Source: Anaerorhabdus furcosa
GTDB lineage: Bacteria; Bacillota_I; Bacilli_A; Erysipelotrichales; Erysipelotrichaceae
NCBI RefSeq assembly: GCF_900167375.1
Contig: NZ_FUWY01000001.1
Coordinates: 1 to 64,000 of the forward strand
Direction of reading: 5' to 3'
Length of the DNA stretch: 64,000 nucleotides
Shown here: in pieces, positions 1-64,000 of the stretch
Numbering within the stretch: position 1 is the first letter of the stretch
How the letters are laid out: each line of letters starts with the position of its first letter
Made by a program: the position numbers and the translations under genes
Notes under the pieces: generated by a model
What the model saw: the letters and a program-made list of their open reading frames with translations, nothing else
Databases searched by the model: none
What the model was told of the DNA's origin: nothing

Positions 1-11
1 AAAAACGCAAG

Positions 12-38
12 AAAAAAGGATATCCGCAAGGGATATCC
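12..38 (-). terminator. Terminator of the rRNA operon
   Basis: Perfect 8-bp inverted repeat (GGATATCC at 18-25 and 31-38, 5-nt loop) followed on the minus strand by six T residues (12-17). It lies immediately 3' of the 5S gene, where intrinsic termination of the operon is expected. Confidence 0.9.
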
Positions 39-40
39 AA

Positions 41-158
41 GGTTACCTGGCAACGAGCTAGTTTCACTATGGCGTGCATAGCTATAATCGCCGCTGAAAT
101 GCTTAACTTCTGTGTTCGGTATGGGAACAGGTGTGACCATTTCGCCATCATTACCAGA
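41..158 (-). rRNA. rrf: 5S ribosomal RNA
   Basis: The reverse complement has the standard 5S features: the start CTGGTRATGATGGCG, the central CCGAACACAGAAGTTAAG block and a 3' strand (CAGGTAACC) that can pair back with the 5' end. At about 118 nt it has normal length. It is the last gene of the 16S-23S-5S operon. Ends are estimated from conservation and may be off by a few bases. Confidence 0.95.
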
Positions 159-249
159 TTTGTGAGAGAAATTCTCTCAAAACTAAATAACAGTTTAAGA
201 CATTTTTTGTATCTTTCCGAATTGTTGTTGTGTTTGTTTTACTCTTGAC

Positions 250-3160
<2,911 letters not shown>

Positions 3161-3404
3161 ACAAGACTGAGATTTCTTCTCGTGGACTTCTTTTTTTAGA
3201 TTGAACTGTTTTTACTATGTTTTTCCTAAAATCATTTCATTGCTGTTCTGATTTTTGAAATCTAGTTTTTCAACTTTTCGGAAAGACCTTAATATCTGTC
3301 TTTCTCTGTTATTCAGTTTTCAAAGAACTTCTGAGAAATCACCGATCTCTCAAAACTAAATAGGAAATAAACGCTTAACTCAATTACTGTACTTCTTTCT
3401 CCTT
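3161..3404 (-). other. 16S-23S internal transcribed spacer without tRNA
   Basis: About 244 bases between 16S and 23S. No tRNA cloverleaf or CCA-bearing block is visible. It contains the 5' arm of the 23S processing stem (3310-3326, minus-strand TCTTTGAAAACTGAATA) and the 3' arm of the 16S processing stem (3346-3362, minus-strand TATTTAGTTTTGAGAGA), each repeated at the opposite side of its rRNA. A short AGAAATC/GATCTCT-like hairpin lies between them. Confidence 0.8.
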
Positions 3405-4936
<1,532 letters not shown>

Positions 4937-5087
4937 CTCATTTATGACACTGACTTCTTTGTCAGTTTTATCCTTTTTGTTTCCTTTTTAATTGACGTTC
5001 GTTGTTTAATTTCCTATTCAGTTTTCAAAGATCGTTCGCTAACACCTTCGTGTTTAGCGGTTTGTTGCACCGGTGAGGTGCTTAACT
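4937..5087 (-). other. rRNA operon leader
   Basis: The transcribed leader of about 145 nt between the rRNA promoter and 16S. It has a hairpin formed by CGCTAACAC and GTGTTTAGCG (about 5038-5060, one bulged base). It also has the 5' arm of the 16S processing stem at 5015-5031, identical to the arm in front of 23S. No protein gene is supported; the open frame here is low complexity and lacks a ribosome binding site. Confidence 0.7.
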
Positions 5088-5160
5088 ATAATATCAAACG
5101 ACTCCTTTACTGTCAACAACTTTTTGAACTTTTTTTAAACTTTTTTATTATTTTTTTACT
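5088..5160 (-). promoter_or_regulatory. rRNA operon promoter with UP element
   Basis: On the minus strand a consensus TTGACA (-35, 5111-5116) is followed by exactly 17 bp and TATTAT (-10, 5088-5093), placing the start near 5081. Upstream of -35 (5117-5160) are phased A-tracts, the composition of an UP element. This fits a strong growth-related rRNA promoter. Confidence 0.9.
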
Positions 5161-5232
5161 TCGTTGTAAAAACCCCTTATTTATAGTCGTTTTCACCTTC
5201 ATTTTTTCTTTTCTCTTCTTGATTTTGACAAA

Positions 5233-5255
5233 CAAAAAGCACAAATCTTTGTGCT
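5233..5255 (-). terminator. Terminator after ntdP
   Basis: Minus strand AGCACAAA-GAT-TTTGTGCT (5238-5255) followed by TTTTTG. It overlaps the last two bases of the ntdP stop codon and separates the gene from the upstream region of the convergently positioned rRNA promoter. Confidence 0.75.
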
Positions 5256-5784
5256 ATTGTTTTTGCATCTTTTGATACAGTTTGTAATACCGATTAATTG
5301 TTTCATCATTAAAGGGATCTTCCATCTCTTTTATTCTGCGAATTAAATCTTGCATTTGTCCTTCAACAATCATTTTAATATCATTTGAATAATTCATCTT
5401 TTTCCCATGATCTTCATATTCATCTTCATCCAAGATTTCAAACAAACCATTTGGATATAATTTTATATCTAAATCATAGTCAATGTTTTTAATTGCTTCT
5501 CCATCATATAAACTAGGTGAAGCTAAATTACAATAATAATAAATTCCTGTCTTTCGAATCATTGTTATAATATTAAACCATTTATCTGGATAAAAGAAAC
5601 AGATAGCCGGTTCTCTTGTAAACCATTTGCGTCCATCAGCTTCTGTTACCCATGTTTTGTTAGTAACCGCAACAATTTGTGATTCATTCGCTTCTATCAC
5701 GAACCCCTTAGCCCATGTGCGATGCAAGGACCCATCATGTTTGAAACTTTGAATATATACCATTGACCCGATAGTAGGTAACAT
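5254..5784 (-). CDS. ntdP: Nucleoside tri-/diphosphate phosphatase (DUF402, NtdP)
   Basis: A 176-residue DUF402 protein. The whole length aligns by eye with the staphylococcal/bacillar NtdP type: IQSYKHDG-like start (IQSFKHDGSLHRTW), VTEADGRKWFTREPAICFF, GIYYYCNLASP, IDYDLDIKLYPNG and LDEDEYE. The family hydrolyses nucleoside tri- and diphosphates with divalent metal, and the acidic DYDLD and DEDEYE clusters are the likely metal ligands. Start chosen at the ATG with GGAG 8 nt upstream. Apparently monocistronic, with its own extended -10 promoter and terminator. Confidence 0.85.
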   Translation of the reverse strand: MLPTIGSMVYIQSFKHDGSLHRTWAKGFVIEANESQIVAVTNKTWVTEADGRKWFTREPAICFFYPDKWFNIITMIRKTGIYYYCNLASPSLYDGEAIKNIDYDLDIKLYPNGLFEILDEDEYEDHGKKMNYSNDIKMIVEGQMQDLIRRIKEMEDPFNDETINRYYKLYQKMQKQ

Positions 5785-5831
5785 GTACTATTCTCCTTTC
5801 AAAATCATATTGTCCAAATAAAACCTTGTTT

Positions 5832-5840
5832 ATTATAACA
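5832..5840 (-). promoter_or_regulatory. Likely ntdP promoter (extended -10)
   Basis: Minus-strand TGTTATAAT: a consensus TATAAT (complement at 5832-5837) preceded by TG one base upstream, giving an extended -10. No good -35 is present. About 45 bp in front of the ntdP start. Confidence 0.55.
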
Positions 5841-5866
5841 CAAATATCCTTTCCTTTAGTCTTTAA

Positions 5867-5896
5867 AATAAAAATAAGGTTGAGTTGTACCTTATT
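5867..5896 (-). terminator. Terminator after thiT
   Basis: Minus-strand hairpin AATAAGGT / ACCTTATT (5873-5880 and 5889-5896, 8-nt loop) followed by TTTATTTT. It lies 15 bp after the thiT stop codon. Confidence 0.8.
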
Positions 5897-5910
5897 CTTA
5901 TCTACCTATT

Positions 5911-6471
5911 TTATTTTAAACCTACAAATTCAAAACGCTTTGTTGTACTTAGACGATGAATAATTAGTGGTACTAAAATTGCCGCAATAATTAGTGTTAC
6001 AAAATTGAACCCAAAATTATACCCCATAGAATAAATCCAAGCTCCCGCACTACCCGCAACTTCATTTGCTGGCCAATAATAAACACCAGAGACAACTTGA
6101 CCTGCAAATCGCACAAACATCGTTATTGCCATCCCTATATATAGATTAGAGATTTTCCCCATTTTAGGGAAAGCACTTGCCATACCACAGATAGCTGAAG
6201 GAATAATGTAATCCAATGAATATTGAATCGGATTTAAATACCATTCATTCAATCCCATCATTGAAGTCACTAACCACCACAATAGTCCCACACTAAATCC
6301 TTTTTTCCATCCTAAATGATAAGAAGCCATAAATACAGGAAGAAGTCCCAATGTAATACTTCCCCCACTTGGCATTTGCAAGATTGGAATAAACTTACTA
6401 ACATAATCCAACACCACTGCCAATGCCACATACAAAGCCATGTAACTAAGATCTTTCACGTTAATTTTCAT
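5911..6471 (-). CDS. thiT: Thiamine ECF transporter substrate-binding protein ThiT
   Basis: A 186-residue, six-helix membrane protein matching the ThiT S-component of group II ECF transporters. Visible family features are the N-terminal ALYVALAVVLDYVSKFIP helix, MPSGGSITLGLLPVF, the thiamine-pocket loop GLNEWYLNPIQYSLDYIIP and the conserved GVYYWP. ThiT binds thiamine with nanomolar affinity and uses the shared EcfAA'T module, which is not in this window. The start has GGAGGTG 8 nt upstream. Preceded by a TPP riboswitch, so expression should fall when thiamine pyrophosphate is abundant. Confidence 0.95.
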   Translation of the reverse strand: MKINVKDLSYMALYVALAVVLDYVSKFIPILQMPSGGSITLGLLPVFMASYHLGWKKGFSVGLLWWLVTSMMGLNEWYLNPIQYSLDYIIPSAICGMASAFPKMGKISNLYIGMAITMFVRFAGQVVSGVYYWPANEVAGSAGAWIYSMGYNFGFNFVTLIIAAILVPLIIHRLSTTKRFEFVGLK

Positions 6472-6489
6472 AAAAAAACACCTCCGATT

Positions 6490-6590
6490 TGTTCAAAGGC
6501 GTAAGGATAAAAACTAAGAACTCCCTACGCTAGTATTAACTAGATCAGGTGATAAGGGTTAACTCTCAGCACAATGTGCACCCCTGTTCA
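6490..6590 (-). promoter_or_regulatory. TPP riboswitch (THI element) controlling thiT
   Basis: On the minus strand the canonical order is present: GGGGTGC, GCTGAGAG, ACCC, ACCTGATCTAG...TAATACTAGCGTAGGGA. P1 closure is GAAC...GTTC, and the aptamer spans about 6517-6590. Downstream, TCCTTACGC (6507-6515 region) is complementary to the aptamer 3' strand GCGTAGGGA with one G-T wobble, so it can form an alternative hairpin exclusive with the ligand-bound fold. No U-run follows, so control of the GGAGG ribosome site is more likely than termination (inference). Confidence 0.93.
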
Positions 6591-6598
6591 CGGTCTTT

Positions 6599-6627
6599 AT
6601 TATAACATCGATACATGTGTGATACAA
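6599..6627 (-). promoter_or_regulatory. Promoter of thiT
   Basis: Minus strand TTGTAT (complement of 6622-6627), 17-bp spacer, consensus TATAAT (complement of 6599-6604). The predicted start near 6592 is directly in front of the TPP aptamer. Confidence 0.75.
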
Positions 6628-6651
6628 TACAATAGAAAAAAAGGAGACCTT

Positions 6652-7113
6652 ATGATTGATTATCCATTATTAAACAGTCAAGTTGAAGCACTACTTGAAG
6701 AAACAGATAAAATTGCAGCACTCGCAAATCTTACCGCTTGCATCAATGAATCCCTCGACAACATCAATTGGGTTGGATTCTATTTTCTAACAAATAACGA
6801 ATTGGTACTTGGACCCTTTCAAGGCAAAGTAGCTTGTACACATATTTCGTTAGATCGTGGTGTGTGTGGTAAAGCCGCATCCACAAAGACAATTCAAATT
6901 ATTAAAAACGTTCATGAATTCAAAGGTCATATTGCATGTGATAGTGCCTCAGAGAGTGAGCTTGTCATTCCAATCCTTGTAAATGATGATGTTGTAGGAC
7001 TTCTTGATATCGATTCTCCTTCACTCAACCGATTTAGTGAAAGGGATGCAGTTGAATTTGAAATGATTTGCAAATTAATAAGTGAAGCTTATTTACTCCA
7101 TAACTGGAAATAA
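6652..7113 (+). CDS. msrC: Free methionine-(R)-sulfoxide reductase (GAF domain)
   Basis: A 153-residue single GAF domain of the fRMsr (YebR) type. The three family cysteines are visible in ACTHI, GVCGKA and HIACDSASESE, the last being the substrate/catalytic loop. It reduces free L-methionine-(R)-sulfoxide, with electrons from thioredoxin in known members. Start chosen at 6652 because AAGGAG lies 8 nt upstream; the in-frame ATG at 6574 lies inside the opposite-strand riboswitch/promoter and has no ribosome site. Divergent from thiT. Confidence 0.9.
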   Translation: MIDYPLLNSQVEALLEETDKIAALANLTACINESLDNINWVGFYFLTNNELVLGPFQGKVACTHISLDRGVCGKAASTKTIQIIKNVHEFKGHIACDSASESELVIPILVNDDVVGLLDIDSPSLNRFSERDAVEFEMICKLISEAYLLHNWK

Positions 7114-7126
7114 GCTTCACTTTTTT
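7080..7126 (+). terminator. Terminator of msrC
   Basis: Perfect 15-bp arms (7080-7094 and 7108-7122, core AGTGAAGCTTATT) followed by T6. The right arm includes the last codons and stop of msrC. It probably also acts on the convergent minus-strand gene, whose stop is at 7125. Confidence 0.85.
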
Positions 7127-7922
7127 ATCTATAGATTTCGTATTTACTTCTCGCTTCAAAGCAACGTACCATTTCATCAATTGCTACATCTGCTCTAAAT
7201 AGTTTTACATCTGAATTACCTATCTTCATATCGCGAATAGCACCTTTTTCTTTTAGTTCTAATTCAACCAAAACAAATTCATCACTATTGACGTCAATAT
7301 CCAAATATTTCTTCCAAACTCTTCTTCCTTCAATTTCTACTGCAGCACCTTGAAGTAAAATCGGTCTACAATCAGATCGATATTCCGCTAAATGCAGTGC
7401 TGTGCAATTATCAAACCCAACACCAAGTAGTAAAACATATCCTTTTAACTCATATAATCTAGCAGTTGGTGATTCTTCTGATAATGAAAAATGAAGCGAG
7501 TGACGATTACACAATAACTTCGCATATTTTCCCCAAGCTACATAGGCACTGTTGGGATGATTAGATATGACTGCACCATCACGTCTTCTTAAATTCTCCG
7601 CAATGTCTCCCATACAAACACTTTCCGATTCTTTCTTATGAAAAGCTGGGGTATTTTCTCTTATTGTTTCAGCAAGACCCATTTCAACAGGTGGATTGAC
7701 CCAAAATGTGGGCTCTGTGTTGTTACTACAATGCATCGGCATAAGAATAGTTCCACTATAACCAACGACATCAATGAGCGCATCAACTACTGTTTGTGCT
7801 CCTCCAATTACATAACCAAAACTAGACAATGATGCATGAACCTCCAATATCATCCCTGGTTTTACTCCAAGTTCGATAAAATTCTTCATCAAGTCCTTTT
7901 TGGTTAATACTGTTGTAATCAT
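7125..7922 (-). CDS. AAC(3)-family N-acetyltransferase
   Basis: About 265 residues of the aminoglycoside 3-N-acetyltransferase/YokD fold. Evidence: VHASLSSFGYVIGGAQTVVDAL near the N-terminus, GTILMPMH, FWVNPPVEMGLAETIR, SNHPNSAYVAWGK and a C-terminal LLGVGFDNCTALHLAEY carrying the conserved histidine. Many chromosomal members have no proven drug substrate, so resistance should not be assumed. Start placed at the ATG at 7922, 5 bases after the upstream pgpA stop; the longer open frame would overlap pgpA by 110 bases with unrelated residues. Last gene of the pseudouridine operon. Confidence 0.75.
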   Translation of the reverse strand: MITTVLTKKDLMKNFIELGVKPGMILEVHASLSSFGYVIGGAQTVVDALIDVVGYSGTILMPMHCSNNTEPTFWVNPPVEMGLAETIRENTPAFHKKESESVCMGDIAENLRRRDGAVISNHPNSAYVAWGKYAKLLCNRHSLHFSLSEESPTARLYELKGYVLLLGVGFDNCTALHLAEYRSDCRPILLQGAAVEIEGRRVWKKYLDIDVNSDEFVLVELELKEKGAIRDMKIGNSDVKLFRADVAIDEMVRCFEARSKYEIYR

Positions 7923-7926
7923 CTTT

Positions 7927-8424
7927 CTATTTTTCACTACTATCCCCTTTTTCCTTACCATGCGCAATTTTACTAGCAGCACTAGCTGCAATAGCTCCAA
8001 CAATATCATCCAAGAACGTATTGCATTGTGGACCTTCATGATTATTCAATTTCGCAATAATTCCTGGTTTCACTCTATCAATATATCCATAATTTGTTAA
8101 AGCAATTGAACCATAGATATTACATATTCCATACGCTAATACTTCATCGACACCATAAAGTGAATAATCTTGCATTAAAATTGTTTCCAATTCCTTTGTA
8201 GCAAGTTTTCCCTCTTCAGCCATCATATCTAAATTAATACCCGTAACAATAGCATGTTGTACTTCACGTTTTGAAATAACTTGTTTTACTCCATCCAATA
8301 CTTCTTCTAGTGTTAAATCTGGGTAGTAATCCTTTTGTAATAATTTAGCGCATTCTGCAATGTCTTCAAGTTCTACCCCTCTATCATGTAATAACTGAAC
8401 ACAAACATCATACATATTATTCAC
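7927..8424 (-). CDS. pgpA: Phosphatidylglycerophosphatase A-like protein
   Basis: A 165-residue protein resembling the Bacillus YutG/PgpA-type family. Supporting blocks are an N-terminal four-helix part (LHDRGVELEDIAECAKLLQ, YYPDLTLEEVLDGV) and the C-terminal GICNIYGSIALTNYGYIDRVKPGIIAKLN and CNTFLDDIVGAIAASAASKIAH. The usual role is dephosphorylating phosphatidylglycerophosphate at the membrane, but this soluble-looking Gram-positive branch is less characterised. Its start overlaps the end of psuG by 8 bases, so translation is coupled in the psu operon. Confidence 0.75.
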   Translation of the reverse strand: MNNMYDVCVQLLHDRGVELEDIAECAKLLQKDYYPDLTLEEVLDGVKQVISKREVQHAIVTGINLDMMAEEGKLATKELETILMQDYSLYGVDEVLAYGICNIYGSIALTNYGYIDRVKPGIIAKLNNHEGPQCNTFLDDIVGAIAASAASKIAHGKEKGDSSEK

Positions 8425-9331
8425 CTCTTAATTGACAAAGTTCTTTTGCAATTTCCGTTCCAACACGTGCATTATTAAACACAAGTTGAATATTTGAATC
8501 TAAACTCTTACCACCAGTTAATTCTTTAATTTTTGCAAGTAAGAAAGGTGTTGAATCTTTTCCATGAACACCTTGAGCATCCATTTCTTTAATTGCTGAA
8601 TTAATCGCAACATCCATTTCATCTTTGTTCATTGCATATTCCTCAGGAATTGGATTTGTTACAAGTACGCCTCCATCAAGTCCCATTTCGCGTTTTGCTA
8701 AAATTGCTTCAGCGATTTCTTTTTCGCTATCCATTTCATAGTCCACCATTAAACCTGATGTTCTTGTATAGAATGCAGCCAATTCTTTTGTCTTATATCC
8801 TAACACTGGAACTCCAAATGTTTCAAGGTATTCAAGTGTAAGTGGTAAATCTAAAATTGCTTTTGCTCCAGCACAAATAACAGTTACATTTGTATGTGCT
8901 AATTCTTGTAAGTCAGCTGAGATATCAAATGTTTCTTGTGCTCCACGATGAACACCACCAACACCTCCAGTTACAAATACTTCAATGCCTGCTTTTGCCG
9001 CAAAAATCATAGTTGTTGCTACTGTTGTTGCACCCCATAATTTCTTTGACATAATAACTGGTAAATCACGGCGAGAAACTTTAATGATTCCTTCGCGTTT
9101 TCCAAACTCTTCAATTTCCTCTGGTGTCATACCAACAACACCAACACCATCTATAATCCCAATCGTTGCAGGCACTGCACCTTTTTCACGAATAATTGCT
9201 TCTACTTCTAATGCTGTTTTCACATTTTGTGGATAAGGCATTCCGTGAGATATAATTGTAGATTCTAATGCAACAACGGGTTGATTGTTATCTAATGCTT
9301 TTTGTACTTCTGGGTTTACTCTAATCATCAT
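8417..9331 (-). CDS. psuG: Pseudouridine-5'-phosphate glycosidase PsuG
   Basis: A 304-residue protein with the full PsuG (YeiN) signature: VVALESTIISHGMPYPQN, GAVPATIGIIDG, KVSRRDLP, GATTVATTMIFAAKAGIEVFVTGGVGGVHRGA and ICAGAKAILDLP. The family cleaves the C-C glycosidic bond of pseudouridine 5'-phosphate to uracil and ribose 5-phosphate, using Mn2+ and a lysine. Length is normal. Two adjacent ATGs (9331 and 9328) follow GAGAGGAAA. The first overlaps the psuK stop region, showing coupling to the kinase that makes its substrate. Confidence 0.95.
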   Translation of the reverse strand: MMIRVNPEVQKALDNNQPVVALESTIISHGMPYPQNVKTALEVEAIIREKGAVPATIGIIDGVGVVGMTPEEIEEFGKREGIIKVSRRDLPVIMSKKLWGATTVATTMIFAAKAGIEVFVTGGVGGVHRGAQETFDISADLQELAHTNVTVICAGAKAILDLPLTLEYLETFGVPVLGYKTKELAAFYTRTSGLMVDYEMDSEKEIAEAILAKREMGLDGGVLVTNPIPEEYAMNKDEMDVAINSAIKEMDAQGVHGKDSTPFLLAKIKELTGGKSLDSNIQLVFNNARVGTEIAKELCQLRGE

Positions 9332-10263
9332 AATATTTTCCTCTCAATTTCTAATGTTTTAATTGTTTCTTCTATTAGTTTAACACATAATTCAGGATTC
9401 ACAGTATGAATGCATGTAATTGTACATACTGCTGCTGCTATCGCAAACTCAACGGCATCATCAATGGATTTCCCATTCATTCTAGCATAGATATACGATG
9501 CCAAAAAAGCATCTCCTCCACCTGTCGCATTCGCAACTTCCACCATTTTATGTTTAACCCAAATTTTATGATCCTTGTTTCCCGCAAGAACACCTTGTTC
9601 ACCCAGACTAATAATAGGCTCTTCAACACCTTGCTCTATGTAATTTTCTAGTGTTCTAATCGCTGATGCTTCATCTTCAATTTTTATATTTGTAAAAATC
9701 TCTGATTCATATTTATTTGGTTTAAAGATTGAAAAACGATTCAATATCCCCTTTACTTTATCTGCCTTTGCGGTAGAGATTGGATCAATCGCAATCTTAG
9801 CACGCGTATTTGATGTAATATAATCAATTAAATCCTTCTTCAAATTTGTATCAATAACCAATAAATCATCTTCTTCTATCTTACTCAAGATATCCGCCAA
9901 CATGATTTCATCCATATGATTTAGAATATCCATATCACTCATTGCTAAGTGCATATCATGCTTCTCATCCAATATCGCAAGATAAATCGAAGATCTTGCA
10001 TCATGAATTACTTTAGATAACGAACAATTCATCCCCACATCTTCACAATACTTCTTCAATTGTATTCCATACAAATCATCTGCAAAGATTGTAACAAAAT
10101 AAACCTCTTTACCCAGTCGTGATAAATTCTCTGCAATATTTCGACCAACTCCACCAAAGGAAGTTGTGATTATTCCTGGATTTGAATCAAACATCTGCAA
10201 AGGTTTAAAGCTAGCCCCGCAAATATCAACATTGGCTCCGCCAATCACAAATACTCTATTCAT
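9328..10263 (-). CDS. psuK: Pseudouridine kinase PsuK (PfkB family)
   Basis: A 311-residue ribokinase-type (PfkB) kinase. The N-terminal motif is GGANVDICG, the sugar-binding GGVGRNIAENLSRLG follows, and the C-terminal ATP/anion-hole motif is NATGGGDAFLASY with the catalytic Asp. Its position directly upstream of psuG, with a 4-base overlap, makes pseudouridine the likely substrate. It overlaps the preceding DUF1836 gene by 4 bases as well. Confidence 0.92.
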   Translation of the reverse strand: MNRVFVIGGANVDICGASFKPLQMFDSNPGIITTSFGGVGRNIAENLSRLGKEVYFVTIFADDLYGIQLKKYCEDVGMNCSLSKVIHDARSSIYLAILDEKHDMHLAMSDMDILNHMDEIMLADILSKIEEDDLLVIDTNLKKDLIDYITSNTRAKIAIDPISTAKADKVKGILNRFSIFKPNKYESEIFTNIKIEDEASAIRTLENYIEQGVEEPIISLGEQGVLAGNKDHKIWVKHKMVEVANATGGGDAFLASYIYARMNGKSIDDAVEFAIAAAVCTITCIHTVNPELCVKLIEETIKTLEIERKIL

Positions 10264-10802
10264 AATTCTCCTCGAAAACTTTCTTGTTGAAGTTTTACTT
10301 TCTTCGACGCAACAATTTTATTCGCAAAAGCAAGTGCCGCCATCTTAAGTGCTATTTCATCTTCTTGGATAACTGTTACCCGTGTATCATTTTTTATCTT
10401 GGCATTGATCATCGCCATTGCCTGTTTCAATGCCTTTTCTTGTTCTTCACAAAAAAAGTTGTATGCTTCATGTGTCCCCGATAAATTTGCTTGGAAAAGA
10501 ATACCATCCTTTACCTCTTTAATTGTCATCACTTGTTTAAGAATGGTAATCGCAATCAAATAACCAAAATGAACACGATTATATTGTTTTTTACGATTTG
10601 GTGCAGGTATCATTTTCCACTTCACATAATTATTTATCATTGATGGTGTCAAAATTTTTTCATCTTCTATTAAAGTGCCTACATACTTTTCAATCAAAGT
10701 AATTACTTGATCTTTATATAAGTCCATATCAGGAAGCTCTTCCCAACGTGGTAAATGGACATTATTTACTTGTTCACTCCATATTTCTAATTCTTTATCC
10801 AT
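10260..10802 (-). CDS. DUF1836 protein, probable regulator of the psu operon
   Basis: A 180-residue DUF1836 protein with the recognisable start (LPRWEELPDMDLYKDQVITLIEKYV) and a MerR-like winged-helix segment (ILTPSMINNYVKWKMIPAPNRKKQYNRVH). The family is predicted to bind DNA through that helix-turn-helix. As first gene of a tightly overlapping operon (DUF1836-psuK-psuG-pgpA-AAC3), it may sense a nucleoside or autoregulate; this is inference. The start follows TTAGTGAGGAC. A divergent PfkB kinase gene starts 93 bp away. Confidence 0.8.
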   Translation of the reverse strand: MDKELEIWSEQVNNVHLPRWEELPDMDLYKDQVITLIEKYVGTLIEDEKILTPSMINNYVKWKMIPAPNRKKQYNRVHFGYLIAITILKQVMTIKEVKDGILFQANLSGTHEAYNFFCEEQEKALKQAMAMINAKIKNDTRVTVIQEDEIALKMAALAFANKIVASKKVKLQQESFRGEL

Positions 10803-10866
10803 TGTAAGTCCTCACTAATTTATTCTATTTTATCATACTTCTATAACAAATTTCCTTATTTTTCGT

Positions 10867-10872
10867 TATAAT
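10867..10872 (+). promoter_or_regulatory. -10 element for the divergent PfkB kinase
   Basis: Consensus TATAAT 24 bp before the chosen ATG at 10896. The -35 is weak. Transcription from about 10879 would exclude the upstream TTG (10875) as a start codon and supports the ATG. Confidence 0.45.
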
Positions 10873-10895
10873 AATTGAAGAAAGTAGGATTAACA

Positions 10896-11789
10896 ATGAA
10901 ACAAAAAGTACTCTTATTAGGTGGATGTTGCATTGATGAAATATTAGAATGTGACCACTTACCCAAAGCTGGTGATGATATTTTAATTAAATCAAAAAAA
11001 GTAATGCTAGGTGGTTCATGTTTAAACGTCGCAACCGTTTTAAAACGTTTGGGCAAAGAACCCATTCTTTATTCCGCTTTAGGTCATTCTATCTTTTCAC
11101 AATATAAAGCTGATTTAATCGAAGAAGGTTTTGATTGTAGCTGCATCTATGAAGTTGAGGGACAAACTGGAACTTGTACCATCTTGATTGATAGTTCAAA
11201 AGAAAGAACTTTTCTTACCTACAATGGAATTGAAGGACAATTCAACGAAGATAAAATTCCTCTTACTGTTATCGATCAAATCGAATGGATTTATTTATCT
11301 GGTATCTTTTTAACCTACAAAGATGAATCACAAAAAATCGTTCCATTTCTAATGCGAATGATTCATCAAGGAAAACATATCTTTTTTGACTTAGGGTCAC
11401 TTGTAGATCAAATCGAAATTAACCTACTAAAAGAATGTATTGAGTTATCATCCATTATAAAAGGAAATGAATCTGAGATCGATATATTAGTGAATCGTTT
11501 ACATCTTGGTCATATCACTGAAATTCTAAATACAAACTTGAGAATTATTATTAAAACTTGTGGAGCGCAAGGATCACTTACATATTTAGAAAAGAATAGT
11601 TTATCTACCCCAAGTGTTGAGGTTGAACCAATTGATACAACAGGTTCTGGCGATAGCTTTGTGGGTGCATTCATAGCGAGTTTATTAGATAACTTATCAA
11701 CACAAGAATGCTTAGAAATTGCTTCCAAGTTTGGGGCAATTGCGACAACACATGCTGGCGGAAGAATAAAACTAAACGAAAAAAAATAA
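10896..11789 (+). CDS. PfkB-family carbohydrate/nucleoside kinase
   Basis: A 297-residue ribokinase-fold kinase. N-terminal LLGGCCIDEILECDHLPKAGDD, then the substrate loop LGGSCLNVATVLKRLGKEP, and C-terminal PIDTTGSGDSFVGAF with the catalytic Asp. Start at the ATG with AGTAGGA 8 nt upstream. It sits back to back with the pseudouridine operon, so a nucleoside or ribose-like substrate is plausible, but the sequence does not fix it. Unlike PsuK it has the standard DTTGSGDSF motif. It ends in a bidirectional terminator shared with ldh. Confidence 0.8.
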   Translation: MKQKVLLLGGCCIDEILECDHLPKAGDDILIKSKKVMLGGSCLNVATVLKRLGKEPILYSALGHSIFSQYKADLIEEGFDCSCIYEVEGQTGTCTILIDSSKERTFLTYNGIEGQFNEDKIPLTVIDQIEWIYLSGIFLTYKDESQKIVPFLMRMIHQGKHIFFDLGSLVDQIEINLLKECIELSSIIKGNESEIDILVNRLHLGHITEILNTNLRIIIKTCGAQGSLTYLEKNSLSTPSVEVEPIDTTGSGDSFVGAFIASLLDNLSTQECLEIASKFGAIATTHAGGRIKLNEKK

Positions 11790-11810
11790 GGAATTTCCTT
11801 ATTTTTATTT
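11784..11810. terminator. Bidirectional terminator between PfkB kinase and ldh
   Basis: Inverted repeat AAATAAGGAA / TTCCTTATTT (11784-11804) with flanking A- and T-rich tracts. It includes the plus-strand stop codon and abuts the end of the convergent ldh gene. Confidence 0.75.
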
Positions 11811-12758
11811 TAGGAGAGGATCAATTGCATTTTGATTGATCTCTTTTAATGTTTCACAACTCTTATCAAACTTTGCTTGATCAACTTCATTTAAATCAAT
11901 TTTAATAATCTCTCGAACACCTTCACGATTAATGACTGCCGGTACTCCAATGTATAATCCTTCATGACCATACTCACCATTTTGATAAGCTGATACAGTT
12001 AAGATAATGTTGTCATCATTTAAAATAGCTTGAACTAAGCGGTTGAGTGATAACCCTATTCCATAGTAGGTCGAGTGCTTACGTTTTACAATTTCATACC
12101 CTGCTTGTTGAACCTGCGTATAAATATCATGAAGATCACTTAAATCTCTCTTCTTTTCATCGAGCAATTCAAGAAGTGGCTTACAACCAATATAGGCATT
12201 ATTCCAAGGCACAAAACTTGTATCACCATGCTCACCCATAATATAAGCGTGAATATTACTTGTAGATACCGTTAAATATTCACTCATCATAAATCTAAGT
12301 CTTGCAGTATCTAATAAAGTACCTGTACCAATAACACGATGACTTGGTAAGCCACTTACTTTTTGAGCAACATAAGCCATACCATCAACAGGATTACTCG
12401 CAACGACAATGATACCATCAAAACCACTCTTCATCACATTTTCAGTTACATCTTTCAATATCACTGTATCACGTGCTGTCAAATCTAATCTTGTTTCATC
12501 AGGACGTTGTGTTACACCCGCTGTAATAACTACAATTTGTGCACCTTTACAATCTGAATACTCACCAGCTTTAATCACCATATTGTGACGAGCATATGGT
12601 AAGCCATGTTGTAAATCCATTGCCTCACCAATTGCTTTTTCTTTGTTGACATCGATTAATACGAGTTCATCCAATCCACCCGTTGTCATAAAACTATACG
12701 CCATACTCATACCAACAGAACCTGTTCCTACGAGTACTATTTTTCTTTTCTCATTCAT
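11805..12758 (-). CDS. ldh: L-lactate dehydrogenase
   Basis: 317 residues with the LDH/MDH fold. The NAD site is VGTGSVGMSMAYS. The substrate-specificity loop AGVTQRPDETR has Gln at the position where malate dehydrogenases have Arg, which points to lactate. Also present are ASNPVDGMAYV, GTGTLLDTARLRF and the active-site IMGEHGDTSFVPW with catalytic His. It catalyses NADH-dependent reduction of pyruvate in fermentation. A GGGGG ribosome site precedes the ATG. The promoter region carries a long imperfect inverted repeat and a Rex-like half-site. Confidence 0.95.
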   Translation of the reverse strand: MNEKRKIVLVGTGSVGMSMAYSFMTTGGLDELVLIDVNKEKAIGEAMDLQHGLPYARHNMVIKAGEYSDCKGAQIVVITAGVTQRPDETRLDLTARDTVILKDVTENVMKSGFDGIIVVASNPVDGMAYVAQKVSGLPSHRVIGTGTLLDTARLRFMMSEYLTVSTSNIHAYIMGEHGDTSFVPWNNAYIGCKPLLELLDEKKRDLSDLHDIYTQVQQAGYEIVKRKHSTYYGIGLSLNRLVQAILNDDNIILTVSAYQNGEYGHEGLYIGVPAVINREGVREIIKIDLNEVDQAKFDKSCETLKEINQNAIDPLLK

Positions 12759-12786
12759 ATTTTTACCCCCTATGTACTTGTTAATA

Positions 12787-12830
12787 AGTATACACTATTT
12801 CACAACTAGGAACTAGACTACAAAATAGTG
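12787..12830 (-). promoter_or_regulatory. ldh promoter region with extended inverted repeat
   Basis: Minus-strand TATACT (-10, 12787-12792) lies 28 bp before the ldh start. Overlapping it upstream is an imperfect palindrome with arms CACTATTT (12793-12800) and AAATAGTG (12823-12830) around an inner CTAG-GAA-CTAG. A TTGTGAAAT half-site of the Rex consensus is present (12797-12805), but the second half is poorly matched. No good -35 is seen. Confidence 0.45.
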
Positions 12831-12833
12831 AAT

Positions 12834-13376
12834 CTATTGAATTTCTTTTAATAAACTTAAACAAGCATGAATATTCTCCTCAACCTGCTCCAATGTTCTT
12901 TCAGGCGATTGAAGTATCATATAAGATTTCATGATTTGTTCCTTAAATACAGTTTGCTTCTTTTCATCTAATGAATGTAAATCAACCTTACTAGTCGATA
13001 TAATTACTTGTTTTAAAACCTCACTCTTTTGAAATAATTCATGTTCTTTTTTTACTTCTTCAAACAAATCATGGAGTCTCCATGTTTTGTTATGCTCTGT
13101 CTGCATGATTTTAATTCCACCATAAGGAACTTCTAACTCTTTTAACTTATTTAGAAATTCAAGCATGTCTTCTGTAGTAAAACCTTGCATCATCATGAAC
13201 ATTTCATCAAATACTTTATTTTCTTCAAATGTTGAATCAATCACAAATGCTTCTTCTAATGTTTTATCTAAATCACAATCACATAAAGAAGATACTTCCA
13301 CACCTGTTATTTTTGACAATTCTTTATAGGTATCCACCATTTCTTTAGGACATCCATACAATCTGATTTTCTTCAT
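12834..13376 (-). CDS. DUF3783 domain protein
   Basis: A 180-residue soluble protein. Residues about 55-115 resemble DUF3783 (FTTEDMLEFLNKLKELEVPYGGIKIMQTEHNKTW...EVKKEHELF). The N-terminal third (KKIRLYGCPKEM...VSSLCDCDLDKTLEE) has a CDC motif and a thioredoxin-like or nucleotide-binding look, but no known catalytic motif. The C-terminal 65 residues are helical. Function unknown. Transcribed alone between ldh and the DUF6179/DUF6323 pair, all on the minus strand. Confidence 0.6.
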   Translation of the reverse strand: MKKIRLYGCPKEMVDTYKELSKITGVEVSSLCDCDLDKTLEEAFVIDSTFEENKVFDEMFMMMQGFTTEDMLEFLNKLKELEVPYGGIKIMQTEHNKTWRLHDLFEEVKKEHELFQKSEVLKQVIISTSKVDLHSLDEKKQTVFKEQIMKSYMILQSPERTLEQVEENIHACLSLLKEIQ

Positions 13377-13457
13377 TATTCCACCTACTTTTTATTTATC
13401 ATCATTTTACCATGAAGGGATTCCACATTTCATTAAAAACTCTTTTCCATAATTTCA

Positions 13458-14804
13458 TTAATTCATGACAATTCTAATTTTTCTTACCAACTCTTCAATT
13501 TCCATTCGATCACTCTCATGAATTGATTGAAGGGTTTTTGCTAAATACATTTGCCAAGCTACCGACAAATTAAAATCATCATAGAAACTCTTATTAAATT
13601 CAACTTTCATATTAAACTTACCTGCATCTGGACATGCAATCTTTACAAATAGTGCTAATTGTTGATTTGTACATGACAAGAAATATGCCGAAAATTCATC
13701 ACCATAAAATATTTCATGATCAAATAAATCCAAAATATCAAATAATCCAATTTGTTTTGTTTGCATGTATTCCACTTTACCTTTAGTTGTGTTAATACTT
13801 TGAATCGCATTAAACAACAATTCAAAATGAACACTATCTTTCGTATCCGTTAAATATACACAGTATTTATCATCTAGAATTTTGTTATATACCAAAAGTT
13901 CTATTTCATCTCTATAAAACAAATCAAACTGTCTCATTATGTTCTCTTTGAATAACTCCAAATAAGCTACGATATCTTTTCCAAATTGCATCTTCATTTC
14001 TTCATACACCTCATTAATTCTTTGCCTATATCGATGACTTAATAAACGTATATTTTGAACTTCATTCTCTTCTAATACTAAATCGATTTTCTGTATCATG
14101 CGATTAGCAACATATTGTATTAAAAACAACTCACACAGATTAATATTCAATAAATTGATTTCAATATCTTTGCATACCTCATATTGCTTTACTAAATCAT
14201 AGATACGTAGTTTAAATAGGTTACAAAAATCATTTTCAATTTTAAATCGATTTAGATAATATAAAACCAAATCCGTTCCATCTACCTTATACATATCATG
14301 ATCTAGCGGAATTCCATCAATTAATGGATAATCTAAATCTTCATCTGTATGACAATGATTAAATTCTCCACGGTATTCATCTAAGGATTTTAAGAATCGT
14401 GGTATTTGTTCATCAATTATACTGTTATATCGATCATTCTCTACTCGTAATCTTGATATAACCAATTGTTTATAAATTTCTTTGATTTCATGAATGTCTT
14501 TTTCTATTTCTAAATTTCCCTGGGAATAAAAAGTCCGTATACTCTCACTTTTAAATTTTGATATTTCCATCATACTATGATTAACATGATAACTAATTGT
14601 ATCTAATATTCTTTGGTAATTTTTCTTACTTATTGCTGAACTTTTTTTGTGATTAAATTTCAACACAAATTCTTTTGAAAGTAGTTTAAGTTCTATTAAT
14701 AATTCCTGATATCGATTGGATGTTATCAAATGATTTTCTCTACATACATTCAATGTTTCAAGAATTGATAACTGACTACTCGCTTTACTCAACAATGTTG
14801 TCAC
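13458..14804 (-). CDS. Uncharacterised protein, DUF6179-like
   Basis: A 448-residue, mostly helical, highly charged cytoplasmic protein. No signal peptide, membrane helix or nucleotide-binding motif is visible. It resembles the clostridial DUF6179 group, which is found next to DUF6323 proteins; I assign this from general appearance and gene pairing. It uses a GTG start at 14804 with AAGGG upstream, and overlaps the end of the preceding gene by 20 bases, so the two are translationally coupled. Function unknown. Confidence 0.55.
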   Translation of the reverse strand: MTTLLSKASSQLSILETLNVCRENHLITSNRYQELLIELKLLSKEFVLKFNHKKSSAISKKNYQRILDTISYHVNHSMMEISKFKSESIRTFYSQGNLEIEKDIHEIKEIYKQLVISRLRVENDRYNSIIDEQIPRFLKSLDEYRGEFNHCHTDEDLDYPLIDGIPLDHDMYKVDGTDLVLYYLNRFKIENDFCNLFKLRIYDLVKQYEVCKDIEINLLNINLCELFLIQYVANRMIQKIDLVLEENEVQNIRLLSHRYRQRINEVYEEMKMQFGKDIVAYLELFKENIMRQFDLFYRDEIELLVYNKILDDKYCVYLTDTKDSVHFELLFNAIQSINTTKGKVEYMQTKQIGLFDILDLFDHEIFYGDEFSAYFLSCTNQQLALFVKIACPDAGKFNMKVEFNKSFYDDFNLSVAWQMYLAKTLQSIHESDRMEIEELVRKIRIVMN

Positions 14805-15210
14805 GATTTGAATACCCTTCTTTCTTTAGTTTTGCAATGATGGTTTGAATTAAATCTTTTTCTAGTATTCCAAAGGATTCAATATAACACTTATAACAAA
14901 TATCTATTAAATCTAAGTCATCTAAATGCCAATCAAATCTCATTCTTATTTTGTAATATAGATAAATTGCACTCTTTAAAATACCCATTTTATTTTCATA
15001 ACTTAAGTAAGGAGAGTTTGTATAGGGTTGAATAATCTTGAATAGCATCTGGTCATCAAATTCGATACCTTCTTCTCGCTCTAGCACATATTTTTGATAT
15101 TGGAATAATTCTTCAACTTCTTCATCACTTAGTTCAAATCCTCTTATCATTAAATATTCATTAATGACTGAAATTGAATTTTTTAACTCATCTTGTTTTT
15201 GAAGTTCCAT
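14785..15210 (-). CDS. Uncharacterised protein, DUF6323-like
   Basis: A 141-residue helical acidic protein (LSDEEVEELFQYQKYVLERE..., QMLFKIIQPYTNSPYLSYENKMGILKSAI). It looks like the DUF6323 family that co-occurs with DUF6179, again assigned from pairing and general appearance. The ATG is preceded by GAGGAGGA. First gene of a two-gene unit with a distinctive G-rich promoter spacer. No function is known; the constant pairing suggests a heteromeric complex (inference). Confidence 0.55.
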   Translation of the reverse strand: MELQKQDELKNSISVINEYLMIRGFELSDEEVEELFQYQKYVLEREEGIEFDDQMLFKIIQPYTNSPYLSYENKMGILKSAIYLYYKIRMRFDWHLDDLDLIDICYKCYIESFGILEKDLIQTIIAKLKKEGYSNRDNIVE

Positions 15211-15240
15211 AAAATCCTCCTCTGCTTACAGTGTCCACTA

Positions 15241-15269
15241 GTTATACCACCACCCACCACCCCTTACAA
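15241..15269 (-). promoter_or_regulatory. Promoter of the DUF6323-DUF6179 unit with G-rich spacer
   Basis: Minus strand TTGTAA (15264-15269), exactly 17 bp, TATAAC (15241-15246), with TG one base before the -10 (extended -10). The spacer is five G-runs separated by single T bases, very unlike the AT-rich surroundings. Confidence 0.65.
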
Positions 15270-15309
15270 CTCTTGAAAAATCAGCGATTTTGTGATATAG
15301 TTAACACGT

Positions 15310-15355
15310 AAAAAGAAGAGAAATCTTACATTATGTAAGTGTTCTCTTCTTTTTT
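15310..15355. terminator. Terminator downstream of the ligA-gat-Nudix operon
   Basis: A long hairpin: outer arms AAAAGAAGAGAA / TTCTCTTCTTTT and inner CTTACAT / ATGTAAG. T-rich tails on both strands make it potentially bidirectional. It sits 5 bp after the Nudix stop codon. Confidence 0.8.
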
Positions 15356-15359
15356 TATT

Positions 15360-15788
15360 TTACTTGGTGTTATTCTTTCCTATATAATCCATCGCTTTTT
15401 GTAATAGTTCTTTTGAATTATTATAAGTCACTTTACTCAATGCTTGTTTATAAGGTAATAAAAACAACTTCATAATCTCGTTTTCTTTACCACTGACTTC
15501 TTGGTTATCATAAGTCGCAAGAAAGTAAGTTACATGTTTCATGATGTGCATTTCTTTTTCATACTCAACATCCTCCATGAACCCTTCAACGAAAGTTGCA
15601 TCAATATCAGTTTCTTCCTTGATTTCTCTTTTTGCAGCTCCAATTTCGGTTTCACCCTTTTCAAGATGTCCTTTAGGAAATCCAATGTGCCCATCTAATT
15701 CTTGAACTAATACAAAATACAGTTCTTCCTCAATTCTAGTATACAAGATAGCTCCTGCTGAATATTCATAAATATATTTTTCAATCAC
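15360..15788 (-). CDS. Nudix hydrolase (Ap4A hydrolase-like)
   Basis: A 142-residue protein with a complete Nudix box, GHLEKGETEIGAAKREIKEE, preceded by GFPKGHLEKGE, which is typical of bis(5'-nucleosyl)-tetraphosphatase-type enzymes. An N-terminal EYSAGAILYTR strand pair and C-terminal helical segment complete the fold. It likely hydrolyses a nucleoside-diphosphate-linked metabolite; the exact substrate is not fixed by sequence. The start overlaps the end of the upstream methyltransferase by 4 bases. Last gene of the operon. Confidence 0.85.
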   Translation of the reverse strand: MIEKYIYEYSAGAILYTRIEEELYFVLVQELDGHIGFPKGHLEKGETEIGAAKREIKEETDIDATFVEGFMEDVEYEKEMHIMKHVTYFLATYDNQEVSGKENEIMKLFLLPYKQALSKVTYNNSKELLQKAMDYIGKNNTK

Positions 15789-17107
15789 CGCGTGTACACA
15801 CTTATATTTTCCACATGATGTGTTAATGGAAACATATCAACAGGTTGTACTTCTTGAATCTGATATCCTAACTCTTTAAGAGTCACACTATCTCTTGCTA
15901 ATGTTGAAGGATCACACGATACATAGATAATTCTCTTTGGATTCATCTTTGCAATTGATTCTAATGTAATTTGATCACATCCTTTTCTTGGTGGATCAAC
16001 TATGACTACATCAATTGTTTCATTACGTTCTAATAATTTCATTGCACCATCTTTTGCATCAGCACAAATAAATTCAACATTAGACACATCATTGATGAAT
16101 GCATTCTTCTTTGCATCCTCAATTGCTTCCGCAACAATTTCAATACCAATTACTTTTTTTGCATATTTGGATGCAATGATACCAATTGTTCCAGTTCCAC
16201 AATATAGATCAACAACTGTATCTTCATTTGTAATTTGAGCATATTCAATTGCTTTATCATATAAAACTTGAGTTTGATCAGGATTAATTTGATAAAATGA
16301 TTTACTTGATATATTAAACTTTAGATCATGGAGTTTTTCTTGAATCATTGTTTTGGATGTTAACGCTATTTCTTCATTTGATAAAACTACATTATCATTT
16401 CTAGTATTAATATTTACAATGATGCTTTGAATATTTTCAAATTCATTCATTAATTCTCTTTTTAACTCTTCTATGCCATTAACTGGATACTTATTTACTA
16501 CAAATACAACCATGACTTCATTTGTTTTATGGGCATGTTTAATCAAAACATGTTTAAATATTTTTTCACAATTGTATTTTACAATCAATTCTTTTAATCG
16601 CTTTACAATTTGATTTGATTCCTCTGTTTGAACTAAACAATCATCGAATTCAATAATCTCATGGGTATGATTGCGATAAAATCCCATTTTAAGTTGATTC
16701 TCTTCAAATTGAACAGGTACTTGTACTTTGTTGCGATAGCGATAAGGGTTTTCCATATCAAGTACATCATGAACGAGAGGTTCACTGTGTGCTATTGATT
16801 TAAAACAGTCTTTTACTTTCTCATGCTTAAAATAACGTTGTTCATCTCTATCCATATGTTGGAGTTGGCAACCACCACAATTTTTATAAATTGTACAGAT
16901 TGGTTCTACTCTATGAATTGAGGGTTTTAAAAGTTGAACACATTTTCCAAATCCATAATTTTTCTTCATCGAAGTGACTACAATTTCACCTTCTTCATCT
17001 CTCAACATATTTTTGACAAAGAATACAATGCCATTGTACTTCACAATTCCTAACCCATCTGTATTGTATCCAATACATGTGCTTATAAATTTATCGTTTT
17101 TATTCAT
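15785..17107 (-). CDS. 23S rRNA (uracil-C5)-methyltransferase, RlmCD/RumA family
   Basis: 440 residues. An N-terminal TRAM domain (about 5-60) is followed by the Cys cluster CTIYKNCGGCQ plus a distant DDC, the ligands of a 4Fe-4S cluster. The C-terminal Rossmann methyltransferase has QINPDQTQVLYD, VVDLYCGTGTIG, the DPPRKGC motif and the catalytic YVSCDPSTLARD cysteine. Family members make m5U in 23S rRNA, and the Gram-positive type may modify two sites. Which uridine is not shown by sequence. It overlaps the Nudix gene downstream. Confidence 0.9.
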   Translation of the reverse strand: MNKNDKFISTCIGYNTDGLGIVKYNGIVFFVKNMLRDEEGEIVVTSMKKNYGFGKCVQLLKPSIHRVEPICTIYKNCGGCQLQHMDRDEQRYFKHEKVKDCFKSIAHSEPLVHDVLDMENPYRYRNKVQVPVQFEENQLKMGFYRNHTHEIIEFDDCLVQTEESNQIVKRLKELIVKYNCEKIFKHVLIKHAHKTNEVMVVFVVNKYPVNGIEELKRELMNEFENIQSIIVNINTRNDNVVLSNEEIALTSKTMIQEKLHDLKFNISSKSFYQINPDQTQVLYDKAIEYAQITNEDTVVDLYCGTGTIGIIASKYAKKVIGIEIVAEAIEDAKKNAFINDVSNVEFICADAKDGAMKLLERNETIDVVIVDPPRKGCDQITLESIAKMNPKRIIYVSCDPSTLARDSVTLKELGYQIQEVQPVDMFPLTHHVENISVYTR

Positions 17108-17140
17108 GAATCCTCCTAAAAGAAAAGGAGCTATGCTCCT

Positions 17141-17824
17141 TTATTCTGTTTTACCTTCATCTGGTTGTGCTTCAGTTCCATCATCAGCACCACCGACTGT
17201 CATTTCATCATCATTTGGAGTTGGTGTAGGATTATTTCTATTTTCTACATCATCTCTTAATTGTTGTGCAAGTTCTGCATCCAATGGATCAGAGACTACT
17301 TGACTACGTGCTGTTTCCATATTTGAAGATTTATTTTTAATTACATAAACAAAGTTCTCAGAATCACGATCTTTTGCAAGATTGTATACATGAACTTCAA
17401 TATCATACATTTTCTTACCATCTTGAAGTTTGAAATAAGTTCCTTCTGGTAAAACACTAACTACATCATTGTAAACTGCATCCGCAATACTTGTTGCTTC
17501 TGCGCTTGATGCTGAATCTGTGATATCAACATAAACACGAAGTGTTGCCGAAGATAATTCTACACTAACTTTTTCAACTCCGCTTTGTGATTTTACTTTC
17601 GATTCTATTTCCGAAATATTTGAACTAGTAATAGCTGGATCTAAATCACCTTTAAAGCGATCTCCAAAGATTGGTTTTCCCGTATTGAAAGAAGCAGATA
17701 ATAGAATAAATCCAAAAATAATGAATGGAACGACAATAAGTGCCCCACCAATTAAAATGATTTTGCTCGTACGATCTAATTTACGCTTCGATTGGTTTTT
17801 TACTTTTTTTCTATTTTGTGACAT
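17141..17824 (-). CDS. Membrane-anchored extracellular protein of unknown function
   Basis: 227 residues. A basic cytoplasmic tail (about 1-20), one transmembrane helix (about 23-43, IILIGGALIVVPFIIFGFILL), an extracellular alpha/beta part (about 50-185), and an acidic Pro/Thr-rich C-terminus (TPTPNDDEMTVGGADD...). No enzymatic motif is visible. Start placed at the ATG at 17824 because AGGAG lies 9 nt upstream; the longer frame has no ribosome site. It lies between gatB and the rRNA methyltransferase in the same direction. Function unknown. Confidence 0.6.
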   Translation of the reverse strand: MSQNRKKVKNQSKRKLDRTSKIILIGGALIVVPFIIFGFILLSASFNTGKPIFGDRFKGDLDPAITSSNISEIESKVKSQSGVEKVSVELSSATLRVYVDITDSASSAEATSIADAVYNDVVSVLPEGTYFKLQDGKKMYDIEVHVYNLAKDRDSENFVYVIKNKSSNMETARSQVVSDPLDAELAQQLRDDVENRNNPTPTPNDDEMTVGGADDGTEAQPDEGKTE

Positions 17825-17874
17825 TTCTTCACTCCTAACATGGATATTGTACATAAAATTGAAGAGTTTTACCA

Positions 17875-19305
17875 CTATTTTATGCGTTTATTCAATTCTT
17901 CAACTATCATTTTGTTGGTCATTGCTGGATTTGCTTGACCTTTTGATTTCTTCATAACTTGACCCACAAGGAAGCCTACAGCACGATCTTTACCGTTTCT
18001 ATAGTCTTCAATTGATTGTGGTTGCTCATCTAGAACTTCGTTAATTAAGCTCTCTAGCATTGAGGTATCACTTACTTGTTTTAACCCTTTTTCTTCAACA
18101 ATTTGATTTGGATTTTTACCAAGCATTACATCTTCAAATACTTCTTTAGCTTGTTTCCCTGAAATATCACCATTTTCAATCATATTGACCATGGTTGCTA
18201 AATCTTCTGGTTTCATTTTTAAATCTGGGATTTGAACATTATTTTTACCTAACCAAGCAAGTACATCAGTAATCATCCAGTTGCATGCTAATTTAGCGTT
18301 TTTACATGTTTTCATGACTTCTTCATAAATTTCCGCTAATTCTTTGTTTGCTAAGAAAACATTAATATCATATGCACTTAATTGATAATCTCTTTGGTAA
18401 CGTGCTCTTCTTTGTTCAGGTAATTCTGGTAGATTAGCTTGAATTGATTTGATCCATGCATCTTCTAATCGAATAGGAACAATGTTTGGTTCTGGAAAGA
18501 ACTTATAATCTACATTTCCTTCTTTTAATCGCATTAATATGGTTGATTTAGTTGCTTCATCAAAACGACGAGTCGCTTGTTCAATGATTCCACCTTCATC
18601 CAATATCTTTGCTTGACGCTCAATTTCATAATCAATTGCTTTTTGTACATTACTAATTGAATTTAAATTCTTAATTTCATTCTTAACACCATACACAGTT
18701 GAACCTTTTGGCATTAATGAAATATTTACATCACAACGCATTGAACCTTCTTCCATCTTTACATCAGATACACCCAAATAGTATAAAGTTTGACGAAGTG
18801 CTTCAACATAGGCTGCAGCTTCTTCACCATTTGTCATATCAGGTTCTGATACAATTTCAATAAGTGGTGTCCCAGCTCGATTAAAATCAATTAATGTTCC
18901 TTCTGTTAAATGGAATTGTTTTGCTGTATCTTCTTCCATATGGATACGATTGATTCTAATTTTCTTTTTACCTAGAGATGTTTCTATTTCAATATGACCC
19001 TCTTTCCCAATGGGAAAGAATTGTTGAGTAATTTGAAATCCTTTTGGTAAATCAGAGTAGTAATAATTCTTACGATCAAATTTAACGACAGGATCAATTT
19101 CCAAATGCAATGCAGTACATGCTTTAATCGCTTGTTCAACTGCTCCCTTATTTACACAAGGAAGTGTTCCTGGATGAGCAAGATCAATTTCATTTACACA
19201 ACTATTCGCAAGTTTACCAAATGTTGTAGGAGAACTTGAAAACATTTTAGAATTTGTATTTAATTCACAATGGATTTCTATTCCAATGACTACATCATAT
19301 TCCAT
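17875..19305 (-). CDS. gatB: Asp-tRNA(Asn)/Glu-tRNA(Gln) amidotransferase subunit B
   Basis: A 476-residue GatB. IGIEIHCELNTNSKMFS, HPGTLPCVN, FDRKNYYYSDLPKGFQITQ, RIHMEEDTAK, GTPLIEIVSEPD and MRCDVNISL mark the kinase (tRNA-glutamate activating) domain. The C-terminal tail domain (about 330-476) ends in SKGQANPAMTNKMIVEELNKRI, typical of YqeY-type tRNA binding. With GatA and GatC it converts misacylated Glu-tRNA(Gln) to Gln-tRNA(Gln). It follows gatA with one base between. Confidence 0.97.
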   Translation of the reverse strand: MEYDVVIGIEIHCELNTNSKMFSSSPTTFGKLANSCVNEIDLAHPGTLPCVNKGAVEQAIKACTALHLEIDPVVKFDRKNYYYSDLPKGFQITQQFFPIGKEGHIEIETSLGKKKIRINRIHMEEDTAKQFHLTEGTLIDFNRAGTPLIEIVSEPDMTNGEEAAAYVEALRQTLYYLGVSDVKMEEGSMRCDVNISLMPKGSTVYGVKNEIKNLNSISNVQKAIDYEIERQAKILDEGGIIEQATRRFDEATKSTILMRLKEGNVDYKFFPEPNIVPIRLEDAWIKSIQANLPELPEQRRARYQRDYQLSAYDINVFLANKELAEIYEEVMKTCKNAKLACNWMITDVLAWLGKNNVQIPDLKMKPEDLATMVNMIENGDISGKQAKEVFEDVMLGKNPNQIVEEKGLKQVSDTSMLESLINEVLDEQPQSIEDYRNGKDRAVGFLVGQVMKKSKGQANPAMTNKMIVEELNKRIK

Positions 19306-19306
19306 G

Positions 19307-20725
19307 TTATTCTACCTCCGCTACTAAATCATGTAATCCTGTGCAGTTTTCAATTCCTGCTCCAAGATTAAACATTGTTTCTTCATCAAATGCTTTGCAT
19401 GTGATATTAACACCCAAAGGACATCCTTGATCAAATCCCATTGGAAGTGTCATGCTTGGATATCCAGAAAAGTTACCCATGACCATAAAGTTTTCTGCAA
19501 CTAAATATTCATCCATTAGTTCATCAATTTTCTCACCTTTGATTTTAGGTGCAATTGTAGAACTTGCAGGTGCAATTAAACAATCAACATCCTGTAATGC
19601 TTTTTGCATTGCTTCTACAATTAATCGACGTACTCGTTGTGCTTTTCTAAATAATTTTTCTTGGTTCTCTACAAATAAACCATAGCTTCCTGTAATAAAT
19701 CGTTTTCTGACTTGAAGTCCAAATCCTTTTGTACGAGAGTTAATCATAACTTCTTCTGTACTATCACCCATTTCTTGTTCACCAAAGCGGATTCCATCTA
19801 AATTCGAGTGATTTGCAGTTGCTTCGCAATTCGCAATCATATAATAAGTAGGAAGAATTGCACGTAGTAAGGCATTATCAAATTCAATTTCTTGTATTTC
19901 TGCACCTTCATTTTTCATCTTTGTAATTAATTCATTAAATGCTTTTGAAGTTGCTTCATTTTTAATCGCATCCGTTACATTCTTAATAATTCCAATTTTC
20001 TTTCCTTTTAAAGAGGCATTTAATAAAGAAGAGAAAGCAGGTACTTCTTTATTAGAAGATGTCATATCACGATCATCTCTTCCAGCTAAGACCTCAAGTC
20101 CAATGCATGCATCCTTTACATTACGTGTAAAATAGCCTACATGATCTAAACTTGATGCATAAGGGATAATTCCATAACGAGATATGCGACCATATGTTGG
20201 TTTTACACCTACAACGCCACAAAATGCTGCTGGTTTTCTTACTGAGTCACCGGTATCTGAGCCAATCGCAAAAGGAACAACACCACTAGCTACAAGTGCT
20301 GCACTTCCTCCTGAACTACCTCCTGACATACGAGTTGTATCCCAAGGGTTTGCTACAGGGCCAGTATAAGCAGTTAAATTTGAACCACCCATTGCTAGTT
20401 CATCCATGGATGCCTTTGCAATATAGATCGCACCTTGTTTCTTTAGTAGATCAACAATGTGTGCATTGTAAACAGGAACATAATTATCTAAAATTTTGCT
20501 CGATGCTGTTGTACGAATTCCTTTTGTATTTACATTGTCTTTTAATGCAATGGGTACTCCTGCCATCAAACCATTTTTCACTTCATCTAAATGAGCTAAT
20601 TGTTCACTTGGATCCACAAATGTAACCACCGCGTTAATCTTAGGTTGAATTTTATGTGCTAAATCAATTGCTTGTTGTACATTTTCTTTTGCATGTGCAA
20701 CATCATTTCTTAACTTTTCTATCAT
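19307..20725 (-). CDS. gatA: Asp-tRNA(Asn)/Glu-tRNA(Gln) amidotransferase subunit A
   Basis: A 472-residue amidase-signature protein. The catalytic triad is present: Lys62 in ALKDN, cis-Ser137 in GGSSGGS and nucleophile Ser161. The residue before the nucleophile is Asp160 (SDTGDSVRKPA) where most bacteria have Gly (DTGGSIRQPA). I recall this variant from Mollicutes-like GatA, so it is a lineage marker more than a defect. It releases ammonia from glutamine for GatB. Start overlaps the gatC stop by one base. Confidence 0.97.
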   Translation of the reverse strand: MIEKLRNDVAHAKENVQQAIDLAHKIQPKINAVVTFVDPSEQLAHLDEVKNGLMAGVPIALKDNVNTKGIRTTASSKILDNYVPVYNAHIVDLLKKQGAIYIAKASMDELAMGGSNLTAYTGPVANPWDTTRMSGGSSGGSAALVASGVVPFAIGSDTGDSVRKPAAFCGVVGVKPTYGRISRYGIIPYASSLDHVGYFTRNVKDACIGLEVLAGRDDRDMTSSNKEVPAFSSLLNASLKGKKIGIIKNVTDAIKNEATSKAFNELITKMKNEGAEIQEIEFDNALLRAILPTYYMIANCEATANHSNLDGIRFGEQEMGDSTEEVMINSRTKGFGLQVRKRFITGSYGLFVENQEKLFRKAQRVRRLIVEAMQKALQDVDCLIAPASSTIAPKIKGEKIDELMDEYLVAENFMVMGNFSGYPSMTLPMGFDQGCPLGVNITCKAFDEETMFNLGAGIENCTGLHDLVAEVE

Positions 20726-21021
20726 TAGCGTACCACCTTTGGAACTAGTATATGTCCATTTTTTGTTTTCGCTGCATTTGCTAATGCTTCTTCTTCACTC
20801 AATACATTAACAACTTCATCCATTCTTAAAAAAGTCGTCTCCATCTCAAATGGATATACCATTGGTTCTACACCTTCTGTATCCACTTGATTTAATAATT
20901 CCATTTGTTTTTCAAGAATCATAAACTCTTCTTGGATTTCATCCAATTCATCATCACTGCAATCAAACATACATTGATGAGCCAAATGACGTAAGTATTC
21001 TTTGCTCTTTATTTCTGTCAT
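20725..21021 (-). CDS. gatC: Asp-tRNA(Asn)/Glu-tRNA(Gln) amidotransferase subunit C
   Basis: 98 residues, normal for GatC. YLRHLAHQCMFDCSDDELDEIQEEF gives the N-terminal helices, and VDTEGVEPMVYPFEM is the conserved belt that clamps GatA to GatB. The C-terminal HILVPKVV closes the family match. A structural subunit without catalytic residues. Located one base after ligA and overlapping gatA by one base. Confidence 0.93.
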   Translation of the reverse strand: MTEIKSKEYLRHLAHQCMFDCSDDELDEIQEEFMILEKQMELLNQVDTEGVEPMVYPFEMETTFLRMDEVVNVLSEEEALANAAKTKNGHILVPKVVR

Positions 21022-21022
21022 G

Positions 21023-23065
<2,043 letters not shown>

Positions 23066-23116
23066 TTATTGCACAAGCTATAATAATCTTTATAATGAAT
23101 ACTAGGAGGATTTATT

Positions 23117-23815
23117 ATGACAAAAACTGTTCTCATTACAGGTGCTACAGATGGCTTAGGCAAAGCACTTGTGTATGAATTTGTGAAAAGAAATGATTAT
23201 CAACTCGTATTATGTGGTAGAAATGTAGATAAAATGAATGAACTTCTTAATTCTATCCCTAGTGAAAAAGTGCTTTATTCTGAATGTTTTAACCTACTAA
23301 ATGACCAAGAAATTCTTACTTTTACCAAAAATGTAAAAGATAAAGTCAACGACATTCATGTTCTTATTAATAACGCTGGTGCAAATTACAAAAAAGCACC
23401 TGTAGAATCAATCGAAATCCAAGAATTAAGAGATATGCTTCAACTCAACTGTGTTAGTCATTTAATGATGATTCAGGAATTTTACTCGAACATGAAAGCA
23501 CGAAAAAACGGACATATCATCAATGTCTTAAGTTCATGTTGCTTATTCAACAATGAAACAATGGCTGCCTATACAGCAAGTAAAGATGCTATGGAAGGTA
23601 TCAGCAAAGTATTAGTAAAAGAGGCAAGAAAAGACAATATCAAAGTTACCTCTGTTTACCCAGGTGGCATTGATACAAATTTTAGAGAAATACCAAACCA
23701 TACCTATATGCGCCCTGAAACGGTTGCACAAACGATTGTCGATTGCATTGAATTACCAGATGATGGTGTAATGCATGACATTGTGATTCGCCCTTTCTCC
23801 GAAAGTAATTTCTAA
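23117..23815 (+). CDS. Short-chain dehydrogenase/reductase
   Basis: 232 residues of a classical SDR. NAD(P)-binding TGATDGLG (about 7-14), NNAGANY, catalytic Ser in LSSCC, and Tyr/Lys in YTASK. A conserved YPGGIDTNF follows. No features set the substrate; the closest general type is a 3-oxoacyl-ACP reductase/YdfG-like oxidoreductase. Monocistronic, with AGGAGG 7 nt before the ATG and a strong terminator. Confidence 0.88.
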   Translation: MTKTVLITGATDGLGKALVYEFVKRNDYQLVLCGRNVDKMNELLNSIPSEKVLYSECFNLLNDQEILTFTKNVKDKVNDIHVLINNAGANYKKAPVESIEIQELRDMLQLNCVSHLMMIQEFYSNMKARKNGHIINVLSSCCLFNNETMAAYTASKDAMEGISKVLVKEARKDNIKVTSVYPGGIDTNFREIPNHTYMRPETVAQTIVDCIELPDDGVMHDIVIRPFSESNF

Positions 23816-23818
23816 AAC

Positions 23819-23852
23819 AAAAAATGCACTTAATTCAATAAGTGCATTTTTA
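23819..23852. terminator. Bidirectional terminator
   Basis: AAAAATGCACTTA / TAAGTGCATTTTT, perfect 13-bp arms with a 6-nt loop, between the plus-strand SDR gene and the convergent HAD gene. Confidence 0.9.
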
Positions 23853-23861
23853 TATTCATTT

Positions 23862-24689
23862 TTATTTAAGAACATTCTCTTTTACAAAATGAGCAAGTGC
23901 TTCATCCTTGTATGATCCAATAACTTTTGTCGCAACTTCTTGAAGACCTGGTGTAGATACCTCAACCGCATAGCCATTACCCACTGTTTTAAACATTTCG
24001 ATATCATTATCATTATCACCAAAAGCAATACTATCCTCTTTACTAATTCCTTCACGCTCTAAGATGAATGCAATCGCATCACCTTTAGTTGCATGCGGAT
24101 CTGTAATTTCAAAATTGAATTGATGCGAAGATGTGATACGCAAGAAATTAAATTGTTCTAAGACTTCACGCAACTTATTTTTTTCATCTTGGTTATGAGT
24201 TACAAAGTGAATTTTTCTTACGATATTCCCTTCACCTTCTAATACTTCACGACAATCATCAATAAAAATTCTAGTTTTTTGAATATCTGTATAATAATCA
24301 CCTGTTACACCAATTTTTTCATGGTCTACCAAGATCTTACGATTAGAGTATAAATATCCCTTACAGTCAATTGTCCAATATGGATTGATTTCTTTGGCTG
24401 CATCTAACATTTTAATGGCATCCTCTGCATGAATTGCACGAATTAGTATTTGTTCATTTGTGATATTATCCATTACAACTGCGCCATTAGAAGTTACCAA
24501 ATACTTTATTTTTTTATTTTCAAGAAACCATTTTGGTAGTAAGTTCGCAGTTCTTGCACTACATGGTACAAATAGAATCCCTGTATCCATTGCTTCATTA
24601 AGAACTTCTTTTGTAAATTCATTCACTCCACTTTGTTCATTTAGTAAAGTATGATCTAAATCACTCGCAATTAACTTAATATTTGTCAT
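23862..24689 (-). CDS. HAD-superfamily phosphatase, Cof type (IIB)
   Basis: 275 residues. HAD motif I ASDLDHTLLN near the N-terminus with the nucleophile Asp, motif II TSNGA, Cof cap in the middle, motif III Lys in THATKGDAI and motif IV FGDNDNDIEMF. Such enzymes dephosphorylate sugar phosphates, FMN or pyridoxal phosphate; the substrate is not readable here. GGTGGGAAT precedes the ATG. Probably a single-gene unit downstream of pcrA. Confidence 0.9.
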   Translation of the reverse strand: MTNIKLIASDLDHTLLNEQSGVNEFTKEVLNEAMDTGILFVPCSARTANLLPKWFLENKKIKYLVTSNGAVVMDNITNEQILIRAIHAEDAIKMLDAAKEINPYWTIDCKGYLYSNRKILVDHEKIGVTGDYYTDIQKTRIFIDDCREVLEGEGNIVRKIHFVTHNQDEKNKLREVLEQFNFLRITSSHQFNFEITDPHATKGDAIAFILEREGISKEDSIAFGDNDNDIEMFKTVGNGYAVEVSTPGLQEVATKVIGSYKDEALAHFVKENVLK

Positions 24690-24751
24690 ATTCCCACCTC
24701 ATTGGTATTCATTATACACTTTTTTGTACCTAGGAGAAAGAGAAAAAGACA

Positions 24752-26911
24752 TTATGCTGTCTTCTTCTTAATTGATGGATGTGTTGCCATAATCTTTTTA
24801 ACACCATGAGGATATGGAAATGCAATTTCCAAAAACCCATTTTCATATTTCAATACAATACCATCACCAAATTTTCCATGAATCACTTGTTCACCTTTTC
24901 GCCAACGTGCTGCTGGTTCCGTTGATTTTGGTATCATTTGAGGCATTGGTTTATTGGTTGGACTATTTGGAGAAACCACAAAGTCTTTTGGTTTTCCATA
25001 ATCAAATGTTGCACCTAAATGCTCAACATAATCTTCTTCTATTTCATCAATGAATCGAGATCTAACTCTCGCTTTTGATAAGATGTAACTAAACCCTGAT
25101 GATTCTGTTAAATAAAGTTTGTTTCTTGCACGTGTAAAGGCAACATATGCCAAACGTCTTTCTTCTTCAACGCCACGATTTCCTTCAGCCATTGCACGCT
25201 CATTTGGAAAGATACCATCGGATAAACCACAAACAAAGACAGTATCAAATTCTAATCCTTTTGCTGCATGGACAGTCATTAATTGCACAAAATCACCATC
25301 CAGTGATTCTTCTTTATCTCCATATAACGATACAAGTTGAAGATATTCATCCAAAGTACTCTCAGGATAGTTGATTGTAAAGGATTGAACATCATTGATC
25401 AATTCCTTTAAGTTCTCTAATCTCTCAGTTTCTTTTTCATCTTCCAACATTCTGCGATAACCACTTTCATCAATTACCATTTCAAGTAATTCGAAAACCG
25501 CTTTCGTAGAAGCCACCGTCTTCCATCGCTCTACCATCGTCACAAATTTCGAAATGGTTTCTTGGACTTTACCAGAGAACAATTCTTCATCACGAATTAC
25601 TTCATACATTGAACATCCTTTTTCTCTTGAACGCTCAAAAATAGTATCCATTGTTTTATTCCCTAAACCACGTTTTGGTTTATTGATTACTCGTTGCAGT
25701 GCCAAATCATCACTTCCAGATACCATTCGCAAATAACACAGTGCATCTTTAATTTCAGCACGTTCATAGAATTTTACACCGCCATAAATAATATATGGAA
25801 TATGTTCATCCAACAATCCTTTTTCTATAGCACGTGATAAATAGTTACTACGATAAAGTATTGCAAAATCACGATACTTCTTTCCTAATTTGTGTCCTTC
25901 GGCAATTTTATTCGCAATCCAGGACGCTTCATATTCTTCACCTGCACTAATGTAGTGAGAGATTTTATCATCGTTACTACGATTGGTATACAAATCTTTT
26001 TCAATACGGTTTTTATTACGTCGTATTACACTGTTGGCACCATTTAAAATATTTTCAGTCGAACGATAGTTCTCATTTAAAACAACTGTTTTACATGGTT
26101 TATAATCTTTCTCAAAATTCATAATAATATTTACATCAGCACCACGCCATGTATAAATTGTTTGGTCAGGATCTCCTACAACACAAACATTATTCTCAGT
26201 ACCTGCAAGTTGAGATATAAGTTCATATTGAACTTTATCAATATCTTGAAATTCATCTACATGAATATGACTAAATCGTCTTGCCCATTTTGCACGAACT
26301 TCAGGAAACATCTTAAACATCTTTACAGTCACTAGCAACAAATCATCAAAATCCAAAGCATACAATTCTTTTTGACGATTGCAATAATATTCATATACTT
26401 TCGCTTTTGATTTTTCACCACTAAAACTACCCGCTAAAACATAAGCACGATCAACTGTAATTTCAGCACCTTTGTTGTTACCAATGTAATCTAACATCGA
26501 TCCAAACGAAATTGCTGATTTATCAATACCATGTTCCTTATATGCTTCTTTAAGAATTGTTTTTTGATCATCTTGATCCATAACAGTAAAGTTACGAGGC
26601 ATTCCCATGGATTGAATATCTTCTCTTAAAATACGAACACAAAGGGAATGGATCGTACTTATCCAAACTGCACCACTTGGATCTCCTAAAATATTTTTAA
26701 TTCTTTCTTTCATTTCATTAGCTGCTTTGTTAGTAAATGTAATCGCCAGTATTTTACTTGGGTAAACATTTCTTTCTTGAACTAGATACGCAATACGCGT
26801 AATTAAAACACGTGTTTTTCCAGATCCTGCACCTGCAATGATTCTGATATATTGGTCATTTGAAATAACAGCTTCTTTTTGAGCTGGATTTAAATTGTCT
26901 AATAAATTCAT
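24752..26911 (-). CDS. pcrA: ATP-dependent DNA helicase PcrA/UvrD
   Basis: 719 residues, SF1A helicase. Motif Q LNPAQKEAV, Walker A AGAGSGKTRVL, Walker B VDEFQDID, motif III GDPDQTIYTWRGA, motif IV NYRS, motif V TVHAAKGLEFD and motif VI EERRLAYVAFTRA. The C-terminal about 80 residues form the PcrA-type tail (KGEQVIHGKFGDGIVLKYENG). It acts in repair and in replication fork clearance. Start placed at 26911 where TAATG couples it to the GNAT gene's stop; the open frame extends 9 codons further into that gene. Confidence 0.95.
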   Translation of the reverse strand: MNLLDNLNPAQKEAVISNDQYIRIIAGAGSGKTRVLITRIAYLVQERNVYPSKILAITFTNKAANEMKERIKNILGDPSGAVWISTIHSLCVRILREDIQSMGMPRNFTVMDQDDQKTILKEAYKEHGIDKSAISFGSMLDYIGNNKGAEITVDRAYVLAGSFSGEKSKAKVYEYYCNRQKELYALDFDDLLLVTVKMFKMFPEVRAKWARRFSHIHVDEFQDIDKVQYELISQLAGTENNVCVVGDPDQTIYTWRGADVNIIMNFEKDYKPCKTVVLNENYRSTENILNGANSVIRRNKNRIEKDLYTNRSNDDKISHYISAGEEYEASWIANKIAEGHKLGKKYRDFAILYRSNYLSRAIEKGLLDEHIPYIIYGGVKFYERAEIKDALCYLRMVSGSDDLALQRVINKPKRGLGNKTMDTIFERSREKGCSMYEVIRDEELFSGKVQETISKFVTMVERWKTVASTKAVFELLEMVIDESGYRRMLEDEKETERLENLKELINDVQSFTINYPESTLDEYLQLVSLYGDKEESLDGDFVQLMTVHAAKGLEFDTVFVCGLSDGIFPNERAMAEGNRGVEEERRLAYVAFTRARNKLYLTESSGFSYILSKARVRSRFIDEIEEDYVEHLGATFDYGKPKDFVVSPNSPTNKPMPQMIPKSTEPAARWRKGEQVIHGKFGDGIVLKYENGFLEIAFPYPHGVKKIMATHPSIKKKTA

Positions 26912-27666
26912 TATTTTTGGTTCCTTCTTAGTGCCCATTGGCCTATGTCTTCAAACCCGATTCGATGATATATCTTACCGGCTGCTGGATTATTATAAAA
27001 CAAACAAGGAATTTTGTCTTCATTTAATAAATCAGAGCATAGCTTTTCTACAACTTTACTCGCATACCCACAACCACGATACTCAGGTAATGTCGCAACG
27101 CCTACAACCATCGCAAGACCTTCTGTTTCTGCCGTAGTTGATGCTGCTGATACAACTTTACCGTCTACTTTAATAAAATAAGTTCTTCCTGTTTTATCTT
27201 CAATATTGCTCGCCATGTGAGGGGAATCTTGATCAAATACAATTTTAATAATCTTTGCAATTTCTTCAACATCACTAGTTTTAGCCACTTCCACTGTTTC
27301 ATCTTGAATAGATGGTCGCTTCACCATTTTGCAAAAATAACAGTCATCATTCTTATATCCGTCAAGTTTCATCGTATCTACAACACCTTGTTCACCAGAT
27401 ATATTTTCAATTTTATAATCTTCAATTAACTTGTATACAAAATCCTTATCTAACTCTTTTGTATAACTGCATAACAATAAGTTCTCATAATACACTAAAT
27501 AAGCCGCATGGATTCCCTTGCTATCTTCATCAATGAAAATTTTTTGAAAGTCATTATCGAATCCATAATTATCAATATCACCAACGAAAAATAGATTTAA
27601 AACTCTATCTTTATTTAAATATTCTAATACTTTACCGCGATCACTCTCTTTACATAAACGAATCAT
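26911..27666 (-). CDS. GNAT-family N-acetyltransferase
   Basis: 251 residues. The C-terminal half carries the acetyl-CoA site (MVVGVATLPEYRGCGYASKVVEKL, with R/Q-x-x-G-x-G/A variant RGCGYA), ending in FYNNPAAGKIYHRIGFEDIGQWA. The N-terminal half looks like a degenerate second GNAT domain (RLCKESDRGKVLEYLN...). Substrate unknown. Co-transcribed with pcrA through a one-base TAATG overlap. Confidence 0.85.
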   Translation of the reverse strand: MIRLCKESDRGKVLEYLNKDRVLNLFFVGDIDNYGFDNDFQKIFIDEDSKGIHAAYLVYYENLLLCSYTKELDKDFVYKLIEDYKIENISGEQGVVDTMKLDGYKNDDCYFCKMVKRPSIQDETVEVAKTSDVEEIAKIIKIVFDQDSPHMASNIEDKTGRTYFIKVDGKVVSAASTTAETEGLAMVVGVATLPEYRGCGYASKVVEKLCSDLLNEDKIPCLFYNNPAAGKIYHRIGFEDIGQWALRRNQK

Positions 27667-27707
27667 ACAAATACCTCCACACCATTTGTTTATTTACAAA
27701 TTTATTA

Positions 27708-27725
27708 ATGGTATAATGATACCAT
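27708..27725 (+). promoter_or_regulatory. Extended -10 inside a perfect palindrome
   Basis: ATGGTAT-AATG-ATACCAT: perfect 7-bp arms that contain an extended -10 (TGGTATAAT, 27709-27717) for the methyltransferase gene at 27744. This is an operator-like arrangement in the divergent intergenic region. Confidence 0.5.
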
Positions 27726-27743
27726 AAATTAAGGAGTATCTCG

Positions 27744-28622
27744 ATGAAAAAATGTGCTACGCATTGGAAAGACTATGAATGCATTGATGCAGGTAATGGC
27801 GAAAAATTAGAAAGATGGAAAAACATCATTTTAAGACGCCCTGATCCTCAAGCTGTATGGCTTGCTGACACTTCATCAAAAGAGTGGAAAAACACACATG
27901 CAATCTATCATCGTTCAAAACAAGGTGGGGGAAGTTGGGACTTTAAAAAAGACTTACCTGAGTATTGGACAATTGATTATAAAGAATTAACATTTAAAGT
28001 ATCACCAACAGGTTTTAAACATACTGGCTTATTCCCTGAACAAGCAGTCAACTGGGATTGGATGCAAGAAGCTATTCGTAATAGCCATTCTGAAGTTAGA
28101 GTTTTAAATCTATTTGCTTACACGGGTGGAGCTACAATGGCATGTAGCAGTGCTGGTGCAAGTGAAGTCGTACATGTTGATGCCTCAAAAGGCATGGTAC
28201 AATGGGCGAAAGAAAATATGGCTCTTTCACATTTAGAAAACAATACAATTCGCTTTATTGTAGATGATGTCTTAAAATTTGTGCAACGCGAAAAAAGAAG
28301 AGGTCATACTTATCATGGTATCTTAATGGATCCTCCTTCATATGGTAGAGGACCAAATGGAGAAATGTGGAAATTAGAGGAACAAATTACTGAACTTGTT
28401 AGTGCATGTTTAGAAATATTAGATGATGAACCTCTCTTCTTCTTAGTTAATTCATATACTACTGGTTTTTCAAGCACAGTATTAGAAAATATTTTATCAA
28501 CCACTGTATTAAAACGATTCCCAAATGGAAAAGTTGAAGCAGGAGAAGTAGGATTACCTATCACTCGTGAAAATTTAACTCTCCCTTGTGGTATCTATGG
28601 TAGATGGATTAAAAATGATTAA
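27744..28622 (+). CDS. Class I SAM-dependent RNA methyltransferase (RlmI/RlmK-like)
   Basis: 292 residues of the COG1092 type. SAM motif VLNLFAYTGGATMACSSAGA, post-I VVHVDASKGMVQWAKENM, and motif IV MDPPSYGRGP. The N-terminal part lacks a full PUA domain. The family methylates cytosine C5 or guanine N2 in 23S rRNA; the target is not determinable here. AAGGAG precedes the ATG. Overlaps the following pseudouridine synthase by 8 bases. Confidence 0.85.
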   Translation: MKKCATHWKDYECIDAGNGEKLERWKNIILRRPDPQAVWLADTSSKEWKNTHAIYHRSKQGGGSWDFKKDLPEYWTIDYKELTFKVSPTGFKHTGLFPEQAVNWDWMQEAIRNSHSEVRVLNLFAYTGGATMACSSAGASEVVHVDASKGMVQWAKENMALSHLENNTIRFIVDDVLKFVQREKRRGHTYHGILMDPPSYGRGPNGEMWKLEEQITELVSACLEILDDEPLFFLVNSYTTGFSSTVLENILSTTVLKRFPNGKVEAGEVGLPITRENLTLPCGIYGRWIKND

Positions 28623-29286
28623 TATTCTATATGAAGACAATCATCTGCTCGTTGTTGAAAAACCTGTCAATATCCCTATCCAAGAAGATGAATCAAAAGA
28701 TATCGATTTACTTACCTTGTGTAAAGAAGACTTAAAGAAGAGATATGATAAACCTGGTAATGTTTATCTAGGACTTGTTCACCGTCTTGATCGCCCAGTT
28801 GGTGGGGTTGTTGTATTTGCAAAAACATCTAAAGCTGCATCAAGATTATCTGAACAAGTAAGAACACATCAATTCAAAAAGATTTATCACGCTGTCATTT
28901 GCAATGGTCACTTTAAAGAAAGTGGAACCTTGGTTGATTATCTTGTAAAAGATGAGAAACGCAATATGGTTAAAGTCAGTAACGAAAAAGATTCAAAAGC
29001 AAAAAAAGCGATATTACACTATCACATCTTAAAACAAAAAAATGATTTAAGTTATGTAGAAATCGAACTTGAAACGGGTCGTTCTCATCAAATTCGAGTA
29101 CAGTTCGCAAGTAGAAATGCTCCTTTATGGGCAGATCAAAGATACAATCCAAATGCAAAAGAACATTCACAAATAGCATTATGGGCTACCTCACTTACTT
29201 TCTTCCACCCTGTATCAAAGGAAGAAATTACTATTGTGAGTAAGCCACCTAAAGAGTTTCCATGGACTATTCTTGAGGAGGTGTAA
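28615..29286 (+). CDS. RluA-family pseudouridine synthase
   Basis: 223 residues without an S4 domain. The catalytic motif is VHRLDRPVGGVVVFAKT with the essential Asp. Supporting blocks are NILYEDNHLLVVEKP, the ELETGRSHQIRVQFAS motif and the C-terminal PPKEFPW. It isomerises uridine in rRNA or tRNA. Start at 28615 where ATG overlaps the methyltransferase stop (ATGATTAA); the upstream in-frame ATG lies 27 bases inside that gene. Confidence 0.88.
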   Translation: MINILYEDNHLLVVEKPVNIPIQEDESKDIDLLTLCKEDLKKRYDKPGNVYLGLVHRLDRPVGGVVVFAKTSKAASRLSEQVRTHQFKKIYHAVICNGHFKESGTLVDYLVKDEKRNMVKVSNEKDSKAKKAILHYHILKQKNDLSYVEIELETGRSHQIRVQFASRNAPLWADQRYNPNAKEHSQIALWATSLTFFHPVSKEEITIVSKPPKEFPWTILEEV

Positions 29287-29288
29287 GT

Positions 29289-30533
29289 ATGACACAACAA
29301 GTAAAACGTAAAAAAGTAGTAAAAAAAGTGAATCATCCAACAAATGGAACACGTAAAGTAAAGCGTAAAGTCAGACGCATTAAGAAACCTGTACTTTATG
29401 GATTTATTGCAATCGTTGTTTTAATTGTCGGTTTATTGACAATTCCCAAGACACTTGAAAACAATAAATTGAAAGAACTTGGATACAACAAAACTACAAT
29501 CTCTGAGATAAGAAAGCAAAAATTAGTGAATCTAATTATCAAGAATGATTACTATTCAGAAAATCTTGCTGGTGCAATTAATGATAAAACATTAAACAAA
29601 GATTACATCAAGTTATATGTTGTATCAGATAGCTGTGATCAACGTGAATTCGTCTTATATGACCGATTAATTGATAAAGGTTATACAGAAGAGCAAGCCT
29701 TAAGTCTATTTGATTCATTAACTTTCTTTGAAATTACACCTTTACTTGTATTTGATTTCCAAACTGATGTTAAACCATATCTTGACGATGCAATTGCGAA
29801 TAGTGGGACAAATAGTGCAACTAATTTTGCTCTATCAAATTCATATCGCGAGAATTATGCAACCACATTACCAGTAATTAATCCTGGTAGTTATGATATG
29901 TTAGTAAATAAAACCTATTACTTGGATAGTGCCTTTGTTCCAGGTCAACTTCAAGATTTATCAATTCGATATGCATCTGAAGGTTTACAACTTGATGCAC
30001 CTGCTGCTGAAGCATTAAAATTATTCTGTGAAGGAGCTCGTGATTTAGGTTTAAGAATGTATGCCTCTAGTGCTTATCGCTCTTATGAACATCAACAAGC
30101 ACTTTATGATCGTTATGTAAAAGCAAATGGCCAAGAAGATGCAGATACTTTCAGTGCTCGTCCTGGTTTCTCTGAACACCAAACAGGATTAACAGTTGAT
30201 ATGTCAGCCTTAACAGATGATCCATCTATTTCTAAATTTGAAGAAACTGATGAATTTACTTGGGCTAGTGAAAATTGCCAAGAATATGGCTGGATACTAA
30301 GATTCCCATCAGGCAAAGAACAAATTATTGGTTATCAATATGAGCCATGGCATTATCGTTTTGTCGGTGTTGACTTAGCAAAGAAAATTGTAAATTCAAA
30401 ACTTACTTATGATGAATACTACATGTTGTATATGGCTCCTTGGAACAACGAAGAAAACAACAAAGCATCTAAGAATCCTACAACTGCTAAACCTGAAGAG
30501 AGCCCTGCTCCATCAGAAACACCAGCCTCATAA
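29289..30533 (+). CDS. M15B peptidase, D-Ala-D-Ala carboxypeptidase (VanY type)
   Basis: 414 residues. A strongly basic cytoplasmic tail (about 1-35), one membrane helix (about 36-54), a linker and a C-terminal zinc peptidase. The zinc and catalytic motifs are SAYRSYEHQ, SEHQTGLTVD (about 295-304) and EPWHYRF (about 352-358). It should trim D-alanine from peptidoglycan stem peptides outside the membrane. A Pro/Ser-rich tail ends the protein. It starts 3 bp after the RluA gene with GAGGAGGTG, so one operon. Confidence 0.9.
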   Translation: MTQQVKRKKVVKKVNHPTNGTRKVKRKVRRIKKPVLYGFIAIVVLIVGLLTIPKTLENNKLKELGYNKTTISEIRKQKLVNLIIKNDYYSENLAGAINDKTLNKDYIKLYVVSDSCDQREFVLYDRLIDKGYTEEQALSLFDSLTFFEITPLLVFDFQTDVKPYLDDAIANSGTNSATNFALSNSYRENYATTLPVINPGSYDMLVNKTYYLDSAFVPGQLQDLSIRYASEGLQLDAPAAEALKLFCEGARDLGLRMYASSAYRSYEHQQALYDRYVKANGQEDADTFSARPGFSEHQTGLTVDMSALTDDPSISKFEETDEFTWASENCQEYGWILRFPSGKEQIIGYQYEPWHYRFVGVDLAKKIVNSKLTYDEYYMLYMAPWNNEENNKASKNPTTAKPEESPAPSETPAS

Positions 30534-30540
30534 ATTTCAA

Positions 30541-30568
30541 AAGCAGGAAAATATTTCCTGCTTTTTTT
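30541..30568 (+). terminator. Terminator after the M15 peptidase gene
   Basis: AAGCAGGAAA / TTTCCTGCTT (30541-30550, 30554-30563) followed by T5. Confidence 0.92.
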
Positions 30569-30618
30569 AATTCTTCTCTTTATGGTATGATAGAAACATT
30601 AAACAATAGGTGATTTAT

Positions 30619-31419
30619 ATGAAAACAGCAAAACAAGTACATTTAAAAGAATTTCAACACACAAAAGATTCCATTGAGCACGAACATAAAGAATCAATCC
30701 GTTTAAACAAGTACATGAGTGATTCTGGTATTTGTTCACGTAGAGATGCAGATAAATTTATCCAAGAAGGTCGTGTAACAATTGATGGAAAAATAGCTGA
30801 GGTAGGTACAAAAGTATTTAGTAACCAAATCGTTTGTTTAGATGATCAACCAATCCAATCGAATCAAAAACCAATCTATATCATTCTAAATAAACCTTGT
30901 GGCATCATTTGTACTGGTGATACCGAAATAGAAGATAACATTATAACTTATATGAATTACCCCGAACGTATCTTCCCTGTAGGACGTTTAGATAGGGAAT
31001 CATCAGGATTAATTATTTTAACTAATGATGGAAATGTCGTTAATAAAATTCTTCGTTCTAATTATGAGCATGAGAAAGAATATCTAGTAGAAATAAATCG
31101 ATATGTTATTCCATCATTTATTGAACAATTAAGTAAAGGAGTTGAAATCTATAACCCTGTTAAAAATTCCTATCAAACAACGAAACCATGCAAAGTATAT
31201 CAAGAAACACCAACATCATTTCGAATCATTCTAAGTGAAGGACTCAATCGACAAATACGACGTATGTGTACAGCACTTCATTGTAAGGTTACATCTCTTC
31301 AAAGAATTCGTATTATGAACATTCATCTTGATGGATTAAAGGCTGGTGAGTGGCGATATCTCAGTAGCGAGGAAATAACAACACTCAATGAACTTCTACA
31401 AAAAAGCACTACAATATAA
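30619..31419 (+). CDS. rluF: RsuA/RluB/RluF-family pseudouridine synthase
   Basis: 266 residues. A charged N-terminal extension of about 30 residues precedes the S4 RNA-binding domain (RLNKYMSDSGICSRRDADKFIQEGRVTIDG). The catalytic segment is VGRLDRESSGLIILTNDG, and the C-terminal EGLNRQIRRMCTALHCKVTSLQRIRI is typical of RluF. In E. coli RluF modifies U2604 of 23S rRNA. Start at the ATG at 30619 with TAGGTG upstream rather than the GTG at 30610, which overlaps that site. Confidence 0.88.
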   Translation: MKTAKQVHLKEFQHTKDSIEHEHKESIRLNKYMSDSGICSRRDADKFIQEGRVTIDGKIAEVGTKVFSNQIVCLDDQPIQSNQKPIYIILNKPCGIICTGDTEIEDNIITYMNYPERIFPVGRLDRESSGLIILTNDGNVVNKILRSNYEHEKEYLVEINRYVIPSFIEQLSKGVEIYNPVKNSYQTTKPCKVYQETPTSFRIILSEGLNRQIRRMCTALHCKVTSLQRIRIMNIHLDGLKAGEWRYLSSEEITTLNELLQKSTTI

Positions 31420-31452
31420 AAATGGGAGAGAATTATATTCTTTCCCATTTTA
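31420..31452. terminator. Convergent terminator
   Basis: AAAATGGGA(G)AGAAT / ATTCT(T)TCCCATTTT hairpin between the plus-strand rluF and the minus-strand M29 peptidase gene, ending TTTTAATT. Confidence 0.75.
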
Positions 31453-31453
31453 A

Positions 31454-32446
31454 TTAGACTTGAAATTCAGGAATTGTAATTTCTCCCTCTTCCATAATCA
31501 AACGATTGTCAAAATAAATATTTGGTTTACATGTAACTAAATCAAAATGACTTTTTGCTTCATGTTTACCACCAAGAGCATGATTTCTACCAAATCCAAT
31601 ATGAAATGTTCCATAGACTGATTCATCTTCAATATAACAATTACCATCGCAATGTGATAAAGGATTTAATCCAATACCAAACTCAGCAGCAACATACATA
31701 TTTTCATCTTCATAATCAATCAAATGCTGATTTAATATTCTACCACTTTCATTATCTTCAATATTCACAATTCTTCCATCTTTAAATTCAACTTTAACTG
31801 GTTGATTAACTTTACCTATGTAGCCAAAAGATCCATCTAAAACCAATATACCATTTGTTTTGGTCTCTACAATTGGAATGTATACCTCAACACTAGCACT
31901 TGCATATCCTTTACCATCTTTGACAGTTCCATTAAAGAAACCTGGTTTTCTTCTTTTCATAGAAAACTCAAGGTTAGTCCCTAATGCTGTAGTAACTACA
32001 ATCTTCGATGATTTTTCAATATACTTTAATAAGATTTGCGCTTTTATACGACTCAATTCTGTATCTATCGTAAGAAAGTCATAAGCAAGCATGGATACTC
32101 CATTATTTGTAGATAAAGGGAGTGATAAAAATTTCTTACCTTTTTTTATCGCTCGATCTGCTGATTTCGTTGTGACAATTGAATAATCTGTAGCACCAAT
32201 AATTGAATCATATACATCGAATATTTTCTCATTTTCATCGAAGAAAACACCGACATACTTTCCTTCATCCTTCACAAGCATAATAGCTACATTTTCAGTA
32301 ATTTGTTCTGCAACTTTTTTCAATTCCTCAGCTTCAGAATAGTGTTTACTACTTGTGACGATACATAACTTTTCATTTGACTTTAGTTTCATCCATTCCT
32401 TAATGATAATCGATGACCCTCGTTCAATTTTTTCTTGGTAATTCAT
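31454..32446 (-). CDS. M29-family aminopeptidase (aminopeptidase T-like)
   Basis: 330 residues of the COG2309/M29-related group. Recognisable blocks: TALGTNLEFSMKRRKP, GSFGYIGKVNQPVK, AAEFGIGLNPLSH, and the metal-binding region EDESVYGTFHIGFGRNHALGG...HFD with conserved Glu, His and Asp. The M29 fold is also used by non-peptidase dioxygenases, so the reaction is not certain. It follows the DUF979 gene by 4 bases, in a unit with the DUF969/DUF979 transporter pair, which argues for a peptide substrate (inference). Confidence 0.75.
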   Translation of the reverse strand: MNYQEKIERGSSIIIKEWMKLKSNEKLCIVTSSKHYSEAEELKKVAEQITENVAIMLVKDEGKYVGVFFDENEKIFDVYDSIIGATDYSIVTTKSADRAIKKGKKFLSLPLSTNNGVSMLAYDFLTIDTELSRIKAQILLKYIEKSSKIVVTTALGTNLEFSMKRRKPGFFNGTVKDGKGYASASVEVYIPIVETKTNGILVLDGSFGYIGKVNQPVKVEFKDGRIVNIEDNESGRILNQHLIDYEDENMYVAAEFGIGLNPLSHCDGNCYIEDESVYGTFHIGFGRNHALGGKHEAKSHFDLVTCKPNIYFDNRLIMEEGEITIPEFQV

Positions 32447-32450
32447 TTAT

Positions 32451-33416
32451 CTACATTAAAATTAACATCATAATGATTTGGAATACGATCATAAATAATG
32501 CAGGTATAATTTGATTCTTAATAACACCAAATTTATCTTTCATTTCCAGTATGGCTACCGGAATAATATTAAAGTTCGCTGCCATTGGTGTACATAAAGT
32601 ACCACAGAATCCACAAGTAAGTGCAAGCATACCTACCGCTACTGGATTTGCACCATATGCAAGAATGAATGGTGCCCCAATTCCTACTGTTAATACAGTA
32701 ATCGCAGCAAATGCATTACCCATAATCATTGTGAATAGCATCATACCAATACAGTAAATAATAACTGCAATTACTAAATTTCCTTCAGGAATGAAATTTC
32801 CTACGATTGATGCAATTGTTTCTCCAACCCCAGCTGTGGTAAATACTGATCCAAGAATTGATAATAATGTTGGAAGCATACACAATGGTCCAGTGATTGA
32901 TAAGAAACGCTCTGCATCATTTAAGAATGTAAGAGGTTTGTTTTGTTTGTTTTTAAGCATTAAGAAGATAATAGAGAATAATACCCCAAGTCCTGTACCG
33001 ATTAGAGCGCTAAGAGTAAATGATTTTGGGAATAATAATCCACAAATACCGAAAACCAACGCAAAGACACCCATAGATAAAGCTGGAATAAAGATTTTTG
33101 AACCAATCTTTTCATAGTTTCCAACCATTTCATCAGTTGTTGGAGCTTTTGTAGAACCTGGTTTAACACGTTGAAGTACTGCAGGAATACACATAACAAA
33201 CACTAGTACTCCAATTGCTGCTGGAGGTAAGAAGCGTCCTAGTGAACAAGCTACACCTAAGCAAACCCAGAATACAGCAGTTCCAAAACGTGCAGGATTA
33301 CCTTTGTCAAATAAGTTTTTAACTCCTGCGTAAACGGCAACTAAACCAATAACAATATATAAAACTTCTAATAATTTTGTACTTGTTGTAACATCAGCTG
33401 ATAAAAAGAAATCCAT
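32451..33416 (-). CDS. DUF979 membrane protein, probable 5-oxoproline transporter subunit
   Basis: 321 residues, about 9-10 transmembrane helices, matching DUF979 (LFDKGNPARFGTAVFW, LGRFLPPAAIGVLVF, GNAFAAITVLTVGIGAPFIL, CGTLCTPMAANFNIIPVAILEMKDKFGVIKNQ). It is consistently paired with DUF969 and often found by pyrrolidone-carboxylate peptidase genes; RefSeq naming treats the pair as a 5-oxoproline transporter. I see the family and the context; the substrate is inference. Starts 2 bases after DUF969. Confidence 0.82.
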   Translation of the reverse strand: MDFFLSADVTTSTKLLEVLYIVIGLVAVYAGVKNLFDKGNPARFGTAVFWVCLGVACSLGRFLPPAAIGVLVFVMCIPAVLQRVKPGSTKAPTTDEMVGNYEKIGSKIFIPALSMGVFALVFGICGLLFPKSFTLSALIGTGLGVLFSIIFLMLKNKQNKPLTFLNDAERFLSITGPLCMLPTLLSILGSVFTTAGVGETIASIVGNFIPEGNLVIAVIIYCIGMMLFTMIMGNAFAAITVLTVGIGAPFILAYGANPVAVGMLALTCGFCGTLCTPMAANFNIIPVAILEMKDKFGVIKNQIIPALFMIVFQIIMMLILM

Positions 33417-33418
33417 AC

Positions 33419-34102
33419 TTATTTACCCCCTTTATTATAATATTTCTTAATAAGTTTCTTGTCCTTTAAGAAATAATAAGCACATGCAAATCCAACTGCA
33501 ACGATTGCAACAGGGATTTCAACTAATGCTAAATCGATTAATGCAACTTCATAGCCTAATCCTTTTAATGTTGATTGAACTAACAATGCTCCTGATCCAC
33601 CTACTACTAATACTTGGCAAAAGAACCAAGAAATATTTTCGATACCAGATGCCATACCTTTAACTTGTTCAAGGTGTTCTTCATTCACTTCATCACCTTT
33701 TGATTCGATTGCACCTTCTGTCATTGGAATTAATACTGGACGTACAAACCCAGCAATACCACCAATACCTACGTTGAATGCACCAAAAATTGCACGGATA
33801 ACACCATAAGCACCAATAAGAGCTCCTGGTGTAGCACCTTTAATTTTTGAAATTAAATTTGCCGCTGCTTGTTTAAGACCATTTCTTTCAAGTGTTCCTG
33901 TTGCAAGCATAACAATGATAAAAATCAACATACTACGGTTTGCCACAAATACTGACCCACATGTTTCAAGCAATGTCACAATATCAATATTTGCGATTAC
34001 TGCTGTAACTGCAGTTGCGACGATAATAATTAAGAATGAATCTAGTTTTAGCGCAAAGCCGACAATAACAACTAAAATACCTAATAAATTTAAATACTGC
34101 AT
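33419..34102 (-). CDS. DUF969 membrane protein, probable 5-oxoproline transporter subunit
   Basis: 227 residues, 6 or so transmembrane helices, matching DUF969 (NLLGILVVIVGFALKLDSFLIIIVA, ATGTLERNGLKQAAANLI, GAYGVIRAIFGAFNVGIGGIAGFVRPVLIPM). First gene of the DUF969-DUF979-M29 operon, divergent from pcp. GGAGGATAGT precedes the ATG. A perfect 24-bp palindrome lies 20 bp upstream, where transcription should begin. Confidence 0.82.
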   Translation of the reverse strand: MQYLNLLGILVVIVGFALKLDSFLIIIVATAVTAVIANIDIVTLLETCGSVFVANRSMLIFIIVMLATGTLERNGLKQAAANLISKIKGATPGALIGAYGVIRAIFGAFNVGIGGIAGFVRPVLIPMTEGAIESKGDEVNEEHLEQVKGMASGIENISWFFCQVLVVGGSGALLVQSTLKGLGYEVALIDLALVEIPVAIVAVGFACAYYFLKDKKLIKKYYNKGGK

Positions 34103-34121
34103 ACTATCCTCCTCTTTTTCT

Positions 34122-34151
34122 ACTTAAAGAAATGTTTCTTTAAGTCTTATA
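34122..34151 (-). promoter_or_regulatory. Operator-like palindrome next to a -10 (DUF969 operon)
   Basis: ACTTAAAGAAA-TG-TTTCTTTAAGT: perfect 11-bp arms with a 2-bp centre (34122-34145). Immediately upstream on the minus strand is TATAAG (34146-34151), a plausible -10, so the palindrome would cover the transcription start. This is the arrangement expected of a repressor operator. It is too tightly centred to be a good RNA hairpin terminator. Confidence 0.6.
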
Positions 34152-34383
34152 CAAACTAGATTTCCCCAACTTTTTTTATGAAATTATTTGATATTTATAC
34201 ATATTTTCTTTATTTATCAATTAGTTTCAAGACTTCATTTCTAGTTTTGTTAATTATAAATGATTAAATTGTTACTTTCAACATTTCTTTCATGTTTTTG
34301 TAAAGTTTTTCATCGCTATGTACATTTTTTCATATACTACGTCATTTTATGTTATTATATTGCTATAAAGGAGAAAATTTAAA
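34152..34383. other. Divergent intergenic region, DUF969 operon / pcp
   Basis: AT-rich, with no gene. It holds the divergent promoters. For pcp the best elements are TATATT/TATAAA boxes close to the ribosome site AAAGGAG (34370-34377). Several T-tracts are present. No riboswitch consensus is recognised. Confidence 0.4.
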
Positions 34384-35025
34384 ATGAAAATACTAGTAAC
34401 CGGATTTGATCCCTTTGGAGGAGAGTCAATTAATCCTGCTATTGAATCTGTAAAATTATTACCAGATACAATTTTAAACGCAGAAATCATTAAATCAGAA
34501 ATTCCCACAGTTTGTGGAAAATCACTTACAAAAATCGATGAGGCAATTGCCAAACATAATCCAGATGTCATTTTATCAATTGGACAAGCTGGTGGCAGAC
34601 CAGACATCACTGTTGAAAGAGTAGGAGTAAATATCAACGACTGCAGTATCCCTGACAATGAAGGCAACCAACCTTGTGATGAACCTATCTACGCAGATGG
34701 ACCTGATGCTTATTTTGTAAATATCCCAATTAAAGCTATGGTTGAAAAGATGAAAGAAAATGGTATTCCTGCATCTGTATCAAATACAGCAGGTACATTT
34801 ATTTGTAATCATGTATGCTATGGCGTACGTTACTTAACCGAAACAAAATATCCAGGTAAAAAGAGTGGATTTATCCATATTCCATTTATGCCTTCGCAAT
34901 GTACAAACAAAAGAAACATGCCTTCAATGGACTTAGGAATGATTGCAAAAGGACTTGAATACGCAATTGAAGCTATTATCCAAAATGAAACTGATGTAAA
35001 AATCGAAGGTGGCGCAACACACTAA
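34384..35025 (+). CDS. pcp: Pyroglutamyl-peptidase I (C15)
   Basis: 213 residues, normal length. N-terminal [15 protein letters not shown]; catalytic Glu in ITVERVGVN (about 80), Cys in [14 protein letters not shown] and His in [12 protein letters not shown]. It removes N-terminal pyroglutamate (5-oxoproline) from peptides. It lies divergent to the DUF969/DUF979 pair and the M29 peptidase, giving a coherent pyroglutamyl-peptide use module. Confidence 0.95.
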
Positions 35026-35055
35026 AAAATCACATTTACATGTGATTTTTATTTT
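35024..35055. terminator. Bidirectional terminator after pcp
   Basis: ATCACAT-TTAC-ATGTGAT with flanking A6 and T5 tracts, overlapping the pcp stop codon; it also lies at the end of the convergent patatin gene. Confidence 0.8.
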
Positions 35056-35902
35056 GCATAAATTTTAGTATCTCTTCTTTTCTTGTTTCCATATCTTTAT
35101 AACCTAATTCATATAATTTCTTTAAGTTCTCTGGGTCACCACTAAAACGTTTTACAGGAATTGTTTCACTTGGTCGTATCAAGATACAATTACCATCCTT
35201 GACTTCTTTTTCAATTAATTCCATTTGTCGATTATAAGATTCATGACGATGTGTATAATCATAGACCATTTTTTTGTATTTGCGATAATTAAAAGTCATT
35301 AACTTTTGCATAAAAGGGCCTGCCGCTTTGCGTCTATATCCTTCAGGTTTTGTAATAATAACCATATTTTTATCACATCCTGCTTCAATACTTCTTTCAA
35401 TTGGAATCATAATTGATATTCCACCATCTAAAAATCGATATCCATTGTAATCAACAATTCTACCTGCTATGGGTAATGAACAAGATGCTTTTAACATTCT
35501 TAAATCAGGATCTAAATCTTGTGCATTAAAGAAAATGGTTTTTTCTTGATTCATATCATATACCCCAAACTCCATGGGCATATTCTTGTCTTTTATTGGT
35601 GATGTGTCATATTTAACTTCATCTCTTAATAGATGATCAAACATGTAATCATAACCAACATAACGATGTTCTTTTAATAATGGAATAAGTCCCACATTTT
35701 TTTTATCAGAAGTATACTTTACAGTAATATCATGTAGATATTCTTTACTTTTTAAAAGATAACTACATAAATTTACAGCTCCTGCTGATATCCCCACTCC
35801 ATAATCAAATTCAATATTATTATCAACTAACCAAGCAAGTGCGCCAGCAGTATATGCCCCACGCATTCCTCCGCCTTCTAGTACCAATCCATATTTACTC
35901 AT
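35036..35902 (-). CDS. Patatin-like phospholipase (YjjU type)
   Basis: 288 residues. Oxyanion loop LVLEGGGMRGAYTAGAL, nucleophile motif GISAG in VGISAGAVN, and the catalytic Asp in FLDGGISI. Length and C-terminal region match the YjjU/RssA-like single-domain group. A serine lipid acyl hydrolase, cytoplasmic or membrane-peripheral; the lipid is unknown. Start at the ATG at 35902, with GAGGTGA 8 nt upstream, rather than the in-frame ATG 6 codons earlier. Confidence 0.85.
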   Translation of the reverse strand: MSKYGLVLEGGGMRGAYTAGALAWLVDNNIEFDYGVGISAGAVNLCSYLLKSKEYLHDITVKYTSDKKNVGLIPLLKEHRYVGYDYMFDHLLRDEVKYDTSPIKDKNMPMEFGVYDMNQEKTIFFNAQDLDPDLRMLKASCSLPIAGRIVDYNGYRFLDGGISIMIPIERSIEAGCDKNMVIITKPEGYRRKAAGPFMQKLMTFNYRKYKKMVYDYTHRHESYNRQMELIEKEVKDGNCILIRPSETIPVKRFSGDPENLKKLYELGYKDMETRKEEILKFMQNKNHM

Positions 35903-36034
35903 TAGTTTCACCTCAAACATAAATAATTTTACTTCAAATTGCCATTAAAATCAAAAGTTATATACTAAATTCGGTGTTCTTAACATATTTTTGTCTTTTC
36001 TTGTATAACCAAGTATAATAATAGCGGTGAAAAT

Positions 36035-37912
36035 ATGGAAAATTTAAGTTTAAGTTTATTTGGAAATGAAGAATTAATTTCAATTATGATAACATGTGGA
36101 ATAGTTGCTATCATGATTTTTATACTTTTTAAATTATTGAAGAAGAATATTAAATCGGATGCTTTTTCTATTCTTTTAATTACAAGCATGTATGCCATTA
36201 TCTCATTATGGCAACTTGGTTCAACTAAGATTCCCCAAACATGGTGGCAACCTGAAGCAACAAATGAATTTATTACTTTTGAAGTGTTGGATGAAACCCC
36301 ATCTTTTGATACCGTTCTAGCAATCGGTGGCGAAGGTGATAATAACGCTTTGGAAAGTGGTTATCAAGTTTGGTTTAATGACCTTCAAGTTTTAGGGAGT
36401 AATGACAACATCAATTGGGAAACCATAACTGTATTAAATAATCAAAGTTCTTATATGGGATGGAATATAACAGAAGGTGATTGGAATTACCGTTATATTT
36501 CTTTAGTAATGCAAAATCAAAATTCCGTAATCAATGAGATTGCATTTAAGAAAACAGATTCTGAGGAGTTATTAGGCTTAAAACCAATCACAATATCAAA
36601 TACAGAAAATCCTTACTCTGCTGAAAACATCATTGATGAGCAAGCTATTGTCCCACTTCATCCTTCTTATTATGATTCATCTTATTTTGATGAAATCTAT
36701 CATCCACGTAATGCCTGGGAAATAGCAAATGGTCAATATATGTATGCATCTGTCCATCCATTACTTGGCACATCAATCATCGCAATCGGTATTAAATTAT
36801 TCGGGATGAATCCTTTCGGTTGGCGTATTATGGGAGCATTATTTGGTATCATGATTCTTCCATTATTTTATTTAATGTTAAAGAAGTTATTTAAAAGTCG
36901 TTTTTTATCTACTGCAGGAACAACTTTATTTGCAGCCGATTTCATGTTGATAACAACCTCTAGAATTGGTACCCTAGAACCATTTAGTGTTTTCTTTATT
37001 TTATTGATGACCTACTTTATGATTCAGTATTTTTATACAAGTTTTACCAAAACGTCATTCAAGAAACAACTATTGTGGTTAGCCTTATCTGGTATTTCCA
37101 TGGGACTAGCCTGTTCCGTGAAATGGACAGGATGTTATAGTGCTGTAGCACTCGCAATTATTTTCTTTACCCATTTTATAATTAATTTCATCAAGTACAA
37201 CAAATCTAAATCACTTACTGATGCTGAGTCAATTGAATTCACAAAAGCATTTAAAGAACGTGCAGTCAAAATCATTCTATGGTGCTGTTTGTTCTTTGTG
37301 ATTATACCTTTGGTTATCTATGTATGCCACTATATACCAACAAAAGTTTGGAAAAATGATACTTGGAGTATTTCAAATGTGATAAAACATTCAATCTATA
37401 TGTATGATTATCACGCAAACTTACAAGCAACACATCCATATCAAAGTATGTGGTATCAATGGCTATTTGATATTAGACCAATTTGGTATTACTTTGGAAA
37501 TTTAGGTAATGGTTTTATCAAAACTATTTCTTGTTTCAATAACCCTCTTGTAACAGTTACTGGATTCTTTACAATGGTTTATACTTTCTATCATACAATT
37601 AAGACCAAATCAAAAGAAGGATTCATCATTGTAATATGTTATCTAGCAGCACTTTTACCATGGGTATTGGTAACTCGTTGTGTTTTCTCATATCACTATT
37701 ATCCTTCTCTTCCATTCTTAATTATGTCAATTGTATATGTCATGAAACTTATTTTAAATAAATTCAAAAATGGAAAGAAAATAATTATCGCCTATATCAT
37801 TCTAACCCTTATCCTATTTATTGTTTTCTTACCAGTTATTACTGGATTTACGACAACACAAGAATATGTTAGAGCTTTACAGTGGTTGCCTAGCTGGTAT
37901 TTTGGTGGATGA
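36035..37912 (+). CDS. PMT-family glycosyltransferase with a discoidin-like insert
   Basis: 625 residues, GT-C fold. Two N-terminal helices (about 14-35, 42-60) are followed by an external domain of about 110 residues (about 62-175, with TFEVLDETPSFDTVLAIGG and NWETITVL) that looks like an F5/8C (discoidin) fold. Then comes a PMT core with the catalytic DE motif at about 219-220 (SSYFDEIYHPRNAWE) and VHPLLGTSIIAIGIKLFGMNPFGWR. It should transfer a sugar from a polyprenyl-phosphate donor outside the membrane. GCGGTGAAAAT precedes the ATG. Overlaps the next gene by 4 bases (ATGA). Confidence 0.8.
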   Translation: MENLSLSLFGNEELISIMITCGIVAIMIFILFKLLKKNIKSDAFSILLITSMYAIISLWQLGSTKIPQTWWQPEATNEFITFEVLDETPSFDTVLAIGGEGDNNALESGYQVWFNDLQVLGSNDNINWETITVLNNQSSYMGWNITEGDWNYRYISLVMQNQNSVINEIAFKKTDSEELLGLKPITISNTENPYSAENIIDEQAIVPLHPSYYDSSYFDEIYHPRNAWEIANGQYMYASVHPLLGTSIIAIGIKLFGMNPFGWRIMGALFGIMILPLFYLMLKKLFKSRFLSTAGTTLFAADFMLITTSRIGTLEPFSVFFILLMTYFMIQYFYTSFTKTSFKKQLLWLALSGISMGLACSVKWTGCYSAVALAIIFFTHFIINFIKYNKSKSLTDAESIEFTKAFKERAVKIILWCCLFFVIIPLVIYVCHYIPTKVWKNDTWSISNVIKHSIYMYDYHANLQATHPYQSMWYQWLFDIRPIWYYFGNLGNGFIKTISCFNNPLVTVTGFFTMVYTFYHTIKTKSKEGFIIVICYLAALLPWVLVTRCVFSYHYYPSLPFLIMSIVYVMKLILNKFKNGKKIIIAYIILTLILFIVFLPVITGFTTTQEYVRALQWLPSWYFGG

Positions 37913-39606
37913 ATATGACCAATAAAAAACAAACTTATTTATTTATAGGTTTCAGTTTATTATGCACACTTGCATTTGCATATCCATATTTAATAAAAGA
38001 TTTTCTACCGCTTGAACATGACACATTATTTCATTTGAGTAGAATCGAAGGTCTAGCTCAATCATTTAAAGATGGCGAATTGATCGCAAGAATTTATCCT
38101 TATAAAAATTTATCTTTCGGTTATGCAAGCCCATTATTTTACAGTGATTTCTTTTTGATCATTCCTGCAATACTCTATAATTTAGGATTAGGAATTGCAT
38201 CGTGTTATAAACTTGTTATTCTTGTTAGTACATTCTTGTCTTGTTATTTTGCTATGCGTCTTGTCTTCAAAATCACTAACCATCATTACGCTCCCTACAT
38301 CGCAGGTGTATTGTACTTATTTAACAATTATCGCATATCTGATGTTTATGTTCGAGGTGCTCTTGGTGAAGTTATGGGGTTCATCTTCTTACCCATTGTC
38401 TTGTTAGGAATATATTATGTACTTTATGACAATCACAAACACTGGAAATATTTAGTTATTGGATTTGGTGGCTTAGCATTAACTCATAATATTACCTTTG
38501 TTCTTGCATGCATCTTATTTATCTTTTTCATTCTATTTAGATTAAAATTTCTATTACAAAATAAAAATCGATTTATTTCTATTCTAAAAGCTGCAACAAT
38601 TACCTTCTTATTGACTGCCTTCTTTACCTTACCTATGTTGGAACAATTAAAATCACAGGAAATGTATTTAAATTATTACACTTCATCCTCTAGTCTTACA
38701 GCTTCTACTCTTCCTATTTGGAAATACTTTGTAAATACTACAGTTTTTGGTTTTGGATCAAATGATATGTCCAAAGAATTATCAATGTTACTTAATGTTG
38801 GTTATTTCCTAATGATTGTACCTTTATATTATTTATTCAAGAAAAAGAAAGATAATCCATTTATCATGCATTGTACATTCATTGGCTATCTTCTTCTGTT
38901 ACTTCCTATCGATTTATTACCTTGGAAGTATTTCTATATGTTTAGCTTAATCCAATTTCCTTGGCGACTATTAATGATCAGTTCATTATGTCTTATGATA
39001 CCAGCATCACTCATACCTTTTGAATTTAAATTCAACAAGCAAATAACGGCAATTACTGTAATCACCTTGTTATTATTTGAAGGTTTATGGCACATTCAAC
39101 CTGTACTTAATCGAGATTTTGGTATTACATCAAAAACACAGTATAGTGAACTTCTAGATGGTTCTATTGTTGATCCTTTCTACTCAGCTCATTATGTTCG
39201 TGTTGAACTTGCTGGTGCTGATTATTTACCAGTAAATTCTCCTGATTTCAGACAAATACAAGCTGTTATTACAGATATTAATTCAAATCCTGTTAGTGCT
39301 AGTTCTTCTCGCAAAGGTACAACACTCTCATTTAATTATTTAACTCCAAATCAAACCTATATTCTTCCAGTAACTTCTTATAAAGGTTACCAAGTATATT
39401 CAATTGACCCAGAGAATGATACATTAACAAAAGTACCGACCTATCAAGCAGATAACTCTTTTGTAGCATTCGATGCAAATGATAGCTCATCCTATGTTCT
39501 AAAATATGTTCCTACATTTATTCAATATAGTAGTTTATTCATTTCATGCATAACATTACTTGGAATTATTTTATTCAAACTAAAAAGAACTGTTACAAAA
39601 AAATGA
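37909..39606 (+). CDS. Large polytopic membrane protein (PTPS-related/YfhO-like)
   Basis: 565 residues with about 12 transmembrane helices in the first 370 residues and the last 20, plus an external beta-rich domain (about 405-530). LPLEHDTLFHLSRIEGLAQSFKDGE and LFNNYRISDVYVRGALGEVMGFIFLPI match the membrane family called 6-pyruvoyl-tetrahydropterin synthase-related (PF10131), which is GT-C-like and unrelated to the enzyme. The loop Asp/Glu residues (EHD) suggest a glycosyltransferase or flippase-type role with the upstream PMT protein. An alternative start is the ATG at 37915. Confidence 0.7.
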   Translation: MNMTNKKQTYLFIGFSLLCTLAFAYPYLIKDFLPLEHDTLFHLSRIEGLAQSFKDGELIARIYPYKNLSFGYASPLFYSDFFLIIPAILYNLGLGIASCYKLVILVSTFLSCYFAMRLVFKITNHHYAPYIAGVLYLFNNYRISDVYVRGALGEVMGFIFLPIVLLGIYYVLYDNHKHWKYLVIGFGGLALTHNITFVLACILFIFFILFRLKFLLQNKNRFISILKAATITFLLTAFFTLPMLEQLKSQEMYLNYYTSSSSLTASTLPIWKYFVNTTVFGFGSNDMSKELSMLLNVGYFLMIVPLYYLFKKKKDNPFIMHCTFIGYLLLLLPIDLLPWKYFYMFSLIQFPWRLLMISSLCLMIPASLIPFEFKFNKQITAITVITLLLFEGLWHIQPVLNRDFGITSKTQYSELLDGSIVDPFYSAHYVRVELAGADYLPVNSPDFRQIQAVITDINSNPVSASSSRKGTTLSFNYLTPNQTYILPVTSYKGYQVYSIDPENDTLTKVPTYQADNSFVAFDANDSSSYVLKYVPTFIQYSSLFISCITLLGIILFKLKRTVTKK

Positions 39607-39645
39607 TTAAAATTAATCATTATAAGCGTAACAGTTCTTTTTTTA
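39582..39645 (+). terminator. Terminator of the PMT/PTPS-related operon
   Basis: Two nested hairpins: perfect 15-bp outer arms (39582-39596 and 39628-39642, core AAGAACTGTTAC) and an inner ATGATTAA / TTAATCAT. A T7 tract follows the outer stem. The left arm lies inside the last codons of the gene. Confidence 0.88.
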
Positions 39646-39884
39646 TCTTTAGCAATTATTTTCTTAAAGAAATGTAATTAACATGTTGAATAAGCATTAA
39701 AATCGTATCAACTATGTATAGAATTAAGGCAAATCACTAGCAAACAAAGAAGAAACAACTATTGAATGAACAACCAATTGTTATAATAATTTCACTGCAA
39801 TACAAAATGAAAGTCTTGACTATCCCTTTCATACTTAGTAAAGTATACTTAAGGACTACACAAGTAGACTCGTGGTGGATGAAT
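39646..39884 (+). other. Intergenic region before the lipoprotein cluster
   Basis: No gene supported. It has an extended -10 (TGTTATAAT around 39778-39787) and, nearer the gene, TTGACT-17 bp-TAAAGT (around 39813-39841) as promoter candidates. The 5' ORF extension of the following lipoprotein lies here but lacks a ribosome site. Confidence 0.4.
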
Positions 39885-40121
39885 ATGAAAAGAATTTGTG
39901 CTTTTATGATACTATTACTTCTTATTAGTGGATGCAGTGACAAACACAATGTTCAAGGAACTCCAGAGGAAGGATATCCAGAAGAAAGTGGAGATAAGAC
40001 GATTGATGGGTATTTTATCGTAGAAGATGAGAAGTTTTATTATTTACCTAATATTAGTAGTGAAGATGAAATTGGTGATTATATGTCAAAGCCTTATTGT
40101 ACATTTGATTATTATTTATAA
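39885..40121 (+). CDS. Small lipoprotein, possibly truncated
   Basis: 78 residues. Signal MKRICAFMILLLLISGC with lipobox LISGC (Cys about 17), then a short acidic mature region with DGYFIVEDEKFYY. It starts at 39885, after GGTGG. A similar GD-x-YFIV segment occurs in the lipoprotein at 41089, so the two may be paralogues, with this one lacking the C-terminal half. No function is known. A hairpin sits at its stop codon. Confidence 0.6.
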   Translation: MKRICAFMILLLLISGCSDKHNVQGTPEEGYPEESGDKTIDGYFIVEDEKFYYLPNISSEDEIGDYMSKPYCTFDYYL

Positions 40122-40154
40122 TATCTTTAGCTTGAAGATATAATTAAAGATATT
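40120..40154 (+). terminator. Hairpin at the end of the small lipoprotein gene
   Basis: Perfect 10-bp arms AATATCTTTA (40120-40129) and TAAAGATATT (40145-40154), beginning in the stop codon. No T-run follows, so termination is uncertain. The rest of 40155-40330 is AT-rich without genes. Confidence 0.4.
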
Positions 40155-40330
40155 ACATCTAATAATCAAATAATTTACCCAATATTACTTTTCTAATCGA
40201 GAGCATCAAACGAATATGTAAAATTTTTTTCCAGATAATAAAGATGATTCTCCTATATAGAAATTATTTGTTTTATAGCTTGTTTAAAAATATATTACAT
40301 TTTGAAAATATTGAATAAGGAATTAATAAT

Positions 40331-40942
40331 ATGAAATTTAAGAAATTGATAATCTTAGCTATTAGTATTTGGATTGTAATTATACTTGTTTTTATAGTTA
40401 AAATAAACAAACTAAATAATGATAACGGTGAATATTTATACAGGAATACTGCGCATGATATTAGTAATCCAAAAGATGTAGAAAATATTGTTCAAGATAT
40501 ACTTTATAACAATACAGGGAAAGAATTTCTTATTAAGAAAATAGATTGCTTCCCAAATTCTACAAATAAATGTGATTTAGAATTATATAGTCAACGATAT
40601 TCTGAGTTTTCGTTTTATGCACTTTATCCTGATTATTTTTATCTTGATAATACAATAAATCTAAGTAAATTAAAAATTGTATATTATGGGTATCTTTACT
40701 CTATAGAAATGACTCAGCAAATCAATCAAGTTTTGAATATTGACAATATAAAAATTACCGTTAATTTGGATCCTGAATATTATGATCATCTTAGAGATGA
40801 TTTAACCAGTGAGATAAAATGTGACGATTTAGTTGACTTAAAATTTAGATTTATTCTTAATGGAGAATCAGAAAATAATAAACAACAGATTCGAGAATTC
40901 ATAAATAAGTTATATACAAAATCTTATGAACCATTCAAATGA
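40331..40942 (+). CDS. Membrane-anchored protein of unknown function
   Basis: 203 residues: a basic start (MKFKK), one hydrophobic helix (about 6-25, signal anchor), then a soluble exported domain with two Cys (ID-C-FPNSTNK-C-DLELYS) that could form a disulfide. No family recognised. AAGGA precedes the ATG at fair spacing. It lies between two small lipoproteins in an AT-rich accessory block; no terminator separates it clearly from the next. Confidence 0.55.
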   Translation: MKFKKLIILAISIWIVIILVFIVKINKLNNDNGEYLYRNTAHDISNPKDVENIVQDILYNNTGKEFLIKKIDCFPNSTNKCDLELYSQRYSEFSFYALYPDYFYLDNTINLSKLKIVYYGYLYSIEMTQQINQVLNIDNIKITVNLDPEYYDHLRDDLTSEIKCDDLVDLKFRFILNGESENNKQQIREFINKLYTKSYEPFK

Positions 40943-41088
40943 AAAAGCAACAAGAAAAATCTTTATTGTTGGGATAAGTTTATAAAATAATCATACTGGA
41001 TTAGAAATATAAATAATCTACGAACGGAAACTATTAATGCAATTTAGATAAAACTACTTGTATACCCCTTATAAACGGAGAAAAGAAA

Positions 41089-41478
41089 ATGAGAAAAATA
41101 CTAATAATTGTACTGATATTCTTACTTACTGGATGCAACGAAAAACAAATTAAGAACTATGATCATTTGGATGGTGAAGGTGATCATTATTTTATTGTTA
41201 GAGATTGTGAGTGTAATGATGGTGGTGAAGATGAGTATTGTGATATGCGATATATTTTAAATTTATATTACGATACATTCGATAATATAAATGAAGCAAT
41301 TGATCGTGGTGAAAGTCTTATTGGCAAAGAGATAGAGGGTTACACAATCGATAAATATGCTGTTTTTGCTATATGCAATCGTAAAAATGATATTGTTAAA
41401 TATGGATTAGGTATACTTGATGGTGATACAGAAATACAAGGTGAGATTAATCTTGAAAACTTAGAAAAAATGAACTAG
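41089..41478 (+). CDS. Small lipoprotein
   Basis: 129 residues. Lipobox LLTGC (Cys about 16) after MRKILIIVLIFLLTGC. The mature part is acidic, with GEGDHYFIVRDCECNDGGEDEYCDMRY containing three closely spaced Cys. No known domain. CGGAG precedes the ATG by 9 nt. The GD-x-YFIV segment recalls the lipoprotein at 39885. The 190 bp after it hold no gene. Confidence 0.6.
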   Translation: MRKILIIVLIFLLTGCNEKQIKNYDHLDGEGDHYFIVRDCECNDGGEDEYCDMRYILNLYYDTFDNINEAIDRGESLIGKEIEGYTIDKYAVFAICNRKNDIVKYGLGILDGDTEIQGEINLENLEKMN

Positions 41479-41670
41479 ATATCATATAGTGTTATATCCT
41501 CATTAATAACTAGATCATGTTATTTTATCTAAATTATCTATTGATGTCTTACGAAATAAATTAAACATTTAAGAGATAAAAATGATATATAAGATTGTAA
41601 CTATTCATATTTACAATTTTAGATTTCTGCAATAAGTTCACTTTAATTCAAATACAAAATAAAACATTAT

Positions 41671-41733
41671 AAAAAAGCTATTTCAATCAAAATGATTAGT
41701 AACAATCATCTTTCTTGTAATAGCTTCTTTTTT
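41671..41733 (-). terminator. Terminator after pheT
   Basis: Minus-strand outer arms AAGCTATT / AATAGCTT with an inner ATGATT-GTTACT-AATCAT hairpin, ending in TTTTTTA (complement 41671-41676). A-rich on the other side, so it may also stop plus-strand transcripts. Confidence 0.75.
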
Positions 41734-44124
41734 CTATCCTCTAAGTTTAGCGTTAAGTTTACTTTCAAGTTCACTTAATATTTCTTGATGCAATGGAACT
41801 ACTTCATCATCTGTTAATGTATGATCAGTAGCTTGATAAACAATGTTCAATGCAATTGACTTGCATCCTTTTTCAACGTGTTCACCTTGATAAACATCAA
41901 ATACTTCAGTTGATTGAATTAATCGTTTACCAACTTTTTTAATAATATCTAAAATAGATTGTGCTGTTGTATCAACAGTTACAACTAACGCAATATCACG
42001 CGATACTGATGGATAACGATCTAATGGTACAAAACGTACTTTTGTTCCTTTCGCATTTACTAACAAATCAAAATTAAGTTCTGCGTAAACACAAGGTGCT
42101 ACATCCATCGCTTTAGCATAAGTTGGATGAACTTCACCGATAATACCAATTAAATCATTTTGAAGATAAACTTCAGCACTACGATATGGATGGAAGTGAA
42201 TTGTATCTAATGTATTTTCCTTAATTACAATACGCTCTGATGCAAATCCTAATTTAGCCAACCATGACATGACAATACCCTTTAATGTAAAGAAGTCACT
42301 CTTGATATCTACTTTTTGAAGTCTATTTTCTTGTAAAGAATCTGATAATAAGATTCCAACTCTTTCTTGGACTTTATCTTTTTCATAAACATTTGATATT
42401 TCAAACAAGTTTACATTATCTGCCTTTCTTGCTTGATTATATGCTAGACATTCTAACATTGAAGGCATCATACTATTTCGAATGTATTTGCGGTCTTCAC
42501 TCATTGGGGAAGCCAATTGAATATGTTGGCCAAAAGGTAAAACTGCATCATTCATGTACTGCTCTTTTACAAGCGTATAAGTTATAACTTCACGCATTCC
42601 AAGACCCGTAAACACTTGTTTAGTTTCTCTTCTTAATGCTTGGCGATGAGTTAGTTTACCAGCTGTTGCTTCCATTTTTGGTAATGTTTTATTTAAACTA
42701 TCGAATCCAATTAAACGAATGATTTCTTCATCAATATCTTCTCTAATAAAGATATCAGTACGATAACTTGGAATTGTACATGTAAATGAAGTTCCATTTA
42801 CTACTGGATTGAAATCCAATGCTTTTAAGACTTCAGTTACCTCATCCATTTTAAATGTAGTACCTAATAATTCATTACAATGTTCCAATGTTTCTGTTAC
42901 TTGAATAGGACTATAATTTACACATCCTGCTTCAACTGTTTCTTCAAGTTCACTTGCATCTGCATATTCAATTAATAATTGAACAGCACGATCCACCGCT
43001 TTATTTTGAGCTAGTGGTTCTAATCCTTTAATATAACGAGATGCTGCTTCTGTCATTAATCCTAAACGTTTTGCAGTATTACGAATAGAAACATGGTTGA
43101 AATGTGCTGCCTCAATGATAATACCTGTTGTAGTTTCATCAATCTTACTATCATCACCACCCATAATACCTGCAATACCAGTAGCTTTTCCACCAGTTGT
43201 GATTAATAAATCACCTTTTTGTACTTCATACTCAATGCCATCCAATGCAGTTAATTTCATATCAACATCATCAATAACAGTTATTTCTTTATGTGGCATT
43301 TTAGCTAAGTCATAAAAGTGTAATGGTTGTCCTGTTTCTAACATAACATAGTTTGAAATATCAACTACATTATTGATTGCACGAATACCTGCAGCATGCA
43401 AATAGTCTTGCATCCATTTTGGTGATTCTTTTACAATAACTTTCCCAACAATTTTTCCTAAGAAATGTGGACATTTCTCAGATTTTGAAATTATTTTTAA
43501 TGTTGTTGGATTTCCAATCTTAGATGCTCCTTCATAACTTGGAAGTTTAGCTTCTCTTCTTAATACTGCTCCTACTTCTTTTGCAACACTCCACATTGCC
43601 ATGCAATCTGCACGATTTGGTGTTTGCGATGCATCTAATACAACATCATCATAACCAAGATATTTTAATACCTCTGTATTTCCTACAGGTGCATCATTTG
43701 GAAGAATTTCAATTCCGTTAATTTGTGCTTCTGTTAAATACTTCTCATTAACACCTAGTTCTCTTAAACTACATAGCATTCCATTAGATTCTTGTCCTCT
43801 AACTTTTGCAGCTTTAATTGTAATTGCAGGTAATTCTGCACCTACTTTTGCAACAATAACTTTTATTCCTGAAGTGCAATTTGGAGCACCACAGACAATT
43901 TGTGTTGGACCTTCTCCGTATTCAACCATACATACATTTAAGTGATCTGAATCGGGATGTGGAACACAACTCAGCACTTCACCAATGACAAGATTTGTCC
44001 CCTTTGCAACTGGTTCAACACCTTCAATTTCTAAACCTGCAGTCGTTAGTGCATTCGCAAGTTCATTTGCGCTTACTCCATCCAGGGAGATATATTCTTT
44101 TAACCAATTAATACTTACTTTCAT
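41734..44124 (-). CDS. pheT: Phenylalanyl-tRNA synthetase beta subunit
   Basis: 796 residues. N-terminal EMAP-like tRNA-binding domain (VIGEVLSCVPHPDSDHLNVC), B3/B4 editing domain (LETGQPLHFYDLAKM), B5 domains and a C-terminal ferredoxin-fold anticodon-binding domain (LDRYPSVSRDIALVV). Full length. Forms the alpha2-beta2 enzyme with PheS. It starts 17 bases after pheS and shares its T-box-controlled transcript. Confidence 0.97.
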   Translation of the reverse strand: MKVSINWLKEYISLDGVSANELANALTTAGLEIEGVEPVAKGTNLVIGEVLSCVPHPDSDHLNVCMVEYGEGPTQIVCGAPNCTSGIKVIVAKVGAELPAITIKAAKVRGQESNGMLCSLRELGVNEKYLTEAQINGIEILPNDAPVGNTEVLKYLGYDDVVLDASQTPNRADCMAMWSVAKEVGAVLRREAKLPSYEGASKIGNPTTLKIISKSEKCPHFLGKIVGKVIVKESPKWMQDYLHAAGIRAINNVVDISNYVMLETGQPLHFYDLAKMPHKEITVIDDVDMKLTALDGIEYEVQKGDLLITTGGKATGIAGIMGGDDSKIDETTTGIIIEAAHFNHVSIRNTAKRLGLMTEAASRYIKGLEPLAQNKAVDRAVQLLIEYADASELEETVEAGCVNYSPIQVTETLEHCNELLGTTFKMDEVTEVLKALDFNPVVNGTSFTCTIPSYRTDIFIREDIDEEIIRLIGFDSLNKTLPKMEATAGKLTHRQALRRETKQVFTGLGMREVITYTLVKEQYMNDAVLPFGQHIQLASPMSEDRKYIRNSMMPSMLECLAYNQARKADNVNLFEISNVYEKDKVQERVGILLSDSLQENRLQKVDIKSDFFTLKGIVMSWLAKLGFASERIVIKENTLDTIHFHPYRSAEVYLQNDLIGIIGEVHPTYAKAMDVAPCVYAELNFDLLVNAKGTKVRFVPLDRYPSVSRDIALVVTVDTTAQSILDIIKKVGKRLIQSTEVFDVYQGEHVEKGCKSIALNIVYQATDHTLTDDEVVPLHQEILSELESKLNAKLRG

Positions 44125-44141
44125 TTTCTTTTCCTCCCTTA

Positions 44142-45176
44142 TTAATCAAAACGGTTGAACGTTTTTAAGAAACGAACATCGTTAATATAGAAATTACGAA
44201 TATCATCAATGCCATACTTTAACATTGCAATACGTTCAATCCCTGCACCAAATGCAAAGCCACTACATTTTTTACTATCAAATCCAGCCATTTCAAGTAC
44301 ATTTGGATGCACCATGCCAGCACCAAGAATTTCAATCCACCCAGTACCTTTACATACTGAACATCCTTTACCACCACAAATATGACAAGTAACATCAACT
44401 TCAACTGAAGGTTCAGTGAATTGGAAATAAGAAGGTCTAAAACGTATTTCTCTTCCTTCTCCAAACATTCTATCAGCCATGAATTTTAGTGTTCCTTTTA
44501 AATCCGCAAGTGTAATTCCTTCACCAACCACAAGTCCTTCAACTTGAGTAAATTGATGAGAGTGAGTCGCATCGTCATCATCTCTACGATACACTTTCCC
44601 TGGGCAAATAACTTTAATAGGCATTTTGCCCTGTGCTTTTTCAAGTTCTCTTGTTTGAATAGCTGTAGTATGTGTACGAAGCAATTCTTCAGCATTGATA
44701 AAGAATGTATCTTGCATATCGCGAGCAGGATGATCTGCAGGAATATTAGCACGTTCAAAATTGTATAAATCCAATTCAACTTCAGGTCCCTCAGAAACGT
44801 CATATCCCATACCAACAAATAAATCTTCAATTTCTTGAGAAATAACTGATAGTGGGTGTAATGTACCTAACACTGGTTCATATCCTGGTAATGTAATATC
44901 TATTTTTTCTTTTTCTAGCTTGCTAGCCATAGCACTTACTTCTAGAATTTGTTGCTTATCCTCAATTGCTTTTGCAATTGCTTGTTTACAAACATTCACT
45001 TCTTGCCCAAATGCTGGCTTTTCTTCTGGACTCAAATCCTTCATTAATGTCATTAATTCTTGAACTGGTCCTTTTTTCCCTAAATAAGTAACTTTTGCTT
45101 GTTGTAATTCATCCATCGTTGTACAAGCTTCAATCTTTTGTAATGCTTCTTGTTGCACAAGTTGTACTTTTTCCAT
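44142..45176 (-). CDS. pheS: Phenylalanyl-tRNA synthetase alpha subunit
   Basis: 344 residues. An N-terminal coiled coil (about 1-90) is followed by the class II catalytic core: [14 protein letters not shown], motif 2 [18 protein letters not shown], a CXXC pair insertion ([14 protein letters not shown]) and motif 3 [18 protein letters not shown]. The four-Cys insertion is less common in PheS and could bind zinc. Start at 45176, after AAGGAG; the longer frame runs back through the T-box terminator. Regulated by the T-box leader. Confidence 0.96.
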
Positions 45177-45422
45177 ACTGTTTTCTCCTTTACAATAAAA
45201 AAATCGCTCCTGTAACAGGAACGATTGAATCGCGGTACCATCCTGATTTACCTCAAACAAAAAATTGAGATACACCTTAATCCTTGATAACGGGAACCCC
45301 CGGAGATGATTAGTCTCACTATAAAGGTGAATTCATAAGTCTTGTTGCAAGTGAATTTCACCAATCATCACTCTCTCTACGCAATTCGCATCTTATTACT
45401 AATCCTTTAGTACGCTTTAATA
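45177..45422 (-). promoter_or_regulatory. Phe T-box leader (tRNA-sensing attenuator)
   Basis: On the minus strand: stem I closed by GATGATT...AATCATC with an AGAGAG K-turn-like element, a specifier TTC (Phe codon; complement at 45329-45331) in a GAATTCACC context, the T-box GGATGGTACCGCG (complement 45231-45243), then the terminator AATCGTTCCTG-TTA-CAGGAGCGATT + T7 (45195-45226). Uncharged tRNA(Phe) should stabilise the antiterminator and turn on pheST. Confidence 0.93.
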
Positions 45423-45428
45423 ACTGTA

Positions 45429-45456
45429 ATTATATCAATAACCAAATTTTTTGCAA
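45429..45456 (-). promoter_or_regulatory. Promoter of pheST
   Basis: Minus-strand TTGCAA (45451-45456), 16-bp spacer, consensus TATAAT (complement of 45429-45434). The start near 45422 lies at the 5' end of the T-box leader. Confidence 0.75.
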
Positions 45457-45494
45457 TGCTTTTTAAAAATATGATTAACTTTACCTATTAATTT

Positions 45495-48116
45495 CTACTT
45501 GAATTGTTGGATAGGATTTTCTAAATTTAAGTCCTTAAACCAACTCGTTTTCCCTGCCCATTTTGTTGACATTTCATTTTTAAATGGATCTTTTGGATCT
45601 GCAAAGTGAATTCTAAAATCGTCATAATAATAATGTGATAACTCATAGTTACCAATTAATTTCCAAGAGAATTGATTGTGACCATAATTTAATCCATTCA
45701 TCGAAAATTCATAGGTTTTAAGTTCACTTCTTGGGTTGGTATACCATTTCATTTTTCCATCTATTCGCTCAATAGTACTCTCTTCATATACCAAACCATC
45801 GCGTTTATCCACAAAAACCCATGGTAAATTTAACATCACTTCATTTCTAGTAAGTGGAACTCGAATCGTACCATTTAATTTATATTTTCCAATAAATGGT
45901 AAAGCTCCTTCATTGAATATACCAAATGATTCTCCACTTTCTAGTGATGGATCTAAAACACCATTTTCTTGCATGATACCACTTTTACATTGAAATTCTT
46001 CAATTACTCTACACTCATTTTGATATTGTGTGCGGACATTTATTTTTATTCCTTTTCCTGTAAAAACTTTATGTTGATCTTGTTCTAGCTCCACAATTAA
46101 ATTTTCTTTGTAGAACTTCTCCATTTTATTTTGATCAATAGCACTTGCGACTACTCCTTCAAATTCTAGTAGTGAATCATTACTCTCCCGATATTCATAG
46201 CTCTTTTCAAAAACAGTTAATTCTATTTCTTGTTTGTCTAACTGAAATCTCAACTTCGTTTCTTTCTTTTTATTGGGAGTGAAATTGGTTTGGATTTCAT
46301 TCTTATCTTGATTCAATGTTAGAGACATTACTTTTAAGTTATCATCATAGATGAAAAGTTCTTTTGGTTTTTCTTTACAACCACTGCATTCAACTATCAT
46401 GTGAATTGGTGTTGCCTTATCAATTGAATAACTAGGCACGATTATATGATTTATATTTGCTTGATTGTTTGTAATTGAAATTACTTCTGACATGATATCA
46501 TTTCTATTTCCAACTCGATCTTCAACTACGGTGCGAATGATGTAATTACCATTTTGCATAAATGCTATTGTTTCTTCATCACTACTTAACCAATCACTTT
46601 CCTGAATGTAAGTCTCTCCACCATCACTTGATATTTCATATTTCCATCTTAATACGCCCGAATGCAAATCATGAGGTTTAATTGTAACATCAACATTTGA
46701 GTCTGAATGATATTGAATATGGTAATCAGCGTTGGGTTTATCTTGATCAATCATAAAGGCATTGGAAATTACTTCACCACTATTACCAAACAAATCAAAT
46801 AATTTCACTTTGATTCGCCATTTCCCTGTTTTATTAAATTCAAATTCTTGTATTTCTTCTTTGCCTTTTCTAATAAATTTTACTTCATTGTTGTAATCAT
46901 TTATTAAATAATATTTAACATAATCAATCACTCTTAATTCTAGTGGTATAACATCATTATATTCAATAACCTTTACATCCATCACATTTACTCTGGGATT
47001 TGTGCTATGTCCATAATGCTTATAACATGGCTTAATTGCCATACCCAATACATTATTACACCAGCCAATATCATTTGAAGATGACCAAGCATAGTCTGCT
47101 TGTATAGAACTAGCCCAATACATTGGTATTGCAATATATTGAATGCCCTTTGTTTTATCAGTCATTATATATTCAAATTCCGTTTCTTTATTTGCCAGCG
47201 ATGCATATTCTAGATAAGGCTTATCTCCTGTGATTTTCCAACCTTGTATTTGTTTTGCATTTTCCCCAATATCACGAATATGAAATGGTTCTTCATAAGC
47301 CGAATTATTCTTTCCTCTTCCCCAATCATAATAGAATGATTGAGAATTTTGAATGGGTACATAATTACTAACTAATGAAGCGGATGGAGTAAAGATTGTA
47401 TTTGCTTCTTTTACCCAATTTCCTGTACCATTTCTATTAAAATTTCCTCTTCCCAAGCATGCATTTACTTTTTTAGTTTCTGCATTTTCAATGACATCTT
47501 GTGTCCATTCAACTGTTTCATTAATCTGATACTCTAAAACTTGAAAAAAAGATAAAATATATTCATTATCATCACCTTCAAAAAGAATTACAAGATCACT
47601 CATTTCTTTCATCTCAAAATCGAGTGTGACATAATCATTTTCGCTTGTGGTAAATATAGGATTTCCTTTTACTACCATTACACCATTATTTACAAACTCT
47701 GGATAAGCATTTGCATAAATGTATTTATTAACTGATCTTTTTGTTTTATTATCATTTGCTTCAATCTTGAATACTACTTTACCAATTCTAATCGGTTTAC
47801 CAAATGCAATACTGAAATAGTTTGGATTCTTTTTTGTTCCATCTGAAATCTTTTTATAACTAGCGGTACCATTAAATATACTGGAGTCTACACTTTTGGG
47901 TTCTGAATGGGTCCCAAATATATTTTGACTAAAAGAAACAGACTTTGAATTGATATTCATTGCTTGATTTTCATCAAAATTAGTATCAAAGAAATCAAAA
48001 TAGGATACCCACTCTTTTCTAGCATAGTATGTTATTTCTGTACATTCTTCTGAATTTGCATAACTCATAAAAAATCCACTCAATAAAACAATCAAAATTA
48101 TGATTCTTTTTTTAAT
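45495..48116 (-). CDS. Large secreted protein of the Tad-like cluster, AUU start
   Basis: About 873 residues. From an ATT codon at 48116 the N-terminus reads I/M-KKRIIILIVLLSGFFMSYA, a classic signal peptide. GGAGGG lies 6 nt upstream and ATTAA overlaps the preceding stop. The first ATG-type alternatives (TTG 48095, ATG 48068) lose the basic region and are far from the ribosome site. Residues about 60-210 look like a discoidin/carbohydrate-binding beta sandwich. Around 430-560 are Ig-like repeats (IDQDKPNADYHI, DLHSGVLRWKYEISSDGG). No catalytic motif or LPXTG anchor. Last gene of the cluster, probably an exported adhesin or structural component (inference). Confidence 0.65.
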   Translation of the reverse strand: MKKRIIILIVLLSGFFMSYANSEECTEITYYARKEWVSYFDFFDTNFDENQAMNINSKSVSFSQNIFGTHSEPKSVDSSIFNGTASYKKISDGTKKNPNYFSIAFGKPIRIGKVVFKIEANDNKTKRSVNKYIYANAYPEFVNNGVMVVKGNPIFTTSENDYVTLDFEMKEMSDLVILFEGDDNEYILSFFQVLEYQINETVEWTQDVIENAETKKVNACLGRGNFNRNGTGNWVKEANTIFTPSASLVSNYVPIQNSQSFYYDWGRGKNNSAYEEPFHIRDIGENAKQIQGWKITGDKPYLEYASLANKETEFEYIMTDKTKGIQYIAIPMYWASSIQADYAWSSSNDIGWCNNVLGMAIKPCYKHYGHSTNPRVNVMDVKVIEYNDVIPLELRVIDYVKYYLINDYNNEVKFIRKGKEEIQEFEFNKTGKWRIKVKLFDLFGNSGEVISNAFMIDQDKPNADYHIQYHSDSNVDVTIKPHDLHSGVLRWKYEISSDGGETYIQESDWLSSDEETIAFMQNGNYIIRTVVEDRVGNRNDIMSEVISITNNQANINHIIVPSYSIDKATPIHMIVECSGCKEKPKELFIYDDNLKVMSLTLNQDKNEIQTNFTPNKKKETKLRFQLDKQEIELTVFEKSYEYRESNDSLLEFEGVVASAIDQNKMEKFYKENLIVELEQDQHKVFTGKGIKINVRTQYQNECRVIEEFQCKSGIMQENGVLDPSLESGESFGIFNEGALPFIGKYKLNGTIRVPLTRNEVMLNLPWVFVDKRDGLVYEESTIERIDGKMKWYTNPRSELKTYEFSMNGLNYGHNQFSWKLIGNYELSHYYYDDFRIHFADPKDPFKNEMSTKWAGKTSWFKDLNLENPIQQFK

Positions 48117-48462
48117 AAATTACCCTCCTTGTTACTTTCTTAACACTCAGTTCAAATGGAATATTTAATATTGAAATCCATGTTTCCTTTGAACATTTAA
48201 CATTGTAAGTGTAGAACTTATTCATTTCTTCTTTACTAAAAGTGCACATCAATTTAGGATGTTTGTTTAACGTATCTTGTATTATTTCTTCCGCTTCATT
48301 GTGATTACTAATTCCTTCATGAACTTCAATTACCTCCGTAATATAAGAAGCAACTGAATTTATCTCTCGATACAACATTGCGATACCAAGCAGTTGAGGA
48401 ATTAGAAATAAAAATAAGGCAAAGGTTATAATTATCCCATACATTTGTATTGATGCCTTCAT
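48112..48462 (-). CDS. TadE/pseudopilin-like membrane protein
   Basis: 116 residues. One N-terminal transmembrane helix (about 9-30, YGIIITFALFLFLIPQLLG) preceded by MKASIQM, then an external domain with a Cys pair (KLMCTF...NVKCSK). The short N-terminus and the single helix followed by a small periplasmic-side domain resemble TadE-type minor pilins. The start MxxxIQMYGIIIT closely parallels the protein at 51935. Overlaps the TadC-like gene by 4 bases. Confidence 0.6.
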   Translation of the reverse strand: MKASIQMYGIIITFALFLFLIPQLLGIAMLYREINSVASYITEVIEVHEGISNHNEAEEIIQDTLNKHPKLMCTFSKEEMNKFYTYNVKCSKETWISILNIPFELSVKKVTRRVIY

Positions 48463-49241
48463 GATAAAAACTCTCCAAAACTAATTCCTGAAAAGGATGC
48501 GATAAGTACAATCCCTACCCATAAAAAACTAATCCACGGTATTAATGCCTGTTTATCTAAAATCTTATTAAAATAATCTTTTCTTGCGTTAAAAACTCTC
48601 TCATTTGTTATCTTTGCCAAAGACATAACCATTTTCTCTTTACTCGTTGATGCATTAGAAATATTAAATAAAGTCTTTACTACTCTATTTAAATCCTTAA
48701 CTTGTTTAAATTTATTATTGAACTCCAAGTAAGGAATCAATCCTTTTTTATGTCCAATATGAATATCTGAAACTAAGATTTCTAAATCTTTTTTAAATAA
48801 CCTGGGAGCGACATCAATTGATTTATTTAAAGCGACTGGGACTGAATTATTCTGTATAAGGATACATAGATTGTTTAGATAATAAGGAAATCTTTCATCT
48901 GCTTCTAATAACTTTTTCTCATATTTTTTCTTTATTAAATAATATTGTAGTTTATAGAAAAGAATTCCTAAAATAAAATAGAATATCAAATAATTAATAC
49001 TAATATCTTTATTTAAAACTAAACAAATAATAAAAGTTGCACCAATACTTTTTTTAATTCTTTTATGTATCACTTTTTTAATATTATCTTCTCCAAGATG
49101 CTCTAAAATAAACTTAAAGTCCTTTTCAACGAAAAAATCAAAGAAATTTTCCATATGATGAGTAGCATTTCTATTCCTAAAGAACCAAAGATAAATCATA
49201 TATGTATAAAATAGTAAAAACAAAAGTAAAAAGTTATTCAT
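48459..49241 (-). CDS. TadC-like inner membrane protein (T2SSF)
   Basis: 260 residues, with membrane helices near the N-terminus (about 3-20), around 70-105 and at the C-terminus (about 235-258), typical of the GspF/TadB-TadC topology. The cytoplasmic segment RFPYYLNNLCILIQNNSVPVALNKSIDVAPR...LEILVSDI corresponds to the T2SSF domain. It should form the platform that the TadA ATPase acts on. An AAGGGGG ribosome site precedes the ATG. Confidence 0.72.
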   Translation of the reverse strand: MNNFLLLFLLFYTYMIYLWFFRNRNATHHMENFFDFFVEKDFKFILEHLGEDNIKKVIHKRIKKSIGATFIICLVLNKDISINYLIFYFILGILFYKLQYYLIKKKYEKKLLEADERFPYYLNNLCILIQNNSVPVALNKSIDVAPRLFKKDLEILVSDIHIGHKKGLIPYLEFNNKFKQVKDLNRVVKTLFNISNASTSKEKMVMSLAKITNERVFNARKDYFNKILDKQALIPWISFLWVGIVLIASFSGISFGEFLS

Positions 49242-49250
49242 AAAACCCCC

Positions 49251-50114
49251 TTATTCTAGTACCAATGTATTTGTACACCAGTTCTCATAAATAATAATTG
49301 TAATTAAGTTCAATATGTAATATAGAGTTAAAACTGCTTGCATCACACTATTTTGATTATTGGATTGTAAAGTTATAAAGTTAGTAAGACTATATACACC
49401 AAATGCATTTAATCCAAGTATTAAGTAGAAAAGATAATTATTTGATCTTCTCTTGTTTATGTATTCATTAAACGCTATCTCGTAATTTTCTATGTTTGTA
49501 TATAAATAATCAATCAGATTTTGATTTACGATACCATCAATCAACTTATGCTTTAGTATGATATGTGCATTAATCACGATTGAATAAGTGTATTTATTTT
49601 CTAGAGATTCTAATCCAGTCAGAACATCTGTTGTTTTTAGGATGTATTGATTTACTTCTTTCAAATCTCTTCTAAGAAAGTTGTTATTGCTTTCCTCACA
49701 TTCTCTTAGTATGTCCACCACTGTCTTATCTTCACGCAAATACATTAGAATGGATTGTGTGTAGATAAAAATAGAAGTTATTAGATTTATCTTAAATAAT
49801 TGTCTCTTTTTTTGATATACAACAAATGGTATGGCAACTAGATAAAGCAATGTTATCAACAAAGTTATCCTTAAGCTCTTTGTTGTGGAATAACACAATA
49901 ACCCTAGCGTTATAAATAATAAACTGGAATGTTTCATGTAATTGGATAAAGAGTAATTCATATTGAATTCATTTAGTTTTTTATTTATTCCACTATATGT
50001 ATAGCTGTTTAAGCTTTCAACGAACTGTTTTTTTATTGTTTTCACTTCTTTGTTCTCTTTAAAACTATTGTTTAAAAGAAAGAGTAAGATAAAATAAAGA
50101 CATAGTAGTATCAT
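49251..50114 (-). CDS. TadB-like inner membrane protein
   Basis: 287 residues. Hydrophobic segments at about 1-15, 60-100 and 225-275 surround a cytoplasmic helical part (SIFIYTQSILMYLREDKTVVDILRECEESNNNFLRRDLKEV), the usual plan of TadB/T2SSF proteins. More diverged than the TadC-like partner; the assignment leans on position between the ATPase and TadC-like genes. Overlaps the ATPase gene by 4 bases. Confidence 0.65.
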   Translation of the reverse strand: MILLCLYFILLFLLNNSFKENKEVKTIKKQFVESLNSYTYSGINKKLNEFNMNYSLSNYMKHSSLLFITLGLLCYSTTKSLRITLLITLLYLVAIPFVVYQKKRQLFKINLITSIFIYTQSILMYLREDKTVVDILRECEESNNNFLRRDLKEVNQYILKTTDVLTGLESLENKYTYSIVINAHIILKHKLIDGIVNQNLIDYLYTNIENYEIAFNEYINKRRSNNYLFYLILGLNAFGVYSLTNFITLQSNNQNSVMQAVLTLYYILNLITIIIYENWCTNTLVLE

Positions 50115-51142
50115 CTTAACTCCTCAATGCACTTCATGATTTGAGTCATTAATCCATTGGATAATTGATTGATTAGTCTTCCGTTTGAATAGATTTCAAT
50201 TAAATGACATTCATCATTTGAAGCATCATAATAAAATTCATGTATTGATTTTACAGTTCTTTTTATACCCACTTTTGTTTCAATTTTTTCCATATGTACA
50301 ACTAAGTCAAATAGTGCATAAATCCTTTTCTTCAATGAATCATAATTCTCATTTTCATCACGAATCATTTGTCTAATTCGTGAGGGTACATTTTCTGCTG
50401 ATTTAGCATGCATTGTTGTCATGACAGTGTGTCCTGTTGATATTGCATCAATCAAATCCCTTACTTCTTCACCTCTAGCTTCTTGTAATAAAATACGTTG
50501 AACATTAAGTCGCAATGCCATGGATATGATTGTTGAATAGGTGTAGTTCTTTCTTATTCTAAAAGCTGTACAAGATAGTTCAGGAGCTATTGACTTAACA
50601 TTAAACTCCATCGAATCCTCAATTGTTACAATTACTTCATTTTTTGGAATATAGGGAATTAAAAACTTTAATAATTCTGTCTTTCCAGACCCAGTTTCAC
50701 CAATAAATAATAAATTAGCTCTTCCTTTAACTGCATAAATTAATACATCCAGTGCTTTTTTGCTTATTGTTTTATCTTGTATTAATCGATCATAAGTTAG
50801 AAATTGTTTTTTTCTTACCTTTCGAATCACAAGAGTTGTGCCTTCTTGAGACAAATAAGAATGTACACATCCCACTCGATAATCTAACTTATCTTTTTGA
50901 ATATCACCTTCCAAACTCGGATTAGCGGGATTAAATTCTTTTTGCATTTTGTTTGCGATTTGATTCGCAATTCTTTCCACTTCAGATTCACTAATGAACA
51001 TCTGTGATTTATAGTGTCCCTTATCATTTGATGTTATCCAAATTTCATTTCCATTCTTGCAGGCAACATCCGTTATATCTTCTTGTTCAAGTAAATTTTG
51101 AAGTAAACCAAAATCGATTTCATTGAAGTTTCCATCACTCAT
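50111..51142 (-). CDS. TadA/CpaF-type secretion ATPase
   Basis: 343 residues. N-terminal domain with ITDVACKNGNEIWIT and DYRVGCVHSYLSQEGTTLVIRK. Walker A is FIGETGSGKTELLKFL (about residue 147), Asp box TIEDSMEF, Walker B/His box ILLQEARGEEVRDLIDAISTGH and TTMHAKSAENVPSR. This is the hexameric ATPase of Tad/type II systems. Start at the ATG at 51142 because GAGG lies 8 nt upstream; the frame extends five codons further. It overlaps the CpaB-like gene by 8 bases. Confidence 0.88.
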   Translation of the reverse strand: MSDGNFNEIDFGLLQNLLEQEDITDVACKNGNEIWITSNDKGHYKSQMFISESEVERIANQIANKMQKEFNPANPSLEGDIQKDKLDYRVGCVHSYLSQEGTTLVIRKVRKKQFLTYDRLIQDKTISKKALDVLIYAVKGRANLLFIGETGSGKTELLKFLIPYIPKNEVIVTIEDSMEFNVKSIAPELSCTAFRIRKNYTYSTIISMALRLNVQRILLQEARGEEVRDLIDAISTGHTVMTTMHAKSAENVPSRIRQMIRDENENYDSLKKRIYALFDLVVHMEKIETKVGIKRTVKSIHEFYYDASNDECHLIEIYSNGRLINQLSNGLMTQIMKCIEELR

Positions 51143-51938
51143 TTTGTTCTTCCTCATTCATTGATATTAAAGTTACATCAAGTGAATTACCAAGAATAAT
51201 ATTTCTGATCTTGTAATAGTCATAGTAATCTGTTGCCTCACTTTGACTAATGTTGTCATATGAAATTACAGGGGTGACACTTCCCATCGCTTTTGCTACA
51301 CCAACTAGATGAGCATCTTCTTTAGATAACGCAACAACCAATACATTTGATTCTAGCTCAGTATCACTTTCAATCGAATTTCCCTCTTTATCTTTAACTG
51401 CAATAACTCTTGCATTCTTTACAATTTCACCATGAACAATTGCTTGATTTGCAGCGCCTTGATTCATATTGACTTTACCTAAAAAATACAAATCAATTAA
51501 ATGACCTACCAAAATGGAATTCGCATAGGATGTTTTCATATCGACATCAATTGATATCGCTACCTCGCCTTCTTGTAAGAAGAATAGGTTTGCATCATTC
51601 ATATTTTCTTTGTCTGCTATTAAATCATGATAAAACAATGAGTTCTGTGCAATTGACTGATATGGCTTTACATACTTTCCAATAATGTCTTCTTTATCTA
51701 GTGAAACATTTTCTAAGGTAATGCATTTTGGTACTTCAATATATTTGATATCCTCTTCCATTACAATTGTTCTAGACCCCATTGACTTTGCTGCTACAGG
51801 TACTAACACCAGATCACTTATTTCATTGATAGCGCTTTGGTAAGAAGCCATACACAAGACACCTACGACGATAGTTAAAAGTAGTGTAATCGTTGTTTTA
51901 TGCTTATATAGAGTATTTTTGTTGCTCTTAAATTTCAT
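51135..51938 (-). CDS. CpaB/RcpC-like SAF-domain protein
   Basis: 267 residues. One N-terminal membrane helix (about 13-32), then an SAF domain (VLVPVAAKSMGSRTIVMEEDIKYIEVPK...IGKYVKPYQSIAQNSLFY) and a C-terminal beta domain (QEGEVAISIDVD, SILVGHLIDLYFLGK) as in CpaB. In diderm Tad systems CpaB works at the secretin; here there is no outer membrane, so it may act in the cell wall as a pilus guide (inference). Overlaps neighbours on both sides. Confidence 0.78.
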   Translation of the reverse strand: MKFKSNKNTLYKHKTTITLLLTIVVGVLCMASYQSAINEISDLVLVPVAAKSMGSRTIVMEEDIKYIEVPKCITLENVSLDKEDIIGKYVKPYQSIAQNSLFYHDLIADKENMNDANLFFLQEGEVAISIDVDMKTSYANSILVGHLIDLYFLGKVNMNQGAANQAIVHGEIVKNARVIAVKDKEGNSIESDTELESNVLVVALSKEDAHLVGVAKAMGSVTPVISYDNISQSEATDYYDYYKIRNIILGNSLDVTLISMNEEEQNE

Positions 51939-52336
51939 GAAGTACTCCTTTCTTCAATTAAAACGAGGTTGGTATAGTCAAGTTCCAATTCATCCTCCAT
52001 CATATTCAAAGATGAATAACCTCGAATTCGAATCGCAATTGCAGGTGGAGTTTCATGAATACCAACAAAATCGATTACATAATGATATTTATCGTTTTTA
52101 TTTTCTTCGAATTTTTTCATCCAACTACGCATTGTTTCTTCACTAGAAATCGAATAATCACCATTGACAAATAACTCACCTAGATTTAAATTATCCTGAA
52201 TTACAGATAACTGCGTTGTTCTTGTACTCTCAAAAATGTCATCTTCTAAGAAAATACGTTGGTTAAAATTCATTAATAGAAATAAAGCAATACTACCTGT
52301 TATGATAATTCCATATATTTTGATTACTCCACCCAT
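51935..52336 (-). CDS. Pseudopilin/TadE-like small membrane protein
   Basis: 133 residues. N-terminus MGGVIKIYGIIITGSIALFL gives one membrane helix (about 6-24), then an external alpha/beta domain (DDIFESTRTTQLSVIQDNLN... YHYVIDFVGIHETPPAIAIRIRG). No Cys. The K-x-YGIIIT start matches the protein at 48112 (IQMYGIIIT). No canonical Gly-x4-Glu prepilin site. Coupled to the CpaB-like gene by a 4-base overlap. Confidence 0.6.
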   Translation of the reverse strand: MGGVIKIYGIIITGSIALFLLMNFNQRIFLEDDIFESTRTTQLSVIQDNLNLGELFVNGDYSISSEETMRSWMKKFEENKNDKYHYVIDFVGIHETPPAIAIRIRGYSSLNMMEDELELDYTNLVLIEERSTS

Positions 52337-52346
52337 TGCTTATCAC

Positions 52347-52496
52347 TTAATCTCCTATTTCTGCTATTTTATCTAGTTGTGCTGTAATGTTTTCATTTAT
52401 TTTACCGATAAATCCATTCTTTAGATTTAAAATGAGAGCACCAATTAAAACAATAGATAATATAAATCCTCCATATTCTTGTAATATTTCTTTCAT
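52347..52496 (-). CDS. 49-residue pilin-like peptide (Flp-like candidate)
   Basis: 49 residues from an ATG with GGGAAGG 5 nt upstream. It begins MKEILQEYGGFILSIVLIGA: a charged start, an Glu-Tyr pair, then a hydrophobic helix (about 9-25), ending in an amphipathic charged tail (KINENITAQLDKIAEIGD). Flp pilins are about this size and carry EY at the start of the hydrophobic helix, but need a Gly cleavage site that is absent here. First gene of the Tad-like cluster, the usual position of the major pilin gene. Its AGGAG-containing 3' end probably serves the next gene. Confidence 0.65.
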   Translation of the reverse strand: MKEILQEYGGFILSIVLIGALILNLKNGFIGKINENITAQLDKIAEIGD

Positions 52497-52557
52497 ATTT
52501 ACCTTCCCTTCTAGATTTCTCATTTATTAATATGTTTATTTTTTTATTTCACCTAAA

Positions 52558-52592
52558 AAAATATCCTCTACATTTTTTGTAGAAGATATCTT
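52558..52592 (-). terminator. Terminator after the MFS gene
   Basis: Minus-strand ATATCTTCTACA-AAAAA-TGTAGAGGATAT followed by T7, directly after the MFS stop and ahead of the Tad-like cluster, which therefore needs its own promoter within 52497-52557. Confidence 0.85.
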
Positions 52593-52595
52593 TTA

Positions 52596-53861
52596 CTATT
52601 CTAATGATTTTAAATCTCTTTCAGTTACCATTTTATTGTAGTATTTTTTTGTACATATCGTAAATAATGCTAGTATTGCTAAACACCCTGATATGATAAA
52701 TATCATTTGTGTTGATAAATACAATACCAATACACTAGTAATAAAAGCAGATACTGGCATCGCCGCCATAGAAACAGCCATCGTGATTGAATTAACACGT
52801 CCTAAATATTCACGTTTTATTTTTTGCATCACAGTTACGCCTATATATGTGTTAATTAATCCAATTTCAACACCAGCAACGGTTCCCGATACTGCCACCA
52901 AAACATATTTCATCCATTCAACATTAATAAACTGACCAATAAGTACAGGTGCCATATACATAATAATTAGTGATATACCTGCCTGTTTTACAAATTGAGG
53001 ACCATTTAAATATTTATTCGCAAGTGGAAACATGAGCGAACCAAAGATACCTCCAAATGCAAAACTAGCACCAATTACTGATAACATAACTTCATTTGAT
53101 TTTAATACTTCACTAACAAGTGGAGCTTGTAAGGAATTGAAGGGAGATGTTAATCCATTTAAAAATAATGCCAAGATAATAAAATAGATAATAATTGAAT
53201 GACTCTTTACAAACTTAAACCCATCCTTCAATTGTGTTAGGTAAGACTCTTCTTTTTCTACTTTATTATCCAGTGGTTTCAATTTAACAAAAGCAATGAT
53301 GAAAGCACATAGAAAGAAAGTAACCATATCAATAAATACTGCACTCACAACACCAAATAAACCTATGATTAATCCTGAACTTGCTAATCCAATTAGTTCA
53401 ACTGTACTTCCTAATCCTTGACTTAATGAAACACCATATTCATAATCTTCAGAATCGATTAGTTGGGGTATCATTGTTGCAGCTGCAGGCAATCTAAATG
53501 CTTCTGCTGATGAAATGATTAATGTCGCAATCAACAAATGCCATTCATTGAGCCAACCTCCTAAAACACCTAAAGCGATGAATAACACACAGAATCCTCG
53601 AAAGCAATCTGTTATGATTAATATTGCCTTTTTGTTAAATCGATCAGCGAGAACCCCAACAAAGGGTTGAAGGAAGATTGTCGGCAAACGATTAACCCCA
53701 AATATTAACGCTGACCAAAATGCATTTCCCGTTATTGCATAGACAATCCATGTAAATGCGATACTATCCAATGAATCTCCAAATCGATTAATAATATTCG
53801 CTACCATATAAGCAACAAAGGATTTTTCTTTGAATATTTTTTTATAACCCTTTTTTTCCAT
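52596..53861 (-). CDS. MFS transporter
   Basis: 421 residues with 12 predicted membrane helices. The loop 2-3 motif FVGVLADRFNKKAILIITD is the typical MFS signature A. The general layout (VAYMVANIINRFGDSLDSIAFTWIVYAITG; QAPLVSEVLKSNEVMLSVIGASFAFGG) resembles the MFS_3/enterobactin exporter and macrolide-efflux-like group. Substrate unknown. An AGGAG ribosome site precedes the ATG and overlaps the stop of a 28-codon upstream ORF. Confidence 0.85.
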   Translation of the reverse strand: MEKKGYKKIFKEKSFVAYMVANIINRFGDSLDSIAFTWIVYAITGNAFWSALIFGVNRLPTIFLQPFVGVLADRFNKKAILIITDCFRGFCVLFIALGVLGGWLNEWHLLIATLIISSAEAFRLPAAATMIPQLIDSEDYEYGVSLSQGLGSTVELIGLASSGLIIGLFGVVSAVFIDMVTFFLCAFIIAFVKLKPLDNKVEKEESYLTQLKDGFKFVKSHSIIIYFIILALFLNGLTSPFNSLQAPLVSEVLKSNEVMLSVIGASFAFGGIFGSLMFPLANKYLNGPQFVKQAGISLIIMYMAPVLIGQFINVEWMKYVLVAVSGTVAGVEIGLINTYIGVTVMQKIKREYLGRVNSITMAVSMAAMPVSAFITSVLVLYLSTQMIFIISGCLAILALFTICTKKYYNKMVTERDLKSLE

Positions 53862-53866
53862 AATAT

Positions 53867-53953
53867 TCAGCTCCTTTTATACTCTGTATCATACGGTAGT
53901 AAGTCAGTTACTTCTAGCATTTCTACTTTGAATGACGCAACTTCTAGTTTCAT
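53867..53953 (-). CDS. Possible 28-codon upstream ORF of the MFS gene
   Basis: ATG at 53953, 28 codons, with the TGA at 53867-53869 overlapping the AGGAG of the MFS gene. The peptide starts MKLEVASFKVEMLEVTD. It has no stalling motif I can name and no strong ribosome site of its own, though TAGAAT 6 bp upstream could give a leaderless transcript. The DNA also contains CTAGAAGT twice. Could be a regulatory leader peptide or chance. Confidence 0.3.
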   Translation of the reverse strand: MKLEVASFKVEMLEVTDLLPYDTEYKRS

Positions 53954-54003
53954 GTGCTCATTCTATCAATAAATAATGACTAAATAAAGAAAAAAGCGAT
54001 TGA

Positions 54004-54327
54004 TTACTTCGCTTTCTTTACTTTCGGTTTTGGAATTGGAGTTATTGGTTCAATTAAATCTATGATTTCTTTACTAAAGTCTCCATTATCAATATTTAAT
54101 ATGTAATGTTCCTTGGCACCTTGATAAGGATTTCCACAAGTTGCATCTGACATTAACTTTTCAATACATTCCAGTTTCTTTACATAAACAGTATTATCAC
54201 AAACAAGCAAAACTGGTTTATTATTTACGTAAACCATATACTCACCAAACATTTTCTTGTATCGAATATCACCTGTACCTTTTATTTGATCACAGACATA
54301 TTCAATAAAATCAACTGATGTTGCCAT
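54004..54327 (-). CDS. TfoX N-terminal domain protein
   Basis: 107 residues. ATSVDFIEYVCDQIKGTGDIRYKKMFGEYMVYVNNKPVLLVCDN is the TfoX_N (Sxy) fold; the C-terminal TfoX domain is missing, as in many Gram-positive members. TfoX regulates competence in Gammaproteobacteria, but small stand-alone TfoX_N proteins have no proven role. A Lys/Pro-rich tail ends it. Starts directly after the DUF3795 stop (TAAATG). Confidence 0.85.
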   Translation of the reverse strand: MATSVDFIEYVCDQIKGTGDIRYKKMFGEYMVYVNNKPVLLVCDNTVYVKKLECIEKLMSDATCGNPYQGAKEHYILNIDNGDFSKEIIDLIEPITPIPKPKVKKAK

Positions 54328-54591
54328 TTACTTTACCTCACACCACTTTCTACATGTCTCTATTCTTTGTCCATTATCGCCTTGTTTTTCATCATAAGCA
54401 AAATCATTTAATCGTTTACATGGAAATTGATCACACTTTCCACAATTTTCTAATCCTTTATCCTCACAACAACTCTTCACAGGGCACTTATCTGCCCAAA
54501 ATGGTTTTGCAATTTTAGTACATCCTGGACAATTAACCTTTACCTTGAATTCACATTTGCTGCACTGTATACCACATCTAGACTCTATCAT
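54328..54591 (-). CDS. DUF3795 cysteine-rich protein
   Basis: 87 residues with 13 or so Cys arranged in pairs (SRCGIQCSKCEFK, NCPGC, CPVKSCCEDKG, NCGKCDQFPCKRL), the DUF3795 pattern. Likely metal or Fe-S binding; function unknown. Start placed at 54591 because GGAGGA lies 8 nt upstream; the in-frame ATG six codons earlier overlaps that site. Forms a pair with the TfoX-like gene. Confidence 0.8.
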   Translation of the reverse strand: MIESRCGIQCSKCEFKVKVNCPGCTKIAKPFWADKCPVKSCCEDKGLENCGKCDQFPCKRLNDFAYDEKQGDNGQRIETCRKWCEVK

Positions 54592-54645
54592 TTTTCTTCC
54601 TCCATGCACATATCATACTTGAGGTTTATTGACATCCGTATGTCA

Positions 54646-55542
54646 TCATTCATATTTTTTTGACATTTTCGTTATCATTTTTTGAATCTTATTACGTACT
54701 TCTACTGGTTCAATTAGCTCCGCATTTTCACCAAAACCAAGTACCCAGGATATCAAGTAATCATCATTAGTAAAGGGAAATTCAAATCGAAGCTTATCTC
54801 CTTGTATTTGAAAAGAGTCGATTCCATACTCATCAATTAAGCGATACTTAACACTTGCATCAAATAAAATTACTGATTTAATTTCATCTGTATAAAATTG
54901 ATTAAAATCTAAATCTTCTTTTGGAAAATTGACTATCTCAAAATATTCCTCAATTGATTTAAGGTTTAAAATTCGATTTAGTTTATAAAGTTTAAAGTGT
55001 TCCGTATTTTTCTCACATCCATACACATACCAACTTGACCATTGATAAACGATTAAATATGGATTTAAAACTACTTCCATTTCTTTTGCTTTGGAATAAT
55101 AGCTAAATTCAACAGATTGATTTTGTTCAATACATTGTTGAAGTAACTCAATTTTAGGAGCAAGTGTATCTTTATAAAATGAGGATAGATTCACTACTAT
55201 ATGATGATTTATAAATGTTGTATTCTTACTTTTAAACTTATCGATTATCATTTCAATTTTGTTATCAAGCGTAACACTACTTAATCCTAATAAACCCGCA
55301 AAAATCACTTGCAATTCAGATTCATTAAAAAATGTTTTATCTATCTTATAACCTTCATCCATCATGATGCCACCATCAGTACCTGTACTTGTAACAATTG
55401 GTACACCTGCTAAACACAAATCTGTAATATCACGATAAATTGTACGTTTTGATACATTAAATCTTTCAGCTAAGGTAGTTGCGGTAACTTTTTTATTTTG
55501 TAATAAAATGAGTAGCATTGCTATAAGTCGTTCAATTTTCAT
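54646..55542 (-). CDS. HTH-WYL transcriptional regulator (YafY/YobV type)
   Basis: 298 residues. N-terminal HTH_11/DeoR-like winged helix (ERLIAMLLILLQNKKVTATTLAERFNVSKRTIYRDI), middle WYL domain (NQSVEFSYYSKAKEMEVVLNPYLIVYQWSSWYVYGCEKN), and a WCX C-terminal domain (VLGFGENAELIEPVEVRNKI). Ligand unknown. It could control the DUF3795-TfoX pair or the MFS gene downstream. Start at 55542, 5 bases after the methyltransferase stop, because earlier in-frame ATGs lie inside that gene. Confidence 0.85.
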   Translation of the reverse strand: MKIERLIAMLLILLQNKKVTATTLAERFNVSKRTIYRDITDLCLAGVPIVTSTGTDGGIMMDEGYKIDKTFFNESELQVIFAGLLGLSSVTLDNKIEMIIDKFKSKNTTFINHHIVVNLSSFYKDTLAPKIELLQQCIEQNQSVEFSYYSKAKEMEVVLNPYLIVYQWSSWYVYGCEKNTEHFKLYKLNRILNLKSIEEYFEIVNFPKEDLDFNQFYTDEIKSVILFDASVKYRLIDEYGIDSFQIQGDKLRFEFPFTNDDYLISWVLGFGENAELIEPVEVRNKIQKMITKMSKKYE

Positions 55543-55546
55543 TTTA

Positions 55547-56275
55547 CTACTTTCTATAGCGATACATACAGATACCTGCTGCAATCGCTACATTCAAAGA
55601 ATCAAATTCATTGATTTCAATTTTAAAATTTTGATCCATTAAACCTAATAAGTCTTTTCGAATTCCTTGTCCCTCATTACCAAATACCAATGCTACTTTA
55701 TCAAAATCCTTCGCTTCACTAAAAGGAATCGCATTTTCTAATGCTGTCCCAAATAATTGATATCCTTCACCTTTTAATTCATTACAGATTTGGTTTAAAT
55801 CACATCGAATCACAGGCAAATGAAAAATGGCACCTTGTGTTGAACGTATTGTTTTATCATTATAAACATCTACACAATCATTTGAACAGTAAATACCATC
55901 GATATTAAATGAGTAAGCAGTTCGAATAATTGTTCCCATATTTCCCGGGTCTTGAACATTATCCAAAAGTAATACCCTTGTTGCATCTACAATATGGTGT
56001 TCAATGTAATGACACACTGCAATATACTTTGCACCTGAAACATTTTGACTCACCTTATTCATTACATTTATACTACATTCTTCAACAACACTAAAATCAA
56101 AGGGATTATTAATTCCTTCTTCAATCAAAAGTAAATCCACACAATTCACTTTAAGTGCTTCTTTTATTAAATGTTCACCTTCAACTAAAAATTGTAAAGA
56201 CTCATCTCTACCTTTTTTACCATGAAGTTTTACCCATTGTTTTACTCTTTCATTTTGAACAGATTGTATACTCAT
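55547..56275 (-). CDS. TrmH/SpoU-family RNA methyltransferase
   Basis: 242 residues. An N-terminal substrate-binding domain (VQNERVKQWVKLHGKKGRDESLQFLVEGEHLI) and the SPOUT knot with motif 1 NVQDPGNMGTIIRTA, motif 2 ALVFGNEGQGIR and motif 3 NEFDSLNVAIAAGICMYRY. 2'-O-ribose methylation of rRNA or tRNA, closest in layout to the YsgA/RlmB type. Target not determined. In an operon with the WYL regulator. Confidence 0.88.
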   Translation of the reverse strand: MSIQSVQNERVKQWVKLHGKKGRDESLQFLVEGEHLIKEALKVNCVDLLLIEEGINNPFDFSVVEECSINVMNKVSQNVSGAKYIAVCHYIEHHIVDATRVLLLDNVQDPGNMGTIIRTAYSFNIDGIYCSNDCVDVYNDKTIRSTQGAIFHLPVIRCDLNQICNELKGEGYQLFGTALENAIPFSEAKDFDKVALVFGNEGQGIRKDLLGLMDQNFKIEINEFDSLNVAIAAGICMYRYRK

Positions 56276-56321
56276 ATTGTGATCTCCATTAGTGTCATTT
56301 TACATTATTTTGTTCACGAAA

Positions 56322-56400
56322 ACAATTTATCTCATTATTGTAACATTGAATACAGATTGAATATTTATTTTTATATGTAAGATTATCTGTGTTATATTAA
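56322..56400 (+). promoter_or_regulatory. Candidate agrB promoter region
   Basis: An extended -10 (TGTTATATT, around 56391-56399) lies about 60 bp before agrB. Upstream, ACAATTTAT (56322-56330) and ACATTGAAT (56343-56351) are 21 bp apart, the spacing of LytTR direct repeats, but they match each other poorly. Weak evidence. Confidence 0.3.
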
Positions 56401-56457
56401 TAATATATTTAGTAATGTTCATAGAAATTTGTCATATTCACTGAAGGAGGATATATT

Positions 56458-57044
56458 TTGGGCATATTAATCTCTTGTTTAAGTAAGCAAATTTTGAAAT
56501 ATCTATCCAATGATAATAATGTTATTTGTGATTTAGCACTTCAACTAACCATTGAATTAATCATTTATGATTTTATAACTTTTTCAATAACCTTGCTAAT
56601 CGGTAGTTTATTTAACTTGTTTTTTGAATCACTTATTTACATCTTATTTTTCTCTTTACTAAGAGAATATAGCGGGGGATATCATGCCACAACGCATTTA
56701 AAATGTTTCTTATACTATATTCTACTGTTTGTAGGCTTATTGATGTTTCTGAATTTAAATTTAAAACCATTCGGCTTATTTTTACTATCAACTCTTTCAA
56801 TTTCATATATAATTAAAGAAGTCCAATAGAGCATATAAACAATCCACTAACTATTGAAGAACGAGTTTCAAATCGAAAAATCACTTTTATCATATGTGCA
56901 CTATATTTAATGATAATCACATTGGGATGTTTCATACAAATATATTCTATTAATGAAGTTTTTACCTATATATTTATCATAAATGCCCTTTTGATTTCCA
57001 TACATAAAAACAGTATTTACTTTCGGAGGATAAATGAAATATAA
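56458..57044 (+). pseudogene. agrB: agrB-like autoinducer-processing protease, frameshifted
   Basis: The first frame (56458-56829, TTG start after AAGGAGGA) gives 123 residues with the AgrB signature REYSGGYHATTHLKCF, including the catalytic His and Cys. It stops at TAG 56827. The -1 frame from CCA at 56823 continues with PIEHINNPLTIEERVSNRK, the expected AgrB continuation, two more membrane helices and a stop at 57042-57044. That totals about 195 residues, the normal AgrB length. One indel or a programmed shift around 56813-56823 would join them. AgrB cleaves and cyclises the AgrD precursor at the membrane. Overlaps the regulator gene by 11 bases. Confidence 0.8.
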
Positions 57045-57735
57045 ATTTGTAATTGTTGATGACAATATCGAAGATATAAGAAAAATCAAAGAATTATTAG
57101 TAAAACATCCTGATAATATTTTTTTTGAATGTATTTATTTATCTAGCAATGACATTAATAAAGTATTGAATTGTAATTATGATCTTTATATTCTTGATAT
57201 TGATATGCCTGAAATCAATGGAATTTCATTAGCCCAAAGAATAGAAATAATTAATACTGATGCACAATTTGTTTTTTACTCAAATAGAGAAGACTTAGTT
57301 TTCGACTCACTAATTGTGAACTCTATTTATTTCATTCGCAAATCACATTTGAAAGCTGATTTAGATATTGCACTAAAGAAATCTTTAAAAAAATTACATT
57401 TCTTGGCAAAATCATTCACAATGGGTCAAGTGGAAGTATTATTTAATAAGATTTTATATATTGAATCTCAAGGAAACTATTTAATATTGCATACTAGCGA
57501 TTCCAAGAAAATATCACTTCGAACATCTCTCAAAGATGTAAGAAATGATTTTGCATCTAATAATTTTATAATGATTTATCATGGTATTATGGTTAATATG
57601 AACCAAATAAAAAAGCTTGATCATTTAAATCTCGAAGTTACTTTGCTAACTAATCTTAAACTTCCTATTAGCCATAGGAAGTTTAAACATGTTGAAACAT
57701 TATATTTGAACTTTTTGTTGGGTGAAAAATTATGA
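57034..57735 (+). CDS. AgrA-like LytTR response regulator
   Basis: 233 residues. Receiver domain with FVIVDDN acidic pair, phospho-acceptor Asp about 55 in LYILDIDMPEINGI, and Lys in FIRKS. C-terminal LytTR DNA-binding domain (QVEVLFNKILYIESQGNYLILHTSDSKKISLRTSLKDV, MVNMNQIKKLDHLNLEV, LPISHRKFK). GGAGGATAA ribosome site. It overlaps agrB upstream and the kinase gene by 4 bases. Expected to bind paired direct repeats such as those at 59001. Confidence 0.9.
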   Translation: MKYKFVIVDDNIEDIRKIKELLVKHPDNIFFECIYLSSNDINKVLNCNYDLYILDIDMPEINGISLAQRIEIINTDAQFVFYSNREDLVFDSLIVNSIYFIRKSHLKADLDIALKKSLKKLHFLAKSFTMGQVEVLFNKILYIESQGNYLILHTSDSKKISLRTSLKDVRNDFASNNFIMIYHGIMVNMNQIKKLDHLNLEVTLLTNLKLPISHRKFKHVETLYLNFLLGEKL

Positions 57736-59000
57736 ATATATTTGATATAGCAATAAACACTATAGAGTCACTTCTTATTTACATATTTCTATCTAAATAC
57801 CTGCGATTAAATCATCATTACTCAATGGTGTATATTGTATTATTCACAATAATTTCAGCTACTCTATTAACAATTATTAATACAATCAGTGGTTATGAAG
57901 GATTGCTCATATTTATGTTAATTACTCCTAATTTCATTTTTTCTTTTTTCTTTTCAGATAATGATGTATATGAATTAATATTTATAAATATTTTTATTTA
58001 CCTAATTATCTCACTTATCAATTCATCACTAGTAGTACTAACTAGTATATTTGTTTATCATTCTCTAGATTCTTCTACATTATTGGAATCAAACTATTAT
58101 TATTTTTTAGCTATCGCATCTAAAATCATTCTATTCTTTGTTTTAAGTAAAGTAAGTAAAATTCGATCAGAATATAAACATTTTTTAAGAGAGTTTGAAA
58201 GTAAATTAATACTATTTTTCTCAATATTATTAATTTTAGTTTTTTTACCTTTTGAAAATATATTATACAATGGTGAATTATCTATTAGTTTTTTTTCAAT
58301 TGGAATAATTGCACTTATGATATTTACTCTATTCTTCGTTTTATCATTCTTTAAATTTATTGAATTAAGTAATAAGTTAAAAGATGATGAATTACAAATT
58401 AGAATTGATAATGAACGATTAAATAATATTCTTGAAATTAAAAAAATCAATAACCATATATCCGAATTAAAGCATGATATGAAACATATTCTCAGATATA
58501 TTGATTCAAATTTAGAACAAAATAAAATAGAAACAGCTAGATATACAATATCTGAATATTTAAATACTATTCAATCAGTAAAATCTGTATATATTTCTAA
58601 TAATTCTGTCTTAGATTACTGTTTAAATGTTCTACTAAGTGAATGCCATAAAAAAAACATAGACATTACTTACACTATTAATTCCAAATTGCATTTTAGC
58701 ATGAATGAACAAGACTTACTTATCTTATTAAGTAATATTTTTGATAACTCTATGAAATATTGCAGCGGAAAAAACTATATAAAAATCGATATTTATGAAA
58801 TAAACGAGTACATAAAAATATCAATTCTAAACTCAACTGAGCATGAGAAAATCTTTATTGATTTAAATCGCGAAACCACTCATGGAAATCATGGTTTTGG
58901 CCTAAAAAGCTCAATTAATATATGTGAAAGAAACAATGGTAAAATTAATTTTGAAAGTAAAGATTTTACATTTATATGTACCATTATTCTTCCTATGTAA
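57732..59000 (+). CDS. AgrC-like sensor histidine kinase
   Basis: 422 residues. About six membrane helices in the first 210 residues form the pheromone-sensing part. Then a coiled helix leads into the dimerisation motif ELKHDMKHIL (His about 247) and a GHKL ATPase (N box LLSNIFDNSMKY, G box GFGLKSSINICERNNG), the HPK10 type of AgrC/FsrC/ComD. Coupled to the regulator gene by a 4-base overlap. It should sense a cyclic peptide. Confidence 0.88.
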   Translation: MNIFDIAINTIESLLIYIFLSKYLRLNHHYSMVYIVLFTIISATLLTIINTISGYEGLLIFMLITPNFIFSFFFSDNDVYELIFINIFIYLIISLINSSLVVLTSIFVYHSLDSSTLLESNYYYFLAIASKIILFFVLSKVSKIRSEYKHFLREFESKLILFFSILLILVFLPFENILYNGELSISFFSIGIIALMIFTLFFVLSFFKFIELSNKLKDDELQIRIDNERLNNILEIKKINNHISELKHDMKHILRYIDSNLEQNKIETARYTISEYLNTIQSVKSVYISNNSVLDYCLNVLLSECHKKNIDITYTINSKLHFSMNEQDLLILLSNIFDNSMKYCSGKNYIKIDIYEINEYIKISILNSTEHEKIFIDLNRETTHGNHGFGLKSSINICERNNGKINFESKDFTFICTIILPM

Positions 59001-59031
59001 ACACTTATCCCTATTTTGATACACTTATCCC
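59001..59031 (+). promoter_or_regulatory. Paired direct repeat, probable LytTR regulator site
   Basis: ACACTTATCCC occurs at 59001-59011 and identically at 59021-59031, period 20 bp, starting one base after the kinase stop. The second copy ends 7 bp before the -35 of the next promoter. Paired 9-11 bp direct repeats at about two helical turns just upstream of -35 is the layout of AgrA/LytTR-activated promoters; the match to the AgrA core (ACAnTTA) is partial. Confidence 0.65.
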
Positions 59032-59038
59032 AATTTCA

Positions 59039-59067
59039 TTGATATTTCTTCAATTGTTTGTTATACA
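59039..59067 (+). promoter_or_regulatory. Promoter of the AgrD-like/secreted-protein operon
   Basis: TTGATA (59039-59044), 17-bp spacer, TATACA (59062-59067). Start near 59074, with a 25-nt leader to the short ORF. Confidence 0.65.
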
Positions 59068-59098
59068 TAAATTATCACTAGTGACAAGGAGTAATAAT

Positions 59099-59218
59099 AT
59101 GAATATAATTAAGAAATTTTTTCTATCTTTTCTCATCAATATTAAAGCGAGAAATCTTACCATTACATCTTCTAGAGGTTTATACCAACCCCGCTTTAAA
59201 AGTACAACTAAAATTTAG
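59099..59218 (+). CDS. AgrD-like pheromone precursor candidate (Ser type)
   Basis: 39 residues after AAGGAG at ideal spacing. N-terminal amphipathic helix MNIIKKFFLSFLINI (AgrD leader style), then a core TITSSRGLY, then Gln-Pro and a short C-terminal tail. In AgrD the core ends in a five-residue (thio)lactone starting with Cys or, in some staphylococci and in Enterococcus FsrD, Ser; S-R-G-L-Y fits a Ser lactone with a hydrophobic end. Oddities: no Cys, and the tail is basic rather than acidic. Lying after AgrB, regulator and kinase, it is the only short ORF in the locus. Confidence 0.55.
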   Translation: MNIIKKFFLSFLINIKARNLTITSSRGLYQPRFKSTTKI

Positions 59219-59233
59219 AAGGAGTTAAATACC

Positions 59234-59755
59234 ATGAAAAAAATAATAGCATTAATTTTGACGCTAAATATTTGTCTATTTTATTTACCTTTAAATATTT
59301 ATGCATCAATAGATACGGGCAACGAAAGTTCTCTAGATTCAGAACCTTCAGGATGTCTACCTACACGACCTACTCAAGAGATAGAGTTACCAATTCTACT
59401 ATCCGACAATTCCACAATTCAAACTAGAGGTTCAATAGCTACTATTGGCGTTGATCGAACATTCTCATTGCCTCTTCAAAATCAAAGTGGAACATGTTCT
59501 GCTACTGCTAAAATCAGGTTTACTGGTTCATATGATATCGAAACAGTTGGAACAACAAAGAAAGTTACGAATGTGAATATCCAATACTCTATACAAGGTG
59601 TGCAAAATTGGGATATTTCTGTTAACTCAGTTTGGCATCAAACAGGATCAACCAATGTAACAATGTATGTATATTACGGAAGTAATGCTTCTAATATTTA
59701 CGATTGTGTTGTTGGTGGAGGATATTTCTATACCACAAAGACATTTACAGTTTAA
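59234..59755 (+). CDS. Secreted protein of the agr-like operon
   Basis: 173 residues. Signal peptide MKKIIALILTLNICLFYLP...YASIDT, cleaved after about residue 25. The mature part is Ser/Thr-rich and beta-strand-like with three Cys (GCLP, GTCSATAKIRF, YDCVVGGGYFY). No recognised domain. An AAGGAG ribosome site, 15 bp after the AgrD-like ORF, so same transcript. The position suggests a cell-density-controlled exoprotein. Confidence 0.65.
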   Translation: MKKIIALILTLNICLFYLPLNIYASIDTGNESSLDSEPSGCLPTRPTQEIELPILLSDNSTIQTRGSIATIGVDRTFSLPLQNQSGTCSATAKIRFTGSYDIETVGTTKKVTNVNIQYSIQGVQNWDISVNSVWHQTGSTNVTMYVYYGSNASNIYDCVVGGGYFYTTKTFTV

Positions 59756-59784
59756 CTAGCATTAGAAAAGGAGGTGTTCTTATC

Positions 59785-60531
59785 ATGAAGTTGTTAAAAG
59801 CGATTATTATTTGCTTATTTCTAGTAAGTTGTACCGCAAACAATGTAAAAACTACAAAATTTGATGAATTAAAAATTGAATCTAGTTTAGTCTCAGTGAA
59901 TTATAACAAGAACAATGAAATTATTTCTAAAACTACTGAATATTTTGCCAGCAATCAACAAATAGTAAAAAAAATAATTAATGAGTCTGTTATAGAGTAT
60001 AAATATATTGATGGGCTATGTATTTCTGTTGAATCTGATGAGTTTATTACTATGTTTGATTACGACGAAGGAGGATTGCTAGTTCATTCAACAAGCACAT
60101 CTTCTGACGGGAAAATTTTTGAAACTATTGACAAAGAGTATGATAAGGATGGAAATCAAGTATACTCAAAATCAATCCAAAGTGAAGATATTGTTACCGA
60201 AGTTTACATAGAATACAATAATAATAATCAACCTTTAATTGTCACTAGTATCAATAACAAAGGTGAAAAGAATATCTCAAAATACACTTACAATGAAATG
60301 GGGGATATTTCAAATATTGAATATATATTAAATGATTTAATTATTTCAACAATAGAATATATTTATGAAAGTGGCAAATTAGTTCAAACTATCTCCACAT
60401 CTGAAGCCGTTATATTAACTACGTATTTCTATTATGATGAGTTAAATCGTATTATTGAAGAAAAAACATCAAAAGATTTTGGATCTACTTTTGAAAACAG
60501 AATAGAATACTCATATAAAAAAGAGCAATAA
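59785..60531 (+). CDS. Lipoprotein with YD/RHS-like repeats
   Basis: 248 residues. Lipobox LVSC (signal MKLLKAIIICLFLVSC). The mature protein is a series of beta hairpins of the form [F/Y]-x-Y-D/N-x-x-G-x-L/I (FDYDEGGLLVHS, KEYDKDGNQVYSKS, YTYNEMGDISNIEY, FYYDELNRIIEE) resembling YD repeats of RHS/tyrosine-aspartate shells. Start at 59785 after AAAGGAGGTG; the frame extends 27 codons upstream into the previous gene. Last gene of the agr-like operon; followed by a terminator. Confidence 0.7.
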   Translation: MKLLKAIIICLFLVSCTANNVKTTKFDELKIESSLVSVNYNKNNEIISKTTEYFASNQQIVKKIINESVIEYKYIDGLCISVESDEFITMFDYDEGGLLVHSTSTSSDGKIFETIDKEYDKDGNQVYSKSIQSEDIVTEVYIEYNNNNQPLIVTSINNKGEKNISKYTYNEMGDISNIEYILNDLIISTIEYIYESGKLVQTISTSEAVILTTYFYYDELNRIIEEKTSKDFGSTFENRIEYSYKKEQ

Positions 60532-60557
60532 AGTATAAGTAATTTCAAAAAAATAAT

Positions 60558-60600
60558 AGTACGCCTTATAATTGGATTATTCAAACTATAAGGTGTACTT
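60558..60600 (+). terminator. Terminator of the agr-like operon
   Basis: 13-bp arms AGTACGCCTTATA (60558-60570) and TATAAGGTGTACT (60587-60599) with one G-T pair, 16-nt loop, then TTTA. Confidence 0.7.
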
Positions 60601-60817
60601 TAATATTTAGTCATTATTTCTTACTCTACCTACAAAAGTTTACCGCATTTAATTAAAACATTAACTTTATTTATTATTCAATACTATTTTAAAATGTACG
60701 CCTACCGGTTTATTTACGAATTCCATTGGTTATTCATAACATGAGTGGTGAGTATTTTGTAAAGTTGCTTAAACTCTAATACATCTTCAATGATTTAAGA
60801 AAGGTATGAGTTAATAT
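60601..60817. other. Gene-free AT-rich region
   Basis: Nothing beyond a 16-codon open frame and AT-rich sequence. A promoter for the following small membrane protein is presumed but not identified. Confidence 0.4.
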
Positions 60818-61153
60818 ATGATAAAACAAATACAAAATATCTTAATCCCAAAAAATGATTTTGCAAAACTTAAACAATGTCTAAAAAACAAAAATAACGG
60901 ATTGACTACCTATGAGTTTGATTCTTTAAGATTTACAATAAACTTCAAACAATGCTTTTATGGCTATTTATTTGAATCATCAGTTGCCATTTCTTGTTTT
61001 ATTGCTATTATTTCACCCATTGATTTGATTGATAACTATATTTTAACAGTTTTAGTCAAAGCAAGTATTGGAGCATTATTTGGAATAATAATAGCGAAAA
61101 TATCACTTTACTTATTTTCAAAAGAGTCATCTAAAAATAAAATAATAGATTAG
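60818..61153 (+). CDS. Small membrane protein of unknown function
   Basis: 111 residues. A soluble N-terminal part (about 1-48) and two membrane helices (about 50-68 and 76-100: LVKASIGALFGIIIAKISLYLF). No family recognised. The ribosome site is weak: AAAGG lies 16 nt upstream, with a two-codon ATG-AGT-TAA between. Single gene between the agr-like operon and a GNAT gene. Confidence 0.45.
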   Translation: MIKQIQNILIPKNDFAKLKQCLKNKNNGLTTYEFDSLRFTINFKQCFYGYLFESSVAISCFIAIISPIDLIDNYILTVLVKASIGALFGIIIAKISLYLFSKESSKNKIID

Positions 61154-61206
61154 TTCAAAAACATTAATAATTTTGAGTTATAATTATTTTATATGGGAGG
61201 CTGACT

Positions 61207-61671
61207 ATGAAAATAAGAAAATACAAACAAGATGATTGTTTAGAAATCATTCAACTCTTTGAAGACACAATTAAATCTATAAATAGTTTTGATTATACAC
61301 CTATCCAAATAGATGCATGGCTTAATAATCATCGCACTCCTAACCAATGGAATCAGTTGCTGCTATCTCATCACACTTATGTTGCAATTGAAGATAACAA
61401 AGTAGTTGGATTTGCTGATATTGATGATTGTGGATATTTTGATCATCTGTATGTTCATAAAGACTACCAACATCAAGGTATCGCTACTTTATTGAGTGAT
61501 ACAGTCGAAGAACTTCATCTTGCACCGATTATTCAAACAGATGCTTCAATCACTGCTAGACCCTTCTTTGAAAGAAGAGGCTATCAAGTTCTTCAAGAGC
61601 AACATGTCCAATGCAATGGAATTGAACTTACAAATTACAAAATGGAAAAGAAAATGGGACCCTCTAATTAA
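61207..61671 (+). CDS. GNAT-family N-acetyltransferase
   Basis: 154 residues of a YafP/ElaA-like single GNAT domain. IRKYKQDDCLEIIQLFEDTI at the N-terminus, the acetyl-CoA motif FDHLYVHKDYQHQGIATLLSD (Q-x-x-G-x-A) and TDASITARPFFERRGYQVL. Substrate unknown. GGGAGG precedes the ATG. Convergent to the next gene with a shared terminator. Confidence 0.88.
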   Translation: MKIRKYKQDDCLEIIQLFEDTIKSINSFDYTPIQIDAWLNNHRTPNQWNQLLLSHHTYVAIEDNKVVGFADIDDCGYFDHLYVHKDYQHQGIATLLSDTVEELHLAPIIQTDASITARPFFERRGYQVLQEQHVQCNGIELTNYKMEKKMGPSN

Positions 61672-61687
61672 AGAAGGTCTCATTTTT
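61651..61687. terminator. Bidirectional terminator
   Basis: AAAATGGGACC (61651-61661) / GGTCTCATTTT (61676-61686), one G-T pair, with T5; covers the ends of both convergent genes. Confidence 0.75.
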
Positions 61688-63392
61688 AGTCTTTATGTTG
61701 TTTTACTAGAGCAAGCAATGCTTTTGCAGCTTCATCGATACCGTGGTCTCCTTTATCAGGTAAACCAAGACATGTATAAATTTCACCAACTAAGATATTT
61801 TGTTTGTAAAGTTCTTCAAACATCTTATCAATAAGCACTGTACATTGTTCTTGTTTTTGCATTGGTCCAAATGGATTTGCAAAGAAAGTAGTTGATAAAC
61901 CTTTTTCTTGTGTAGTACCAAGGGCAAAACGTTTGCCTTCTACAAAGATTTGTTTTGCTTCTTCTTGATCTTCGATAATTCTTAATCCACGACTATCTGT
62001 GTAGTTATTTGCATACATGAACATATCTACTGTTTGATTTGTTGTAACAACACTATATGGCGCAGCTGGAATAACAACACGTGAGTTCGAACTTTCTGGA
62101 TTAAAGAAGATGGAACGGTCCATATCACGATATGCAGAACCACGATCCAAATCATCTAATCGTACAAAGGCACCAATTTCTGTACCTTGAGCAACAATCT
62201 TGCCATTGTGGTCAAGATGCAAAGTACCCATATCATCAAATACAACTTCTTGATAGTCTATTTCTGATTTAGCTAAGTTTGTAAGAGCTTCAATTGTTTC
62301 TGATTTACCCGCACCAGAATCTCCCATAAACATAATTCCTTTTTTTGTACCATCTTTAAGATGTAAGTTAATCATAGCACCATGAATTGGTAACCAATTC
62401 TTTTCCATCATTGCTAAGTTATGAAGTGTTAATGCCATTTTCTTTAAGTAACCAAAGTATTCAATCTTATCTTCATAAGAGATTTTACCTACCCAAATTT
62501 GGTTTGGTTTATCATGATAGAAAACTGTGTCTTTCTTACCATCTTCATTACCAAAGATCATAATACAATCTGGTTTTTTCCCAATACATTCTTCTTGTGA
62601 TGCAAGTTCAAATAAGTTTGCTAATGAGATAGCACTTGCTGAGAAATCACGGTGGAAGAAGATAAATGTAAGTAATGATCCAACTTTACATGGAAAGCAA
62701 ATCCAATCTTCATGGTTATCCACATAATCACTAATTGGATTATCTAATACTTCTGTAAATGTACCAGTACGTTTATTTGATTTAGGATGAATAATTAGGG
62801 GTGTTCTCAACATTAAAGTATGGACAAATGGTGTTTTATTTAACATTTCATATTCTTTTGGCATATCCCAATCACATGTACATAACATCATACTTGCGTT
62901 TGTACCTGCTTGTAATTGACGGAATACTCTGTTATTTGATCCTTGAACTTTTTGTTGAACACGACGATAAGTTTTTAATACTAAATCATTAAAATCATTA
63001 TCTGCTTCTAGGAAGTTTGCCAGTTGAAGCCCTTCATCATGCTTTGAATAAACAATTGAAATACGCTGTGTTTGACGCCAAAATTGATACATTGACTCAA
63101 TGACATCAAGTAAACGTTTTGGATCGTTAAGTGCTGGATGATTGATTTCATCCATTTCTAATACTAATAAAATCTTAGCTAAACGAATAAGTTCAGACTT
63201 TACTTCTTCCTCTGATGCGTTATTTGTAAGCCATAAATACAAATCTTGATTATCTTTCATCAAGAATTGTAAATAAGCATCTAAAAACTGATCAAATCCT
63301 TCAGATGAAATTAATTCACTTCCAGTTTTGCAATACTTTGTTGTATAGTTAACGATTGCAAGGTTATTTTTTAAATAAAAAGCTTCTTTCAT
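61686..63392 (-). CDS. HprK/PEP carboxykinase-superfamily P-loop protein
   Basis: 568 residues. Central P-loop MFMGDSGAGKSETIEAL (about residue 355), more like HprK (GDSGxGKSE) than classical PEPCK (GLSGTGKT). It is followed by VVFDDMGTLHLD, a kinase-2-type DD. NPESSNSRVVIPAAPY and TNQTVDMFMYANNY follow. The N-terminal 300 residues are an unfamiliar domain. Similar proteins are labelled phosphoenolpyruvate carboxykinase in Bacillota, but the PEPCK substrate residues are not evident to me. ATP binding is well supported; the reaction is open. GGAGGAAAT ribosome site. Confidence 0.65.
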   Translation of the reverse strand: MKEAFYLKNNLAIVNYTTKYCKTGSELISSEGFDQFLDAYLQFLMKDNQDLYLWLTNNASEEEVKSELIRLAKILLVLEMDEINHPALNDPKRLLDVIESMYQFWRQTQRISIVYSKHDEGLQLANFLEADNDFNDLVLKTYRRVQQKVQGSNNRVFRQLQAGTNASMMLCTCDWDMPKEYEMLNKTPFVHTLMLRTPLIIHPKSNKRTGTFTEVLDNPISDYVDNHEDWICFPCKVGSLLTFIFFHRDFSASAISLANLFELASQEECIGKKPDCIMIFGNEDGKKDTVFYHDKPNQIWVGKISYEDKIEYFGYLKKMALTLHNLAMMEKNWLPIHGAMINLHLKDGTKKGIMFMGDSGAGKSETIEALTNLAKSEIDYQEVVFDDMGTLHLDHNGKIVAQGTEIGAFVRLDDLDRGSAYRDMDRSIFFNPESSNSRVVIPAAPYSVVTTNQTVDMFMYANNYTDSRGLRIIEDQEEAKQIFVEGKRFALGTTQEKGLSTTFFANPFGPMQKQEQCTVLIDKMFEELYKQNILVGEIYTCLGLPDKGDHGIDEAAKALLALVKQHKD

Positions 63393-63428
63393 AGAATTTC
63401 CTCCATTTCGTAATATTATATCACGAAC

Positions 63429-64000
63429 TTATTCACTGATACCATATCTTCTTTGTCGAACTACTTCAAAACTAATCGCCGCTACTGCGCTAGCTGCATT
63501 AAGAGCATTTCTGAAGTCATTTGCATAAGGAATATAAATATTATGATCGACAATATCTAGAATTTCCTTACTTAATCCTCTCATTTCTCCACCAATCGCA
63601 AGAATGATCGGACTAGTATAAGTATATTCAAAATATGTCTTTGCATCTTTTCGCATAGCTGCATAAATTTTACAATCAAACTTCTTTTTAAGAAGCAACA
63701 TATCTCTTGCCATATCATCACTTAAGATGAGTGGCATATACTCACTTGCTCCTGCGCTTGATTTAAGAATTGTACTTTCACTGCGAGTCCAATCACGACT
63801 TGGAAGTAATACTGCTGTACATCCAGCGCTATAAAGCGTTCTTAATGCATATCCTAAATTAAATGGATCTTCGACTCCTTCCAATACACAAATAAAAGGA
63901 ATTCCCTCTAAACAATCATCAATTGATTGATACGAACGATTTTCGACATCAGCTAACACACCTCCGTGCGTTTTACCATCTGCCATCTTATCAACCTCTT
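63429..64000 (-). CDS. TrmH-family RNA methyltransferase (5' end outside window)
   Basis: At least 190 residues. SPOUT motif 1 EDPFNLGYALRTLYSAG, motif 2 ILAIGGEMRGLSKE, motif 3 IPYANDFRNALNAASAVAAISFEVVRQR. The frame stays open to base 64000 and reads EVDKMADGKTHGGVLADV, which is internal to the family (L-D-K-x-x-x-GKTHGG), so the true start lies beyond the window. Normally 2'-O-ribose methyltransferase for 23S rRNA G or tRNA. The catalytic Arg (ALRTL) and Asn are present. Confidence 0.85.
   Translation of the reverse strand, partial: EVDKMADGKTHGGVLADVENRSYQSIDDCLEGIPFICVLEGVEDPFNLGYALRTLYSAGCTAVLLPSRDWTRSESTILKSSAGASEYMPLILSDDMARDMLLLKKKFDCKIYAAMRKDAKTYFEYTYTSPIILAIGGEMRGLSKEILDIVDHNIYIPYANDFRNALNAASAVAAISFEVVRQRRYGISE

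Follow-up and report, generated by a model that had tools for sequence, protein, structure and literature searches.

A Tad-like operon with a putative leaderless Flp-like pilin in Anaerorhabdus furcosa and related Bacillota

The DNA analysed here, referred to as the window, is a stretch of 64,000 nucleotides from Anaerorhabdus furcosa, a gut-type bacterium (contig NZ_FUWY01000001.1). It contains a compact eight-gene operon for a Tad-type machine in which, judged by sequence, the pilin, 49 residues long, is related to Flp but has no leader, and the same leaderless rule is seen in the predicted proteins of dozens of related operons. We read the operon as a Tad-like machine lacking TadV and TadZ, which would build a short filament from pilins of near-mature length and display or export a large Ig-like protein, and we give this reading a probability of about one half. 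The wider proposal, that a whole clade of type IV filament machines in Bacillota uses pilins already trimmed in the gene, so that Lys2 takes the place of the processed N-terminus and a prepilin peptidase is dispensable, is placed somewhat short of even odds.

Gene content and conservation of the operon

The eight predicted genes were all verified as ORFs at 45495-52496 on the minus strand. They are listed from the first gene onwards.

52347..52496, minus strand: putative leaderless Flp-like pilin, 49 residues, MKEILQEYGGFILSIVLIGALI...; ORF with RBS GGGAAGG, first gene in relatives too
51935..52336, minus strand: DUF5411 protein, putative pilin-like minor subunit; PF17424 5.8e-40, AF2 model
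51135..51938, minus strand: CpaB/RcpC-type protein with N-terminal membrane helix; PF16976 2.7e-11, TIGR03177 1.9e-12 (below cut-off)
50111..51157, minus strand: TadA/CpaF-type motor ATPase; PF00437 (T2SSE) 9.1e-30
49251..50114, minus strand: TadB-like platform protein; matches the family's canonical TadB in profile-profile comparison
48459..49241, minus strand: TadC-like platform protein; position and conservation
48112..48462, minus strand: TadE-like, second pilin-like protein, MKASIQMYGIII...; weak DUF4320 match, E=0.012, same place in relatives
45495..48116, minus strand: large secreted protein with signal peptide and Ig-like regions; probable ATT start, relatives compared

The original prediction described almost all genes as overlapping by 4-23 bases. 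Four junctions do so, by 4 bases (DUF5411/CpaB, TadA/TadB and TadC/TadE-like) or by 23 (CpaB/TadA), but the wording was slightly too strong, as gaps of 10 and 9 bases separate pilin from DUF5411 and TadB from TadC. A promoter and terminator scan of the operon gave promoter-like sites no commoner than in shuffled sequence.

The presence of a Tad-type machine with neither prepilin peptidase nor TadZ in the locus was borne out by a Pfam search of the eight products and by the position of the A24 peptidase gene on another contig. No ParA-type (TadZ) family match was found among the eight products, while the canonical control loci do carry one, and the same search gave no meaningful match for the pilin or for either platform protein. 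Gene 2, earlier called TadE-like, belongs instead to the named family DUF5411; its AF2 model (pLDDT 78.5) has one long N-terminal helix, residues 2-49, followed by two helices and three strands, and this predicted fold had no significant match in the PDB, solved pilins included. The PF16976 match of gene 3 exceeds the cut-off, so RcpC/CpaB is present, as it is in nearly all loci compared. The TadA-family model matches gene 4 at E=8.9e-43, yet below the cut-off of that model, and the best solved-structure match of the TadA clade profile was CpaF 8rkd (1.9e-36). In profile-profile comparison with canonical proteins of the same family, the TadB-like protein matched TadB (E=3.1e-6, probability 88), whereas the match of the TadC-like protein to TadC was not significant (E=0.03); the latter did match the TadB-like profile weakly (E=3.9e-4). 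In the TadA tree, computed without distant outgroups, which were dropped for long-branch artefacts, the leaderless systems are separated from the canonical ones by one branch with support 100/99.

The start of gene 8 is most likely, from its sequence context, ATT at 48116 rather than TTG at 48095. The ATT start restores a predicted signal peptide, MKKRIIILIVLLSGFFMSYA, downstream of an AGGAGGG site, and the codon at the equivalent place in the five relatives examined was TTG in four and ATG in one. Ig-like Pfam domains were found in three of six relatives of the large protein, and the window protein itself has a weak domain of the OmpL47 type; a search against PDB sequences returned no match, and an AF2 model based on two sequences was discarded (pLDDT 31.7). 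The protein is single-copy and was found only inside the operon in A. furcosa and in five carrier genomes; it was not found in nine genomes without the eight-gene form, and the family's other minimal operons lack a large protein of this kind.

Conserved co-occurrence of the eight genes had been proposed as a check, and the identical order was indeed found in six further loci, in five genomes (one labelled Holdemania sp.) that represent two further genera of the family. Since the same genes recur in the same order, the pattern is not due to chance. Identity to these relatives is 52-58% for TadA and about 30% for the large protein.

The small pilin and its missing leader

A classical Flp had been thought absent from the locus, but the small pilin appears to be a relative of Flp in which the Glu-Tyr-Gly motif is kept and the leader is missing. 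Its N-terminus reads MK and then EILQEYGG, as against ...ESG and then QGMVEYG in canonical Flps of the same family; Met-Lys alone precedes the core, and Lys occupies the site of Gly(-1). The pilin profile aligned with that of the canonical Flps EYG on EYG, with a modest score (E=1.1e-4, probability 56). Lys2 was present in 52/52 distinct mini-pilins collected from several groups; this set was chosen by Glu7, with Lys2 no part of the selection, and the count does not amount to 52 independent observations because the pilins are related. MK is also a common start of bacterial proteins.

Among 97 small proteins encoded near TadA, each with a membrane helix at its N-terminus, in the window clade and in the family's minimal operons, none had a peptidase site of the form G-x4-E/D. 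The two canonical loci L173 and L174 contain seven leadered Flps and two other motif-bearing proteins. The canonical set used for comparison is small, with 7 Flps and 11 loci in all. In loci of uncultured Bacilli even the relaxed site [GA]x4[DE] was seen in 0/43 DUF5411 and 1/62 TadE-like proteins. The leaderless N-termini lend support to uncleaved pilins, one of the two options originally put forward. As dozens of related operons follow the leaderless rule, their type IV filament machines may constitute a class in which the peptidase step, otherwise considered universal, is omitted. No matching report of leaderless or unprocessed pilin systems was found in the literature searched, which covered few subscription journals.

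Peptidase, proposed mechanism and alternative readings

The other option was a distant peptidase, and the genome search did find a single intact A24 peptidase gene in A. furcosa, on a different contig beside a PilB/PilT type IV pilus locus. Within 12 kb of TadA, 0/43 leaderless loci have an A24 gene, compared with 9/11 canonical ones, and three genomes harbour both kinds of locus. Elsewhere in the genome the enzyme was found in 51/52 carriers of one set and 39/43 of another, and for this reason the argument that assembly is peptidase-free because the whole genome lacks A24 was dropped; unusual cleavage by a shared enzyme is compatible with this gene content. In the one genus without a clear A24 match (G103, G032, G076) the ComG prepilins still have normal sites, so the peptidase there was probably missed.

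In the proposed mechanism the CpaF-type ATPase would power the platform of the TadB- and TadC-like proteins, which would assemble the 49-residue pilin, made as Met-Lys with the Flp core xxxxEY immediately behind it. Because the pilin would be translated near its mature length, no cleavage by TadV would be needed, and none would take place in the cell. In other filaments a salt bridge between subunits joins Glu5 to the N-terminal amine, and capping subunits lack Glu5 (PMC10191384). Lys2 may replace the positive charge that the freed amine gives to Glu5 of the neighbouring subunit. The DUF5411 and TadE-like proteins are leaderless and without the Glu, as expected for tip or priming subunits, and CpaB would form the guide ring above the membrane; RcpC forms a ring of twelve subunits, with a pore the size of a pilus (PMC12307814). 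The Sec-exported product of gene 8 would be the client that the machine displays or exports; its likeliest role is that of an adhesin or binding protein. We presume it to be comparable to PilY1.

An ordinary Tad pilus borrowing the single A24 peptidase of the genome, with an unusual cut, e.g., following Lys2 or a Gly close to the helix start, is distinctly unlikely in our view. The enzyme is there, intact, as it is in nearly all carriers, and sharing has precedent in MSH loci without a peptidase of their own (PMC6668835). However, the last residue of a leader is Gly or Ala (PMC10191384), while position -1 is Lys in every mini-pilin collected, and a leader of two residues would fall far short of those of the canonical Flps of the family. 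The ComG and type IV pilus prepilins of A. furcosa retain both Gly(-1) and Glu5, so the resident peptidase has ordinary substrates. Less doubtful, though still unlikely, is a TadABC core that builds no filament, the three leaderless proteins being permanent bitopic membrane subunits which the motor moves or clusters, in a piston-like platform for export or display of the large protein. Processing is required before assembly and uncleaved prepilins are normally not assembled (PMC10191384), every pilin-like protein of the operon is leaderless, the large protein goes strictly with the eight-gene form, and a related DUF5411/CpaF operon has been called secretion-related in the account of Miller et al. 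2022 (PMC9523054). Against this, the mini-pilin retains the Flp core including the Glu for subunit docking, CpaB/RcpC, the pilus guide ring of Tad systems, is kept in nearly all loci, the large protein bears its own Sec signal peptide, and the other minimal operons of the family do without it.

A remnant or non-functional locus, or one whose small ORFs are not pilins, is very improbable. Several of the small proteins have no Pfam match, and the genome has a second, decayed copy of the operon on contig 4; but all eight genes in the window are open, their order is conserved in other genera, and the mini-pilin shows strong conservation at its start. The case named as refuting, a canonical tad locus elsewhere with the window operon as its remnant, was rejected, since the reverse was seen: the decayed copy is the other one.

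Relation to described systems and significance

The closest known systems include the Tad/Flp (type IVc) pilus, represented by the control loci L173/L174 of the same family and by Bulleidia extructa (PMC12786226). Both have a CpaF/TadA motor, a TadB-like platform, CpaB/RcpC, a small Flp-like major pilin with Glu-Tyr, and extra pilin-like minor proteins. Unlike the Tad/Flp pilus, the window operon has no TadV, no TadZ and no predicted leader or Gly(-1) on any pilin-like protein; its TadA has 348 residues instead of about 450, and it includes a large Sec-exported protein. A secretion-related operon with DUF5411 and CpaF was already predicted by Miller et al. 2022 (PMC9523054). As described there it is similar, an operon of gut Bacillota with eight to nine genes, among them those for CpaF, a PilC/GspF-type protein, DUF5411 and a large protein of the cell-surface type, and the combination of CpaF, GspF/PilC-type protein and DUF5411 within 8-9 genes by which it is recognized is present in the window, the GspF/PilC assignment resting on the TadB profile match. 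The comparison is one of descriptions: the hosts are Roseburia, Ruminococcus and Eubacterium, the passage on the operon mentions neither CpaB nor leaderless pilins, and where it has a partial internalin-B-like region, the window counterpart shows Ig-like domains in relatives and the weak OmpL47-type domain. Clostridium kluyveri and other Tad-like loci of Imam et al. 2011 (PMC3244431) have tad genes and rcpC with no prepilin-signal-motif protein, as here, but tadV and tadZ are present, and the relevant passage does not describe a pilin of near-mature length. The DUF5411 loci of uncultured Bacilli (L082-L136) share the order DUF5411-CpaB-TadA-TadB-TadC, apparently leaderless mini-pilin(s) beginning MKEATGELN..., TadE-like proteins and a large secreted protein. 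They differ in having the pilins after TadC and, at the head of the operon, the large protein, then a protein of 326-334 residues with no family assignment and genes similar to type IV secretion parts.

Prepilin cleavage is treated as the required first step in assembly of type IV filaments. With a conserved clade of apparently leaderless, Glu-keeping pilins, the need for cleavage, for N-methylation and for the Glu5-amine salt bridge becomes directly testable. Pilin finders that rely on the cleavage motif would miss leaderless pilins, and counts of such machines in gut and uncultured Bacillota would therefore be too low.

Gene set and conservation of the operon

The eight minus-strand genes at 45495-52496 were confirmed by checking of the ORFs, as the original prediction stated.

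Genes of the window operon, numbered in order of transcription (45495-52496)
Gene 1, minus strand: pilin, 49 residues; no direct Pfam/NCBIfam match
Gene 2, minus strand: DUF5411 protein, 133 residues; Pfam/NCBIfam support
Gene 3, minus strand: CpaB/RcpC protein, 267 residues; RcpC supported by Pfam/NCBIfam
Gene 4, minus strand: TadA/CpaF-type ATPase, 348 residues; T2SSE supported by Pfam/NCBIfam
Gene 5, minus strand: platform protein, 287 residues; no direct Pfam/NCBIfam match
Gene 6, minus strand: platform protein, 260 residues; no direct Pfam/NCBIfam match
Gene 7, minus strand: TadE-like protein, 116 residues
Gene 8, minus strand: large secreted protein; probable start at ATT 48116

The ATT codon is probably the start of the large gene, since a complete signal peptide results and a strong ribosome site lies ahead; the equivalent position is TTG in four relatives and ATG in one. 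Ig-like domains were found in relatives of the large protein. A T-box leader upstream of pheS (45214-45421, minus strand) lies immediately past the operon, and a TPP riboswitch is located at 6505-6595.

Conserved co-occurrence of the genes, proposed earlier as a check, was observed. TadA relatives with 52-58% identity were found in five of 146 genomes searched from the same family, and all five carried the eight genes in identical order, i.e., G020 (two copies, one on Holdemania sp. MAG contig CAMQTJ010000010), G035, G078, G104 (locus partly N-masked), and G126. The large protein, present as one copy in the window's genome, occurred in these carriers solely within eight-gene operons and was not found in nine other genomes of the family. 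A second operon copy in the window's genome (contig 4, L042:8119-9810, minus strand) is decaying: the MKAFFEEYG-type pilin is frameshifted, the DUF5411 gene is truncated, TadA stops after about 60 matching residues with the first part alone kept, and CpaB is intact. Of the two copies it is thus the window's that is intact, which speaks against its being a remnant of a better locus elsewhere.

Mini-pilins without a leader

Canonical loci of the same family, L173 and L174, contain TadZ, Flps and TadV, an A24 prepilin peptidase (E=3.3e-12 in L173). Prepilin leaders end with Gly or Ala (PMC10191384); in the canonical Flp MKNWLLDESG|QGMVEYGLII, Gly precedes the cut and Glu-Tyr-Gly occupies +5 to +7. 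The window pilin MKEILQEYGGFIL, aligned on EYG, has nothing but Met-Lys ahead, and Lys therefore occupies the expected Gly(-1) position. Profile comparison placed EYG on EYG between the window pilin and canonical Flps (E=1.1e-4), and matched window-type with uncultured-Bacilli-type mini-pilins (E=5.4e-6). Lys2 was found in 52/52 distinct mini-pilins, which were chosen by Glu7 and not by Lys2. Four groups contributed them: the window clade, the uncultured Bacilli loci, a minimal Tad-like operon that is widespread in the family, and L178 and L179, a fourth, more divergent arrangement. The latter two loci, a further leaderless arrangement, encode several leaderless small proteins and a single 498-residue TadB/TadC-like protein, an apparent fusion.

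The window clade and the minimal family operons encode, close to TadA, 97 small proteins that have an N-terminal membrane helix, and a G-x4-E/D site occurs in none of them. A relaxed cleavage site was found in none of 43 DUF5411 proteins and one of 62 TadE-like proteins of the uncultured Bacilli. In the window clade, the DUF5411 and TadE-like proteins lack Glu at position 7. Type IV secretion-like genes follow the DUF5411 operons of uncultured Bacilli (L106:13800-18900, L116:14557-14928, and similar), with T4SS_pilin-like (E=1.1e-4) and TrbL-like (E=5e-11) matches, and in these loci the Tad-like and the T4SS-like set may act jointly.

Prepilin peptidase

The original prediction offered a distant peptidase or uncleaved pilins. 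One intact A24 gene is present in the genome, on contig 7 adjoining a PilB/PilT locus. An A24 gene lay within 12 kb of TadA in 0/43 leaderless versus 9/11 canonical loci, sorted by TadA similarity and length with pilins read in about half (Fisher p = 1e-8, nominal because genomes are related and some contigs short). Three genomes (G108, G129, G143) have both kinds of loci, and the peptidase adjoins the canonical one only. Since nearly all carriers have an A24 gene somewhere, gene content alone does not show escape from cleavage; the pilin sequence carries most of the argument against it. ComG and T4P prepilins of the window's genome keep the usual Gly/Ala leader-end site. In three genomes of genus g33 (G103, G032, G076) no A24 peptidase was found above cut-off despite ComG prepilins with normal cleavage sites, which could reflect either a divergent enzyme or an assembly gap. 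Beyond the operon copies, the window's genome has three type IV filament loci: L008 (contig 2, 101-112 kb; PilT-type ATPase, PilC-like and pilin-like genes), L009 (contig 7; PilB/PilT/PilD), and L010 (contig 6; ComG).

Machinery and proposed assembly

The best solved relative of the TadA clade profile was CpaF. The first platform protein (gene 5) matched canonical TadB (E=3.1e-6), and the second (gene 6) gave only a weak match to canonical TadC. In a maximum-likelihood TadA tree that included a small number of canonical sequences and a single distant outgroup, one branch (100/99 support) separated leaderless from canonical systems. The DUF5411 model, predicted with moderate confidence, starts with one long N-terminal helix, after which come further helices and three strands. 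A pilin could be built in this way, but the model gave no significant match to solved structures. In Pseudomonas, RcpC assembles as a dodecameric ring whose pore is about as wide as a pilus (PMC12307814).

For Roseburia, Ruminococcus, and Eubacterium, Miller et al. 2022 (PMC9523054) predicted a secretion-related operon of eight to nine genes, among them genes for CpaF, DUF5411, a protein of PilC/GspF type, and a large surface protein; the window operon matches that description. Tad-like loci in which no protein has a prepilin signal motif, yet which contain tadV, tadZ and rcpC, are known from Clostridium kluyveri and others (Imam et al. 2011, PMC3244431). The leaderless rule was not found described in the literature searched. 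Leader, TadV, and TadZ are features of canonical Tad, whereas the window operon was tested for them and is without all three; it is therefore classed here as a variant of the Tad kind, not a strict member.

According to the main rival explanation there is no filament, and the bitopic proteins would form a membrane-bound device for export or display. From the observed sequence features we rather favor a filament or short pseudopilus, which would be built from pilins that are already close to their mature length when translated. Lys2 would perhaps substitute for the N-terminal amine in pairing with Glu, the Glu-less DUF5411 and TadE-like subunits would form the tip, and CpaB a ring. The large protein, exported by Sec, would be the client on display, a role that can be likened to that of PilY1.
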